Shown here: in pieces, positions 1-49,358 of the stretch
Layout of the letters: every line of letters starts with the position of its first letter
Position numbering within the stretch: position 1 is the first letter of the stretch
Virus record (IMG/VR): IMGVR_UViG_3300046167_000090
Coordinates: 1 to 49,358 of that record
DNA length: 49,358 bases
Direction: 5' to 3' (one strand)
Source of the DNA: a virus
Notes under the pieces: generated by a model
What the model saw: only the letters and a program-made list of their open reading frames with translations
Told to the model about the DNA's origin: nothing
The model's database searches: none
Position numbers and translations under genes: made by a program

Positions 1-251
1 CCGTCGAAGGGATCTGGGTTCCACCCCAGATGCTGGACTTCTTCCGGTGACAACTTGCCGTTGTACCAGAGGAACTTTTGTTTTAGGAGATTCTGCTGGG
101 ACGCCTCTGCTCTCTTGAGCAGGAGTTTGGTCTGTGTCATATATCCGAGGTACTTTGCATGCAGCTTCGGAGTGTCACGGGAGCATTCATCTAACTTGTT
201 TGTAATCTCACAGTCTTGCGACCACTGCGCAAGTATATCATCTAGGTTCAT
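1..251 (-). CDS. uvsY: UvsY-like recombination mediator, partial (C-terminus outside window)
   Basis: The frame opens with ATG at 249-251 and runs off the window after 83 codons. The translation begins MNLDDILAQWSQDCEI and contains the phrase RDTPKLHAKYLGYMTQTKL, followed by a Lys-rich helix and WYNGKLSPEE. This is the pattern I know from UvsY of T4-like cyanophages. UvsY is the mediator that helps UvsX recombinase load onto gp32-coated single-stranded DNA; that role is family knowledge, not visible here. The start lies 4 bases after the stop of the tube-fold gene at 256, so the two are probably co-transcribed from the late promoter near 801. UvsY beside the head genes is the usual exo-T4 order. 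The identity is fairly secure; only the length is unknown. Confidence 0.85.
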   Translation of the reverse strand, partial: MNLDDILAQWSQDCEITNKLDECSRDTPKLHAKYLGYMTQTKLLLKRAEASQQNLLKQKFLWYNGKLSPEEVQHLGWNPDPFD

Positions 252-255
252 TTAA

Positions 256-768
256 TCACTTAATATCAAAGTATGCAAATCGGAAACTCGCAGGGAAAGA
301 AACATATTCAACTGACTGGTTCTGTGCTTCGAAACGAATGTCTCCGATAGCAACAGGGATACAGTCGATGTACTTGAACACCTTGTTCTTGTTGTTGTGA
401 GAGGTCAACGCAGTAACGTGGATGTCAGCATACGTTGGTGTGCTGCTGGTCTGTCCAGAGAACGTGTCACGCTTCTCTACTTGCTCGTTGTTCACCAACC
501 GCAACATCCAGTTGTACATCTCGACATAGGAGTTGAGGTCTTCATCCAACATGATGTCCATGGTCAACTCACCATACTGCATGCTATTTCCTGGAAGAGG
601 AATACCCTGTACCCTCTGGAATGGAACCTCAGCAGGGGAGTTGGTAGCACCTGGATGGTTCACAGACTGTACGAAGAACTCAAGGTTCGCATAGTTCTTG
701 CGGTCGATGACGACCTTAAATCCGGTTGGCTGGAAAAGGTTAAAGTTCGTTGTTAAGTTGCTTGCCAT
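256..768 (-). CDS. Second tail-tube-fold protein (gp19/gp54-like)
   Basis: 170 residues, complete. It starts MASNLTTNFNLFQPTGFKV, and the core phrase LTMDIMLDEDLNSYVEMYNWM resembles the segment that the tube and tube-initiator proteins (gp19, gp54) use before their helix. The end, VSFPASFRFAYFDIK, has the beta-strand look of the family C-terminus. A different tail tube gene, a better match to gp19, lies at 6941-7477, so this copy is more likely a tube initiator, cap or specialised ring. A homologue next to uvsY is common in marine T4-like phages. It has its own late promoter at 801-807 and sits downstream of a terminator, so it can be expressed separately from the capsid genes. The fold assignment is more certain than the exact role. 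Confidence 0.6.
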   Translation of the reverse strand: MASNLTTNFNLFQPTGFKVVIDRKNYANLEFFVQSVNHPGATNSPAEVPFQRVQGIPLPGNSMQYGELTMDIMLDEDLNSYVEMYNWMLRLVNNEQVEKRDTFSGQTSSTPTYADIHVTALTSHNNKNKVFKYIDCIPVAIGDIRFEAQNQSVEYVSFPASFRFAYFDIK

Positions 769-800
769 GTGTATCTCTCGAGTAGGACTCTATTCTATCT

Positions 801-807
801 TATTTAG
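801..807 (-). promoter_or_regulatory. Late-type promoter element CTAAATA
   Basis: The minus strand reads CTAAATA about 33 bases before the ATG at 768 and just after the terminator at 827-852. The motif resembles the T4 late -10 octamer TATAAATA, and CTAAATA recurs upstream of several genes here. It would drive the tube-fold gene and uvsY. No transcript evidence is available. Confidence 0.5.
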
Positions 808-826
808 GATCAAAAGACAACAGACA

Positions 827-852
827 ATAAAAAATGCCCCGATTGGGGCATT
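827..852 (-). terminator. Rho-independent terminator after the exported-protein gene
   Basis: On the minus strand an eight-pair stem (AATGCCCC pairing with GGGGCATT) closes a four-base loop (AATC) and is followed by a run of T. It lies 17 bases after the stop codon at 870 and before the next late promoter, so it isolates the exported-protein gene from the tube/uvsY unit. Confidence 0.85.
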
Positions 853-869
853 CAGAAGGTGAGATATGA

Positions 870-1271
870 TTACTCTGATGGGCAGACGGATGCGTCTTCA
901 GAGGCATCAAACTGCAAATCACCACAACCGTAAACTCCGTCTTTGTTACTATCACAAGCACGTTCGAAAAGTTGATCAGAGAAAGTGAAACCTAACTCGT
1001 ATGGAACGTGTGCAACGCACCAATCATGTCCACCCGCTGGATTTGGGTTTGCAGTTGGGATAGCACGGTCGATCCTAGTAGTTGGCCACAACTTCTTGAA
1101 TTGAACAGACTTTGGGTATGGCTTGTACATAAACAGGTTGTTTTCTGTTGTGACAAACACCTTTTCGTTTTCTGATAACGTGAGCACTTCACCGCTGTCG
1201 TACGTGATTGTAGTGGCGGCAAATGCTGCTAGAGGTAGGCAAAGCAGCAGTGTTGTTAATACAGATTTCAT
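870..1271 (-). CDS. Small exported Cys-rich protein with EF-hand-like loop
   Basis: 133 residues; I do not recognise the family. The N-terminus is a clear signal peptide: MKSVL, a hydrophobic core to about residue 15, and an AFA-A cleavage site near residue 18. The mature part has four cysteines (C85, C106, C116, C130), enough for two disulphides. Residues 107-118 (DSNKDGVYGCGD) fit a 12-residue EF-hand or dockerin-type calcium loop with D1, N3, D5, G6 and D12. The upstream GGAGAAG gives a good ribosome site. The gene is bracketed by terminators at 1340-1364 and 827-852, so it is a self-contained unit inserted between the capsid and tube genes, like a moron. A periplasmic role in the infected cell, or release at lysis, is inference. 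Confidence 0.7.
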   Translation of the reverse strand: MKSVLTTLLLCLPLAAFAATTITYDSGEVLTLSENEKVFVTTENNLFMYKPYPKSVQFKKLWPTTRIDRAIPTANPNPAGGHDWCVAHVPYELGFTFSDQLFERACDSNKDGVYGCGDLQFDASEDASVCPSE

Positions 1272-1339
1272 TTAACTTCTCCATTTGTTAATTCAGGGCA
1301 GTATCGCCCTTCGCATATACTTAGGAACCATGTAGACAC

Positions 1340-1364
1340 AAAAAAGGGCACCCGAAGGTGCCCC
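1340..1364 (-). terminator. Rho-independent terminator after gp23
   Basis: The minus strand shows GGGCACC, a TTCG tetraloop, GGTGCCC and then TTTTTT: a textbook strong terminator. It ends the long prohead/capsid transcript 55 bases after the gp23 stop. The 70 bases between it and the next ATG must hold the start of the following transcription unit, but I see no perfect late octamer there (CTAAGTATAT is the nearest). Confidence 0.92.
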
Positions 1365-1418
1365 ATAACCGTTTATTGATTTTATCGGTTTAGTCCCAGG
1401 TAGCGGGATTTTACAGAA

Positions 1419-2771
1419 TTATGCAGAAACCATCAGGTTGTCAACACGGAAGATTCTGTAGTACTGGTTGCTCTTAGAAGCAGCAAGACCATCAGCAGGA
1501 GTAGCACCTACGAATGGGTTAGACGCCATACCATAACGAGTCTTAAACCCGATACGTGGTTGGAAGTCATTCTCGCCAACAGCGCGAACCATTTGCAGAG
1601 GAACGTATGGGCAGTAGAAAACACCTGCGTCATATGGGTTAGTTCCCTTGTAACCGACAGTAACGTAGTCAGCAACTGCGTATGGATCGATGTAAACACG
1701 CATACGACCGTTCAGAACACCAGCAAAAGTGTTGCCAGTATCATCAACCTGCAGGTTAGCAGAGATAGCAGGAGTGTAGTCAAGCATGCCAGAAGCAACG
1801 AGGGCAGTAGCAACGTCAGAAGAGACGATAGCAACGTTACCCTTACCACGACGAGTTTCCTTCGCAATAGTGTTTGCTTCACGATCAAGTTGAACCAACA
1901 GACCTTTGAACTTCTCAACAGACCAACGACCATCAGCATCAGTGCTCAGATCGAAGATGCCGTCAACAGCAGTGTTAGCAGTAGCAGCACCAGTCTTTGC
2001 TTGACTGTTGATAGTACGGATAACTTCACGGTTGATTTCAGCAAGGATCTCTACAGACAGGATGTTTGCGAGTTCTGCTTCAGCGTCCAGACCGTGGATT
2101 GCTTTCAGGTCTTGAGCCAGTTCGATAGTGTACTCTGCCTTCAGGGCACGTGACTTTGCAGTTACAGTGCTCTTCTCGATGGTGAAACCCATCTCAGCAA
2201 ATGCAGAACCAGTGTTACCCAGTGCTTCTGCGTCAGCAGTTGGCATACCGCCACCGACAGTAGGACCAGTACGGTCGTTGTCAAGTGAAGAGTCACCGTT
2301 TGAGTCAGTAAGACCGTTCAGACCAGAAGGTCCACCAGACTGTGATACAGAGCTGTCTCCAGAGTATGGAGTTACTGCTTCACTGTGCAGTGCTTCGTCA
2401 TTAGCAGTAGCACCGCCACGAGTAGTCTTGTAACGTGACTTCATAGCGAAGATCAGGCCAGTAGGACCAGTCATTGGTTGAACACCACAGATGTCATATG
2501 CCATCAGGTTAGGCATTGCACGACGAACGAGAGAGATCAGTACTGGATCCCAGTTAGCGCCACCGGCACCACCAGTGACAGATGCATTGCTAGAAGATGC
2601 AGTCTCAGTCATAAACATAGACTGTGAACCTTCTGCAACCATTGCCTTCTCTTGGTTCTCAAGAACAGCAGCAGTTACTTTTGCACGGTAAGAATCTTTG
2701 ATCTCACCAGCAGTTTCTTCGTTAAGCACTGGTGCCCACTTGGCAGTCAGTGATTCGTAGTTAAGTTCCAT
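1419..2771 (-). CDS. 23: Major capsid protein gp23
   Basis: 450 residues, complete. This is the T4 gp23 capsomer (HK97 fold). Recognisable parts are the N-terminal delta-like region (residues 1-56), the segment WDPVLISLVRRAMPNLMAYD, the GPTGLIFAMKSRY stretch and the C-terminal YYRIFRVDNLMV. T4 gp23 is matured by the gp21 protease after a short motif ending in Glu; here the matching site is probably FMTE-T at residues 53-57, removing about 56 residues. That site is inference. The gene follows gp22 closely (33 bases) and is ended by a strong terminator, consistent with being the most abundant late product. The low-complexity acidic, Gly/Ser-rich stretch around residues 120-190 looks like the insertion domain. 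Confidence 0.95.
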   Translation of the reverse strand: MELNYESLTAKWAPVLNEETAGEIKDSYRAKVTAAVLENQEKAMVAEGSQSMFMTETASSSNASVTGGAGGANWDPVLISLVRRAMPNLMAYDICGVQPMTGPTGLIFAMKSRYKTTRGGATANDEALHSEAVTPYSGDSSVSQSGGPSGLNGLTDSNGDSSLDNDRTGPTVGGGMPTADAEALGNTGSAFAEMGFTIEKSTVTAKSRALKAEYTIELAQDLKAIHGLDAEAELANILSVEILAEINREVIRTINSQAKTGAATANTAVDGIFDLSTDADGRWSVEKFKGLLVQLDREANTIAKETRRGKGNVAIVSSDVATALVASGMLDYTPAISANLQVDDTGNTFAGVLNGRMRVYIDPYAVADYVTVGYKGTNPYDAGVFYCPYVPLQMVRAVGENDFQPRIGFKTRYGMASNPFVGATPADGLAASKSNQYYRIFRVDNLMVSA

Positions 2772-2804
2772 TTTAGATACTCCTAAAAATTAGTGGAAAG
2801 GTTA

Positions 2805-3833
2805 TTAACGGGTTGTGTTACGGATTGCTGTCAGGTAGCGTTCCATTGATGGAGCAACTTCAGCAGTGACTTCAACTTCAGCGTCAGTCTCTTCTGCGAT
2901 TACTTCTTCAGCGGTCTCTACAGACTTTGCAAAGAATGACTCTTTGATAGTTGCAACTTTCGCAGCAAATGTTTCGGCGTCTTCAAATTCAACACCTTCT
3001 ACCAGAGAGAAAAACTTTTCTTTCTGAGTGTCAGCAAGTTCAGATGCTGCTTCAGCGACGATTGCCGCAGATTGCAGACCTTCAACTTCTTCGCTCAGAG
3101 AGATTGCGTCAGCAGTAGTCTTGTTAAGTGCCTCTTCGAGTTCCTCAACTTGCTCTGCCAGATCATCAACGAGGTCGACCTTAGATTCTGGGACAGTGAT
3201 GTAAGACTCAGTGAACAATCCTTTCAGATTCTCCATGAAAGTCTCAGCGATCTCTGCACGTAAACCAGACTGGATAGCAACAGCATTGTCTGCCATCCAA
3301 GACTCAACGACGTAGTTCAGGTAGGAATCAACTTTCTCTACGAGTTCAGTGCGAGTTGCTTCAGTTTCTTCAGCAATGCGCTCTTCGTAAGATGATTCGA
3401 TTCGCTCAACTTCTTCAGCGAGTTTAGACTTCAGTGCTGCTTCAAAGATTACGGCGGTCTTCTGCTTAAACTCTTCGGAAAGAGTTGCTTCTGACTCAAC
3501 GAGTGCGTCGAGTGCTTCAGAGTGAGTGTCCGCTTCCGCGACTACTTCGTCTTCTGCAACTTCAACTTCTTCGCCCATCATTGATCCGTATGCTGCTGTC
3601 AGGTCTGCTTTCTTCATACCAGAAAGTTTGCTGTACATAGCATTGATCAATGCACCTTTAGTCTTTGGCATTGGTTCGCTGTTCTTCTTATCACCGGTAC
3701 GTGCTGGTGCTTGGGAAGTTGCGTCTGCTGCTTTATCAGTTGCTGCAACAGATTGCTTTTCAGCGTCCTTCATGTCATGTCCTTCCGCTACTTCGATTTC
3801 CTCAGTGCGGAGTTCAATGTCTTGATTTTCCAT
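2805..3833 (-). CDS. 22: Prohead scaffold (core) protein gp22
   Basis: 342 residues from the chosen start. The protein is almost entirely acidic and helical with many Glu-rich heptads, as expected for the T4 prohead core protein that is degraded by gp21 during maturation. The central segment around VDSYLNYVVESWMADNAVAI is the part I recognise from gp22 homologues. A longer frame begins at 3854, but AGGAG lies inside it and sits six bases before the ATG at 3831-3833 (MENQDIELR), so that ATG is the start. It lies between the gp21 protease and the gp23 capsid, the standard order. Confidence 0.92.
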   Translation of the reverse strand: MENQDIELRTEEIEVAEGHDMKDAEKQSVAATDKAADATSQAPARTGDKKNSEPMPKTKGALINAMYSKLSGMKKADLTAAYGSMMGEEVEVAEDEVVAEADTHSEALDALVESEATLSEEFKQKTAVIFEAALKSKLAEEVERIESSYEERIAEETEATRTELVEKVDSYLNYVVESWMADNAVAIQSGLRAEIAETFMENLKGLFTESYITVPESKVDLVDDLAEQVEELEEALNKTTADAISLSEEVEGLQSAAIVAEAASELADTQKEKFFSLVEGVEFEDAETFAAKVATIKESFFAKSVETAEEVIAEETDAEVEVTAEVAPSMERYLTAIRNTTR

Positions 3834-3850
3834 TGTGTTCTCCTTTATCT

Positions 3851-4519
3851 TCAAAAGGTTTCTTTTAAGGATGAGAGGAAATTTTTGTACTCTACGATCT
3901 GTGACGCACCCGAAGGTACTATAACAGAAGGAGCAGCGATTTCAGTCTCTTGTGTATCCTCACTTATTTCTTGAGCCACGAGTATTCCGTTGTTCCAAAC
4001 CCAGTCGACACCTTCCATGATTCCATTAACAAAAGCATTTGGTGCTGATGGATCCTGTACAATATCTACTGTACTTAGAACAAAGTCTTCTCCGACATAC
4101 GTGGCACCGCCACGTTGCTCAAGACTACCCATTCCACGAGTTGAGACACCAAGATTGACACCGCCCTCAAGCAAACCCTTTACGATTTTGCCCATTGGAG
4201 TATCTAATATTGATGCCTTTCCGATCACATCATTGCCCTCGAAATGGAGGTCAGTGATGAGATGCGAAACTTTGTCGAGGTTGACGGTTGGACCTTCAGG
4301 GTGGTTCAACTCGCCAACTGCACGATTCTTTGATACTTGCTCTTCCACATACTTATTAACCGCTCGCTCCATTGCCTTCTTAGGGTAGATACGACCGTTG
4401 CGGTTCTTTTGTTCTGCCTGAGCAAATACACCTTCGATAACATAAGACTTCTCACCGGATTCATTCTTTTCGACGAGGCACTGTACGTTGTGCTCGTTAA
4501 ATTCTGCGATCAGTTTCAT
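3851..4519 (-). CDS. 21: Prohead core protease gp21
   Basis: 222 residues. Herpesvirus/T4-type serine protease that cleaves scaffold and capsid proteins inside the prohead. Visible family features are NRNGRIYPKKAMERAV near residues 39-54, the His-bearing GELNHPEGPTVNLDKVSH (H73) and the nucleophile motif GVSTRG (S126), followed by a VDIVQDPSAPNA segment near residues 151-162. The C-terminal 50 residues are poorly conserved and may be self-processed. It ends 17 bases before gp22 and follows the small gene at 4521 by one base. Length and motifs match the family well. Confidence 0.94.
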   Translation of the reverse strand: MKLIAEFNEHNVQCLVEKNESGEKSYVIEGVFAQAEQKNRNGRIYPKKAMERAVNKYVEEQVSKNRAVGELNHPEGPTVNLDKVSHLITDLHFEGNDVIGKASILDTPMGKIVKGLLEGGVNLGVSTRGMGSLEQRGGATYVGEDFVLSTVDIVQDPSAPNAFVNGIMEGVDWVWNNGILVAQEISEDTQETEIAAPSVIVPSGASQIVEYKNFLSSLKETF

Positions 4520-4520
4520 G

Positions 4521-4721
4521 TTATACTAATTCCTTGATTGCTGTTTCTATTGATTTTACTGCATCACGTTCTGTTCGGAACGTATCGAGAACATCACCGT
4601 CGATGATTGCGACGAAACCCTTTCTAGTCTTTTGCACTTCAGTCTTGATGCGCTTGTACTTCTTAGACCAGACGGTTTCGCCTTTCGGACGACGATTTCT
4701 CATTTCTGCAAATGTTTTCAT
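4521..4721 (-). CDS. Small basic protein of the prohead operon, unknown function
   Basis: 66 residues. It begins MKTFAEMRNRRPKGETVWSK and continues with a Lys-rich stretch, then GFVAIIDGDVLDTFRTERDA and a short amphipathic helix. Small genes of this type between portal and protease are usual in exo-T4 phages; T4 has the core proteins gp67 and gp68 here, but I see no firm match to gp68. A late octamer (4728-4735) lies only 6 bases before the ATG, so this reading frame may be served mainly by read-through from upstream, while the octamer drives gp21 to gp23. The stop touches the gp21 start. Confidence 0.6.
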   Translation of the reverse strand: MKTFAEMRNRRPKGETVWSKKYKRIKTEVQKTRKGFVAIIDGDVLDTFRTERDAVKSIETAIKELV

Positions 4722-4727
4722 ACAGTT

Positions 4728-4735
4728 TATTTATA
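4728..4735 (-). promoter_or_regulatory. T4-type late promoter TATAAATA
   Basis: A perfect late octamer on the minus strand (plus strand tatttata) lies between the gp67-like gene and the small basic gene. In T4 this octamer is recognised by the gp55 sigma-like factor with gp33 and the sliding clamp. It would feed the protease, scaffold and capsid genes. It lies only 6 bases before the ATG at 4721, so a transcript from here would be almost leaderless for that gene. Confidence 0.65.
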
Positions 4736-4739
4736 CAAA

Positions 4740-5264
4740 TTAAACTTCTGACTCATCATCAATAGCAACTTCTTCTGTCTCTTCTTCGTCAGAGAGGATT
4801 TCTTCAACATCATCCCCGTACAAACCCAGAGTATCTTCTGGTTCAGAGTGCTCTTCTTCGTCACCGAGGTCAAGAGTTGGTTCTTCAACAGCAACTTCTT
4901 CTTCTTCTTCAGTCTCTTCGACTTCTACTTCAGCAACAGGTTCTTCAACCTCAACTTCTGCTTCAGTCTCTTCGACTTCTGCTTCAGTCTCTTCTAACTC
5001 TGCGTCGACTTCGTCGATTGCTGCTTCCACTTCCTCGTCGGAAGGGTCTGCTTCGTCACCGTTGAATACCTGTCCGGCAACTTTGATTTTTTCTGCGTCG
5101 AGAGCATCACCGATCTTAGACTGTAGTAATGCGTCGAAGTGCTTACCGGAGTTGAGGGCATCCCCACTCTCAATGGAAGCAACAAGGTCGGCAACCGTAA
5201 TGGTTACTGGTTCTTGTGTTTCGTTTGCTACATCACTCATTTCAACTTCAGGTCTATCGTTCAT
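4740..5264 (-). CDS. 67: Acidic prohead core protein, gp67-like
   Basis: About 174 residues. The ordered part (LVASIESGDALNSGKHFDAL, then IGDALDAEKIKVAGQVF) parallels T4 gp67, which has a similar helix pair followed by an acidic tail. The tail here is much longer than in T4: roughly 100 residues of mostly Glu, Asp, Val and Ala, with short ETEAEVE-type repeats. gp67 is an internal prohead component cleaved by gp21. GGAG is followed by ATT and then ATGATG; the second ATG (5262-5264) gives the better six-base spacing, the first (5265-5267) is possible. It lies between portal and protease as expected. Confidence 0.7.
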   Translation of the reverse strand: MNDRPEVEMSDVANETQEPVTITVADLVASIESGDALNSGKHFDALLQSKIGDALDAEKIKVAGQVFNGDEADPSDEEVEAAIDEVDAELEETEAEVEETEAEVEVEEPVAEVEVEETEEEEEVAVEEPTLDLGDEEEHSEPEDTLGLYGDDVEEILSDEEETEEVAIDDESEV

Positions 5265-5291
5265 CATAATCTCCAAATTATATGATAATCA

Positions 5292-6863
5292 TTATTGTTG
5301 GTTGTCGTCCTCATTATCGTCCGGATCAACCTCACCACTTGCAATCTCTTTCTCGACTGCTGTGGCCATTTCTGCTGCTTCCTCATCAGTGAATCGGAAG
5401 ACATTCTTCATTACCCACTCTTTACTTAGGTATTCTCCAACATACTGGGATGCTTGGTCCATGAGGTTCAAACGCTCACGGAGGACTTCTCCATCCTTCA
5501 ACTCGGTGTAGTGATTGTCTTTGTAGAAGTCTACACGGATACGGTTGTGGAACAACTCAACCCAGTCGGCATCAGTAATTATACCTTTCAGAACTAACTG
5601 TTGACGGAGGATACCGATGAACAGTTTGCTGAAACGAGAACGGAGACGAGTAATAAACTTCTGGAACTTGATCTCTTCTCGGTTGATTTCAGTAGCACGA
5701 CCCAAGGAGTATGCTGACTCTTGCTCAAGACGAGATACTGGAACGTTGAGTGCTTGATACACTTTGCGTTGGAAGTATCGAACGTCATCGATCTCACCGA
5801 GGTTAGAACCACCTGGAAGGGTAGTCACTTCAGTACCACGACCACCTTCACGACGAGGCAACCAGAAGTCGTCCAGCATAGACATGTGCTTGCGGGAGTC
5901 CTTCAGTTCACCAGTCGCCTGATCGTATACGAGTTTGTTTCTGTATCGAGTCATCAGAGAGTTTACATACTCTTCTGCTTTACCCTTCGGCAAGTTACCA
6001 GTGTCGACGTAGAAGATACGACGCTCTGGTGCACGTGCCAGACGGTAGATGATCAGAGAGTCTTCCATCATACGCAACTGGTTGATTGGACGCAGTGCCT
6101 TGTGTAGATGGGAAACGACTTTTGCTCTTTGGTCGTCGAGCAGACCGGAGGTCACATAACTGACAGAGTCCTTTGACAACTTGACAGCATTGTTCTTCCC
6201 AGCAGCAGTTGATGCGGCAACACCGTTGCTCTTATCGTTTGCTGTACGCTCGGTGTAGATGTAAAACTCTTCAACTTTGTCTACAACAGTGACACCAGAT
6301 GCCTTGTCTTCTTTTCTTTTGACGTTCTTGACCTTGCGGATCTTCAAGGAGTCGATACGACGAACTTCTTGGATGCCTTGCTTTAGGTCGGAACTTACAA
6401 CGAGGTGGTGGTACAGACGTCCGTCGATGTACCAGTTTTTGAAAATGTCGTGAGCATTCTCATTGAAAGAGAGCATGTTCAATACATTTTGGAATTCAAC
6501 GTGGATCTTTTTCTTAATACTCGGAGAGAGTTCTACTTGGTCGAGGTTCAAGTCAACAACGTTCTCATCGTCCGGAATTACGATTGCTTCGTTTACAATT
6601 TCTTCAACCGCCATGTCTACTTCTGGATGAGTAGATGCAGTGCGATACTTGCGGATAAGGTCTGCTTGATCCTTCACCTGAAGGTCAGCATAGATGTCCA
6701 TGTGTGTGCCAAAGTGCGCACCAAAACCAGAAGAGGTGACATATCCTGCACCGTCTTCGTCAGTAGGCGGTACTACAGAAGCAGCAGGTTGCGGAGTAAC
6801 AGCATCCTGATCCTTCTTAGAACGCTTCACTTCAAACCCAAATAATTTAATGCCTTCTGCCAT
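5292..6863 (-). CDS. 20: Portal vertex protein gp20
   Basis: 523 residues, almost exactly the T4 gp20 length. This is the dodecameric portal through which DNA is packaged and to which the neck attaches. Recognisable blocks include DLIRKYRTASTHPEVDMAVE near residue 65, YHHLVVSSDLKQGIQEVRRI near residue 150, the RAPERRIFYVDTGNLPKGKAE block near residue 280 and the EINREEIKFQKFI helix near residue 390. The C-terminus is acidic and Asp/Asn-rich. It follows a terminator (6884-6912), so it probably starts a new transcript or depends on partial read-through. AGGGAAC upstream of the ATG is a modest ribosome site. Confidence 0.96.
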   Translation of the reverse strand: MAEGIKLFGFEVKRSKKDQDAVTPQPAASVVPPTDEDGAGYVTSSGFGAHFGTHMDIYADLQVKDQADLIRKYRTASTHPEVDMAVEEIVNEAIVIPDDENVVDLNLDQVELSPSIKKKIHVEFQNVLNMLSFNENAHDIFKNWYIDGRLYHHLVVSSDLKQGIQEVRRIDSLKIRKVKNVKRKEDKASGVTVVDKVEEFYIYTERTANDKSNGVAASTAAGKNNAVKLSKDSVSYVTSGLLDDQRAKVVSHLHKALRPINQLRMMEDSLIIYRLARAPERRIFYVDTGNLPKGKAEEYVNSLMTRYRNKLVYDQATGELKDSRKHMSMLDDFWLPRREGGRGTEVTTLPGGSNLGEIDDVRYFQRKVYQALNVPVSRLEQESAYSLGRATEINREEIKFQKFITRLRSRFSKLFIGILRQQLVLKGIITDADWVELFHNRIRVDFYKDNHYTELKDGEVLRERLNLMDQASQYVGEYLSKEWVMKNVFRFTDEEAAEMATAVEKEIASGEVDPDDNEDDNQQ

Positions 6864-6883
6864 TTTTAGTTCCCTAGTTGGTA

Positions 6884-6912
6884 GAAAAGGAGAGGGGGAA
6901 ACCCCCTCTCCT
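6884..6912 (-). terminator. Terminator between gp19 and gp20
   Basis: An 11-base-pair perfect stem (AGGAGAGGGGG with CCCCCTCTCCT) with a three-base TTT loop is followed on the minus strand by TTTTC. The stem is very strong but the U-tract is short, so partial termination is plausible, giving more sheath and tube than portal. Confidence 0.75.
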
Positions 6913-6940
6913 GCTCTTACTTATACGACTTCTCCAACGA

Positions 6941-7477
6941 TTAGTTGGTGTTGTCGTTAGTCCAGTAGTCAAACTCGAGGGTAACAGTGAACTGCTCGAT
7001 TTCTGCAACCTGTGCATAGTCGAGGTCGATCGCTGATACGTTTACAGGGAAAGCATTGACAAGAGTATACTTCTTGACTTCACTTCCTTTCTGATCGAGT
7101 TGAGCAACGCTCATGTCAACGGCGTAGGTAGAACCTGCGTCGTTTGCCTGAGTTCCTTCGTTTCCACGGTGGGAGTTTAGACCGTCCATCCATGCTTCAA
7201 ATCCACTACGGACTGTGAAGTTGGTGTCGTTGTATACGGTGATTGTCCAAGGTTCGAACGTTCTATCACCTGCCAACTTGACGATACGACCACGGAAAGG
7301 AACTTCTACAAGTCCTACAGTGGACGCCGGCAACTGTGCACCACGACACATGAAGTCAGTCATTTCGGTATCACCACCAGCATAACCTGGGAAGTTCACC
7401 TTGACTGAGAACATGTTTGCGCGAGCACCACCACCGGTCAACTTACCGCGAAACGCATCTACATTAAGTACTGCCAT
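6941..7477 (-). CDS. 19: Tail tube protein gp19
   Basis: 178 residues, close to the 163 of T4 gp19. It forms the inner tube of the contractile tail. The segment LPASTVGLVEVPFRGRIVKLAGDR is characteristic, as are FEPWTITVYNDTNF and the C-terminal strand VTLEFDYW. It follows gp18 by 28 bases, the conserved sheath-tube pair, and has a good AGGAG ribosome site before ATG. A second tube-fold gene is at 256-768. Confidence 0.93.
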   Translation of the reverse strand: MAVLNVDAFRGKLTGGGARANMFSVKVNFPGYAGGDTEMTDFMCRGAQLPASTVGLVEVPFRGRIVKLAGDRTFEPWTITVYNDTNFTVRSGFEAWMDGLNSHRGNEGTQANDAGSTYAVDMSVAQLDQKGSEVKKYTLVNAFPVNVSAIDLDYAQVAEIEQFTVTLEFDYWTNDNTN

Positions 7478-7505
7478 TTTTATATCTCCTTAATTGCGAG
7501 TCGGG

Positions 7506-9290
7506 TTAGAATTGAACGCCAGAATTAACGATCTCTTCGAAAGACGCACCAGTACGAGTAGCAACAAAGTTCAGAGTAATGAAGTTGATGCTGCGTGCAG
7601 GTTTGATGAAGAGAGTAGCAACGAGTTCGTTGCGATCGATAACTTCTGGAGTGTTATTGGATTCGTCACACTGGACGAAGAAGTCCTGAATACCACGACG
7701 TGCTTGCACTTCACGAAGAAGTGGTTCAACGATGGCAACAAATTCTGAACGAGTAAACTCGTCGTTGAATTCGAACAGGAAGTTTCGTGCAGAGACTGCT
7801 ACTGCTTTCTCAAGAGCAAGGAACAGACGACGAACGTTGATGCGATCAAACGCAGACGGACGTGCCAGTTTAGTCTTGTCACCCCAAAGAAGCATGCCAC
7901 GACCTGGATATTGTACGATTGGGTTTACACCCTTCTTGTACAACTCGTCGCGTTCTGCCTTGTTTGGAGAGTAAGCAAGGTTGGTAACACCAACGTATTC
8001 ACCACGACGCTCACCAGCAGGAGAGTACCATGGACCGAAGTTTGCATCGGTTGCAGCAAGGATACCAGCAGTGGTAGATGCAGCAGGAACGTAGATGTAG
8101 TTGTCGTTGTACTTATCGTACATACGGAGGTAGTTGTTGTCAACGATCAAGTAAGAAGACGCGGAGAACTGGTTAGTAGTCTCCAGAGTGTCGTTTACTG
8201 GGTCGATGTTGTTAACAACGTCGTCACGTGCTGGGGATGCAACTACGACACAGTCCTTACGGGTAGTGCCGGCAATTGCTGCCAGATCGTTTACGACAGT
8301 TACTTGATCCGTAGAAGTATTCATTCCAGGAGCAATGAGGATAGACACATCAATTTCTTCAGCGTCTTCGAAGTTATCAAAACCGATAGCGATATCACCA
8401 ACGTCAAGAGTTCCGTGATCCTGACCACCACCAAGGGAAGCAGTTGCAGAGTCAGCAGACCAAGAAGCGTTTGCAGCATAGTCAGTAGTTACACCGACTG
8501 CTGGTGCAGTACCCCAGTTAGTTCCCTTCATGAAGTTAGCAGAGTCAAACTCGCCAAACCACACGTAGTTAGAACCGTTGTTCAAGACAGTCTTGATGTA
8601 GTTATCAGATCCGTCTACAGTCTTTGCACCCTTAGCAACTGAAAGGAATGGGAATGTCTCGAGGACAGTACCTTTAGTTCCGGTGATGAGACCGTCTGAA
8701 TCGACAACAGCAAGGTGGATTTCGTCGTTTACAACAGTGCCTGATTGGTTAGATGCCCATCCAGAAGTACCTGGAATTGCGTCGAACTGACCAGCATATT
8801 CCCAACCACTCCACAGAGTGTTGGTAACGCTTGAAGTTGCAGACTCACCTGACTGGATTGCGAACGCAGATACAGCAATTGAGTTACCCAAAACTCCAGG
8901 GTACTTTGCTGTGAACATCTCTGCAAGTGCTTGCGACTCAAAGTGATCTTCGTTCTTCACAGTGTGCTTTGCGCCAGACAGAGTTGCGTTAGTAGCAGAA
9001 TCGCCAACGGCGACTGTTCCTGTTGGGATAGTACGGTTTACGATAAGGTTTCCAGAGTAACGCAAGTACTGCGCAGCGGAGAAATAATCCACTGCTCGGT
9101 CTGCGTCCGGTGTACCAAACTCGCTAGCGAGTTCATCTTCCGATTGGACGATAGTTGGTACATCAACTGGACCCCACTTGAATTGACCTACAAAACCGGC
9201 AAGTGAAGTATCGACATTTGGGACCACAGGGGTCAAGTCGAATTCACGAACCACAATTGCAGGAGACAGTGACGGTGCTGTTAATGCCAT
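7506..9290 (-). CDS. 18: Tail sheath protein gp18
   Basis: 594 residues, complete. This is the contractile sheath subunit. The N-terminus (SPAIVVREFDLTPVVPNVDT) is the conserved linker arm that threads into neighbouring subunits, and the C-terminal 150 residues (RGMLLWGDKTKLARPSAFDR, RRLFLALEKAVAVSARNFLF, then a GIQDFFVQCDE block) are the conserved core. The middle (about residues 90-330) is a variable surface domain rich in Ala, Gly and Asp. A late octamer at 9366-9373 lies about 75 bases upstream, suggesting that sheath and tube start their own transcript. Confidence 0.96.
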   Translation of the reverse strand: MALTAPSLSPAIVVREFDLTPVVPNVDTSLAGFVGQFKWGPVDVPTIVQSEDELASEFGTPDADRAVDYFSAAQYLRYSGNLIVNRTIPTGTVAVGDSATNATLSGAKHTVKNEDHFESQALAEMFTAKYPGVLGNSIAVSAFAIQSGESATSSVTNTLWSGWEYAGQFDAIPGTSGWASNQSGTVVNDEIHLAVVDSDGLITGTKGTVLETFPFLSVAKGAKTVDGSDNYIKTVLNNGSNYVWFGEFDSANFMKGTNWGTAPAVGVTTDYAANASWSADSATASLGGGQDHGTLDVGDIAIGFDNFEDAEEIDVSILIAPGMNTSTDQVTVVNDLAAIAGTTRKDCVVVASPARDDVVNNIDPVNDTLETTNQFSASSYLIVDNNYLRMYDKYNDNYIYVPAASTTAGILAATDANFGPWYSPAGERRGEYVGVTNLAYSPNKAERDELYKKGVNPIVQYPGRGMLLWGDKTKLARPSAFDRINVRRLFLALEKAVAVSARNFLFEFNDEFTRSEFVAIVEPLLREVQARRGIQDFFVQCDESNNTPEVIDRNELVATLFIKPARSINFITLNFVATRTGASFEEIVNSGVQF

Positions 9291-9365
9291 GATAGTTTCC
9301 TCTTTGCAAAAAGAATGATAAGGTTAGTATACATTATAAGGTTGGCACAAAGTGCTCATTGCCTT

Positions 9366-9373
9366 TATTTATA
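9366..9373 (-). promoter_or_regulatory. T4-type late promoter TATAAATA before gp18
   Basis: A perfect octamer sits in the gap between the gp17 stop (9377) and the gp18 start (9290). Strong separate transcription of the sheath gene is expected because it is needed in over a hundred copies per virion. Confidence 0.75.
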
Positions 9374-9376
9374 CCT

Positions 9377-10995
9377 TCAGTAATCTTCGTCCGGTTGGTG
9401 CATAGACCAAGGGTCGAGTTTCTCCTCATATGTAATCTCAGGAACATGGTCTTGCTGGAAACCGAAGGGTGGTACGTCTGCTTCAATTTCCTGCATCCTT
9501 TGTTCGAACATCATCTTCTTGACATCAATATCTGTCATCTCAGCAAAGAACGTTGTCTGCACAAAGTAACCCAGCATAACAAAGTTCATAACCAGATCGT
9601 CGTGGTTACCCGCTGTTGCCTCGTATGAAGCACCTTTTGCCTCAAACGTAGAGATCTCTAGTATAGTGTTCTCGTCTACGATGTCAAGTTTTTTCTCTTC
9701 CATCAGGTCTTTGAATCCAGAACAACCCAATCTCTTGGTTCGTCTGTTCATCTCTACACCGATTCCGGAAGATTTGGTACTGGAAGTCATATGGACTTCC
9801 TCATACTCTAGTTCGTGGTACAACCCGTTACAAACCAATTGTCCGGCATCGTTGGATTCAATTACCACGTGAGCATTGTTGTAGGATTTCGCCCATTTAT
9901 AAATAACATCTGGAAAGAGCAAAGGAGAAATAAGGTTATTGCGATAGACCGCGACCTGCTTAAAAGGTCTGCTAGAAATATCGATGACGTTGAACGTCGA
10001 ATAATCCTGCCCTCTTCCCTTCGATACGTCGACACACATGACGTAGTTCGATCCCTTACGGGAGTCATCATAGATCAAGAGGTCGCCGCCCTCGAGTATT
10101 CGTAGTGGTCGTGCGGTCTTTAGGTTCAGCAAGCACTCTGGATTAATCAGAGTATTCCCAGTACCAAAGAATGTGTTACCGAATTCTTGGTCGAACTGTA
10201 TCTGGGAAGTGTTTGATACTGTTTCCTCTTTCCACTTCTCGTCGCGACCTGGAACGTCCCACCAGTCAACACGGAACGGTTTAAACTCGTTCACTCCCTG
10301 TACCGCACCTTCCCATATTTTGTGGAACGGATTACCGATACCGTTGGCAGTAGAGGTGATGATCACCTTGGTGTCCTTACCGGACGATACAACTGGATAG
10401 GTCGAGGTGTAGAACTCAGCAGCACGTTCAACAAACGCAAACTCAGTCCATGAACAGAAGGTTGACCGACTGACCACGAATAGAAGAACCAGACGTTGCT
10501 GCTGCGAATATCTTGGAGTTATTACTGAATTCAATGCTACCCTTGTTGAGTACCTTACATCCAGGTTGTAGGTAGAAGGGAAGGTTCTCCAACATCAGAG
10601 TGATACGAGACAACATCTCCCTCGCAGTAGCACCCTTGTTCGCAACAATCGCAATGTTCTTCTCTGGGTTGAACAGAGCATACCAGAGGAGGTATGCAAC
10701 AGAGGAGATAGACTTACCGGACTGACGACAGGCAAGAACGATAGAGAAACGATTGTCGTTGAAGTGCCCGAACATCTTCTCCTGATAAGGGATACAGGTC
10801 GAACGGCACCAGACCGTCGTTCAGGTTAATTACTTTCAGGTGGGTGCAAGCAAAGTACGCAGGGTCTGCCATACACTTAGCATACTCACCTACTTTCTCT
10901 TGAGTCCAGTCTTCTTCAACTCCGTCACGCTTACAGTGCGGGTTTCCCAAATAACTGGTATCACCTCTTGCTTTGGTAGTATCTACTATTGCCAT
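9377..10995 (-). CDS. 17: Terminase large subunit gp17, reading frame broken twice
   Basis: ATPase/nuclease motor that packages DNA into the prohead. The reading frame exists as three overlapping pieces: about 10995-10789, 10787-10446 and 10444-9377. Joining them by skipping one base near 10788 (between LYP and YQEKMF) and one near 10445 (between LLFMD and EFAFVE) gives about 538 residues, a normal family length. The ATPase half has Walker A CRQSGKS, Walker B LLFMDE and the coupling motif ITSTANG. The nuclease half has VMCVDVSKGRGQD, VVIESNDAG and NHDDLVMNF, supplying the acidic residues. The second break separates the Walker B aspartate from its glutamate. The start at 10993-10995 (MAIVDTTKARG) is chosen for the GGA six bases upstream. 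Both breaks are more likely sequencing indels than biology. Confidence 0.88.
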
Positions 10996-11443
10996 GCTCA
11001 TTCCAATCGGGGAACTTCTCACTGTTTATTCGGTTGGCAACTGTTTGTCGGGTGACCCCGTATGCTGCTACAACTGCTCTGTGCCCTTTGTATATAGTCC
11101 CTTCGATCAGGTAACTCTTCTCATACTGGGGTCGGGCATAGTGTTCGGGATTAGACGCATACAATGCCTTTGCCTTGATGCTCTTTGCCTTCTTGACGGC
11201 ATCAGAGTCGTGCGTCCCTCGTCTTGCCTCGGATCCCTTCTTACCGTTTGCGATTGCTGCTTCCAGTGCTGCCCCTGACTTCGGGAGACCCAACGCAGAC
11301 TGACTCATAGTCGTGCCACGTTCGAGAGACTCCTGTAGAAGTTCGTCCATGTTGTCGATATAGGGGAGTTGAGTAGTGGAAGTGTTGACCCATGTATTAG
11401 GGTATTTGTCGAGGAGGGTTCTCACCTCGGTATAGATAGACAT
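10961..11443 (-). CDS. NUMOD-like DNA-binding protein, no nuclease domain visible
   Basis: 160 residues. The C-terminal part (residues about 108-150: YLIEGTIYKGHRAVVAAYG, then VTRQTVANRINS and FPDWN) has the layout of the helix-turn-helix repeat found at the ends of phage homing endonucleases (NUMOD1/IENR1 type). The middle (LGLPKSGAALEAAIANGKK and KKAKSIKAKAL) is basic and NUMOD3-like. No GIY-YIG, HNH or LAGLIDADG core is seen, so this may be a remnant or a free-standing binding protein. It lies between the small and large terminase genes, overlaps the gp17 start by 35 bases, and has CTAAATA 57 bases upstream. Domain names rest on pattern recognition only. Confidence 0.55.
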   Translation of the reverse strand: MSIYTEVRTLLDKYPNTWVNTSTTQLPYIDNMDELLQESLERGTTMSQSALGLPKSGAALEAAIANGKKGSEARRGTHDSDAVKKAKSIKAKALYASNPEHYARPQYEKSYLIEGTIYKGHRAVVAAYGVTRQTVANRINSEKFPDWNEHGNSRYYQSKR

Positions 11444-11499
11444 GCTGGTACTCCTGTTTAGTATTAGAGTGTCGGGGACGGCAATCCCGTGGACACATC

Positions 11500-11506
11500 T
11501 ATTTAG
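11500..11506 (-). promoter_or_regulatory. Late-type promoter element CTAAATA
   Basis: CTAAATA on the minus strand overlaps the TAA stop of gp16 and lies 57 bases before the NUMOD-like gene. Because the motif contains the stop codon, chance is a serious alternative; the same overlap recurs at 17193 and 29947. Confidence 0.35.
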
Positions 11507-11883
11507 GAATCTTCAGGTCTATAGTCAATGACATCGTGATCGGGGGTCACTTCCTTCTCATTATTAATGTCTTTCAACATTCGCTGCAATTCAGTAGTTG
11601 ATCCGACAAACACATTGTTTGTGGTTTGCCCAGCAGGTAGAGCAGGGACAGAAGTTTCTTTCTTGTCCAAGTCTTTCTTCTGCTTGTGGAGGGTCAACAA
11701 CTGGTTGGAAACGTCCGATGTGTCCTTGATGAGTTTAGCGAGGACTTCGTATGCACGTGGGTGCTCTGATGCCTTTGCGACTTCCAGCATCTCCTCTACA
11801 CCGTCACGACCCTTACAGATCATATCGTATAGGGTTTCTCGGGCAAATTCGTAGTCGTTATCTTTATCGCTATCTTCACTCAT
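11503..11883 (-). CDS. 16: Terminase small subunit gp16
   Basis: 126 residues, shorter than T4 gp16 (164) but like exo-T4 homologues. It recognises DNA and regulates the gp17 motor as a ring. The segment YEFARETLYDMICKGRDGVE, then HPRAYEVLAKLIKD, a coiled-coil stretch and TNNVFVGSTTELQRML is the pattern I recognise. The ATG is preceded by TATATAAAGT with no clear Shine-Dalgarno sequence. It lies 15 bases after the reconstructed end of gp15. Confidence 0.88.
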   Translation of the reverse strand: MSEDSDKDNDYEFARETLYDMICKGRDGVEEMLEVAKASEHPRAYEVLAKLIKDTSDVSNQLLTLHKQKKDLDKKETSVPALPAGQTTNNVFVGSTTELQRMLKDINNEKEVTPDHDVIDYRPEDS

Positions 11884-11898
11884 ACTTTATATAGTCAA

Positions 11899-12690
11899 TC
11901 AAGAACCATCACTATCGACGAACACGCAAGTTGCGACAGTGTAATCAGAGTCAGGCGACACAGGGCGAGGGTTGGTCTCTACGCGGAGAGTTTCCAAATA
12001 CTCGTCTGTGCCCTGTGAGTCCTACATCCATAGTCGTACATATCGACGTCGATAGCGAGTAATAAGACTGCTTTCTTGAGGTTTTGGACCATAAAAGTTG
12101 ACCTTCATATCGAAAGTCAGAGTGTAGATGATAGTGCGGCGGTCTTCCATGTTGCCTTCGAAGTTGTCGGAGAACACAACAGACTGTAGGATGACAGGAC
12201 GTCTTCCTTAATTTCTGGGATAGTCTTCGATTGGTTTGAAGGTTATGTTATACTGCGGGGCAAAGTATGGTAGGATCTGCTCAACGACCTGTAGTGCATC
12301 GTTGTGTTGCTTTGCATATACGTTCAACTCGAAAGTAATGATGTATGGAGTAGCAGTATGAAACTGTGCTCCCTTTGTATTGTCTTCGGTGCCGACCTTA
12401 CAAAAGGTGTTCATCTTTGGCAACTGTCTTTGTGCGTCGTACTGGAGGTTTACCACCTCGAAAGACATACGTGGCAGTTTGATTGCGAGTTGCCTTTCGT
12501 TATCTTCCCCGACATTCATCTCGGCAATGCGCTCTAAGAACTTACGCTGAGGGGCATATGCCAGTGGGACTTTCATCTGATCCAGAACGTTATTGCCGGA
12601 CTTGCGGATGATGTACAGGTTGTTGAACATCGAACCAAATACAGCAACGCACTTGCGGACTCGTTCGTGATAGAAGTGTGTGCCGAACAT
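11899..12690 (-). CDS. 15: Tail sheath stabiliser (tail terminator) gp15, frame broken several times
   Basis: The open part (12690-12208, 160 residues) begins MFGTHFYHERVRK and includes QIVEQILPYF-like VVEQILPYFAPQYNITF, the signature of gp15, which caps the tail and joins it to the neck. It stops at TAA (12208-12210), yet conserved sequence continues downstream: P-EIKEDVPVILQSVVFSDN, then EDRRTIIYTLTFDMKVNFYG, and finally DSQGTDEYLETLRVE to the stop at 11899-11901. Reading through needs an extra base removed near 12216, one restored near 12198, and a compensating pair between about 12055 and 12025. The full product would be about 260 residues, near the T4 value of 272. The start overlaps the gp14 stop as TAATG. 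Confidence 0.78.
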
Positions 12691-13605
12691 TAACTGAAGT
12701 CTCCGAATGGATTGCTTTCTGTGAAGTCAACGAATTCCAGAGCAGATACGTCGAAGTCTGTAGTGTTACCAGTGAACCCACCTGGAGAGTTTGGTTGTAG
12801 TTTCTGCAACTCTTCTATCAGGGTTGGTGTTGCTTTCGCACCAGAAGTGCCTCCCACGACTTGTCTCGTGGTAGTGAATGCTTGATACTCTCCTGAGTTG
12901 TTTCCAACGTGGGTCAGTCTCAGGACATTACCGATTAACCCAGAATCAGAGTCTTGCCAATGGACAACCTCTCCGGTCACTGTATGGTTATCGAATGCCT
13001 GCGATATTGTCTCTCCGATAACGAACCCAGTCGAAGCAGAGTCCATGGTAAGTTGCCACTGGTATGCAGCAAATTCTTCCACGTCGTCGATTTCTGGTAC
13101 ATTGGTGTCGAAGTCTTCGTTGGTGTACTCAAACAATTCACAACGCATACGGAAGACTGGCAACTGTCCGATCTGGTAGAACGGATTCTCGTCCTCGACC
13201 TTCATGATCTGGAAAGTGGAACCAGACATAGGCAGGTGAATCAGGTCACCCTCTCTCGGACGGTAGTATTTTTTCTTCATCGGTTTCTTGGTACTGTCGG
13301 ATCTCGTTGTTCCAACGACGACGAGACATAACCAGAGTAGCAGCATCTCGGATCTCTACACCGAACTTGCTGAACAGGTCACCGTCTCCGTCGAACCCTT
13401 CGACGTTCTCGACATATACTTCTACTCGGTATGCGTACTGGAACCTAGACAGAACTTCATCGTTGAAGATCATGTCCTTGTGCACAACTTCTCTCGGCAG
13501 ATAGTAGATGTCCTGACCGTAGAACTTTAATGATTCTACAATCAGGTCTTCGTACAGATTCTGCTCAGACTTGACGTTGTGTCTAAAATGCGATGAGGTT
13601 GCCAT
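12690..13605 (-). CDS. 14: Neck protein gp14, frame broken once
   Basis: Two pieces, 13605-13246 and 13346-12690, join at a run of six A (minus strand, 13269-13274). With five A the frame is continuous: ETDEEK followed by YYRPREGDLIHLPMSGSTFQI. The joined product is about 304 residues. Family features are ESLKFYGQDIYYLPREVVHK near the N-terminus, FSKFGVEIRDAATLVMSRRR, the PREGDLIHLP turn and FRMRCELFEYTNEDF. gp14 with gp13 forms the neck that closes the filled head. The first ATG follows CTAAATA by five bases. A homopolymer length error is the simplest explanation of the break. Confidence 0.85.
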
Positions 13606-13610
13606 AAGTT

Positions 13611-13617
13611 TATTTAG
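13611..13617 (-). promoter_or_regulatory. CTAAATA element before gp14
   Basis: The motif lies in the 17-base gap between the gp13 stop and gp14 start, only five bases before the ATG. A transcript from it would be leaderless or start inside gp14, so it may serve gp15/gp16 or be chance. Confidence 0.3.
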
Positions 13618-13622
13618 ACACC

Positions 13623-14381
13623 TTATCCGACGAAGAAATCTGGTGGAACTTCTTGCTCAAGTCGCATGCGATCACGCAACCTTTCTTGCTCCTCTCTGCC
13701 TTCCTCTATGTAACGAGAACCGTTGATCGTGACACCGCCAGGTAGTTGCATACCCTCGAACTTTGACATGTTCTGACCCCACTGCTCTTTGATCAACGCA
13801 GTGGTATAGTCCTTGATAAACATATCGTTGTAGACGCTTGTGTATAAGGTTGGGTTTACTGTCTCGTAGCATTCGATTGCAACGTGGTCGCCGGCAACGA
13901 TCTGTCCGTCTTCGATGTCACTCCACAGATACAACCTGTTCTGTCTACGAGAGAATTGGACGATAGGCAGTCCGTTGATCTTCATATCGATCAGGGCAAG
14001 GTACTGTTGCATTTGCTCGTAGTGTGCCAACCCGCCTGCACCCGCCATTCCCTGCATACCCATGTCACTCATAGCGAGTTGGTAGTTGAAGGAGAACATA
14101 TTGGTGCTGTTGATCAGACCTGTGCTGATCGGCATCATCTTGGTCACATACAAGATGCTATTTGGAATGGTGATGTATTTGTTGTCGAGGTCAGTCTGAG
14201 TAAGTTGGTGCTCGTAATATGTACGAGTGGTCGCATCCGAATGAAACTCTTGATAGAGTTGGATTGCGTCATCTATCTTATCTTCTAACTGATCTTCGTC
14301 AACGTTGACTTCTACGACTGGTTCACCGAGTCTTCGGAGACAATAGTCGACCAGTCCTTGTCTTGATGCTATAACTGCCAT
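13623..14381 (-). CDS. 13: Neck protein gp13 (head completion)
   Basis: 252 residues, complete. It begins MAVIASRQGLVDYCLRRLGEPVVEVNVDEDQLEDKID in pieces I recognise from gp13 of T4-like phages, with the helix DDAIQLYQEFHSD, a YITIPNSILYVTKM strand, and the C-terminal YIEEGREEQERLRD helix. gp13 binds the portal/gp14 complex. A Met- and Gly-rich insert (residues 125-140, DMGMQGMAGAGG) is a family trait. A TATAAATA box lies 25 bases upstream and GAGGAAA gives a good ribosome site. Confidence 0.92.
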   Translation of the reverse strand: MAVIASRQGLVDYCLRRLGEPVVEVNVDEDQLEDKIDDAIQLYQEFHSDATTRTYYEHQLTQTDLDNKYITIPNSILYVTKMMPISTGLINSTNMFSFNYQLAMSDMGMQGMAGAGGLAHYEQMQQYLALIDMKINGLPIVQFSRRQNRLYLWSDIEDGQIVAGDHVAIECYETVNPTLYTSVYNDMFIKDYTTALIKEQWGQNMSKFEGMQLPGGVTINGSRYIEEGREEQERLRDRMRLEQEVPPDFFVG

Positions 14382-14405
14382 GTTGGGTTTCCTCTGTTAT
14401 GCATC

Positions 14406-14413
14406 TATTTATA
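14406..14413 (-). promoter_or_regulatory. T4-type late promoter TATAAATA before gp13
   Basis: A perfect octamer 25 bases before the gp13 ATG; it overlaps the TAA of the preceding fibre gene. Good position for a late promoter of the neck/terminase unit. Confidence 0.75.
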
Positions 14414-15848
14414 CAGACTTCAACTCATCAATTTCTGCTTTGAGTTCCTTGACTGCTTCGATAAGGACGCCGACCAGTTTCTCATAGTCGACAGTCTTGT
14501 AGGAGTTACCGTCGAGCAGTGCAAGTTCTTTTTCTCGAACGATCTCTGGGAACACTTGTTCAACTTCCTGCGCGATTACTCCGATCTCTTGTTGCCCTTC
14601 TCGGGAACCAGCATTCCAAGTATACGATACACCTCTCAGGGAACAGACTTTATCGAGACCGTTCTCAATAGTCTTGACGTTGTCCTTCAGACGAATATCA
14701 GAAGTTGTAGTTGAGTATGCAATGACATCTCCGTCAACGTGTAGGTCTCCATCTGTTTCGAGTCGCATACGCTCTGCGGCAGAAGTATAAAACTGCAGAT
14801 AATTAGATCCGTGGTTATACCTAATTATTCCTCTGTATCTAGCATCTGAACTTGTACCGTCAGCAAAGTAAATGCCGCCTTCAGAACTTGTTCCAGATGC
14901 TATGGTCATGCCAGAGTGTCCACTGCCAGACAGTACCAAATTAGATCCTTCTGATAAATAACTGCTAGGACTCGCAGTACCTATGCCTACTTTGCCAGAG
15001 CTATCAATACGCATATGCTCTGTGTCGTCAACATCAAACCTAATATAACTACCAGCACCGCTATTACCCTTGTCAGCAGAAAAGGCAAGAGCAGTGCCAT
15101 CGCCTGCTGGGAAAATGCGGTGGTAAACACCGTTATAAGTACCTGCGTCAGTAATAAGTCTTATAGCGGGCTGGGATCCAGATCCTGACAGTGTTACTAT
15201 GTCTGCTGGACTGGTAGTGCCAACTCCTACGTTACCATCGACAGTCAGATGTTTGTTAGAGTTCCATGCTGCGTTGGTATGATCGTATGTGAAATTCGCA
15301 CCAGCACTTGCGACCGTGATGCCTGCTCCGGCGCATGCTGCTGAGTCAACGGCATCCTTTGCCAAAGCAAGGGCAAGGTCTGAAGTCTCGACAGTGGTCG
15401 AGTTGATTGTGGTGGTTGTGCCTTCTACAGTCAGGTTACCGAGAACACGGAGAGTACCAGTAGAATCGTTGTGTGCTGCTGGATCGAGAGTAAAGGTGGC
15501 AGGACCACGGATGTATCCACTAGTGGTGATGTTACCGAGAGACACATCTAATGCAAGAGCAACAGGAAGGGCAGAGTCAAACTGACCTTGGACTGCTACA
15601 GAGTCGTGAGTATCACGTGCATCAATCAGTGCGTTGATCTCAGAAGTTGTAGAGAAATCACTGGAGTCGATGCGAGCATCAATAAGGGCATTTACCGAAT
15701 CTGCGTTAAACCCAGCATTGGTCAGATTTGCTCCATCACCAGAGAATGAAGCGGCAGTCACATTACCTGTGAAGTCTGCGCTATCAGAAGCAACGTGGTG
15801 GTGCCTGACCTTTCCTGCGATCTTCGATAGGTCTCTACTTTTAGACAT
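14409..15848 (-). CDS. Tail fibre protein with C-terminal S74 self-cleaving chaperone
   Basis: 479 residues. The N-terminus MSKSRDLSKIAGKV followed by SDSADFTGNVTAASF is shared with the fibre at 20091-22448 and is probably the attachment module. The middle is built of beta-structured, Gly/Ser/Thr-rich fibre repeats such as VGIGTASPSSYL. Residues about 383-479 are a Peptidase_S74 intramolecular chaperone: it begins SDIRLKDNV (catalytic Ser-Lys dyad in SDxRxK), then YTWNAGSREG, EIGVIAQEVEQVFPE and a C-terminal coiled coil. In this family the chaperone trimerises the fibre and cuts itself off before the Ser. A TATAAATA octamer lies 25 bases before the ATG. The receptor is not predictable. Confidence 0.85.
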   Translation of the reverse strand: MSKSRDLSKIAGKVRHHHVASDSADFTGNVTAASFSGDGANLTNAGFNADSVNALIDARIDSSDFSTTSEINALIDARDTHDSVAVQGQFDSALPVALALDVSLGNITTSGYIRGPATFTLDPAAHNDSTGTLRVLGNLTVEGTTTTINSTTVETSDLALALAKDAVDSAACAGAGITVASAGANFTYDHTNAAWNSNKHLTVDGNVGVGTTSPADIVTLSGSGSQPAIRLITDAGTYNGVYHRIFPAGDGTALAFSADKGNSGAGSYIRFDVDDTEHMRIDSSGKVGIGTASPSSYLSEGSNLVLSGSGHSGMTIASGTSSEGGIYFADGTSSDARYRGIIRYNHGSNYLQFYTSAAERMRLETDGDLHVDGDVIAYSTTTSDIRLKDNVKTIENGLDKVCSLRGVSYTWNAGSREGQQEIGVIAQEVEQVFPEIVREKELALLDGNSYKTVDYEKLVGVLIEAVKELKAEIDELKSV

Positions 15849-15872
15849 GATAGATTCTCTCTAATGTGAGTC

Positions 15873-15880
15873 TATTTATA
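15873..15880 (-). promoter_or_regulatory. T4-type late promoter TATAAATA
   Basis: Perfect octamer 25 bases upstream of the fibre gene start at 15848, directly after the stop of the preceding fibre gene. Spacing equals that of the gp13 promoter. Confidence 0.75.
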
Positions 15881-17128
15881 CTAGATTGCCGCAATGATAA
15901 ACGCGAGTAGTTCTGAATAACGTACACCCATGCGATCAATCTCTTCACCAGAATCACTGTCTGTCCAAGTGTCGTGAATGAACATGCCGTAATTTCCAGC
16001 ATCTAATCCTTCGTCTTCAAAAGCGGATTTTAAGTCTTGCGCGATAATTCCAAAATGAATACGGGCGTCATCACCATTCTCTTCTACAGAACTCTTCCAT
16101 CGGTACTTACGCAAAAGACCTTTCGCCGATATAGCTACTTGTTCTTCTGCTTCCGTTAGTTCCTCAATGTCTTGCTTTTCTCGGGAGTCTGATGTTTGAA
16201 TACTTCCGTTAGTAGCGTAAATATCATCAAAACGATTTGACGTCCCACCAATGTCATAAGTGTTGTCAACCCGCGGAATGATGTTGTGAAGATAGGTATG
16301 GGTTCCAGTAATCTGAAAACCCAACGCACCATCGAAATAATGATATTCGTTGCCAGCACCGAAATAGATACATTCGTCAGAGGTTAAAGAGGTGCCGTTG
16401 TAAATGCCTGAATAAGTAGTATCAGAATAGGTACTGAGTTTAGTTGTCGAATTACCAGACGAGAAAACACCATTAGTATCTATGGTTGCCGCGATAACGC
16501 CAGAAGTACCGTTTCTGAAGACGAGATCTCCTGGGTTGTCGTGTCGTAAACCAATCTGCCAATATCCACCATCTGTTTTCCATGACGTGGCGGAGTATCC
16601 GTTGGTTCCAGTTGCTTCAACTATTACACCCGCAGATTGACCATCCGTTTGAACTTTAAATTGATTGAAAGAGTCTATGGTTCCTGTACCAACACCCATT
16701 CTGCCATCATTGGTGATACGCACCAATTCCGTGGATCCAGTGAATAAATTAGGAGCGGTGACATCACCCACCGAATAAAATCTAAATCCTATACTCGCTG
16801 CTCCGTTTAAATAAACCCCACTGTTGGCAAAGTCGGGGGCAAACCCAATACCAGGTCCGTAATTACTATCGATGGCACCGCCTCTTCTCAGGACGATAGG
16901 AGCAGTGTCTCCTGTGACACCTTTAACTTCTAATTTATGCGAAGGAGTTGCTATCCCGATACCAACAGAACTTGAGAATACAGCAGAGTCAGAGAAAGTT
17001 TTTTCTCCAGCAATAGTCTGGTCGCCAGTCAGCAGGACAGCAGCAGAATCAATTTGTTCTTGGGTAGAAACAGAGTCATGGATATCCACCCCTGTCATAG
17101 TCCCGTCGCCGTTGATTATAACTGCCAT
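15881..17128 (-). CDS. Tail fibre protein with C-terminal S74 self-cleaving chaperone
   Basis: 415 residues. The N-terminal 50 residues carry HDSVSTQEQIDSAAVLLTGD and the shared module QTIAGEKTFSDSAVFSSS. A VGIGIATPSHKLEVKG block and a fibre shaft follow. Residues about 313-415 form an S74 chaperone: SDSREKQDI (Ser-Lys dyad), KYRWKSS, IHFGIIAQDLKSAFE and RYSELLAFIIAAI. Cleavage before the Ser is expected from the family. A GGGAG ribosome site precedes the ATG and lies inside the 12-codon minicistron at 17128-17166, whose stop overlaps this start as TAATG. The N-terminus lacks the MSKSRDL leader of its neighbours, which seems to survive only as that minicistron. Confidence 0.85.
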   Translation of the reverse strand: MAVIINGDGTMTGVDIHDSVSTQEQIDSAAVLLTGDQTIAGEKTFSDSAVFSSSVGIGIATPSHKLEVKGVTGDTAPIVLRRGGAIDSNYGPGIGFAPDFANSGVYLNGAASIGFRFYSVGDVTAPNLFTGSTELVRITNDGRMGVGTGTIDSFNQFKVQTDGQSAGVIVEATGTNGYSATSWKTDGGYWQIGLRHDNPGDLVFRNGTSGVIAATIDTNGVFSSGNSTTKLSTYSDTTYSGIYNGTSLTSDECIYFGAGNEYHYFDGALGFQITGTHTYLHNIIPRVDNTYDIGGTSNRFDDIYATNGSIQTSDSREKQDIEELTEAEEQVAISAKGLLRKYRWKSSVEENGDDARIHFGIIAQDLKSAFEDEGLDAGNYGMFIHDTWTDSDSGEEIDRMGVRYSELLAFIIAAI

Positions 17129-17166
17129 TACTGGTCTCCCTTCAGTAAGTCTCTACTTTTAGACAT
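17128..17166 (-). pseudogene. 12-codon remnant of a fibre N-terminus, coupled to the next gene
   Basis: ATG at 17164-17166 encodes MSKSRDLLKGDQ then TAA. The first seven residues equal the start of the fibre at 14409-15848, and the bases just before it (AATCAATAATGTC) equal those before the fibre at 20091-22448. The stop overlaps the downstream ATG (TAATG). It is either a relic of a recombination event that replaced a fibre body, or a leader peptide that couples translation. Too short for routine gene callers. Confidence 0.6.
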
Positions 17167-17192
17167 TATTGATTAGCATATTAGTAAATTTC

Positions 17193-17199
17193 TATTTAG
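17193..17199 (-). promoter_or_regulatory. CTAAATA element upstream of the S74 fibre
   Basis: The motif contains the TAA stop of the chaperone-like gene and lies 27 bases before the minicistron ATG, a normal distance for a late promoter in this window. Overlap with a stop codon leaves chance possible. Confidence 0.45.
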
Positions 17200-17663
17200 G
17201 AACTTGGGAACTCAGGCCAAGAGGAAAACGGCGAATCACTATCTCCTGCAGTATTCGTTACTGTTGCAACAAACTCGGAGTGAGTTTCGATGGCAGCAAC
17301 CTCTACTTCGATGAGGTCTGCGTGGGCACGAACAGAGGTGCGATAGGTGCTTATGTCAGCAGGAATGTCGGTGCCTGTTTCGGAACTGCGAACAACATAC
17401 CAGTCAGTGGCAGACAAGATACTACCCGCCTGTTTCTTAGTGTTACTCATCCACAAAGACTTCAGGTCGTCAAGTTCCTTTGGTGTTTCTGCGTCCCAGT
17501 AGAACCGTGAGTCAAACGGAGCAGGGTCGTCTTCCCAAACCAGACCAGACGCAGTCTTCTCTTCGTCTGACCATGATGCCCAGTTATATGGATGCCTAAT
17601 TCCGTCTTGGTCTGTCCATGATCTTCCAGCACGGACGATCACATTGTTATATTTCCATGCCAT
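17196..17663 (-). CDS. Tail-fibre assembly chaperone-like protein
   Basis: 155 residues. The N-terminal half is Trp-rich (MAWKYNNVIVRAGRSWTDQ, WASWSDEEK, LVWEDDP, FYWDAE). The C-terminal half has SILSATDWYVVRSSETGTDI followed by a YRTSVRAHADLIEVEVAAI helix. That ATDW...YR layout resembles the phage tail assembly chaperone family (Phage_tail_APC), small proteins encoded next to fibres that help them fold. It sits between a lectin-like fibre and an S74 fibre, five bases after the former, which fits. Function is inferred from pattern and position. Confidence 0.6.
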   Translation of the reverse strand: MAWKYNNVIVRAGRSWTDQDGIRHPYNWASWSDEEKTASGLVWEDDPAPFDSRFYWDAETPKELDDLKSLWMSNTKKQAGSILSATDWYVVRSSETGTDIPADISTYRTSVRAHADLIEVEVAAIETHSEFVATVTNTAGDSDSPFSSWPEFPSS

Positions 17664-17668
17664 TGTTA

Positions 17669-20080
17669 TTACCTCGCGTTAGCGTATTTGAAGGGCATCT
17701 CTGCAAATGCCATGTAAAGTATGGTGTTGCCGTTACCGTTATGAGAAGTAGAGTTGTCACGAATCTTAAATCCATTAGAAAGAAAATCTAACCCACGACT
17801 GTCTGCTTCTGGATCACCATTGTTAGCAAATAGTTGAGAATCAACTACGTTATATGAATTTCTTTTGTTGTCGTTAATAAACCAACTATCGGCGGCACTA
17901 GCATTCTTAACGATCACAAACGCTGGTCTGAACCCTGTGCTAATAAACGGTCCGTCTGCGCTTCCGTTGCCTGTGTATGTGCCGAACTTACTGAATCCTT
18001 CTACTTCTGCAAAGCAGTACGCAACATAGGTGTTGCCACTTTTGTTAGAGTTTTCTACACTGGTAGTACCATTAATAAAACTAAACGCAGATGAGTTACC
18101 TAATGCTACCCCTCCAGTAGAAAACACTGCTGGGTTATACGACTGCAAAGTTTGATTTAAAAACACTACTTGCCCGCTTATTCCTTGGTGGGCAGTTGTC
18201 CACTCTCCCTCATCTGAACCGTTACTTCTGCACTTAGTAATAACCATTGCTGGGGTGACACCAAGTCCGTGTCCGACAGTGGCACTTGCTGACCCGTTGC
18301 CTGTGTAAGTAACAATGCTAATCCCAGCATCAGTATTAGCAGACACGGTAGATGTGATAGTGCCGCCTGTGTTGCTTACTCCTGAACCGCCTGCTTTCCA
18401 GTTCCATGCGACATAGGAGTTTCCGCTGGTGTTCATACTGTAATCATTTGCAAAATACGGAACATCTATTGTGTTATTCGTATTCATGTTGAAATTGCCA
18501 ACGCCATATTCAGCAATGCGTTGGTTACTGTTTAGGGCAACATCTCCTCGAACTCTATCTACTAGGCTGTGATGACCAGTGCTGGATGTTCTACTTTTAA
18601 TCCACACAAAGTCTGGGATTAGTCCCACATCGATGCTCTGAGTTGTTGCGTTGTTACCCGTATACAGCACAGTGTTAAAGTAATCTTGTGGACCTTTGCC
18701 CAGAGCAGGGTTGATAAACGCCGATGGATCTGGTAGGTTTTTTGAACACAGTGCCAGACACCCTTCTGGTGGTTCATAGTAGAAGTCACCGATGCCGTTA
18801 GCGTCTGTGTTGCCTTGTGCTGTTTTGTTTCCAGCAAAGCTAGATTCTTGACCGAAGTTGAATATGCTAACGCCAGATCCTGCCCCTGTGCCTGTTGTAA
18901 TTGGAAGTAGCCCATCGCCTGTTGCGTCATAAGTGCTTCCTATCTGAGTATTATTTTTGAAGAACTTTATTGTCTCTGCGGTAGGGTCATACTCAATACC
19001 TATAATATCTCCGCTCGTTGCAGTGGTCGCTGAACTAGTAACTAAAGTGTTATCTTCATAAATACGACCATCTGTATAGTAAAGAGTATTAATGGGACCG
19101 TAGGCGTTTCCGCTATTCGCCATTACCCCATATCCTTGTATCCCAGAAGATAAAAGCACCTCCCAATAATATTTATCGCCAGTAGGCTGAATAGAGGCAA
19201 ACACACCATCAGATCCGTCAGCCTGCTCTACTTTTAAGTTATCCTCTGAAATTGGCGGGGAACCAAATTGCGCCAAAGGATTCAACGTAGACCAGTTGTT
19301 CGTCGGGCTGTCTAACATCCAATCATAAGATGCTACGTTTGTACTCGACCAGTTGTTTCCGTTGCCAGACGCATCAATGGGGTCAGTCGCTCTAGTGGCA
19401 AAGTCTAAGTAGTAATCGTGACTACCATAACCACCTTTGTACTTCTTAGGTATCCATGTGTCTGACTTGAACTCACCGAAACTGGTAGGTGCTAATTGAG
19501 ATCCACTGATGTAATTGACTTCAGTTATATAGAAGTCAGACATTAGTCCTTGGTTGTAGGCGTTCTTGCCCATATCCTGCGTGTCAGTAGTCCCCATGCG
19601 ACAACCTAAATTCTGCACAGGATAATTCGCAGTATCAAAATCAGTTTCTTGTTCGCCGTTGACGTATATTTTAATTCTATCTGCTGCTGTTGCCTGATGC
19701 GAGTCGTATGCTACAACAATGTGGTACCAAGAAGATGTGTCACGGAACTTCCTGGAGGTGACTAACTGAAAGGCAATACTACCACCCGATCCTCCTGTCC
19801 ACTGGTACACGTTTAGTCTCTGGGTGGTGGCATCAAGATAAATAAGAAACTCTCTATTACTCGCCGCACCTGAACTCACGAAGAATGCCCCACCCACGCC
19901 AAATGATGAACTCGCAAAGGTGAGTTTCACCCAAGCACTCCATGTAAACGTATCCGCATCGCTGTTAGACGAGGGTGTTCTTGTGAAAATATCGCCGGTT
20001 ACTAAACGAGCAGAGTTGTCTATCTCATGTGGATAGAAACTCGGTTTGTACATCCATTGCTGAGACCCAGATAATGACAT
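17669..20080 (-). CDS. Large lectin-like tail protein (LamG and SPRY-like domains)
   Basis: 803 residues. Residues about 40-225 look like a concanavalin/LamG jelly roll: DTFTWSAWVKLT, the WYHIVVAYDSH strand, RIKIYVNGEQ and MSDFYITEVNYISG. About residues 280-410 resemble a SPRY domain: KYYWEVLLSSGIQGYGVM, then DIIGIEYDPTAETIKFFKN. The rest, from about 470, has repeated GNNATTQSIDVGLIPDFVWI and GNGSASATVGHGLGVTPAMV units, a beta-rich module common in marine phage fibres (I believe DUF7483). The N-terminus (SLSGSQQWMYKPSFYPHEI) differs from other fibres. Binding of a cell-surface glycan is likely but not shown. Ends with MAFAEMPFKYANAR. Confidence 0.75.
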   Translation of the reverse strand: MSLSGSQQWMYKPSFYPHEIDNSARLVTGDIFTRTPSSNSDADTFTWSAWVKLTFASSSFGVGGAFFVSSGAASNREFLIYLDATTQRLNVYQWTGGSGGSIAFQLVTSRKFRDTSSWYHIVVAYDSHQATAADRIKIYVNGEQETDFDTANYPVQNLGCRMGTTDTQDMGKNAYNQGLMSDFYITEVNYISGSQLAPTSFGEFKSDTWIPKKYKGGYGSHDYYLDFATRATDPIDASGNGNNWSSTNVASYDWMLDSPTNNWSTLNPLAQFGSPPISEDNLKVEQADGSDGVFASIQPTGDKYYWEVLLSSGIQGYGVMANSGNAYGPINTLYYTDGRIYEDNTLVTSSATTATSGDIIGIEYDPTAETIKFFKNNTQIGSTYDATGDGLLPITTGTGAGSGVSIFNFGQESSFAGNKTAQGNTDANGIGDFYYEPPEGCLALCSKNLPDPSAFINPALGKGPQDYFNTVLYTGNNATTQSIDVGLIPDFVWIKSRTSSTGHHSLVDRVRGDVALNSNQRIAEYGVGNFNMNTNNTIDVPYFANDYSMNTSGNSYVAWNWKAGGSGVSNTGGTITSTVSANTDAGISIVTYTGNGSASATVGHGLGVTPAMVITKCRSNGSDEGEWTTAHQGISGQVVFLNQTLQSYNPAVFSTGGVALGNSSAFSFINGTTSVENSNKSGNTYVAYCFAEVEGFSKFGTYTGNGSADGPFISTGFRPAFVIVKNASAADSWFINDNKRNSYNVVDSQLFANNGDPEADSRGLDFLSNGFKIRDNSTSHNGNGNTILYMAFAEMPFKYANAR

Positions 20081-20090
20081 AACCTACGAC

Positions 20091-22448
20091 TCAACCAAAC
20101 GCAAGTTGAGGAGTACCCAACAATATGCGACCAGAGGCAGTGACGATGTATGGCACTATGTCTGTAGTAGAAGCAGAAGAAGATAAATAAAGACCCGTCG
20201 CTCCAGCAGTTTCGAAATCAGTGCCCAGTGAAACGGTACGGTTGCCTGTCCCGTCCTGTATAAACACGATGAACCCAGACTGACCTACAGTCTCTGTTGT
20301 CGGGTTGGAAAGAGTTGTTGCCCCAGTTAATGTCAATACAAAGTTCTGATACGTGGAAAAGTCCAATGTAGTTGCACCACTAATGCTTGCAGTCTGGGTT
20401 GCTGCTATAGCAGTACCAGAAACAACAACATTGCCAGTTACATTAAATGCCCCTGTAACGTCCACACCGCTGGAGAAAGTGGCATTTTCCGAGAAAGTCG
20501 TCGCGATGTCAACAGTATTGCCAACTTCTAACAGAATTTCTGTCGCAGAGATAGCACGACCAATAGGCATCGTTAGATTAGCAGGGGTTGCTCCACCGCT
20601 AATCGGTGTGGATGCAATAGTGCCGTCTTCTTTGGCGTAGTAGAAATCCCCATATGTCAACGAACTATATCCACCTCTAACTTCTCCATCGATTATAACC
20701 TTTGCGGTCTGCCCGTTGGTGTAGTTTCCAGAAGCAACTCCAAGGAAGTTATCTACGTTTGCATTGAAAGAACCAAGAGAGAACGAAAGGTTTGCCATGA
20801 CAGCAGAAATATCTCCCAACAAAGATTCGTTAAGGTCTCGACCCACGAGCAGATACCTTGATGAGGTGGTGTCCCATAACATTCTTGTGTCAAAACTGTC
20901 GTTACCGTTCCACTTGTCTGATATTTCAATTCTATTCGAAGACGAAACATTGAGGTTGGTGCCTGTACTGGTCGCGTCTGTCACGTAGTCCACAGAGTCC
21001 GAAGTTTTATAATAAACCCCGAATGTATCGTCATCTGCATTATATGCGGTTTCGATATCCGTAATCACAGACGCTTCACCAGTGAGGTCAAGAGATAGTT
21101 CTGGGTCGGTAATTGATCCATTGCTAGCAGATGCTATAGAAACCGAAGTGCTGTAGAGTTGATTTCCAGAAGCAAAGGTTACCATGTACCTTGTGTTGGT
21201 CTCGTCATAGTCGACAGAGAAAACGTCGATATCGTCAAAGGAAGTGGCAAGGTCTAACGAACCTGGCCAAGTAGATAAATTAGAACCGACAATTGCGGCA
21301 CCAAGTTGGACATGAAGTTCTTTGTCAGTCGCGTCGGTGTAGACATACATCAATGTCTGCGTACCGTTATCGTAAAATAATCTATCGGCGACGGGGGTCA
21401 CGCTGACAATGTTCTGTCCAGTATTGAAGGAAACGTTTGTACCACTGACTGTTCCGATCGATGCAACTACAGCGGCGTTCGATATACGGTACTGAGAGAC
21501 AATCAATCCTGTCCCATATGGAGATCCAGCAGTTTGCCAAACAGCGTTGAGATGAGTAACTGCTGTCGTAGTAAACGCCGTGGCGTTTCCAAAGGAAATA
21601 TCTGTGCCGCTGATTGTTCCAATTCTGGCAGTTCCATAGTCGTTGTTACCAGGGTCAGCATAACACACTGCGACTTTACCGCCTGTGATCGAAGTAATGC
21701 ATAATGCGTCGACACTGTCTGCGCTGCTGGAGAAGATAACGGTTTCGTCTCCCCAAGAAACAGAATCATTGCTGACGGTTGCTACTCTTGCAATAATTTC
21801 TGTGTCGTCCCAAGTCCTTGATCCGACAACAACGTACACATCATTGTCGCTGTCATACGCCACGTCTGGACTGAACACTGGATCTGTGTCGAATACTTCA
21901 GAGGGACCACCACCTGGAAGGGTCATGGTATTGGCACCGGCAAACGCAGAAACTGTGTCGTTAGAGTTCCTGATCAACAGGTTTCCGTCAGCAATAGTGC
22001 CAGAAGCAACTCTGTAATACGCAGAGGCAGAGTCAAACTGCCCTTGGGTTGCTACAGAGTCGTGTAGGGTTTTAGTTGCAAATCTCGTGTCGAACGCTGA
22101 CGGGAAAGCAGAGTCGATCTGCCCTTGAACAGCAACAGAGTCATGAGTGTCTTTTGTGGCAAACCTTGCATCAAAGGACACTGGGAAAGCAGAGTCGAAC
22201 TGACCTTGGACTGCTACAGAGTCATGGGTGTCTTGTGCCGCAAAGCGAGTATCGAACGCTGATGGGAACGCTGAGTCGAACTGCCCTGTAACTTTGGCAG
22301 AATCGTATGACTCAATACCGGTCAGAGAGGATCCATCACCATTGAAAGACAACGCAGTGACGTTGCCCGAGAAGTCTGCACTATCAGAAACAACGTGGGT
22401 GGTTGTTATGATCCCAGCAATTTGGGATAATTCTCTGTTCTTTGACAT
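20091..22448 (-). CDS. Large tail fibre protein with 27-residue tandem repeats
   Basis: 785 residues. N-terminus MSKNRELSQIAGIITTTHVV followed by SDSADFSGNVTALSFNGDGS matches the fibre at 14409-15848. Residues about 50-140 hold 27-residue repeats of the type THDSVAVQGQFDSAFPSAFD (DNA at 22027-22290). From about 170 to 480 comes a beta-propeller-like or sialidase-like region with repeated FDTDPVFSPDVAYDSDNDVY, VVGSRTWDDTEI and YDETNTRYMVTFASG phrases. The C-terminus (SISGATTLDFSTYQNFVLTL and IVFIQDGTGNRTV) is a compact beta domain seen in other fibres. The start is ATG after AAGGG. No S74 domain. A role in adsorption is inferred. Confidence 0.75.
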   Translation of the reverse strand: MSKNRELSQIAGIITTTHVVSDSADFSGNVTALSFNGDGSSLTGIESYDSAKVTGQFDSAFPSAFDTRFAAQDTHDSVAVQGQFDSAFPVSFDARFATKDTHDSVAVQGQIDSAFPSAFDTRFATKTLHDSVATQGQFDSASAYYRVASGTIADGNLLIRNSNDTVSAFAGANTMTLPGGGPSEVFDTDPVFSPDVAYDSDNDVYVVVGSRTWDDTEIIARVATVSNDSVSWGDETVIFSSSADSVDALCITSITGGKVAVCYADPGNNDYGTARIGTISGTDISFGNATAFTTTAVTHLNAVWQTAGSPYGTGLIVSQYRISNAAVVASIGTVSGTNVSFNTGQNIVSVTPVADRLFYDNGTQTLMYVYTDATDKELHVQLGAAIVGSNLSTWPGSLDLATSFDDIDVFSVDYDETNTRYMVTFASGNQLYSTSVSIASASNGSITDPELSLDLTGEASVITDIETAYNADDDTFGVYYKTSDSVDYVTDATSTGTNLNVSSSNRIEISDKWNGNDSFDTRMLWDTTSSRYLLVGRDLNESLLGDISAVMANLSFSLGSFNANVDNFLGVASGNYTNGQTAKVIIDGEVRGGYSSLTYGDFYYAKEDGTIASTPISGGATPANLTMPIGRAISATEILLEVGNTVDIATTFSENATFSSGVDVTGAFNVTGNVVVSGTAIAATQTASISGATTLDFSTYQNFVLTLTGATTLSNPTTETVGQSGFIVFIQDGTGNRTVSLGTDFETAGATGLYLSSSASTTDIVPYIVTASGRILLGTPQLAFG
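22027..22290 (-). repeat. 81-base tandem repeats in the fibre gene
   Basis: Near-identical units begin at 22027, 22108, 22189 and 22270, exactly 81 bases (27 codons) apart. Each encodes a DTHDSVAVQGQ phrase followed by FDSAFP and FDTRFA. A related unit occurs near 15541-15660 in another fibre. Such repeats can change copy number and lengthen or shorten the shaft. Confidence 0.85.
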
Positions 22449-22460
22449 TATTGATTACCC

Positions 22461-23381
22461 TTATGCTGCTTGGTAGGTGAGAGACCCAATAAGGAACGTT
22501 CCTGACGGCGCCCCACCAGACACTGATGATGCAGTGCTACCGTCGTGATACAAATAAAAATAACTGGTGTTGGGTTCTCCATAAAACTGTAAGTGTTTGC
22601 CACTTATTAGGGTGTTATATCCTGCGTTCCCTATTGCCCTAACATTTATGACAGTGCCACTGCTAACATTAGGTCGTTGAGTGTAAGGAAGTCCCCCAAT
22701 CTTTATGTCCGCTCCATTGCCAGTAGAAGTGTCGAGGTATATGTAAAACCAACAACTAACTTGGTTTCCAACCTTGGTGTACGTTCCTGACAGGTGGGTC
22801 GCGTGGTATGAAACCGAAGAGAATCCTGATAGGTAGCTAGGAGTCCATGTACCTTCTTCGTAATCGTCTAATGCATTATCGGTGGAAGTGTCTCCGTTAA
22901 AGGTAACACCACCACTTGGCAAAATGCTCATCTTTACAGTCGCGGCACCGCCGTTGTTTGTATAAAAAAGCATCCGACCTGTGTCAGCTGCTGTACGCTG
23001 TATCGCAATGTCAGCTAGATCTTCTGTGCCGTCATTAGACCTCATACCGAAAAAGGCATAGTCATTATTTGACCTAGTTCTCATGCTCATAGCGAATGCC
23101 CCGTTTTTAGCAACCACGTCAAACGGGACAATGGGGGAGTTGGTGCCGATACCAACCCGATCTAAGAACACAGCAGAGTCAGAGAAAGTCGTGATCCCCT
23201 GCACTGAGTCATTACCAGTCAGTGCGAGGACACCAGTTAATTGAGAACCGTCACCAAACAAAGAGTTGGCAGTTAAATCACCGTTGATAGTGACCGCACT
23301 GTCAGTTCCGGACAGCACAATAGTGTCCGAATCTCCAGGGAGATCGAAATGCTTTATGCCTCCTACTTTAAGTGTTGACAC
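22461..23381 (-). CDS. Tail fibre protein, GTG start
   Basis: 306 residues. The first codon is GTG (23379-23381), preceded by AGGAGA eight to nine bases upstream and CTAAATA at 23409-23415, so I accept the GTG. N-terminus MSTLKVGGIKHFDLPGDSDT, then GDGSQLTGV and the shared TTFSDSAVF module (residues about 65-73). A VGIGTNSPIVPFDVV segment precedes a tip domain that begins ALDDYEEGTWTPSYLSGF. The same tip entry phrase starts the C-terminal domain of the fibre at 23721-24608, while the last 90 residues differ. The tip is probably the receptor-binding part. Confidence 0.75.
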   Translation of the reverse strand: MSTLKVGGIKHFDLPGDSDTIVLSGTDSAVTINGDLTANSLFGDGSQLTGVLALTGNDSVQGITTFSDSAVFLDRVGIGTNSPIVPFDVVAKNGAFAMSMRTRSNNDYAFFGMRSNDGTEDLADIAIQRTAADTGRMLFYTNNGGAATVKMSILPSGGVTFNGDTSTDNALDDYEEGTWTPSYLSGFSSVSYHATHLSGTYTKVGNQVSCWFYIYLDTSTGNGADIKIGGLPYTQRPNVSSGTVINVRAIGNAGYNTLISGKHLQFYGEPNTSYFYLYHDGSTASSVSGGAPSGTFLIGSLTYQAA

Positions 23382-23408
23382 GGGTTGGTTCTCCTAATTG
23401 TCTTAGAC

Positions 23409-23415
23409 TATTTAG
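23409..23415 (-). promoter_or_regulatory. Late-type promoter element CTAAATA
   Basis: Lies 28 bases before the GTG start of the fibre at 22461-23381, within the end of the preceding small gene. Position fits a late promoter. Confidence 0.5.
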
Positions 23416-23663
23416 ACTTGTATTGCATCGTCTGCTGCTTGCTTTGCGGCAATTACTTCAGCAGTGTGGACCGCCGCACAGATCGCTTGAACCTCAGCAC
23501 TTTCGTTGCTGTAGTCATCGCCCGCCGATATAACATGTCGGTGGAATGAACGAGAGATTTCATCGCCATCTCTCTCAATGACAGTCGCGGTGCGAACCTG
23601 TACTGACTTGAATGTCCCTACGATTTCGATCTTGTCTTCTTCGGTTCTTTCTGTGAGTGCCAT
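23412..23663 (-). CDS. Small conserved protein of fibre cassette, unknown function
   Basis: 83 residues: MALTERTEEDKIEIVGTFKS, then VQVRTATVIERDGDEISRSF and a C-terminal Ala-rich helix ending AADDAIQV. I recall similar small proteins beside fibres of marine T4-like phages but know no function. It has an excellent AAGGAG ribosome site. It might be a fibre-bound accessory or a chaperone; nothing in the sequence decides. Confidence 0.6.
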   Translation of the reverse strand: MALTERTEEDKIEIVGTFKSVQVRTATVIERDGDEISRSFHRHVISAGDDYSNESAEVQAICAAVHTAEVIAAKQAADDAIQV

Positions 23664-23720
23664 TTTTATCTCCTTTTGGTTTAATGGACTGTCTGCCCCG
23701 ATCTCTGAAAGGGGTAATGG

Positions 23721-24608
23721 TTATGTGGAATAATAGACTACGGATCCTTGAATGATGGTGTTGTTATTAAGTCCCGACACGTTCATATAACTAGTACCGG
23801 TACTGCCTGACGAACTGATGTATTGCAGCCATCCGGCATCAGCTGATGTCGTTACCTCCCAAAACATAGAACTTACAGACGTAGCCATATTTGAAAAATA
23901 CGTTAGACCGCCAAAGTTTGCGCCACCTCCCCTACTGAATGGAAATCCTTGCAACAAAACATAGTCACCAGACATATTGCCTTTATTAGTCAAAGTGATT
24001 GCGTAAGTTGCATAAACCAGACGACCTACTTTTGTGTAATGCCCTACTTGAGAGGAATATGTTTGTGACGCTGGGGTGGATTGAGCATACCCCATAATAA
24101 TAGGCGTCCAAGTGCCTTCTTCGTAATCGTCTAACGCATTAGCGGAGGTGGTGTCTCCGTTGAAGGTGATGCCCCCGTCATCAAGGACACGCATACGCTC
24201 TGATCCACCTCCGAACAGCAACAAATCATCTCCGATAGCACCTACGCGAACCTTGGCATCATTGGTGGTGGTTCCGTCTTGAAATGTTATGTAACTTCCG
24301 CTTGCAGATCCTTTTGTTGTAATAGCAACTCCTGCCGATCCCGAACTAACATCAAGAGTTCTGGCGGGACTCGTAGTGCCAATACCTACGTTACTTGAGA
24401 ACACAGCAGAGTCAGAGAAAGTTTTAATCCCTGCAACTGTCTGGTTGCCAGTAAGGGTAACAGAAGAAGAATCAATCTGGGACTGAGCATTAGCAGAATC
24501 ATATGATGTAAGAGTGGAAGCGTCTAGACTTATGTTCGAACCTGTATCTGGCGCAGTAATCTCTACTTGACCAGAATTTGTTCCCTTGAGTATTAGTTTA
24601 CCTGACAT
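23721..24608 (-). CDS. Tail fibre protein with variable tip domain
   Basis: About 295 residues from the ATG at 24606-24608 (MSGKLILKGTNSGQVEITAP), which overlaps the previous stop as TAATG. A second in-frame ATG lies 15 bases upstream (24621-24623, MGDPLMSGK); the overlap and the better family-like start favour the later one. Contents: SYDSANAQSQIDSSSVTLTG, the module QTVAGIKTFSDSAVFSS, a VGIGTTSPARTLDV block, SERMRVLDDGGITFNGDTT, then a tip domain beginning ALDDYEEGTWTPIIMGY. The tip entry matches the neighbouring fibre at 22461-23381 but the distal part differs. Confidence 0.75.
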   Translation of the reverse strand: MSGKLILKGTNSGQVEITAPDTGSNISLDASTLTSYDSANAQSQIDSSSVTLTGNQTVAGIKTFSDSAVFSSNVGIGTTSPARTLDVSSGSAGVAITTKGSASGSYITFQDGTTTNDAKVRVGAIGDDLLLFGGGSERMRVLDDGGITFNGDTTSANALDDYEEGTWTPIIMGYAQSTPASQTYSSQVGHYTKVGRLVYATYAITLTNKGNMSGDYVLLQGFPFSRGGGANFGGLTYFSNMATSVSSMFWEVTTSADAGWLQYISSSGSTGTSYMNVSGLNNNTIIQGSVVYYST

Positions 24609-26209
24609 TAGAGGATCACCCATCTTGCGGTTGAATCAATTGTGGTTGTAACACCGGTGTCGATAGTTATGGGACCAGCACTCAATGCCGATCTACCTGC
24701 TGCAACGGTGTGTGATATTGACAACAGTTGACTGTTCTCCCAGAATACGTCGTTGATTGCCCCTGCCTGCACAGAATCGAAAGTAGTCGACCCGTCACCT
24801 TGGGTAACCAGTAACTGTCCAGATCGACCAGCAGAGTCAGGGTATGTGACTCCTTGAATTGATACTGGAGAACTGAACACAGCAGAGTCAGAGAAAGTCT
24901 TAATCCCTGCAACTGTCTGGTTGCCGGCAAGTGCCACGAAGTCGTCAGAGTCAATCCTTGCGTCGATCAGTGCGTTGACCGAATCGGCATTTATGCTGCC
25001 TCCGTCGGTGTAACTTATAACCCCTGTTGTTGAGTTATAGGAGAGATCTCCTGTGACACTTATCGCTCCACGAGCAGCAGCATTGGTAAAGTAGAGGTTG
25101 GTAGATCCTTGGGTCAAGTCGTCAGTTGTTTTGCCTAAAAAGTCTACCTCTGTTTGAGTCTCACCGACCCTTGTCGGTTCTACTCGAATTATTCGAACAT
25201 CGTCATTAGAGTCAGTCGCAACATCAAGAGTGATAGTAGTTAAACTGGTGCGAGTGTAGTCAGAGTCGTTCAGCAAGGCACCGTTGATGAAGACGTCCAG
25301 AGTATCGTCAGTGGCATATAGCAGAGCGTTGCCGAACTTATCATTGCCAGTGATGGCAGTAGTTCCAGGTGCCGGAGTATAGTGGAATTGGGATCGGACG
25401 TTAGTGTTTGCGGCAACCCAAGTCTGCTGGGAACTATCCCAGATAAGGACTTGCTGGTCTTGTGGGTTCGCTACAGTAACGTTGACCAAGTCGTTTAGGT
25501 TCAGGTCTGATATTTCGTCACCAGCAACTACAAACTTTCGATACTTGTGGATAACAACTTCGTCTGATGCGGTTGTCGCAACGTCTAAAGTGATCGTGCC
25601 GTTGTTGGTCTTGGTGTAGTCCGAGTCAACAAGTAAGATACCGTTGACAAAGACGTCTAACTGGTCACTATCTGCGATATACTGTAGGAACGAACCGAAC
25701 TTATCGTTGCCTGTGATCGCAGTAGTTCCTGCGTTAGGAGTAAAGTGAAACTCTTGTCTTGCGTTTGCACTTCCCGTCACCCACTTAGAGGTCGACGAGT
25801 CATACACAAGAACGTCACCACCAACAGGAGTAGGTACATTGACGTTAATTAATTCGTTAAGTTCTCTTGTAGGAAAGTCAGAATCAATCTGACCTTGAAC
25901 TTTAACAGAGTCATATGATTCAATGCCGGTCAGGTTGGAACCATCTCCGAAGAGTGGACCACTAAACACAGCAGAATCAGAGAAGGTTTTAATACCAGCA
26001 ATAGTTTGATCACCGGTGAGGTTGACAAAGGTGTCTGAGTCAATGCGAGCATCAATAAGAGAGTTGACAGAGTCCGCACCGAGACCAACACCACCTGCGA
26101 TGGTAGTATTGATTGCTGTGATATCGGAGTCTAACGCACCAAAGTTAGAGTCTAACTCGGCGTGGGTTAGTGCAGATCCTTTGACATTTCTTAAAGTGAG
26201 CGTGGCCAT
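24608..26209 (-). CDS. Tail fibre protein, repeat-built
   Basis: 533 residues. N-terminus MATLTLRNVKGSALTHAELD is a recurring start of marine phage fibres, likely the attachment end. Two copies of a roughly 90-residue unit follow (with FHYTPAPGTTAITGNDKFGN, then a DTLDVFINGALLNDSDYTRT block), which look like beta-rich capsid or fibre decoration repeats. Two copies of QTIAGIKTFSDSAVF-like modules flank them. The C-terminus is short and lacks the tip domain or S74 chaperone of its neighbours, and the stop is shared with the next fibre start, so the two could be parts of one fibre. Confidence 0.72.
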   Translation of the reverse strand: MATLTLRNVKGSALTHAELDSNFGALDSDITAINTTIAGGVGLGADSVNSLIDARIDSDTFVNLTGDQTIAGIKTFSDSAVFSGPLFGDGSNLTGIESYDSVKVQGQIDSDFPTRELNELINVNVPTPVGGDVLVYDSSTSKWVTGSANARQEFHFTPNAGTTAITGNDKFGSFLQYIADSDQLDVFVNGILLVDSDYTKTNNGTITLDVATTASDEVVIHKYRKFVVAGDEISDLNLNDLVNVTVANPQDQQVLIWDSSQQTWVAANTNVRSQFHYTPAPGTTAITGNDKFGNALLYATDDTLDVFINGALLNDSDYTRTSLTTITLDVATDSNDDVRIIRVEPTRVGETQTEVDFLGKTTDDLTQGSTNLYFTNAAARGAISVTGDLSYNSTTGVISYTDGGSINADSVNALIDARIDSDDFVALAGNQTVAGIKTFSDSAVFSSPVSIQGVTYPDSAGRSGQLLVTQGDGSTTFDSVQAGAINDVFWENSQLLSISHTVAAGRSALSAGPITIDTGVTTTIDSTARWVIL

Positions 26210-26260
26210 TACACCTAATTCCTAGTGCTATAAAGCATCATATTCGACAGAGAGGGTAAT

Positions 26261-26282
26261 GGAGGGGAAAGAATCCCCCTCC
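26261..26282 (-). terminator. Hairpin without U-tract between small gene and fibre cassette
   Basis: GGAGGGG pairs with CCCCTCC around an eight-base loop in the 100-base gap after the gene at 26310-26690. No T run follows on the minus strand, so it is a weak terminator, a processing signal or an mRNA stabiliser rather than a standard terminator. Otherwise the gap 26210-26309 holds only the ribosome site (AGGTG) of the next fibre. Confidence 0.4.
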
Positions 26283-26309
26283 AAAAGAGTCAGTAACTCT
26301 CACCCAAAC

Positions 26310-26690
26310 TCAGTTTGGTGCTTCGTATGTCAGCGCAGAGATAGAGATTGTATCGCCAGAACCGATAGCAGTAGAAGACAGGATGATGTCACCACCACCT
26401 CCAGTTGCTGTTACGGAACCAGTGAAACAGGAGTCTCCAGCACCAGAAAATACAGTGAACTTAGACACAGTTCCTGCATTACAGTCAGTGTCGTCGGTGA
26501 TTGCAGCAGCGGTAGCGATACCACTAGCAGCAGCACCGAATGCTGTAGCACTGAAAGTAAGAGTTGCGATGTCTGAATCACCAACGCTACCGTCCTGGAA
26601 TACGATAGTCCCAGCACCGCCCGCGTCAATAAGGTCAACGACGAGATCGGTAATACCGTTACGAACGTCTGTTGGGTGAGTAACTGCCAT
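26310..26690 (-). CDS. Small Gly/Ala/Thr-rich virion-like protein
   Basis: 126 residues. N-terminus MAVTHPTDVRNGITDLVVDL, then a Gly-rich beta-type sequence with two cysteines (C86 and C102 approximately) and GSGDTISISALTYEAPN at the end. Similar short proteins occur among phage decoration and head or tail surface proteins, but I cannot assign a family. Located just before the fibre cassette and followed by a hairpin. Confidence 0.55.
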   Translation of the reverse strand: MAVTHPTDVRNGITDLVVDLIDAGGAGTIVFQDGSVGDSDIATLTFSATAFGAAASGIATAAAITDDTDCNAGTVSKFTVFSGAGDSCFTGSVTATGGGGDIILSSTAIGSGDTISISALTYEAPN

Positions 26691-26711
26691 TTGAAAATCC
26701 TCTGATTAAAG

Positions 26712-26876
26712 TTACTTGTTACTTGGTTTCTTTGCTGCTCTCGCAGCGACTAATTTTTCTACTGCTTCCTTCGACGCTTTCGCGGTGAAGGGAACGTCTT
26801 CTTTAGTGCCATCCTTGCGGATGATTGTTGCGGTTCCAGTAAGTTTACCGAGACCGCCCTTTGCTCTTATACCCAT
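26712..26876 (-). CDS. 54-residue basic protein, unknown
   Basis: A short gene: MGIRAKGGLGKLTGTATIIR, then KDGTKEDVPFTAKASKEAVE and a Lys/Ala-rich helix ending KKPSNK. GGAG stands eight bases before the ATG, with the octamer TATAAATA filling the space between them. It fits snugly in the 207-base gap between two coding genes, uses similar codons and has no alternative explanation. Function unknown; the basic helix could bind nucleic acid or an acidic partner. Confidence 0.65.
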   Translation of the reverse strand: MGIRAKGGLGKLTGTATIIRKDGTKEDVPFTAKASKEAVEKLVAARAAKKPSNK

Positions 26877-26884
26877 TATTTATA
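26877..26884 (-). promoter_or_regulatory. TATAAATA octamer inside a ribosome-binding region
   Basis: The perfect late octamer lies between the Shine-Dalgarno GGAG and the ATG of the 54-residue gene. Transcripts starting here would lack that gene's ribosome site and would mainly express the gene at 26310-26690. Confidence 0.5.
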
Positions 26885-26897
26885 CTCCTACAACTTC

Positions 26898-27269
26898 TCA
26901 ATCAAACTTTGTTACGCTTCGGGAAACAATTAAGTTCCCTTCGAGTATCCTTTCCTTGATAGTTGGTTCACCAATTGCGTCCGAGTCTATATAGGTAAGT
27001 TCTAAATCGTACACATACCGACGACGGGACATTAAGTCGGTTTGGTCGTTGGTCAACCTAAACTCCAAGATACCTGCAACCGCATTAGACGGTGCGATCC
27101 TTGTGGTGAACTCAATTGCCTCGCTCGAGTCAGCACCATAACTTCTGTTCACCATACCCTGAACACTATATCCAGTTAAGTTTCTCGGGGTGCCATCGGT
27201 CTGTAGGAGTTTGACTTCCCACTTTGCGTCTGACCCTTGGTCGAGTTCTAAATCTTCGTATTGTGCCAT
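26898..27269 (-). CDS. Small beta-rich structural protein, unknown
   Basis: 123 residues: MAQYEDLELDQGSDAKWEVK, then LLQTDGTPRNLTGYSVQGMV, a strand-rich middle (AGILEFRLTNDQTDLMSRRR) and YVYDLELTYIDSDAIGEPT followed by RILEGNLIVSRSVTKF. The pattern resembles an immunoglobulin-like or BppU-type N-terminal domain that phages use on tail tips, but the match is loose. Its promoter-like CTAAATA lies 24 bases upstream and AGGAT is the ribosome site. Confidence 0.5.
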   Translation of the reverse strand: MAQYEDLELDQGSDAKWEVKLLQTDGTPRNLTGYSVQGMVNRSYGADSSEAIEFTTRIAPSNAVAGILEFRLTNDQTDLMSRRRYVYDLELTYIDSDAIGEPTIKERILEGNLIVSRSVTKFD

Positions 27270-27292
27270 TGTTATAATCCTAGTTGACTATG

Positions 27293-27299
27293 TATTTAG
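27293..27299 (-). promoter_or_regulatory. Late-type promoter element CTAAATA
   Basis: Lies in the 33-base gap between the VAER-repeat gene and the gene at 26898, 24 bases before its ATG. Unlike some other copies it does not contain a stop codon, which makes it a better promoter candidate. Confidence 0.55.
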
Positions 27300-27302
27300 T
27301 CG

Positions 27303-29944
27303 TTATTGATACTTAGTTCCGACGTGAGAAACTATAACCCGATCTGATTTCTTCTTGACAGTTATAACTCTGTTTTGTTGTTTCTTGACGGTTATAACTT
27401 TGTTTTGTCGTTTCCTTACGGTGATACATTTGATTAAAGGTATGTATGCACTGTCCAGTATTATTTCTGCTTTGACCCTGATAAGTCTAGAGTCTCCTGA
27501 CTTCAGGTCTCCTCCACCAACAATAGTGCGTTCTGCAAGACCATCTACTTCGTGCGCAGTCTGCTTGATAGGAGTAGATAATGCAACCCTCGTTACAACA
27601 CCTGCTCCGACTACAACCGATGTCTGTGCTTTGATGTTAACATCAGAACGTATCTCACGTTCAGCGACACCGGAGACTTCGTTGTCTGTTGGTTTCAACG
27701 AAGAAGAGATAGAAATAACTTCACGTTCACCATCACCCGCGACCACAGATACACCGACTTCTTCTGCGGTTAGATCTGCTTCTATTGAACGCACAGTCCT
27801 CTTGACAACTGCGACCACTTCAGAATTGTCGACCTGCTCAATGCCCTGTTGAGTTACAATCGTTCTCTCTGCGACGCCGGACACATTGGAGTCGTCTACT
27901 TGCTCCATACCAGAGGAAGTTATCTTACGTTGTGCTTCACCGGTCACAAGGTTGCTGTTATCAACAAGGGTGCCGGTTGAAGTTATTGTTCGTTCTGCGA
28001 GACCATCGATAGTAGATGGACCGGAGTTGACGTCGAGGTCCAGTTGCCCCTCATCGTCGATTACTCGTTCAGCAATACCAGACAAGACAGACTGCTGAGA
28101 TTGGACAGCACCAGAAGCATTTACTGTGCGTTCCGCAAGACCATCTATGGTAGACGGATCACTGTTGATGTTAAGGTCTAATTGATCTTCATCGTCAATT
28201 ACACGTTCTGCTGTGCCTGCCAGAGTAGAAGAAACTGTATTGAGTTCTACAGAAGTTAGTCTTCCGATGTTGGCAGTGCTTAATATCTCAGATTGGTCGG
28301 CAACCAAGGTTGCGGTGGCGATGGTGGAACCGACGGAGATAGTTCCATTCATAGAACCATGGAACTGACAGTTGTAGAACAGGTTGTCTGGTGCGTCGTC
28401 AGGAACAACAAAGGTTATTGTGCCACTTTGCGTTCCGTTGTTTGTAACACCATCGTTGTATGCGTTTCCAGTGCCAGTGCCGGATACAGAGTTGATCCAG
28501 AATGGGTGACCAGAAGCATTGACGTTGAACACATATGTCCAACCGCGTTTGAATTCTAGAGAAGCATTCGCAACACCATCGATGAGGTATGCCCCAGCAC
28601 CGCTGTTGGTGACAGTGTATGTTACTGTCTGAGGTGCGGTGGAACCAACTACAACGATAATTCTTTCTGCAACACCAGTGACTGTTGAAGGGTCACTGTT
28701 GATGTTAAGGTCTAATTGATCTTCGTCGTCAATTATACGTTCAGCAATACCAGACACCGAGGAAGTTTGTGCTTGCTCGACACCTGTTCCTTCCAGTATA
28801 CGTTCACCAGTTGCATCTACGGTAGAATTATCGTCGACCAGAACACCGGCACCGACAACAGTCCTTTCGGCAACACCGGTTATTTCGGAAATCTGTGCCT
28901 GTGGAGTTGCGTCGATATCGTGGACGGTGCGTTTAACTGTTGCGTCGACCTGAGAGTTGCTGTCAACGACGACAGCAGAGACTTGAGTAATGACCTTACG
29001 TTCTGCGTCACCGGCGACTACTATAACACCGACTTCTTCTGCGGTGAGGTCTGCTTCGATTGAATTGATTGTTCTTTCTGCGACACCAGATACAATGGAC
29101 TCTTGTGCCTGCTCGACACCAGTGCCGGTTACCGTTCTTCCACCGGAACCGATGACATCTGACTCAGATACTGTTATGTCAGTTTCGACATCGACTACTG
29201 TTCTTTCAGCAACACCGGTTATTTCGGAAATCTGTGCCTGTGGAGTTGCGTCGATATCGTTGGATGATCTTTCTACTACGGCAGTTACTTGGGAGTCATC
29301 TCCCTGCGCAATACCGTCGACGACAATCTTGACAATTTCTGGGGTGCCGACTATAGTGGATGGGTTGTCTACTACCAGATTGCCAGAGGAAGTTATTATG
29401 CGTTCTGCGACACCAGCAACAGTAGATTCTTGGGTCTGTAGGACAGATTGTCCATTAACCTTGCGACCTGCAATGCCGTCTACTTCTGATTCTTCATCCT
29501 GTCCGATACCAGATTCGGTAACGATTGTGCGTTCTGCAACACCGACAATTGTCGACGGATCGGAGGTCAACTCTTGGTCGAGTTCGTTTGTCTCGACTTC
29601 CCTCTCGGCGACGCCAGAGGCAGTAGAAGAACCGACTGTCATCGAACCGACAGCAGTGATCACTCGTTCTGCTGTGCCGTCTACATCAGAGTTATCTGAC
29701 TGTAATGTACCCTCACCAACTCCAATGACTTCCGCAACTCCGGATATCTCAGGAATTGTCGGTGTTGAGTTCTACAACGAGTATTTGTGTCTTGGTGACG
29801 TAATCGTCATCGACATAACCCGCTTCGACATACAGTTCTAGAATTGACGATGATGCCAAGACAAGTGCCCTACGATAGGATGAATGGTCCACTCATAACC
29901 AGTTCATGGGGTTGCCATGAGACTCTATGAATGGGATTGCTCAT
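27303..29944 (-). CDS. VAER-repeat virion protein with cupredoxin domain, frame broken twice near its start
   Basis: The uninterrupted part reads from about 29750 to 27303 and consists of some 25-30 degenerate units of 20-35 residues ending in GVAERTI-like strands. A cupredoxin-like domain interrupts the array (DNA about 28330-28640) with a full type 1 copper set: His in GHPFWI (28506-28508) and CQFHGSM (C-x2-H-x2-M, spacing as in amicyanin). The C-terminus has three 11-residue basic repeats (VITVKKQQNR type). The true N-terminus lies upstream: ATG at 29942-29944 gives MSNPIHRVSWQPHELVMSGP and FILS, then ALVLASSSILELYVEAGYVDD after skipping one base near 29872, and ISGVAEVIG after one near 29751. 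The joined length is about 879 residues. Role in the virion is inferred. Confidence 0.75.
27328..27428 (-). repeat. Three 33-base tandem repeats at the end of the VAER-repeat gene
   Basis: Units of 33 bases encode CITVRKRQNK, VITVKKQQNR and VITVKKKSDR before VIVSH. The first differs most. A basic beta-strand ladder at the C-terminus may anchor the protein or bind an acidic surface. Confidence 0.75.
28870..28921 (-). repeat. 52-base exact direct repeat, copy 1
   Basis: Identical to 29209-29260, 339 bases away and in the same frame. It encodes DIDATPQAQISEITGVAE. Exact identity at silent positions points to recent duplication or gene conversion within the array. Confidence 0.85.
29209..29260 (-). 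repeat. 52-base exact direct repeat, copy 2
   Basis: Partner of 28870-28921, encoding the same 17-residue phrase. Flanking units differ, so only this part was copied recently. Confidence 0.85.
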
Positions 29945-29946
29945 TC

Positions 29947-29953
29947 TATTTAG
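29947..29953 (-). promoter_or_regulatory. CTAAATA element before the VAER-repeat gene
   Basis: Overlaps the TAA stop of the oxygenase-like gene and lies two bases before the reconstructed ATG at 29944. No Shine-Dalgarno sequence lies between, so if used it would give a leaderless message. Chance overlap with the stop is possible. Confidence 0.3.
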
Positions 29954-30624
29954 GCAGTTTCGATTTCCTCGATCAGCATTTCTGCCATATTTTTACCGGA
30001 ACTATCACCGTTAAAAACAAAAGCAACAGTAGTGCGGAGGCATTCTGTGTATGCTGCGTGATATAACACTCGGTCGAATTGATCATAATGACCAAAGTAT
30101 CCATACTTGCACTGCCATCCAGCAACATCTGGTATGCGGACGATCTTTCCAGTGTTGGGGTCTAGGTGTTCCCAGTACCCTTCTCCCTTCTCAGACCAAG
30201 TGAAGATGATATTAAATCCAGGTGCGTTGGCATTGTTGTGCCAACTGATCAAACCACCTGGAGGGTACACGCAGGACAGTGCCCTGTTCCTTGTCCCGAG
30301 GACTGCGTGAAGTCGAGTGGATATATCCTCACTGGATTGACTCACACGCATGAACTCATCTCTACTTTTACACCTGAACTTGTCTAGACCCAAATCAAAT
30401 CCGACAATCTTCTCTGGGAACCCGTCGTGTCCCCTGCCCATTGCAGTGATTCGTTTTCTATACTCCTCAGAAACAAGGTGCTTGTTGGCAAGGTCAGTTT
30501 TGTCATACTCTACAGTCGACAGATCTATACTCTGTACGAGATCGGAGTATTCTTCGAGAATGCCGATTAGTTCTGGATCACGGATCACTGCCGTGTTCAT
30601 TGGTTCTTTGTGTAGATCGATCAT
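29950..30624 (-). CDS. Double-stranded beta-helix oxygenase-like protein
   Basis: 224 residues. The C-terminal half has the layout of a 2-oxoglutarate/Fe(II) oxygenase or cupin: YPPGGLISWHNN (H129), a strand FNIIFTWSEKGEGYWEH, a long loop, LYHAAYTECLRTTVAFVF with H189 and R197. In the classical family the metal site is HxD...H, with a C-terminal Arg binding 2-oxoglutarate; here the HxD position reads H-N-N, so the acidic ligand is not obvious. It may be a variant enzyme, or a non-enzymatic relative. It stands next to a glycosyltransferase-like gene, suggesting the two modify a virion or host glycan or protein. Start at 30622-30624 has a weak ribosome site; Met9 is an alternative. Confidence 0.5.
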   Translation of the reverse strand: MIDLHKEPMNTAVIRDPELIGILEEYSDLVQSIDLSTVEYDKTDLANKHLVSEEYRKRITAMGRGHDGFPEKIVGFDLGLDKFRCKSRDEFMRVSQSSEDISTRLHAVLGTRNRALSCVYPPGGLISWHNNANAPGFNIIFTWSEKGEGYWEHLDPNTGKIVRIPDVAGWQCKYGYFGHYDQFDRVLYHAAYTECLRTTVAFVFNGDSSGKNMAEMLIEEIETA

Positions 30625-30675
30625 GCCAGAGAATCCCTATCACCGGCGCAAGATACATGATAGAGGACTATGTCG

Positions 30676-31356
30676 TCAGTTAGAGGGAAACCTTTCTCTA
30701 TCAAGGATTGCCCAGTAGTTCCAACGGATAGACTCTTTGAATATCTCAACCTTCATGTCAGAATACTTAGGTTCCTTTTCGGTCAACCACCAGAGAGTAA
30801 ACTGATCCCATTGGGCAAGGTGGTGTGGGTATAGGTCTGTGTCGAACGAACCGTCTTCTTTGGTTGGCCACCAAGTATGATCGTATTGTCTGACGAAATA
30901 CTCGTACCAGTCTCGCATAAACTGCATTACTTTGGGATTGCTACTGTCATACAGGCAACAGGCACCGCACAGTTTGAATGTGCCACCTGGAAACTCGGTG
31001 TCCATGAATATGTCCCACATCTCTTCGGGGAGTCCAGTGAACATCATATCAGCGTCACCGAGTTCATCAAACACTGTCTCGATACCTTCCCCGATCACCT
31101 CTACATCTGCGTCGATATAAAAGGTCTTATCAAAGGGAGACTGGGACATACCCCAGAGTTTTGCCCGATAATGGTCGTCACAAAGGATGACATGTTCTGC
31201 GATCTTTTCGCGACCGTCGAGAAACCTTTCCTCAGTGACTAGGCAGATTTGTGCTTCTGGGTAGAAGTCCTTGATACTTTCGCACAGGTTTATTGCCCAC
31301 GCATAGAAAGTGTACTTCTTAGATGCGACTATCAGGTATCCGTTATTCGGAGTCAT
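30676..31356 (-). CDS. Glycosyltransferase-like protein (nucleotide-sugar type)
   Basis: 226 residues from ATG at 31354-31356 (MTPNNGYLIVASKKYTFYAW). The N-terminus is a Rossmann-like nucleotide-binding half: YLIVAS, then ICLVTEERF. The motif FYIDADVEVIGEG (D82-A83-D84) is a DxD metal/nucleotide-sugar site as in GT-A enzymes such as family 8. The segments GTFKLCGACCLYDSSNPKVM and WDQFTLWWLTEKE resemble the acceptor side of GT8-like enzymes. A longer TTG-started frame begins at 31377 but has no support. It overlaps the previous gene end by 14 bases. Substrate unknown; sugar transfer onto fibres or capsid is a guess. Confidence 0.65.
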   Translation of the reverse strand: MTPNNGYLIVASKKYTFYAWAINLCESIKDFYPEAQICLVTEERFLDGREKIAEHVILCDDHYRAKLWGMSQSPFDKTFYIDADVEVIGEGIETVFDELGDADMMFTGLPEEMWDIFMDTEFPGGTFKLCGACCLYDSSNPKVMQFMRDWYEYFVRQYDHTWWPTKEDGSFDTDLYPHHLAQWDQFTLWWLTEKEPKYSDMKVEIFKESIRWNYWAILDRERFPSN

Positions 31357-31810
31357 CGGCAACAAAACCCAAACCAAGTTCTTCCATAAGAATCAACTGC
31401 GCATACAGGTTCATCTCTACTCGGTTCTTAGACCGGCGAAGTTTCTTTTTGAGAGTTTTGTTTTTAGTATTTTTGATCTCGTCGATTTCGAGGACAAGGA
31501 TCTTTTCTTCGAAGAGGTGTTCCAGCAGTGCAGCATTTTTCTCTGCTTTCTTTCTTTGGTCTTCTTCTTCTGATTCCCTTGCCTTTCGTTCCTTTCTCTC
31601 AGCAGTAGACGCATCGATTGTCTCTGGACCGACCTGATCCATAAGTTCTACCCAATCTGGATTAACTTCTCCGTGAACGTCACAATTGCGCACAGTAACG
31701 ACTTGGGATATTTCTCTTCCCTCGTCGTCAGTAATTATCAGGATTGCTTCTGCTACTTGCTTTTCTTCATTATGCCAGAAGGCATTGTCCAACCATTTGC
31801 GGGTTGCCAT
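31343..31810 (-). CDS. Helical charged protein, unknown
   Basis: 155 residues. The N-terminal 60 residues (MATRKWLDNAFWHNEEKQVA, then AILIITDDEGREISQVVTVR) form a small beta domain; the rest (about 75-130) is a strongly charged Lys/Glu helix, likely a coiled coil. The ATG at 31808-31810 is six bases after GGAG; another ATG directly before it and an upstream TTG are less likely. Homologues occur in marine T4-like phages but I know no function. It may be an adaptor of the repeat protein encoded just upstream, 22 bases away. Confidence 0.6.
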   Translation of the reverse strand: MATRKWLDNAFWHNEEKQVAEAILIITDDEGREISQVVTVRNCDVHGEVNPDWVELMDQVGPETIDASTAERKERKARESEEEDQRKKAEKNAALLEHLFEEKILVLEIDEIKNTKNKTLKKKLRRSKNRVEMNLYAQLILMEELGLGFVADDSE

Positions 31811-31831
31811 CATAAACTCCAATAATGTAAA

Positions 31832-33931
31832 TTAAGATTCAGAGATCTTACAGTACAGTGTATATGTCTCTATAGTTGTACTTAGGGCAACCAGAGTCGT
31901 CCCTGTATACTGGGCAGAATACTGGGAAGTATAGTTTGACGAGAATTGTCCACTAAACTGTGTGGTGTATTGTCCAGTGTATGTTGTTGCAACGAGTCCC
32001 GTGAATTGTCCTGCCTGAGGACCAATGAAGTTTCCGGCATACTGTCGTGATCCAGCATACTGCCCAACATAGTTTCTATCACCAGAGTAGTTGTCAGAGA
32101 ATGCCCTCTCTCCGGCAAACTGTCGTGTTCCACTGAAGTTTGTTGAGGCACTTGTATATTGTCCACCATAGTTTCTATCACCAGCATATTGTCTGGTTCC
32201 GGAATATTCAGCACTTCGGGTTCCAGCAAACTGACCTGCTCCGGTAAAGTGTCGTTCTCCAGTATATTGTGCCGATGCTGGTCCAAGGTAGTTACCAGAG
32301 AAGTAGGCAATTCCGTTACGACTTCCTGCGAAGTATGCGGTGCCAGCATTTGCTCCAGAGAAGTATTGTGTCTCATAACCAATACTTGAGTAATACTCCG
32401 TCCTGCTGTTTGGAGAAGTAGAGGTATTGGTGGTCGGAGGGTTGGTGGAAGGCGGGTTCGTAGACGCCGAATAGTATGTCGGCACAGGCACTGGACCGAA
32501 TGGAGTAGTTACTTGGTAAAACGGTGCACCAGAAGAACCACTATTGGTGTTACCTGGAACCGGATTACCTGGAGTGTATCCAGTATAGGTGGTGCTACCA
32601 GTAAAGGTCGCAGAACTGTTAAACCCAACTGGACGGAAGTAGATCGCAGTGTAAGGGTAGTAGACAGTACCAGCATAAGAACCTGAGTACGGGAAATACC
32701 CTCCACGAGCACCAGCGTAGTTTGTTTGGAAATATCTGGTAAACTGTCGTTGACCGGTGAACTGTCTGTTTCCTGCGAACTGTCCACTTACAATGCCAGT
32801 AAAGAATTCGGTGCCACCAGTGTATTGCCCAGCATAGTTTCTATCACCTGCGAACTGTCTGGTTCCACTGAAGTTAGTTGCGGCACTTGTGTATTGGTCT
32901 GCGTAGTTCCTCTCACCAGAGTACGGACCAGCATAGTTTCTTGATCCGGCATACTGGTTAGTGTACGCACGGTTTCCAGAGAAAGCAACCTGTCGGATAC
33001 CGGCAAACTGCGTTGGTACGTCAGCGAAAGACTGCCCTGTAAACTGGGTTGTGTATTGTCCAGTGTACTGTCTGGTAAACTGGGGAGTGGTATACTGCTG
33101 AGATGTATACTGGAGATCCTGTGTAGTATTTCTTGTGTCGATTGCCGTGCCACGGGCAACCCAAGTTCCAGAGTCAGTCGGGGCACCTTGGGCAGATGAA
33201 CGCAACTGGTAAGAACCCACTCCAGATGCTTCCATTCCAGCGAGGAGCAACGTCGTCAGTGTAGACCTACACTCGGTGGCATCCATCTCCTGTATATCAG
33301 GAGCATCACTGTCCTTCAACCGAAGGAGGAAAGAAGCAGGGGTTTCGTTGGTGTGGTCAGTAGCAGAAGATCCTGCGGCAAATGCATTCTTACGCCAGAT
33401 GCTATAAGGTACAGAACCAGTTGCCAATGTATCAGAGAATACTGCTGCATCCCACTCAACATAGTCGGCAGACGGTTGTGTAGCACCAATTCTGAAAGAA
33501 CCGTGCATCTCGTTTGAGTGCACTTCTTCGGCAAGTCGTATGCCCAACTTAATGCCAGAAGCAGAGTCCATCTCGTAGATGTCACCACTACTATCAGAAG
33601 CAAGGAGGGGAAGTTCTGGCACCTCGTTAAAGTCAGGTCCAGTGCTATCCATCATAAACAGGAGAGTTGTAGTTGAACCAACGCTTAGAGAAGTTCCAGG
33701 GTGAGTACCGACTGGTTGTTGGTAAAACGTGTCAACGAAAGAACCAATGGTAGATCCGGAAGCGGACGCTTGGACGTTACCGTAGAATTGTGCTCCATCA
33801 GAGTCGTAAGAAGATACCCAGTTGATTGCTGCTTCTTGCGACCAGTAACCTTCCTCGGTGGCAGACGGCACTTGTGCGACGTCTGTTCCGGACAGAGTTA
33901 GAGGGATGGACTTGTATAATTCAGAAGACAT
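31832..33931 (-). CDS. Tyr/Phe-Gly repeat virion protein
   Basis: 699 residues. The first 270 residues are a folded head with SFRIGATQPSADYVEWDAAV and FLLRLKDSDAPDIQEMDATE phrases, ending in a region DTRNTTQDLQ. From about residue 275 to 685 the chain is a low-complexity array of short units with an aromatic-x-Gly core: QFTGQ, RNYAGQYTG, RQFAGDRNYAG, NFSGTRQFAG. A Pro/Thr-rich linker (PGNPVPGNTNSG, NPPSTNPPTTNTS) interrupts it near the middle. The last residues (TLYCKISES) leave the pattern. Similar NYTGNF-type repeats exist in other marine T4-like phages, but no function is known to me. The start has TATATAAAGT before ATG and no clear ribosome site. Confidence 0.75.
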   Translation of the reverse strand: MSSELYKSIPLTLSGTDVAQVPSATEEGYWSQEAAINWVSSYDSDGAQFYGNVQASASGSTIGSFVDTFYQQPVGTHPGTSLSVGSTTTLLFMMDSTGPDFNEVPELPLLASDSSGDIYEMDSASGIKLGIRLAEEVHSNEMHGSFRIGATQPSADYVEWDAAVFSDTLATGSVPYSIWRKNAFAAGSSATDHTNETPASFLLRLKDSDAPDIQEMDATECRSTLTTLLLAGMEASGVGSYQLRSSAQGAPTDSGTWVARGTAIDTRNTTQDLQYTSQQYTTPQFTRQYTGQYTTQFTGQSFADVPTQFAGIRQVAFSGNRAYTNQYAGSRNYAGPYSGERNYADQYTSAATNFSGTRQFAGDRNYAGQYTGGTEFFTGIVSGQFAGNRQFTGQRQFTRYFQTNYAGARGGYFPYSGSYAGTVYYPYTAIYFRPVGFNSSATFTGSTTYTGYTPGNPVPGNTNSGSSGAPFYQVTTPFGPVPVPTYYSASTNPPSTNPPTTNTSTSPNSRTEYYSSIGYETQYFSGANAGTAYFAGSRNGIAYFSGNYLGPASAQYTGERHFTGAGQFAGTRSAEYSGTRQYAGDRNYGGQYTSASTNFSGTRQFAGERAFSDNYSGDRNYVGQYAGSRQYAGNFIGPQAGQFTGLVATTYTGQYTTQFSGQFSSNYTSQYSAQYTGTTLVALSTTIETYTLYCKISES

Positions 33932-33945
33932 ACTTTATATATGCC

Positions 33946-34557
33946 TTATGGATTCAACAGCGTGCCAGAACGATCATAAACGTTAGGGACTCTCTCGTTC
34001 ACCTCGTCAATAGCACCGTGAACAGTATTGGCAGAAATCTCTGTTGAAGCAATGCTGCCTGTGCCAGCAGCAGGGAGAGTAATGGTTCCTGCTACAGTGA
34101 CGTTAGTTGCGCCGAAAGTCAGGGCAGTAGTGGAACCAGTCTTGACGACGAGGTTACCTGCACTGTTGGTCAGACCACCAAATTGAACACCGGCGTCCTT
34201 GAGGATTACGTTTGCACCATCTGCGTCGAGAGTAATGTCACCAGATGCGTCTACAAGAAAGTCTGTTGTGATGATGGATTCAGCACTTGCGTCGAACACT
34301 GCTTCCACTTCATTGATTGCACCAATGAGAGTTTGTGCTACGGTATTCAGACCACCGGAACCTATAGAGTCGTTCAACTCGTTGATAGCAGTGACTAGTT
34401 GGGTCGCCGCAGTAGCGAGCAGAGACGGGTCACCCATCGCAGAGTCAAGGAAACTCAGATCAGAGTCAACGTTATCACCGAAGTGGTTAAGGTCGTCGAT
34501 TAACTGCTGAAAGGTATCAGTAGTTTGAAATATTGGGTGTGCGCTATCGAATGCCAT
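33946..34557 (-). CDS. Fibre-like structural protein
   Basis: 203 residues. N-terminus MAFDSAHPIFQTTDTFQQLI, followed by helical segments (TQLVTAINELNDSIG, IGAINEVEAVFDAS) that look like a trimeric coiled coil, and then a beta part with DLILDADGANV-like strands, VQFGGLTNSAGNLVVKTGST, and TVAGTITLPAAG. The second half resembles shaft segments of other marine phage fibres. The stop of the small coiled-coil gene is two bases upstream of this ATG (TAAAATGG). Placement between the DUF4815-type protein and the repeat protein suggests a tail-tip or fibre network role. Confidence 0.65.
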   Translation of the reverse strand: MAFDSAHPIFQTTDTFQQLIDDLNHFGDNVDSDLSFLDSAMGDPSLLATAATQLVTAINELNDSIGSGGLNTVAQTLIGAINEVEAVFDASAESIITTDFLVDASGDITLDADGANVILKDAGVQFGGLTNSAGNLVVKTGSTTALTFGATNVTVAGTITLPAAGTGSIASTEISANTVHGAIDEVNERVPNVYDRSGTLLNP

Positions 34558-34558
34558 T

Positions 34559-34786
34559 TTATCTCTCTGCCATTGCTTTTATTAGTGCTTTAAGTTCGGA
34601 GATCTCGGAACGCAGATCAGAGACTTCATTTGCCACCTGTTCACTGCGTTCCGACTCTAGTTTCATCGCCTTCTTTCTTTCTCTGGCAATTCTAATTTCT
34701 TGCTCGTTTCTATTTATAACGACTCCGGTGTAAAGGTTCTTATATAATTCAGAAGAACCTTCCACCTTCACATACTCCTCACTCAT
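34559..34786 (-). CDS. Small coiled-coil protein
   Basis: 75 residues. The N-terminal 30 residues (MSEEYVKVEGSSELYKNLYT, then GVVINRNEQE) are followed by one long charged helix (ERKKAMKLESERSEQVANEV, then heptads with SDLRSEISELKALIKAMAER). Start overlaps the preceding stop (TGATG), so translation is probably coupled. An octamer TATAAATA occurs inside the gene at 34711-34718 but within coding sequence for VVINR. Likely a small connector in the tail-fibre network; no family name. Confidence 0.65.
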   Translation of the reverse strand: MSEEYVKVEGSSELYKNLYTGVVINRNEQEIRIARERKKAMKLESERSEQVANEVSDLRSEISELKALIKAMAER

Positions 34787-37700
34787 CAGATCACCGCGAT
34801 AGCACGGATACTTCTGAGGATTGGTACCTCACAAGAGTTTGTGCTCTTGAAGACAATCTTCAACTGGAAAGCAGCAAAGTCGTCAAGGTCTCCGTCAACA
34901 CCACCGATCAGATACTTGTAGTCAGAGAAGTCCACATCAGTTTCAGAAACAGGATTGTAGACGTGGTCTGCAACATTGTTCTGTGCGTCGATTCTAACGA
35001 AGGCATTGTCGTAGATGTCCTCTTCAGAAGTTCGTGCTGTTCTATAGTACAACTCGAAAGATGCTGATGGTGGTTTGTGCATCTCAAGGAATACACGAAC
35101 ACCGTTTGCTGCCTCTTCAAGAGTTACCACTTTAGTCAGGTGCTTAGACGGAGTGGTTCCGAGTATCGGGTGAGTCTCTGGAACATAGTCAGCAGGTGCG
35201 TTGTTCACGAGATTGTTACGGGAAGCAGAGTCTACTGCCTGATTGTCGATGACATAGTTTATAACCGTTCCACCAATTGCTTGGGTGTCGATCACAGGAC
35301 TGATGTCAGAAACATACCCCGCAGAGATATTCTGTGCTGCCTTAACTCCACCAAAGGTAGAAGTCTGGTTAGTGCTGATCTCACAACCGATGATGATAGA
35401 AGGTTCACCTGACAAGTCATTGACGACTTGATCAGAGTTTGCCAAGTACCGTGGAGATCTGAATTGAGTAACATCCCCTTCGGAAAGAGCAATCATACCG
35501 TTTGAGTTGGTGCCAATAGTGGCAGCATCATCAATGTCAAAACGTGGGTCAGCAGTAGCAGTAGTGCCGATGCGACTATGCGATACACCACTCACGAAGG
35601 AACCGAACCAGTTGGTGCTAGTTCCGAGGAAGTTAATCTCTCTGGCATTGAACAAGAACCGGTCGATGTTGAATGCTTGGTTAGTCTCAACAGAGTCGGC
35701 ACCAAATACTCCACCGGAGGTGAACGGACCACCACTCGATAGAGTGACCATGTATCCATTAACATCAGCAGAGTCAACAACGTGTGCTTGGTTCATAATG
35801 TCAGAACCGTCAACACCGAGGTAAACACCAGAGGTGTCTAGACCGGTCAAGTTGACTCGATCACCTACACCGAGGTTGTGACCTGGGTGAAGTACACGGA
35901 AACGAGTCAAGTCAGCAGAGTCAACACTTAGGGAAGTGTCGTAGTTATGCAGGTGACGGTTTAGAGTGGTTGGGAAGAAGTTTGCAACTCCATCACTCTT
36001 GAACTTAGCAGTGTGGATACGATAAGTCATATCTTGGTTCTGCTTAGGTGTCCATGTAGAACCATTCTGCGAAAGGAACAAAGAACCCATAGCAGGTTGC
36101 TTGCTCACACGCTTGTCAGTCTTACCGAGGATAAGTCCATAGGTTTCTGCAACGAACACTTCGTAATCATCACATTCTGCCAGAAGAACCAGTGCAAACT
36201 CTTCACCGGCACGCAGGAAGATAGGTTCAGCAAACTCGAACGTTACTGGTTTGCTGATAACTTCTTCGTAGTCAGTCAAGTCGGTGATTGAATCAACGAC
36301 CGCACGAACTTCTGATGCAGGTTTGTAGATTCTATGTTGCTCAGAGATAACACCGCTCATTGGGGTGCCGTCACGAACCTCTCGGATTTGTAACTGGAGA
36401 GGAACCTGAGTATCAGTCGCCGCAGGAGCAGACCTAACATATATGTCGATCTTAGTGACGAAGACCCCTGGAACACCGGCGGTTGCTTCTACAGCAAACG
36501 TCTGTGCCAATGGGTCAATTCGTTGCCAGAATACTGGACCGGTAACTGACTCTGTCGACGTGGTCACTGTGGTGGTTTCGTCGATGAAATCTTCTGTTAC
36601 GAGGTATCGAGTAGACAGAGTATTGCGCTGCATAGTCCTTTGCGTTCCAGCAGCAACATAAGCAGTCCTAGCACGAGACAATGCGTCCTCTTCGAGGTTG
36701 ACAGAAATGTCCAGAAGTTTTACGTTCTTAGTGCCTGTTCGGAACTTCCAACCTGCGTTATCATACACACGAGGGTCGTTCTGACCAAATCGTTTTACTC
36801 CGTCACGAACTGCTTTCGTCCATCGATTCAACTCTTCGGCAAAACCGAAATTAGTTGATTGTGGAACAGGAACGTTAGAAGTATTCGGGATCCAAAGATC
36901 GAAATACAGATCACCGTTAGCATCAGCAATCAGAGTTGTTGACGTGGACCCAGTAGTAAGAGGGTGCTGGGTCAAACTTACGTTTGTTGCTGGGTATGCC
37001 GCACGGTGAACACCATCAGTAAGATCCTGCGCATGCTGTCCAGCAGTGCGAGAAAGAGTCCACTGATCCATAAGAACACCGTCAAAGAACAACCAGTATC
37101 GAGTATTTGGTCGAAGACCTTCTGCCTTGCCCAATACTCTACGTTGACGGATGAACGGTATTGAATCAATACGAACGATCTTATCACCAAGATCTTTGAC
37201 TACAGTGTCATCAGAAACGACCCTTGTCTTGACCCTAGAAGTAAACGTTGTTGTCTGTCTTGTGTTCGTGCGATCTTCGCGTGCAAGGAATCCCCGTTGC
37301 CAACCACGCCACTGGGCACCACTAAGACGCACCCTTGTGCGACTCGTTCTGGTTATGCGAGAACTCGTTCTGGTCACAGGAACAAAGTTAGTGATAGGTG
37401 AACGATTAGTGGTTATTGTCCCACCGTTATGGTTCTTGGTCGGTAATCTCTTAACATCAAACCAGATGTCGGAAGAAGGACGGAGACGAACAACACCTTC
37501 TCCAGTAAACACGTTGAATGGGTTGACGTTGTAGTAACCGTGCTCTTCAGAAGAACCAGTGGACTTCCAAGAGATAAGAGGTTGGGACAGAGTCGAGTCC
37601 ATGACTTCGACATAGTCCAGCATCAGCAAGTCACCCTTTTGGATAATGTTGCTTCTTGCTCCGACACCACGAGAAGAGTACAAGTTGTCACTATCAAACT

Positions 37701-40482
37701 GGAACTCATTGAAAGATACTTGTTGCTTAGGAAAGATGGTTGCTTCTTCTACATCCAAAGTTTGAGTAATGTACGACTCGTCGTCAATGAAGTTCTGTGA
37801 TACTTCGGAAGCAGTCAGTGCCAATCCCTTGGTGAAGTCGTCTACAAAGAATCCTGTCTTTGAACGAACCATACCAGAACTATTAAGTTCTACGAGGTTT
37901 GATGCTTCTGCTTCAAGAGCACTCAGAGAAACAGTCTCTTCAAGTCTCTTGACTCTTTCTTGAACCTCGTCGATATCACGCATAGTGTATCGTGGGTAAC
38001 GTTGAGCAGCAAACAGTGCGTCATTGATGTTCTTTGTGTTTCCGTTCAGCATATAAGAGAACAGAACCATCTCATTCGCACCAGAAGTTGGCATGAGAGG
38101 TTCTTGTGCTTCCTCTCCCTTCTTAACATAAAGAATTGGAGCAAATGTGTCTGTGTTATATGTCAGAACAATGTTGTCGACTCTTGTGTTGTAGGTTTCG
38201 ACACCATGACTAATCTGATCACCAGACCTTGGCAATTCAAAACGATCAGCAGCAGTCATGTTTGCTGCTGATGGATCTAACTTAGAACGGAAGTCGAAGT
38301 AATCGTGGAGGTCATACCCTATTCCAGTTTGCTTAGAAACAAAAGTTGGGATGTCTCCGTAATCAAACCAAGTAGAGTCGGCAATGTCGTATGAGTTTGC
38401 TGAGAAGTAATCACCCCCAGTGCCCCATTCGAAATAAGATACCTTTGCTCGAATTGCAGTTACTGCGGCATCGATGCCCGACGGAGTGAGACTAGAAGGA
38501 GAGTAGAAGTTATCTCTCTGTCCGCCGTCAAATTCAACGGCATGTAAAACTTTAGAACCGTTGGAGTCTGTGACATATGCTTCCTTCAACTCAATCGCGT
38601 CGTAAAGACCAGAGATTGATGTGCCTCCTTCCAGAGTGAATTTGAAGTCACTGTCTGCTGAAGAACGAGTCGCAGTGAACCAACCTTCACGGTATGTCTT
38701 GCTCTTAGCAGCAATACCCGAACTGGTTCCAACCTTGCGCACATAGTAGAACACAGCATATGAGTCAGTGCTTGCACTACCACCAGTTGTTATGGTCGCA
38801 GTAAGTGCAACAGAGGTGTCGATGTTACCGACCGTGATCTCGTCAACTGTGTTTGTTGTTTTGTTTATGAATATCCATTGCCCTTCGTCAGTGAACTCTT
38901 CTCCAGAGTTACAGGTGATTGTCAACTGCGAAGAACCATTAACAGTTTGTTCTGCTTGACGTTGGACAGTATACTGTACGTTGCTTACTTGCTTGACCCT
39001 TCCGCCAGGAATCTTGATCAAGGAAGAATTGACGTCTGCGTTTTGGACAAAGGTCTGAGAGTCTTCTCTGTCAACCAAGATAGTCTGTGAGGCAGTGTCT
39101 CCTACGAGACCGATCTTAGTGACGTCACGGAAGTTCTTTCCTGCGTCCATCTGTACATCAAACAGGTAAACCCTGTATGCGTCTTCTCCGGTGTCTGCGT
39201 TTTTCTTAACAGACTTGACTCGGGCAGTACCGATCTGAGTATTAGAAGCATTCCAAAGGGCATGCTGCTGTTGAGTCTCATTGGTAGTTGCCGTTGGGTT
39301 GTAGTTACCAAATGCTGATTGACCAGCAGAGTCACCCTTAACAGAGACAAAGTTCTCGTATACAAATGTAGAAGAAGTTGCAGAGTCTGTAACGAAAGAA
39401 GTAGGTTTGGCAACGTCGAGAAACTTGTCTAGCTTCTGTTCAAGTCGGTATCCGTTGAGGTATGCGGTTGGACTGTTGCCCAACTCTTGAGACTTCATGA
39501 AGTATGTAAGAGTAGCAGAATCCTTTTCCAGTAATTCAACTTCAAAGTCGTTGACGACGAAGTCACCGGTTGTGTCGTCTTGACGAGCAGCAAGTCTTTT
39601 CTCGACTTGGTTGAACCCACTAGTGCCTTCTTTGATCTGGATGATCTTGCTGTCACGCACGGTTGCGAAGGACAGGAAGTCAAGAGGGTCAGCAACCTGT
39701 GACTTGGCAACCAGAGTCAGTTGGATGCGGAAACGGTCAGCACCTGGAGACGACAGGTTAGGTCGTGCCCCTTGGTTGTCGTACAATTCTTCGTCGTCTG
39801 CTACAGTTACGATGTCCTGTGTGACTTCGAAACCTACATCTGCCTGAGCAACATCGGAGTGCTTGGCAATTACGATGGTTTGCTTCGGTGCGAACACGAA
39901 GAAACCCTGCACGAAAAACTCTGCACTTTGCATGCTGAAGAGTGTACCTTTACCTACAGAAGCAGGTTCAGGAACAGTCTTGGTGCGAACAGTCAGTGAG
40001 GTCAGTCCAGGAGAAGTCAGGGTCTCTGCCTGAGAGAAAGTAAGGAGAGTTGGTTGTGCACTGGTCGATACTGCTGCTTGGTTTACAGAAGAATATCTAC
40101 CGTACAGGATTGGATAGTCTCCACCCGACGCTGCCTCAACGTGAGTGACTACAAACTTTAATCCGTTGGTTCCAGTCTTTGCAATTCCGGTGAACTCGGC
40201 ACCGATTAGGTCTGCTGGGTCATCGGTCAGAGACTCGACGATAACATAGTCTTGTATGCTGGTCTGTGCACCAGAAGACTTCGGGGAAACAGCAGCACCG
40301 TCAAGAAAGATGTTGCTCGCAAAACGAGTGATCTGAGTTTGCAGAATGGTCTGCAACTGAGTGAGTTCTCTCGCCTGAAGAGGACGACCGCTGTTAAACA
40401 GGACTCGGTGATAACCGGCACTGTCAGCAAAGTCGTCCCTATAGACGTTCTTGAAGGTATTAGAATTAAACTGCTGAGGCAT
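34786..40482 (-). CDS. Giant DUF4815-type virion protein (baseplate/fibre network)
   Basis: 1898 residues, the largest gene. The N-terminus has the signature YHRVLFNSGRPLQARELTQL followed by TILQTQITRFASNIF, the DUF4815 start that I recognise from cyanophage structural proteins. Large beta-rich regions follow, then around residues 1080-1110 an Arg/Thr-rich stretch (TRTSSRITRTSRTRVRLSGA), and a conserved block with RIDPLAQTFAVEATAGVPGV near residue 1390. The C-terminal 150 residues (KLVVLEEAANGVRVFLEMHK-like) are beta-sandwich-like. Its place after gp8 matches the gp9/gp10 position of T4, so it may link the wedge to fibres. That equivalence is inference; no enzymatic motif was seen. Confidence 0.75.
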   Translation of the reverse strand: MPQQFNSNTFKNVYRDDFADSAGYHRVLFNSGRPLQARELTQLQTILQTQITRFASNIFLDGAAVSPKSSGAQTSIQDYVIVESLTDDPADLIGAEFTGIAKTGTNGLKFVVTHVEAASGGDYPILYGRYSSVNQAAVSTSAQPTLLTFSQAETLTSPGLTSLTVRTKTVPEPASVGKGTLFSMQSAEFFVQGFFVFAPKQTIVIAKHSDVAQADVGFEVTQDIVTVADDEELYDNQGARPNLSSPGADRFRIQLTLVAKSQVADPLDFLSFATVRDSKIIQIKEGTSGFNQVEKRLAARQDDTTGDFVVNDFEVELLEKDSATLTYFMKSQELGNSPTAYLNGYRLEQKLDKFLDVAKPTSFVTDSATSSTFVYENFVSVKGDSAGQSAFGNYNPTATTNETQQQHALWNASNTQIGTARVKSVKKNADTGEDAYRVYLFDVQMDAGKNFRDVTKIGLVGDTASQTILVDREDSQTFVQNADVNSSLIKIPGGRVKQVSNVQYTVQRQAEQTVNGSSQLTITCNSGEEFTDEGQWIFINKTTNTVDEITVGNIDTSVALTATITTGGSASTDSYAVFYYVRKVGTSSGIAAKSKTYREGWFTATRSSADSDFKFTLEGGTSISGLYDAIELKEAYVTDSNGSKVLHAVEFDGGQRDNFYSPSSLTPSGIDAAVTAIRAKVSYFEWGTGGDYFSANSYDIADSTWFDYGDIPTFVSKQTGIGYDLHDYFDFRSKLDPSAANMTAADRFELPRSGDQISHGVETYNTRVDNIVLTYNTDTFAPILYVKKGEEAQEPLMPTSGANEMVLFSYMLNGNTKNINDALFAAQRYPRYTMRDIDEVQERVKRLEETVSLSALEAEASNLVELNSSGMVRSKTGFFVDDFTKGLALTASEVSQNFIDDESYITQTLDVEEATIFPKQQVSFNEFQFDSDNLYSSRGVGARSNIIQKGDLLMLDYVEVMDSTLSQPLISWKSTGSSEEHGYYNVNPFNVFTGEGVVRLRPSSDIWFDVKRLPTKNHNGGTITTNRSPITNFVPVTRTSSRITRTSRTRVRLSGAQWRGWQRGFLAREDRTNTRQTTTFTSRVKTRVVSDDTVVKDLGDKIVRIDSIPFIRQRRVLGKAEGLRPNTRYWLFFDGVLMDQWTLSRTAGQHAQDLTDGVHRAAYPATNVSLTQHPLTTGSTSTTLIADANGDLYFDLWIPNTSNVPVPQSTNFGFAEELNRWTKAVRDGVKRFGQNDPRVYDNAGWKFRTGTKNVKLLDISVNLEEDALSRARTAYVAAGTQRTMQRNTLSTRYLVTEDFIDETTTVTTSTESVTGPVFWQRIDPLAQTFAVEATAGVPGVFVTKIDIYVRSAPAATDTQVPLQLQIREVRDGTPMSGVISEQHRIYKPASEVRAVVDSITDLTDYEEVISKPVTFEFAEPIFLRAGEEFALVLLAECDDYEVFVAETYGLILGKTDKRVSKQPAMGSLFLSQNGSTWTPKQNQDMTYRIHTAKFKSDGVANFFPTTLNRHLHNYDTSLSVDSADLTRFRVLHPGHNLGVGDRVNLTGLDTSGVYLGVDGSDIMNQAHVVDSADVNGYMVTLSSGGPFTSGGVFGADSVETNQAFNIDRFLFNAREINFLGTSTNWFGSFVSGVSHSRIGTTATADPRFDIDDAATIGTNSNGMIALSEGDVTQFRSPRYLANSDQVVNDLSGEPSIIIGCEISTNQTSTFGGVKAAQNISAGYVSDISPVIDTQAIGGTVINYVIDNQAVDSASRNNLVNNAPADYVPETHPILGTTPSKHLTKVVTLEEAANGVRVFLEMHKPPSASFELYYRTARTSEEDIYDNAFVRIDAQNNVADHVYNPVSETDVDFSDYKYLIGGVDGDLDDFAAFQLKIVFKSTNSCEVPILRSIRAIAVI

Positions 40483-40493
40483 TTTTATATTCC

Positions 40494-41966
40494 TTACAGG
40501 TCGATGACGATTTTAATGTCTTCGGTCTGTTCGTTGTCTCGAGTAATTGGGGATCTATTGTCTATGTATATAACCTCTCCGGAGAAGTTTTTCGCTTCTG
40601 CTGGTCGGAGGTTTGGACCATTTGTATTAGCAACAATGCTTGCTGTTGCAACGTTACCCGCACCTTCAAAGAAAGACACACCGTTAGTTGAGTCGAATTC
40701 AGTGAATCCCGTAGTCCTAGACTGGTGGACATATGCGATAGAGTTGGCAGTATCGAAGTAGTCGACCACTGCTGTTGCTCCGCTTGACGTTTGAACAATA
40801 GTTTGGTCACCGTCGATGTTTGAGACACCAGTTACACTACTGAGGTGCAGAGACTTATAAACCTGCGCAGTTTGAGAACTGACAGCAGAGTCACCAGAGA
40901 ATGATCCAAGGTCTGCCGAATCCTTCAGAGGATTCATAATGATGCCGATCTGACGGAAGTCGTTTGCTACGTTGAAGTCAGTGTTCTCTGCACCAGTCAG
41001 TGTTGTGTGGAACATGATAGCAGAGGAGTTTAGGTTGACGATTGGGTTTCCTCCCATACCAGAGTCACCAGAGATCAATGGACGGAGAACTGCACCAGTA
41101 CCACCTCCACCTGTTACAGCAACGTTTGCGACCTTATACCCTTCACCAAAAGAAGTCATTTCTGCTGCAAACAATCGACCGTTTGTATCGACCCTTGCTG
41201 TTGCAGTTGCAGTGGTGGTGATTGAAGGAGAACCAACAATAGGGACTCCCGTGATTGTGATGGTTGGTACCGAAGTGTATCCAGTGCCTCCGGAGTCTAC
41301 TGCCAGTCCAAGGATCTCTCCAGGTTTTGCTGCGTTCTGCTGAGCAACCTGTGCCAGTCGTGCTGAAGTCAATGCTCCAGTTGCTGGTCCACCTTGCGAT
41401 GAGTCGAGAATTTTCTCAACAGGCATGTATGCAGAGGTCAGGTACTTTCTTGCTTCTGCTGCACCAATAGTGTAGATGTATCTCCAGAGGTATCCATCGT
41501 CGCCTGCTGCGAAGACAGCACCGGAAACGTCGGTTGGTTTGTACAGAGAGTTACGGTCAACACCGTTGTCACTCTTACCTTGCTGGACGCATACAAATAC
41601 GTTGTTATCGTCAGTGATGACGTAGTATGAGTTCTGGATGTCACCAACTGCGCTGATTGTTGTGTTAGAGTTATAGTCGTTATCCCATGCCTCGTAAACG
41701 TTACCAGCAGTCCAGTTGTATCGTGGTACAACGAAAGTTGCGTCAGAGATCAACTTGATAGATTGAAGGGTCTCTTGGAACTTGAGTTGCTCGTCCCTTG
41801 AAGGGTTAGGGATCGGTGGAACCGTATCAGAATCCCATTCTTCAGTCCGACCGATGCCCATGTAGAAACGGTCTGAATCCCCAACAGTTACCCCGATGTT
41901 CTGGTACTGGTCGAAGATATTTTGAAGAAGATCTCTTTTAAACTTATCTGAAATTGTAGCAGCCAT
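40494..41966 (-). CDS. 8: Baseplate wedge protein gp8
   Basis: 490 residues, longer than T4 gp8 (334). The N-terminus (FYMGIGRTEEWDSDTVPPIP) parallels T4 gp8, where a FGRSEPW phrase is found at the same place. Further matches are VVPRYNWTAGNVYEAWD, GDDGYLWRYIYTI, RQIGIIMNPLKD and the C-terminal GEVIYIDNRSPITRDNEQTE, close to T4's GEMIYMENRPPI. About 120 residues of Gly/Ala/Thr-rich sequence (residues 190-330) are an insertion relative to T4. gp8 is a dimer in each wedge and binds gp10/gp7 in T4. Confidence 0.9.
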   Translation of the reverse strand: MAATISDKFKRDLLQNIFDQYQNIGVTVGDSDRFYMGIGRTEEWDSDTVPPIPNPSRDEQLKFQETLQSIKLISDATFVVPRYNWTAGNVYEAWDNDYNSNTTISAVGDIQNSYYVITDDNNVFVCVQQGKSDNGVDRNSLYKPTDVSGAVFAAGDDGYLWRYIYTIGAAEARKYLTSAYMPVEKILDSSQGGPATGALTSARLAQVAQQNAAKPGEILGLAVDSGGTGYTSVPTITITGVPIVGSPSITTTATATARVDTNGRLFAAEMTSFGEGYKVANVAVTGGGGTGAVLRPLISGDSGMGGNPIVNLNSSAIMFHTTLTGAENTDFNVANDFRQIGIIMNPLKDSADLGSFSGDSAVSSQTAQVYKSLHLSSVTGVSNIDGDQTIVQTSSGATAVVDYFDTANSIAYVHQSRTTGFTEFDSTNGVSFFEGAGNVATASIVANTNGPNLRPAEAKNFSGEVIYIDNRSPITRDNEQTEDIKIVIDL

Positions 41967-41978
41967 GATTCCCTACTC

Positions 41979-42395
41979 TTATGATACGGTGATGCCGTCG
42001 ACACCGACGACGATCCAACCAGTTGAATGCCATACCACCTCTACACCACGACCCTGAGTGATAGCAACATTAGACCAACTACCGTTGGTGTTTGATGGGG
42101 TGATTGTAGCAGTACCGCTGTTGATATTTAGAAACTTTTTTGCCGTGCCGTCTAAGGTTGCGTCCGGAAGAGAAACCGCTAACGCACCCGAAGCATTGCA
42201 GAAAGATATTGGTGCGGTCGGAGAAGCAGCAGTGTCAACGGTGATGGTCTCTGAGTTAAAATCAGAATCTTGACCACCAATGTGGTTCCACAGGTTGACA
42301 AAGTTAGTATTGAGTTTGTCTGCTGCATCACGCAGGGTGTCACCGGTGCCGTCGTTGGCAACCGTTCCCGTTTGTAGTATTTCTCTGGTTGACAT
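41979..42395 (-). CDS. Small baseplate/fibre-adaptor protein, gp9/gp10-type N-terminus
   Basis: 138 residues. The N-terminus (TGTVANDGTGDTLRDAADKL followed by NTNFVNLW) matches the pattern at the start of T4 gp9 and gp10, which attach fibres to the wedge. The rest is a small beta domain with SISF-like strands (ISFCNASGALAVSLPDATLD) and VVWHSTGWIVVGVDG at the end. It therefore looks like an attachment module with only one small globular domain. TATAAATA lies 29 bases upstream of the ATG. Confidence 0.65.
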   Translation of the reverse strand: MSTREILQTGTVANDGTGDTLRDAADKLNTNFVNLWNHIGGQDSDFNSETITVDTAASPTAPISFCNASGALAVSLPDATLDGTAKKFLNINSGTATITPSNTNGSWSNVAITQGRGVEVVWHSTGWIVVGVDGITVS

Positions 42396-42423
42396 GTCTG
42401 TATTCCGTTTTAATTACAAAGGT

Positions 42424-42431
42424 TATTTATA
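42424..42431 (-). promoter_or_regulatory. T4-type late promoter TATAAATA
   Basis: Perfect octamer in the 40-base gap upstream of the adaptor gene, 29 bases before its ATG. Would also drive gp8 and the DUF4815-type gene. Confidence 0.75.
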
Positions 42432-42435
42432 CAAG

Positions 42436-43638
42436 TTAGAAGGAGTTCTCGTCGAGAGTGTTGATAACATTTGAAAGATCTGCGAAGGTATCATCCAGAG
42501 ATCTCGGAGCAATGTCGTCTGCTCTTGCGATAGTTCCGTATTGCGTATGCCAACCCGAAATCTTATATGGGTGGGACATATCGTTAACACGAGTGCGGAC
42601 GAAGTTGCCGTCTGAATCTTCTGCCACCTCAGTGATGCTGGTGGACATAATGCCGACAGAACTTTTTAGCACAGAAGCAGTAGAGAATGCATCGACTGGG
42701 GCAGGAGGTTCGAGAAACGAATTCTGTGGACCGAGGTTAAAGTCATACACAGAAGTGATTGCAACCTGTCCCGCAAGGTACATACCAGCAGGGTGGACGA
42801 AAGTCTTATATGCGTCTTTCCAAGTGGGTACGCCGATTGGAGCAGAGATCAACAACCCGTACAACTGGTAGAACTTATCGTTGGTGATGTACTTGTTTGT
42901 CACATCAGAACCGATAGTCGTAAAGGTGTCTCTGGTTGCAAATATCTTGAGGTTACTTGTCGCAGGAATTACTCCATTGCTTGCGATGCTCGAGATAATG
43001 CTGTCTGCTGAGTCAAGAGATTGCCCAACAGAGTCCAAAGTTGTTAGAGATACGACCTGCCTTGCGAAGTTGATGTTGTAGTCGGTATCTTGACGAAGTA
43101 TTCGATACTCTCCGTCGGAGTCTTGTACAGATACAGTTAGTTCTGAACCCTTGTATGTGTACGGAAAGTGTATGGCACCGTTACCTCCTGGAAATATCAT
43201 CTCCTCTTTGCTCACGTCACCAACGTAGAACACTTCGTCCTTACCGTATCGGACATCAATATCAAGACCGTAAAAGACTCGGAAGAATTGCTTGATGGAG
43301 AATTCAGTACCCTTAGATCGGTACAAGAGGTTTGAGAATTGTAGTGCGGTACGCTTGTCGTTGAACGACTCGAAGTACGGTTTACCCAGAAGAAGTTCGC
43401 TGGATATGAAGGTCAGAAGTTCTTCCTTTGCTCCGGTAATGTCTCGGGAAAGAAGGAGGTCGTTCAGTTTCTCTACTGGGTTATCTGCCTGCTCAAAGGT
43501 TTTATAATACTCTTGTAAGAAGTTTACCAGTTTAGGATACTTCTCGTCAAAGTGCGCAGGCAATGCCTCGAAAACTGAATATCTGTCGAGATCCGGTTCG
43601 CGTCGATAAACGTCTGTAAGAGTCTTATCAATTGCCAT
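42436..43638 (-). CDS. Virion structural protein in the gp7 position of the wedge
   Basis: 400 residues. Begins MAIDKTLTDVYRREPDLDRY, then FPALPAHFDEKYPKLV-like ALPAHFDEKYPKLVNFLQEY and LLYRSKGTEFSIKQFFRVFY. That N-terminal helical half is conserved among exo-T4 phages. The C-terminal half is beta-rich and ends TFADLSNVINTLDENSF. It lies between gp6 and gp8, where T4 has gp7 (1032 residues); no sequence match to gp7 is visible to me, so this is a positional parallel only. It follows gp6 by 5 bases and is thus co-expressed with the wedge genes. Confidence 0.6.
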   Translation of the reverse strand: MAIDKTLTDVYRREPDLDRYSVFEALPAHFDEKYPKLVNFLQEYYKTFEQADNPVEKLNDLLLSRDITGAKEELLTFISSELLLGKPYFESFNDKRTALQFSNLLYRSKGTEFSIKQFFRVFYGLDIDVRYGKDEVFYVGDVSKEEMIFPGGNGAIHFPYTYKGSELTVSVQDSDGEYRILRQDTDYNINFARQVVSLTTLDSVGQSLDSADSIISSIASNGVIPATSNLKIFATRDTFTTIGSDVTNKYITNDKFYQLYGLLISAPIGVPTWKDAYKTFVHPAGMYLAGQVAITSVYDFNLGPQNSFLEPPAPVDAFSTASVLKSSVGIMSTSITEVAEDSDGNFVRTRVNDMSHPYKISGWHTQYGTIARADDIAPRSLDDTFADLSNVINTLDENSF

Positions 43639-43643
43639 TGTTA

Positions 43644-45566
43644 TTACCTAGTAGTGACCTTGATTGTTTTACTAAACGAATCTTCTGGGTCATACTTAAT
43701 GATATTATTCAACTGTGCTTCAACCACTGACTGGTTTGCAGGAATTGCATATATCTTTATATAGTTTCTGCCACCTGGGATGTTCTGTACAGTCAAACCG
43801 TTCAGAGAAACCTTACCCGTTGCTTGATCATATATTCCGATGGCATTGTCTAGAACCTTTCCACCGACAGTAACGAGTTCAAGGGTGTTAGTTGCCGAGG
43901 TGGTGAACAATGCTTGGGAAGAACCCGCCGGAGCAATGTTGACCCTGCTGTCGAGTTTGTTGCGAATGAACACAGTCTGGTTCTTATACGAAAACAACGA
44001 GGAGTATACACTTGCCTCAGTTGATTCAGAAGGGTTTTGGATCGCAAGAGGGAAGTCGATGATATGATTCTCTTCCAAACCGAGTGTAGGCAGGACTCTC
44101 TTATTGACGATAACCGTGGAACGGGAAGACAGAACAGAAGGGTCTGAGTTGTCTACCGCAGACAGCATATTTGAACGACGGAATACTTGGTCAAACTTGC
44201 CCGTGTTATCAGAGAAGTAAGAAGAGATTGCCTGTTCAACATTGGATCGAATATTAGACTCAGAAAAACCAGTCAGTGAAGCATTCCATTGGAAAAAGGT
44301 TTGTATGGAAATGAATGTGGTTTCTGGATCTGTAAACTTCAGATTAAAAGAAGCAATCGAAAACTCGTCTGCCAGATCAAGGATGCCTTGACGGATGTCA
44401 GAAACTGTCCCGTTGGTCAATCCATCTTTAAATACGATAGAAGTGAAGACCGCACCGTAATCTGGTTCTGGGTCATCTTCTCCTCCCCACGACTTAATGT
44501 CTTCGATGAACGATGAATACTTCTTCAGGATCAACGCAGAGTAGTCAGTAGATGTTACCATACGGTTTTGTGCCGCATATTGGAACGGTGCGTTCAGACG
44601 GATAGATTCGATACCCTCTTTCTCACCACCACCAGCAGATCTTGTTGTAACAGAAATCGAAACGTTCGAAGGGTCTACATCATACCCAGAACCACTTGTG
44701 GTTGCGAGGGTCAGGGTAGATGCCAAGGACATAGTCGGGATATTGTTTGCCTCGTCTCCACTCGCTCGTAGGTAGTTTACGTCGATAACCTGTCCAGCAG
44801 ATGGAGCAACACCGAGAGAGTTGCCGTTACCGAAAGTCAACTCATAGTATTGGTTAGGTGACTCACGCAAAACGTAGAGACGAGATAATTCGTCGATAGT
44901 CGTTGCGTCGAGCAAGTTGGTGTAGACGTTGAATCCAGTACCACCGTCGATGTTCGAAGACTGTTGGTTCTCAAACACCTTGACGATAGCAGTAGAAATA
45001 TCGATGTCTTGATCTGGGATAACATAAACTGCGTCCTGACCAGAACCAACCAAGAACTTCTCACTCTTCTCGTCACCCTCAAATACTTTAACAGGGAGAG
45101 AAGCATCAGCAGTCGGTGCGAAAGTGTAGACTCCGTTGTTACCAGTTGCGGTCAACGACTCACGGTTAGTGAATGTGTAATCAACCGCATCTTTAGTGCC
45201 ACGAAGAACCAAAGCACCTGGCTGGATAGTCTGAGATTGCAGCAGTCCGGCAACACCAGTCAGGTTCAAGGTCAATGTGATTGCAGATTCAGAAGACTTC
45301 TTAGAGTCCGGCACATAACCGATAGACTCTGCAAGGGATACAACGGACGGACGCAATTGTGCAGTTACGAGGAAAGACTCGTTCAGTGCAAAGTTTGCCT
45401 GCAATGCGTTCATATGCGTGTTATACGCAAGGACGTCCAGTAGGTTCGAAAGACCTGCTCCCTCGAAGTCGTAATCGTTAAACTCTCCGGTTTGCTTTAA
45501 GAAAGTTTTAAGATTGGTTTTGATCTCTTGAAAGTCGAGATCAGTCGATTTAATCGTGGTTGTCAT
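43644..45566 (-). CDS. 6: Baseplate wedge protein gp6
   Basis: 640 residues, near the T4 length of 660. gp6 dimers form the inner ring of the contracting baseplate; it is a member of the baseplate J-like superfamily. The N-terminus (STDLDFQEIKTNLKTFLKQT, then LSNLLDVLAYNTHMNALQAN) is highly characteristic. Later blocks include QNRMVTSTDYSALILKKYSS and a C-terminal beta domain. It stands two bases after gp25, the conserved gp25-gp6 pair. Confidence 0.95.
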   Translation of the reverse strand: MTTTIKSTDLDFQEIKTNLKTFLKQTGEFNDYDFEGAGLSNLLDVLAYNTHMNALQANFALNESFLVTAQLRPSVVSLAESIGYVPDSKKSSESAITLTLNLTGVAGLLQSQTIQPGALVLRGTKDAVDYTFTNRESLTATGNNGVYTFAPTADASLPVKVFEGDEKSEKFLVGSGQDAVYVIPDQDIDISTAIVKVFENQQSSNIDGGTGFNVYTNLLDATTIDELSRLYVLRESPNQYYELTFGNGNSLGVAPSAGQVIDVNYLRASGDEANNIPTMSLASTLTLATTSGSGYDVDPSNVSISVTTRSAGGGEKEGIESIRLNAPFQYAAQNRMVTSTDYSALILKKYSSFIEDIKSWGGEDDPEPDYGAVFTSIVFKDGLTNGTVSDIRQGILDLADEFSIASFNLKFTDPETTFISIQTFFQWNASLTGFSESNIRSNVEQAISSYFSDNTGKFDQVFRRSNMLSAVDNSDPSVLSSRSTVIVNKRVLPTLGLEENHIIDFPLAIQNPSESTEASVYSSLFSYKNQTVFIRNKLDSRVNIAPAGSSQALFTTSATNTLELVTVGGKVLDNAIGIYDQATGKVSLNGLTVQNIPGGRNYIKIYAIPANQSVVEAQLNNIIKYDPEDSFSKTIKVTTR

Positions 45567-45568
45567 GA

Positions 45569-46069
45569 TTACCTCAGACGGTTCATGTTGACTGCTGCTG
45601 TTAAGGTTCCTTCTTGAGTTTCAACTCGGAACTCTACCCTTATGTAAATTGTATTTCTAAAGTTATCCCTGAGAGTCTGTGCACCTCTTCGGATCGCTTC
45701 CTTACCGTCATAGAACTTAACGTCTACGACCTTCGCACGAGGTTCGTCCCGTTCGATTGCCTTTATCACCATATCTCGGACAAAAGGTTCAGAATAGTTC
45801 TCGACCGTCTCAAACAACATGGCACGGAGATTACCACCAAAGAATGGGTTAAACGGTTTCTCAAAGTGATTGGTAAGAAGTATGTTCTCGACTGCCTGTA
45901 TTACTGCTGCTGCATCGTGCTTCTTGTAGATGTCACCCTGCATGACACCGTCCTCGTTCAAAGCACCTGGCTTGGTGTTGAATGAGAGATCGATGTCAGA
46001 ATTGCGGATCTTTTTACCCGTAACGAGGGTGGTGTCCGTTAATCCAGGAGTGACTCTTTTAAGTGCCAT
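45569..46069 (-). CDS. 25: Baseplate wedge protein gp25
   Basis: 166 residues (T4: 132). Lysozyme-fold-like GPW/gp25 family member that nucleates sheath assembly at the baseplate. DIDLSFNTKPGALNEDGVMQ and AVIQAVENILLTNHFEKPFN followed by PFFGGNLRAMLFE are hallmark segments. The C-terminus is a beta hairpin ending AAVNMNRLR. A TATAAATA octamer lies 26 bases upstream of the ATG, with AAAGG as ribosome site. It precedes gp6 by two bases. Confidence 0.94.
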   Translation of the reverse strand: MALKRVTPGLTDTTLVTGKKIRNSDIDLSFNTKPGALNEDGVMQGDIYKKHDAAAVIQAVENILLTNHFEKPFNPFFGGNLRAMLFETVENYSEPFVRDMVIKAIERDEPRAKVVDVKFYDGKEAIRRGAQTLRDNFRNTIYIRVEFRVETQEGTLTAAVNMNRLR

Positions 46070-46094
46070 TAGAAATACCTTTATTGTTCCTGTT

Positions 46095-46102
46095 TATTTA
46101 TA
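46095..46102 (-). promoter_or_regulatory. T4-type late promoter TATAAATA before gp25
   Basis: Perfect octamer 26 bases before the gp25 ATG and just after the stop of the spike gene. Spacing equals that of other late promoters here. Confidence 0.78.
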
Positions 46103-46109
46103 CAAGATA

Positions 46110-48506
46110 TTAGTCGGTTATTTCAATGAGATCAGATCCAGACAGAGTTTTACGGTTGAAATATGTGCTAACCTTTTGCTCGAAGGTTGCAGTGAAGTCT
46201 TTAGAGATCAACGGCATAACAACGATCAACTGTTGGGTCATTACCTGATCAGGACGAGTTATGTCATAATCCAGACTCAATTGGTCGAAGAAGAACGTGT
46301 CACGGATATACAGTGACAGATCAAAGGTGGCACTGTAGTCGATCTTTCCTCTGGAGTTGAAGAGGGTGTACACAACGGCACGACCTTCATACTTCAGGTG
46401 GTTAATCGGGATTGCTCCCCTGACGATAGACTTCTGGGTGCCACCACCGTCTTCTTTGCGGTATGGTTCTCTCCAGTAATAGTTTTCTGCTGGTTCACCT
46501 CTTCCGTCAAATGCTTCACGGATACCATTAGAAGGATTGTAGTAACCTTCAGTGACCTGTAGTCTATAATCCTTAAACTCTTTCGCAGACGCGATGCCTT
46601 CCATCATCCATGCGTGGAGGTAATACTGACGGGCAAGGTCTTGTCTCTGCGATAAGATCGGAACCATATCGAGGGAGCACTTAGATCCAGGTGCGCCGAA
46701 GAACTTAGACAGGGTACAAGACTTCGACAGTCGAGTGCCACTTGTAATAGGGGAACTGTTGCGGTCTGGGTTATACAGAGGATCTGCGACGATAGTTCTG
46801 GTCGTTGCTTGAACGTTCTTAGGCAAGAAAGTCTTGGAGGATCTCTCCACAGGGTTTCCAAGCAACGAGTATCCAAACCGTGGTTGCGGTACACTTTGAC
46901 CACTACGCTTCTGCTCGTAAGGTTCAGGGGGCGCAGGAAGGGAGTATAGAGGAGAGAGTCGGTTTTCGTCCAACAAGGAGTCAATACACAGAGATGCGTT
47001 CAACTCGTCCTTTCCGGTCACTGCACTCGACTCGAGAGCACCATCCATAGTTCGCAACTTGGATCGGATCTCTGGGGTCTTTGGTGTGTAGTTGAAGTAA
47101 TTTGCGTATGTGTCGACCTTTGCGATTTTTGCCTCAAGAGTTCCGTCACCATCGATAGAAATCTTTCGCACGGCATACGGAGAAGTCTTGTTCCATACTT
47201 CCCACCAGTCGACTGGGTTACCCATATATCCGAACAGTGGTTCGTGAGGAACCCTTGAGTCTGGCCAGTTCTCTGCCATCAAGATAGCAGCATCTGGGTC
47301 TTTGTTTACGAAGGTCGCACCAGCATGTTCAACAGAAGCAAACATAGAGTGCTTCTCCTTTGCGCCCCAACCCCAGTCGAACTTGTATTCTGGTTTATTG
47401 TAGTCTTTCATAACTCCATATGCACCGAGCAACCACTTACCATCTTCTGGGGCAGGTGGGAACAGAGGAGTGCCGCTTACTGCATCAGCAGACGCAGAAA
47501 TATTAGCATAGTTGGAGATATGAGCACTGTGAGCGTCTTCAGAAAACTTTGCGTATTTTGCAGTCCATGCCTCAAGAGCACGACCGACGAGGTTGCCGTG
47601 GAATACAGTTTCCTTGCCCTGACCGTCTTCACCACCTGAGAAAAGACCACCGTAGTAGTGGAAGTCTGGTCCACCGATCTTGCCCTTGCGACCAATAATC
47701 CTCATGTCTTCTGCTGACCAAGTCATGAACCCACCAGTGGCACCAGTAATGTGCTTCTCAGCAGACAGTCGGATTGCCCTTGATGCTTGAGGCAGTATGT
47801 CCTGACCAGAAGTCAACAGGAGGTCTTGCTTTACAACAATCTTGTGGTCGTGGGAACCATAGTCCAGTCGATCTCCCCAAACTTTCGTGTCCATGTTACC
47901 ACGAACGATAGTCTGGTGAGTGTCTCCCGTTTCTGTGATGTATGTGCCGTGAACAGACTGGTTGTAGTTTGAACCAGCGGTAACGTTCACAGTGCCACCA
48001 ACGTCAAGGTTGTAGTTGCCATTGACAGTAACGTTGAGGTCACCGTCATATGTCATGTTACCCTGACCAGCAACGATCAACTCATGATCGGCACCGACGA
48101 CTTGTACTTGATGTGTGCGGGATACAACAGCAACGGATCCGTCTTGTTTGAGTTCGACACCAGCACCAGTGTGATGCTTGATAAGGATACGCTCGTTTCC
48201 TGGAGTATCGTCGATCTCAAACGAGTGACCGGATGGGGTTTCGTTTGCGTTGTTGAACGGGAAGATGGAAGTTGTGCCCATTGGCACGTCGAAGTTTACA
48301 CCGAAAGTGCTTCCACCCATCCAAAGGTCGTTGACCTTTATGCCACGTCCTGCTTGACTAATGCTGGATGAGAACCAGTTATGACGTTTAGGGTATTCGC
48401 CAGTAGGATCGACTGATCCGTCAACAGGGATGCCGGTTGTGAGTTCTGGACTCTCTCCGAGCGGGTCACTGAGACGGTCAGTTATCTTGTTGTTACCTGT
48501 AGTCAT
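46110..48506 (-). CDS. 5: Baseplate hub/spike protein, gp5 C-terminal type
   Basis: 798 residues. From about residue 90 the phrase SGHSFEIDDTPGNERILIKH marks the start of the gp5/VgrG spike, followed by QDGSVAVVSRTHQVQVVGAD and a long run of short beta turns (DGDLNVTVNGNYNLDVGGTV, then VNVTAGSNYNQSVHG), typical of a triple-stranded beta-helix. From about 270 the sequence changes to a large globular region with Trp and Pro-rich loops (YSLPAPPEPYEQKRSG) and a C-terminal ITRPDQVMTQQLIVVMPLIS domain, which T4 gp5 lacks. The ATG overlaps the amidase stop (TAATG). I see no lysozyme domain; the amidase upstream would supply the enzyme. T4 has all this in one gene. Confidence 0.75.
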   Translation of the reverse strand: MTTGNNKITDRLSDPLGESPELTTGIPVDGSVDPTGEYPKRHNWFSSSISQAGRGIKVNDLWMGGSTFGVNFDVPMGTTSIFPFNNANETPSGHSFEIDDTPGNERILIKHHTGAGVELKQDGSVAVVSRTHQVQVVGADHELIVAGQGNMTYDGDLNVTVNGNYNLDVGGTVNVTAGSNYNQSVHGTYITETGDTHQTIVRGNMDTKVWGDRLDYGSHDHKIVVKQDLLLTSGQDILPQASRAIRLSAEKHITGATGGFMTWSAEDMRIIGRKGKIGGPDFHYYGGLFSGGEDGQGKETVFHGNLVGRALEAWTAKYAKFSEDAHSAHISNYANISASADAVSGTPLFPPAPEDGKWLLGAYGVMKDYNKPEYKFDWGWGAKEKHSMFASVEHAGATFVNKDPDAAILMAENWPDSRVPHEPLFGYMGNPVDWWEVWNKTSPYAVRKISIDGDGTLEAKIAKVDTYANYFNYTPKTPEIRSKLRTMDGALESSAVTGKDELNASLCIDSLLDENRLSPLYSLPAPPEPYEQKRSGQSVPQPRFGYSLLGNPVERSSKTFLPKNVQATTRTIVADPLYNPDRNSSPITSGTRLSKSCTLSKFFGAPGSKCSLDMVPILSQRQDLARQYYLHAWMMEGIASAKEFKDYRLQVTEGYYNPSNGIREAFDGRGEPAENYYWREPYRKEDGGGTQKSIVRGAIPINHLKYEGRAVVYTLFNSRGKIDYSATFDLSLYIRDTFFFDQLSLDYDITRPDQVMTQQLIVVMPLISKDFTATFEQKVSTYFNRKTLSGSDLIEITD

Positions 48507-49358
48507 TAAAAGTTCTTCTCAAGTACGTCTGGGTCTTTTTCAAGTTCGAACGTGGTAGGTTGTTCAAGGTCTGCCACGTCGTCTCCCAGAGTTGCGTCAG
48601 ATATAACTGCCTGACCAGATTGTTTTGCCACGATCTCTTGCGGCGATAACGCAGGGTCTGAAGGTGGATCGTCATACAGACTCTGCTTGTTGAAATTGTT
48701 GTAAACATAATCACGAACATCAAACCCAGGGTCTTCTTGGGATATGTCGATGTCCATGTGACCAAGTGCTTGACCACCTGGGTATTGGTTGAAGAACGTG
48801 CGGAATATTTGATACAGACTATTCCACTGGGAACGAGTGATACTTCTTGATGAAGTTTCCTCTACAATGTTCTCGTTGCCAGAAGGTACGTTCACACCAC
48901 CAACCAGACACACACCGATAGAGTATGCGTCATGGTTATTTATAGGGGTATGAGCACCGACTGAATTCATATCAACACCACGTTCGATTGACCCGTCGCG
49001 TTTGATAATTAGGTGGTACGCACCCGCACCTGCACCCGTGAGGGAGTCAAGGTCTGCTGCTGTCAGGTTTGCGTTTGTGAAAGTCTCTGACCAGTGGACA
49101 ATGATCTCAGAAATGTCTCGAGTCATACCACCCATCTCTGCTTCGAGTTCTTCTATTGACGAGATAAACTGACCACCTGGAAGAAGGTTGCCCGTTCCGA
49201 TTTCATACGGAGGGATGCCGATGAAATCTTCTTTCTCGACATCGATCAACTCAAGACCGGTGAGAGTTCGGTTCAACTCTTCCGACATTAGTCCTTCAGC
49301 ATCTTGAGGGAGAATGTTTGCCCCACCTGCCAATACTTCAGATGCCATACTCTTCAAG
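48506..49358 (-). CDS. Baseplate-associated N-acetylmuramoyl-L-alanine amidase, partial
   Basis: At least 283 residues; the frame is open to the window edge and the 5' end is probably missing. Residues 82-220 of the visible part are an Amidase_2/T7-lysozyme domain: EIIVHWSET (zinc His88), AGAYHLIIKRDGSIERG (Y114), YSIGVCLVGG, and GHMDIDISQEDPGFDVRDYV (H200, D209 as zinc ligands, Asp replacing the Cys of T7 lysozyme as in AmpD). The Lys that stands two residues before the last ligand in T7 lysozyme is Gln here. Exo-T4 cyanophages carry this domain in the hub in place of the T4 gp5 lysozyme. It would open peptidoglycan during DNA injection. The 55-residue tail is acidic. Confidence 0.85.
   Translation of the reverse strand, partial: LKSMASEVLAGGANILPQDAEGLMSEELNRTLTGLELIDVEKEDFIGIPPYEIGTGNLLPGGQFISSIEELEAEMGGMTRDISEIIVHWSETFTNANLTAADLDSLTGAGAGAYHLIIKRDGSIERGVDMNSVGAHTPINNHDAYSIGVCLVGGVNVPSGNENIVEETSSRSITRSQWNSLYQIFRTFFNQYPGGQALGHMDIDISQEDPGFDVRDYVYNNFNKQSLYDDPPSDPALSPQEIVAKQSGQAVISDATLGDDVADLEQPTTFELEKDPDVLEKNF

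Follow-up and report, generated by a model that had tools for sequence, protein, structure and literature searches.

The locus analysed here raises the question of why a repeat-built protein of a marine phage should carry what looks like the complete ligand set of a type 1 copper site. The window, by which we mean the whole 49,358-nucleotide stretch of the IMG/VR record IMGVR_UViG_3300046167_000090, encodes proteins matching PHROG families for the major head protein, portal, sheath, tail fibres, baseplate wedge subunits, hub lysozyme and amidase; this gene content marks it as the structural module of a marine T4-like myophage. Its portal protein shares 57% identity with the portal of Phage C48C1 and 49% with the portals of Pelagibacter phage HTVC008M and cyanophages. 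The neighbours of the repeat-built protein, P0001, are syntenic with those of uncultured relatives, for example L160 (sheath 77% identical), where the homologous repeat protein is longer and likewise contains the domain. The position of P0001 in the tail/baseplate cluster, together with its gp9 homologues, would place the protein on the virion. Elsewhere in the window, the minus strand encodes a 699-residue protein (31832–33931) composed of short [QR]-x-[YF]-[AT]-G-like repeats (QYTGQYTTQFTGQ..., QFAGxRxYAG), for which no PHROG or Pfam match was found; a relative of this protein adjoins the repeat protein in L021–L023.

P0001 is listed as 786 amino acids from a GTG start (27303–29663, minus strand), with repeats open to about 29771. 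As the initial annotation had noticed, the protein contains a genuine repeat array: 19 copies of a V-x-G-V-A-E-R-like motif, repetitive also at the DNA level, lie on both sides of a cupredoxin-like domain, in an N-terminal array (28644–29663, minus strand) and a C-terminal array (27426–28325, minus strand), the latter followed by a basic C-terminal tail of tandem ITVKKxxN-like units (27303–27425, minus strand). Homologues with the same architecture are encoded by L001–L003, L020–L023, L160 and L177. The N-terminal repeats alone gave zero matches among named phages, and a search of viral contigs for relatives of the whole protein, using patterns that were too specific, confirmed none. Matches of P0001 to Sigma70_r4_2 and DUF2335 fell under the cut-off and were located in the repeats, and were disregarded. 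Two near-alike repeat units (DDEDQLDLNINSDPST) occupy 28131–28231 and 28665–28765 on the minus strand, one on either side of the domain, and their DNA is 78% identical; this flanking pair suggests that a unit was duplicated around the cupredoxin insertion. Upstream of the listed GTG, the repeat frame stays open for 36 codons, up to a stop. A conserved P0001 N terminus (TTG at 29859, LASS...GYVDDDYV; region 29664–29860, minus strand) sits in a different frame from the repeats, whereas the same N terminus and repeats form a single open frame in the relatives L022 and L160. This leaves the true start of P0001 uncertain and makes a frame break near 29770 likely, whether real or an assembly error.

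The domain itself comprises residues 341–446 of P0001 (28326–28643, minus strand), a compact stretch that is unlike the remainder of the protein; the residues and position that had been assigned to the copper-site motif in the initial annotation were correct. Its four predicted copper ligands are His386 in GHPFWI (28506–28508), followed, within YNCQFHGSM, by Cys432 (28368–28370), His435 (28359–28361) and the axial Met438 (28350–28352), all on the minus strand. Among its 786 residues, P0001 has just 5 His, 2 Cys and 3 Met, and four of these ten make up the ligand motif. CQFHGSM is the sole C-x2-H-x2-M in a six-frame translation of the whole window. A chance motif is excluded by homology, because the domain recurs in 311 phage records at E ≤ 1e-5. 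A CuA site was ruled out, as there is no second Cys, and so was a metabolic plastocyanin gene, given that the domain lies within a repeat protein of the tail cluster. The initial annotation had proposed a search against cupredoxin families: neither Pfam nor NCBIfam contained a family that matched the domain at cut-off, and PF00127 (Copper-bind) had no match anywhere in the window. PHROG 677 and PHROG 9158 end in the same domain.

A structural model of the domain was obtained with AlphaFold2 from an alignment of 111 sequences, consisting of the window domain and 110 relatives taken from the loci. This model had a mean pLDDT of 95.5 and eight strands; the single-sequence model reached a pLDDT of only 41. 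His48 (model numbering) lies just ahead of the strand formed by residues 50–53, Cys94 ends the next-to-last strand (residues 89–94), and His97 and Met100 are in the loop preceding the last strand. Known type 1 copper sites have their ligands in the same strand and loop positions, which is the canonical cupredoxin layout. A Foldseek search of the PDB returned cupredoxins, with rusticyanin as the top match (E = 4.5e-6; TM-scores across the matches moderate, mostly 0.5–0.66, with r.m.s.d. of at least 4 Å), followed by AcoP, copper nitrite reductase, laccases, pseudoazurin with an amicyanin loop, plastocyanin and auracyanin. By sequence, the single domain found no match in the PDB with phmmer, and the family profile found marginal matches only, including nitrite reductase, plastocyanin and azurin. 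The β-sandwich insert described in the initial annotation is thus borne out by the model, on which the domain belongs to the cupredoxin fold, an eight-stranded Greek-key β-sandwich, and the His...Cys-x(n)-His-x(n)-Met set of type 1 ligands is predicted to occupy its canonical positions.

Whether the four residues behave as one unit during evolution was assessed in viral relatives. Because whole-domain searches favour ligand-bearing copies, viral contigs were scanned with degenerate DNA patterns that are blind to the ligands; these encode N-x-Y-N-D-G-V-x-N-N-G and I-T-F-x-V-P-x2-A-P-x2-L-Y-Y, and neither peptide contains a ligand residue. Among the matches listed, 130 distinct viral domains matched either peptide. 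His, Cys, His and Met were all present in 67 of these 130 listed domains, Cys and the second His were both absent in the remaining 63, and there were no discordant cases. Again among the matches listed, the first His was found in 67 of 67 Cys-bearing domains and in 5 of 63 Cys-less domains; for Met, the corresponding counts were 67 of 67 and 32 of 63. When all 4,371 column pairs of the listed matches were ranked by weighted, APC-corrected mutual information, the three pairs among the first His, Cys and the second His took the first three places: Cys432–His435 ranked first, and the pairs of His386 with each of these ranked second and third. The first His and Cys are 46 residues apart in the sequence, and the triad spans up to 49 residues. 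The initial annotation had named free loss of Cys, His or Met in homologues as the point on which its reading turned. About half of the ligand-blind viral relatives listed indeed lack the site, yet Cys and the second His were never lost separately, so that the proposed four-ligand set is both present and co-varying. A wider set of 170 domains, which adds loci from ligand-bearing pattern searches, gave the same three top-ranked pairs, with 107 complete domains, 63 lacking Cys and the second His, and 0 discordant among the matches listed.

Because residues this distant are kept or lost only jointly, the pattern is the one predicted for a metal site, and both the set of ligands and the intervals between them match type 1 copper. 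The ligands thus appear to be conserved as a functional unit, as they are in type 1 copper proteins. A role for zinc, or a structural role for the residues with no metal at all, such as a buried Cys with two His, would agree with the survival of the fold in many relatives that lack the ligands. We consider this very unlikely, as the joint loss of the first His, Cys and the second His over up to 49 residues, with Met in every Cys-bearing copy listed, is what type 1 copper predicts. The ligand-free relatives form a sister class in large tail/baseplate structural proteins (for example, L203:3913-6093, with the domain at residues ~205–302, and L171:8325-10676), in which the ligand positions hold F/L/Y, A/N/S and Q/T/E, and often M; proteins of the L171 type match PHROG 677 and 8215. 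Since such relatives exist, the fold does not depend on the metal. Taken together, the model and the ligand pattern indicate that the P0001 domain very probably contains an intact copper-type site, and, as far as sequence can tell, the domain probably binds copper.

The history of the site was traced on a tree of the 170 domains from which the four ligand columns had been removed, leaving few columns. Cys and the second His changed on the same 12 branches (overlap 1.0), and the first His changed on 11 of those 12 (overlap 0.79); by comparison, the branch overlap of any column pair free of ligand columns was at most 0.24. Parsimony on the best tree gave 11 losses and 1 gain of the ligand set, on a poorly resolved topology: of the 12 ligand changes, only 2 are required by well-supported branches. 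The joint ligand pattern, with its 0 discordant cases, does not rest on the tree. Repeated loss of this kind would be expected if a copper domain derived from a host had been reused as a spacer and the site were now a relict in the course of being lost, and the same domain does occur in bacterial secreted proteins. However, the ligand-bearing class shows almost no partial decay, and 18 of 19 full-length domains sampled from named isolate phages are complete (that of S-B05 is ligand-free), which makes a decaying relict very unlikely.

The distribution of the domain was examined to place P0001 in a wider context. The 311 phage records found by tblastn (E ≤ 1e-5) are nearly all from Synechococcus and Prochlorococcus phages, and the homologues are frequently annotated as gp9, ‘baseplate wedge tail fiber connector’. 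In Syn19, the domain forms the C terminus of a gp9 that carries T4_gp9_10_N; in ACG-2014e, it lies at the C terminus of an S8 (subtilisin-like) peptidase (L212:4549-6609). The podoviruses P-SCSP2 and P-GSP1 also carry it. The closest domains, in L001–L003, are 66–69% identical to that of P0001 and are likewise found inside repeat proteins. A stand-alone small copy in S-SCSM2R, annotated as PetE (XQU50115; L215:2821-3327), bears the signature of the P0001 domain, and to judge from this signature is probably misnamed rather than a plastocyanin; an S8 peptidase gene adjoins this copy. Fold matches in the viral structure library BFVD include phage lectin-like, YHYH and S74 proteins. Strong fold matches were also seen there for small ‘beta-sandwich proteins’ of pithovirus-like and marseillevirus-like giant viruses (A0A481Z6J5, A0A481YVH3 and others). 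Bacterial copies occur in proteins that are secreted or resemble lipoproteins, from Bacteroidota, Acidobacteria, marine Alphaproteobacteria and other groups, and the one Bacteroidota protein tested has a CHRD domain alongside the cupredoxin domain. Eight loci (L102, L123, L125, L126, L130, L137, L139 and L140) encode marine bacterial proteins in which an N-terminal NDIIIPTND...YRG segment precedes a tandem pair of the domain; these are mostly alphaproteobacterial (PS1, OCS116 and Rhodobiaceae).

These contexts bear on whether the site might be a working redox centre that exchanges electrons at the host surface or in the periplasm, for example with host carriers or with a trigger of the phage itself. 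The type 1 ligand set includes the axial Met, the best fold matches are among electron carriers such as rusticyanin, and true plastocyanin genes are known in cyanophages, which carry them as auxiliary metabolic genes (PMC10436341). However, no redox partner was recognized within the window, and the domain is found in diverse tail, fibre and protease proteins as well as in secreted proteins of non-photosynthetic bacteria; we therefore regard a redox role as improbable.

The explanation towards which we lean, with moderate confidence, is that P0001 is a fibre-like virion protein with a copper-site cupredoxin module that serves as a displayed adhesion or spacer domain, the role being the weakest step. 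A module with a type 1-like site, formed by His386, Cys432, His435 and the axial Met438, would have been inserted into a fibre-like repeat protein, and the site would bind one copper ion. Copper would probably be loaded in the periplasm or once the cell has lysed, and not in the cytosol; it is likely that the virion carries a copper site. The domain would most plausibly act in adhesion or as a spacer, with the bound copper rigidifying the sandwich at its loop end, the point at which a partner or a ligand on the host surface would be met; P0001 would thus have in metal-clamped form a domain that other tail proteins use metal-free. Electron transfer is possible and is not needed for this explanation.

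Marine picocyanobacteria are sensitive to copper, and this would suit a role in metal capture, whether tail copper aids adsorption through a copper-handling protein of the host surface or the phage mops up toxic copper. There is a parallel in iron, which is bound by the HxH motifs of tail fibres and for which a Trojan-horse-type idea has been proposed (PMC11705849). The few sites expected per virion, however, would provide little copper buffering, and metal capture seems no more probable to us than a redox role. A bolder proposal is that marine T4-like phages carry redox-capable or copper-gated adsorption domains, such that cell-surface copper governs attachment or baseplate triggering and a widespread, undescribed metal dependence exists; we think this unlikely, if slightly less so than either of those two roles. 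The preferred reading remains a copper-clamped adhesion or spacer domain.

Cupredoxins, plastocyanin genes borne by phages (PMC10436341) and iron in phage fibres (PMC11705849) are already known. Our search of the open-access literature, with subscription papers and preprints outside its scope, found no paper describing cupredoxins within virion proteins of phages, those of the baseplate and tail fibre included. If copper is bound, the baseplates or fibres of abundant ocean phages would be copper proteins, virion metalloproteins of a class for which that literature yielded no description, and phage adsorption would be tied to marine trace-metal chemistry. The ligand-free versions in other tail proteins provide a natural experiment. 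In addition, the cupredoxin domain accounts for the C terminus of PHROG 677, which lacks a Pfam model.

Finally, the domain was compared with known systems, using rusticyanin and amicyanin sequences identical to the deposited PDB chains. Rusticyanin and AcoP of Acidithiobacillus are the best fold matches of the P0001 domain. The NPTL, GHSF/GHPF, YYVCQ/YYNCQ and final Met-x-Gly segments of rusticyanin and P0001 align, and hhalign of the family profile against rusticyanin (P = 3e-5) placed GHPF on GHSF and YNCQFH...M on YVCQIPGH...M. By contrast, rusticyanin has the spacing C-x4-H-x4-M, as opposed to C-x2-H-x2-M in P0001, and is a periplasmic electron carrier rather than a phage tail-cluster protein. 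The likeness to amicyanin (1aac) put forward in the initial annotation holds for the loop, in which the C-x2-H-x2-M spacing is identical (CTPHPFM versus CQFHGSM); for the fold, rusticyanin and AcoP are the closest solved structures. Relatedness to amicyanin across the whole domain was not supported, the profile match being weak (hhalign E = 0.006, probability 6%), its first His lies in MPHN rather than GHPF, and amicyanin is a single-domain periplasmic protein. The PetE protein encoded by the plastocyanin auxiliary gene offers another cupredoxin in cyanophages; plastocyanin is a photosynthetic carrier with the spacing C-x2-H-x4-M. The HxH iron sites of T4 gp37 and marine phage fibres also put a metal in a tail protein, but the metal, the ligands and the fold are different (PMC11705849). 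Among phage proteins, the likeness is to PHROG 677, the cyanophage gp9 baseplate wedge tail fibre protein connector, the C-terminal ~130 positions of which correspond to the P0001 domain; all four ligands were present in every one of 10 gp9-annotated domains sampled, and Syn19, S-SSM5 and P-SSM2 are among the cyanophages with an intact gp9 domain. The N terminus of Syn19 gp9 is T4_gp9_10_N, a Pfam match that P0001 lacks, so only the C-terminal domain is common to the two proteins, and in P0001, unlike gp9, this domain is surrounded by a repeat array.
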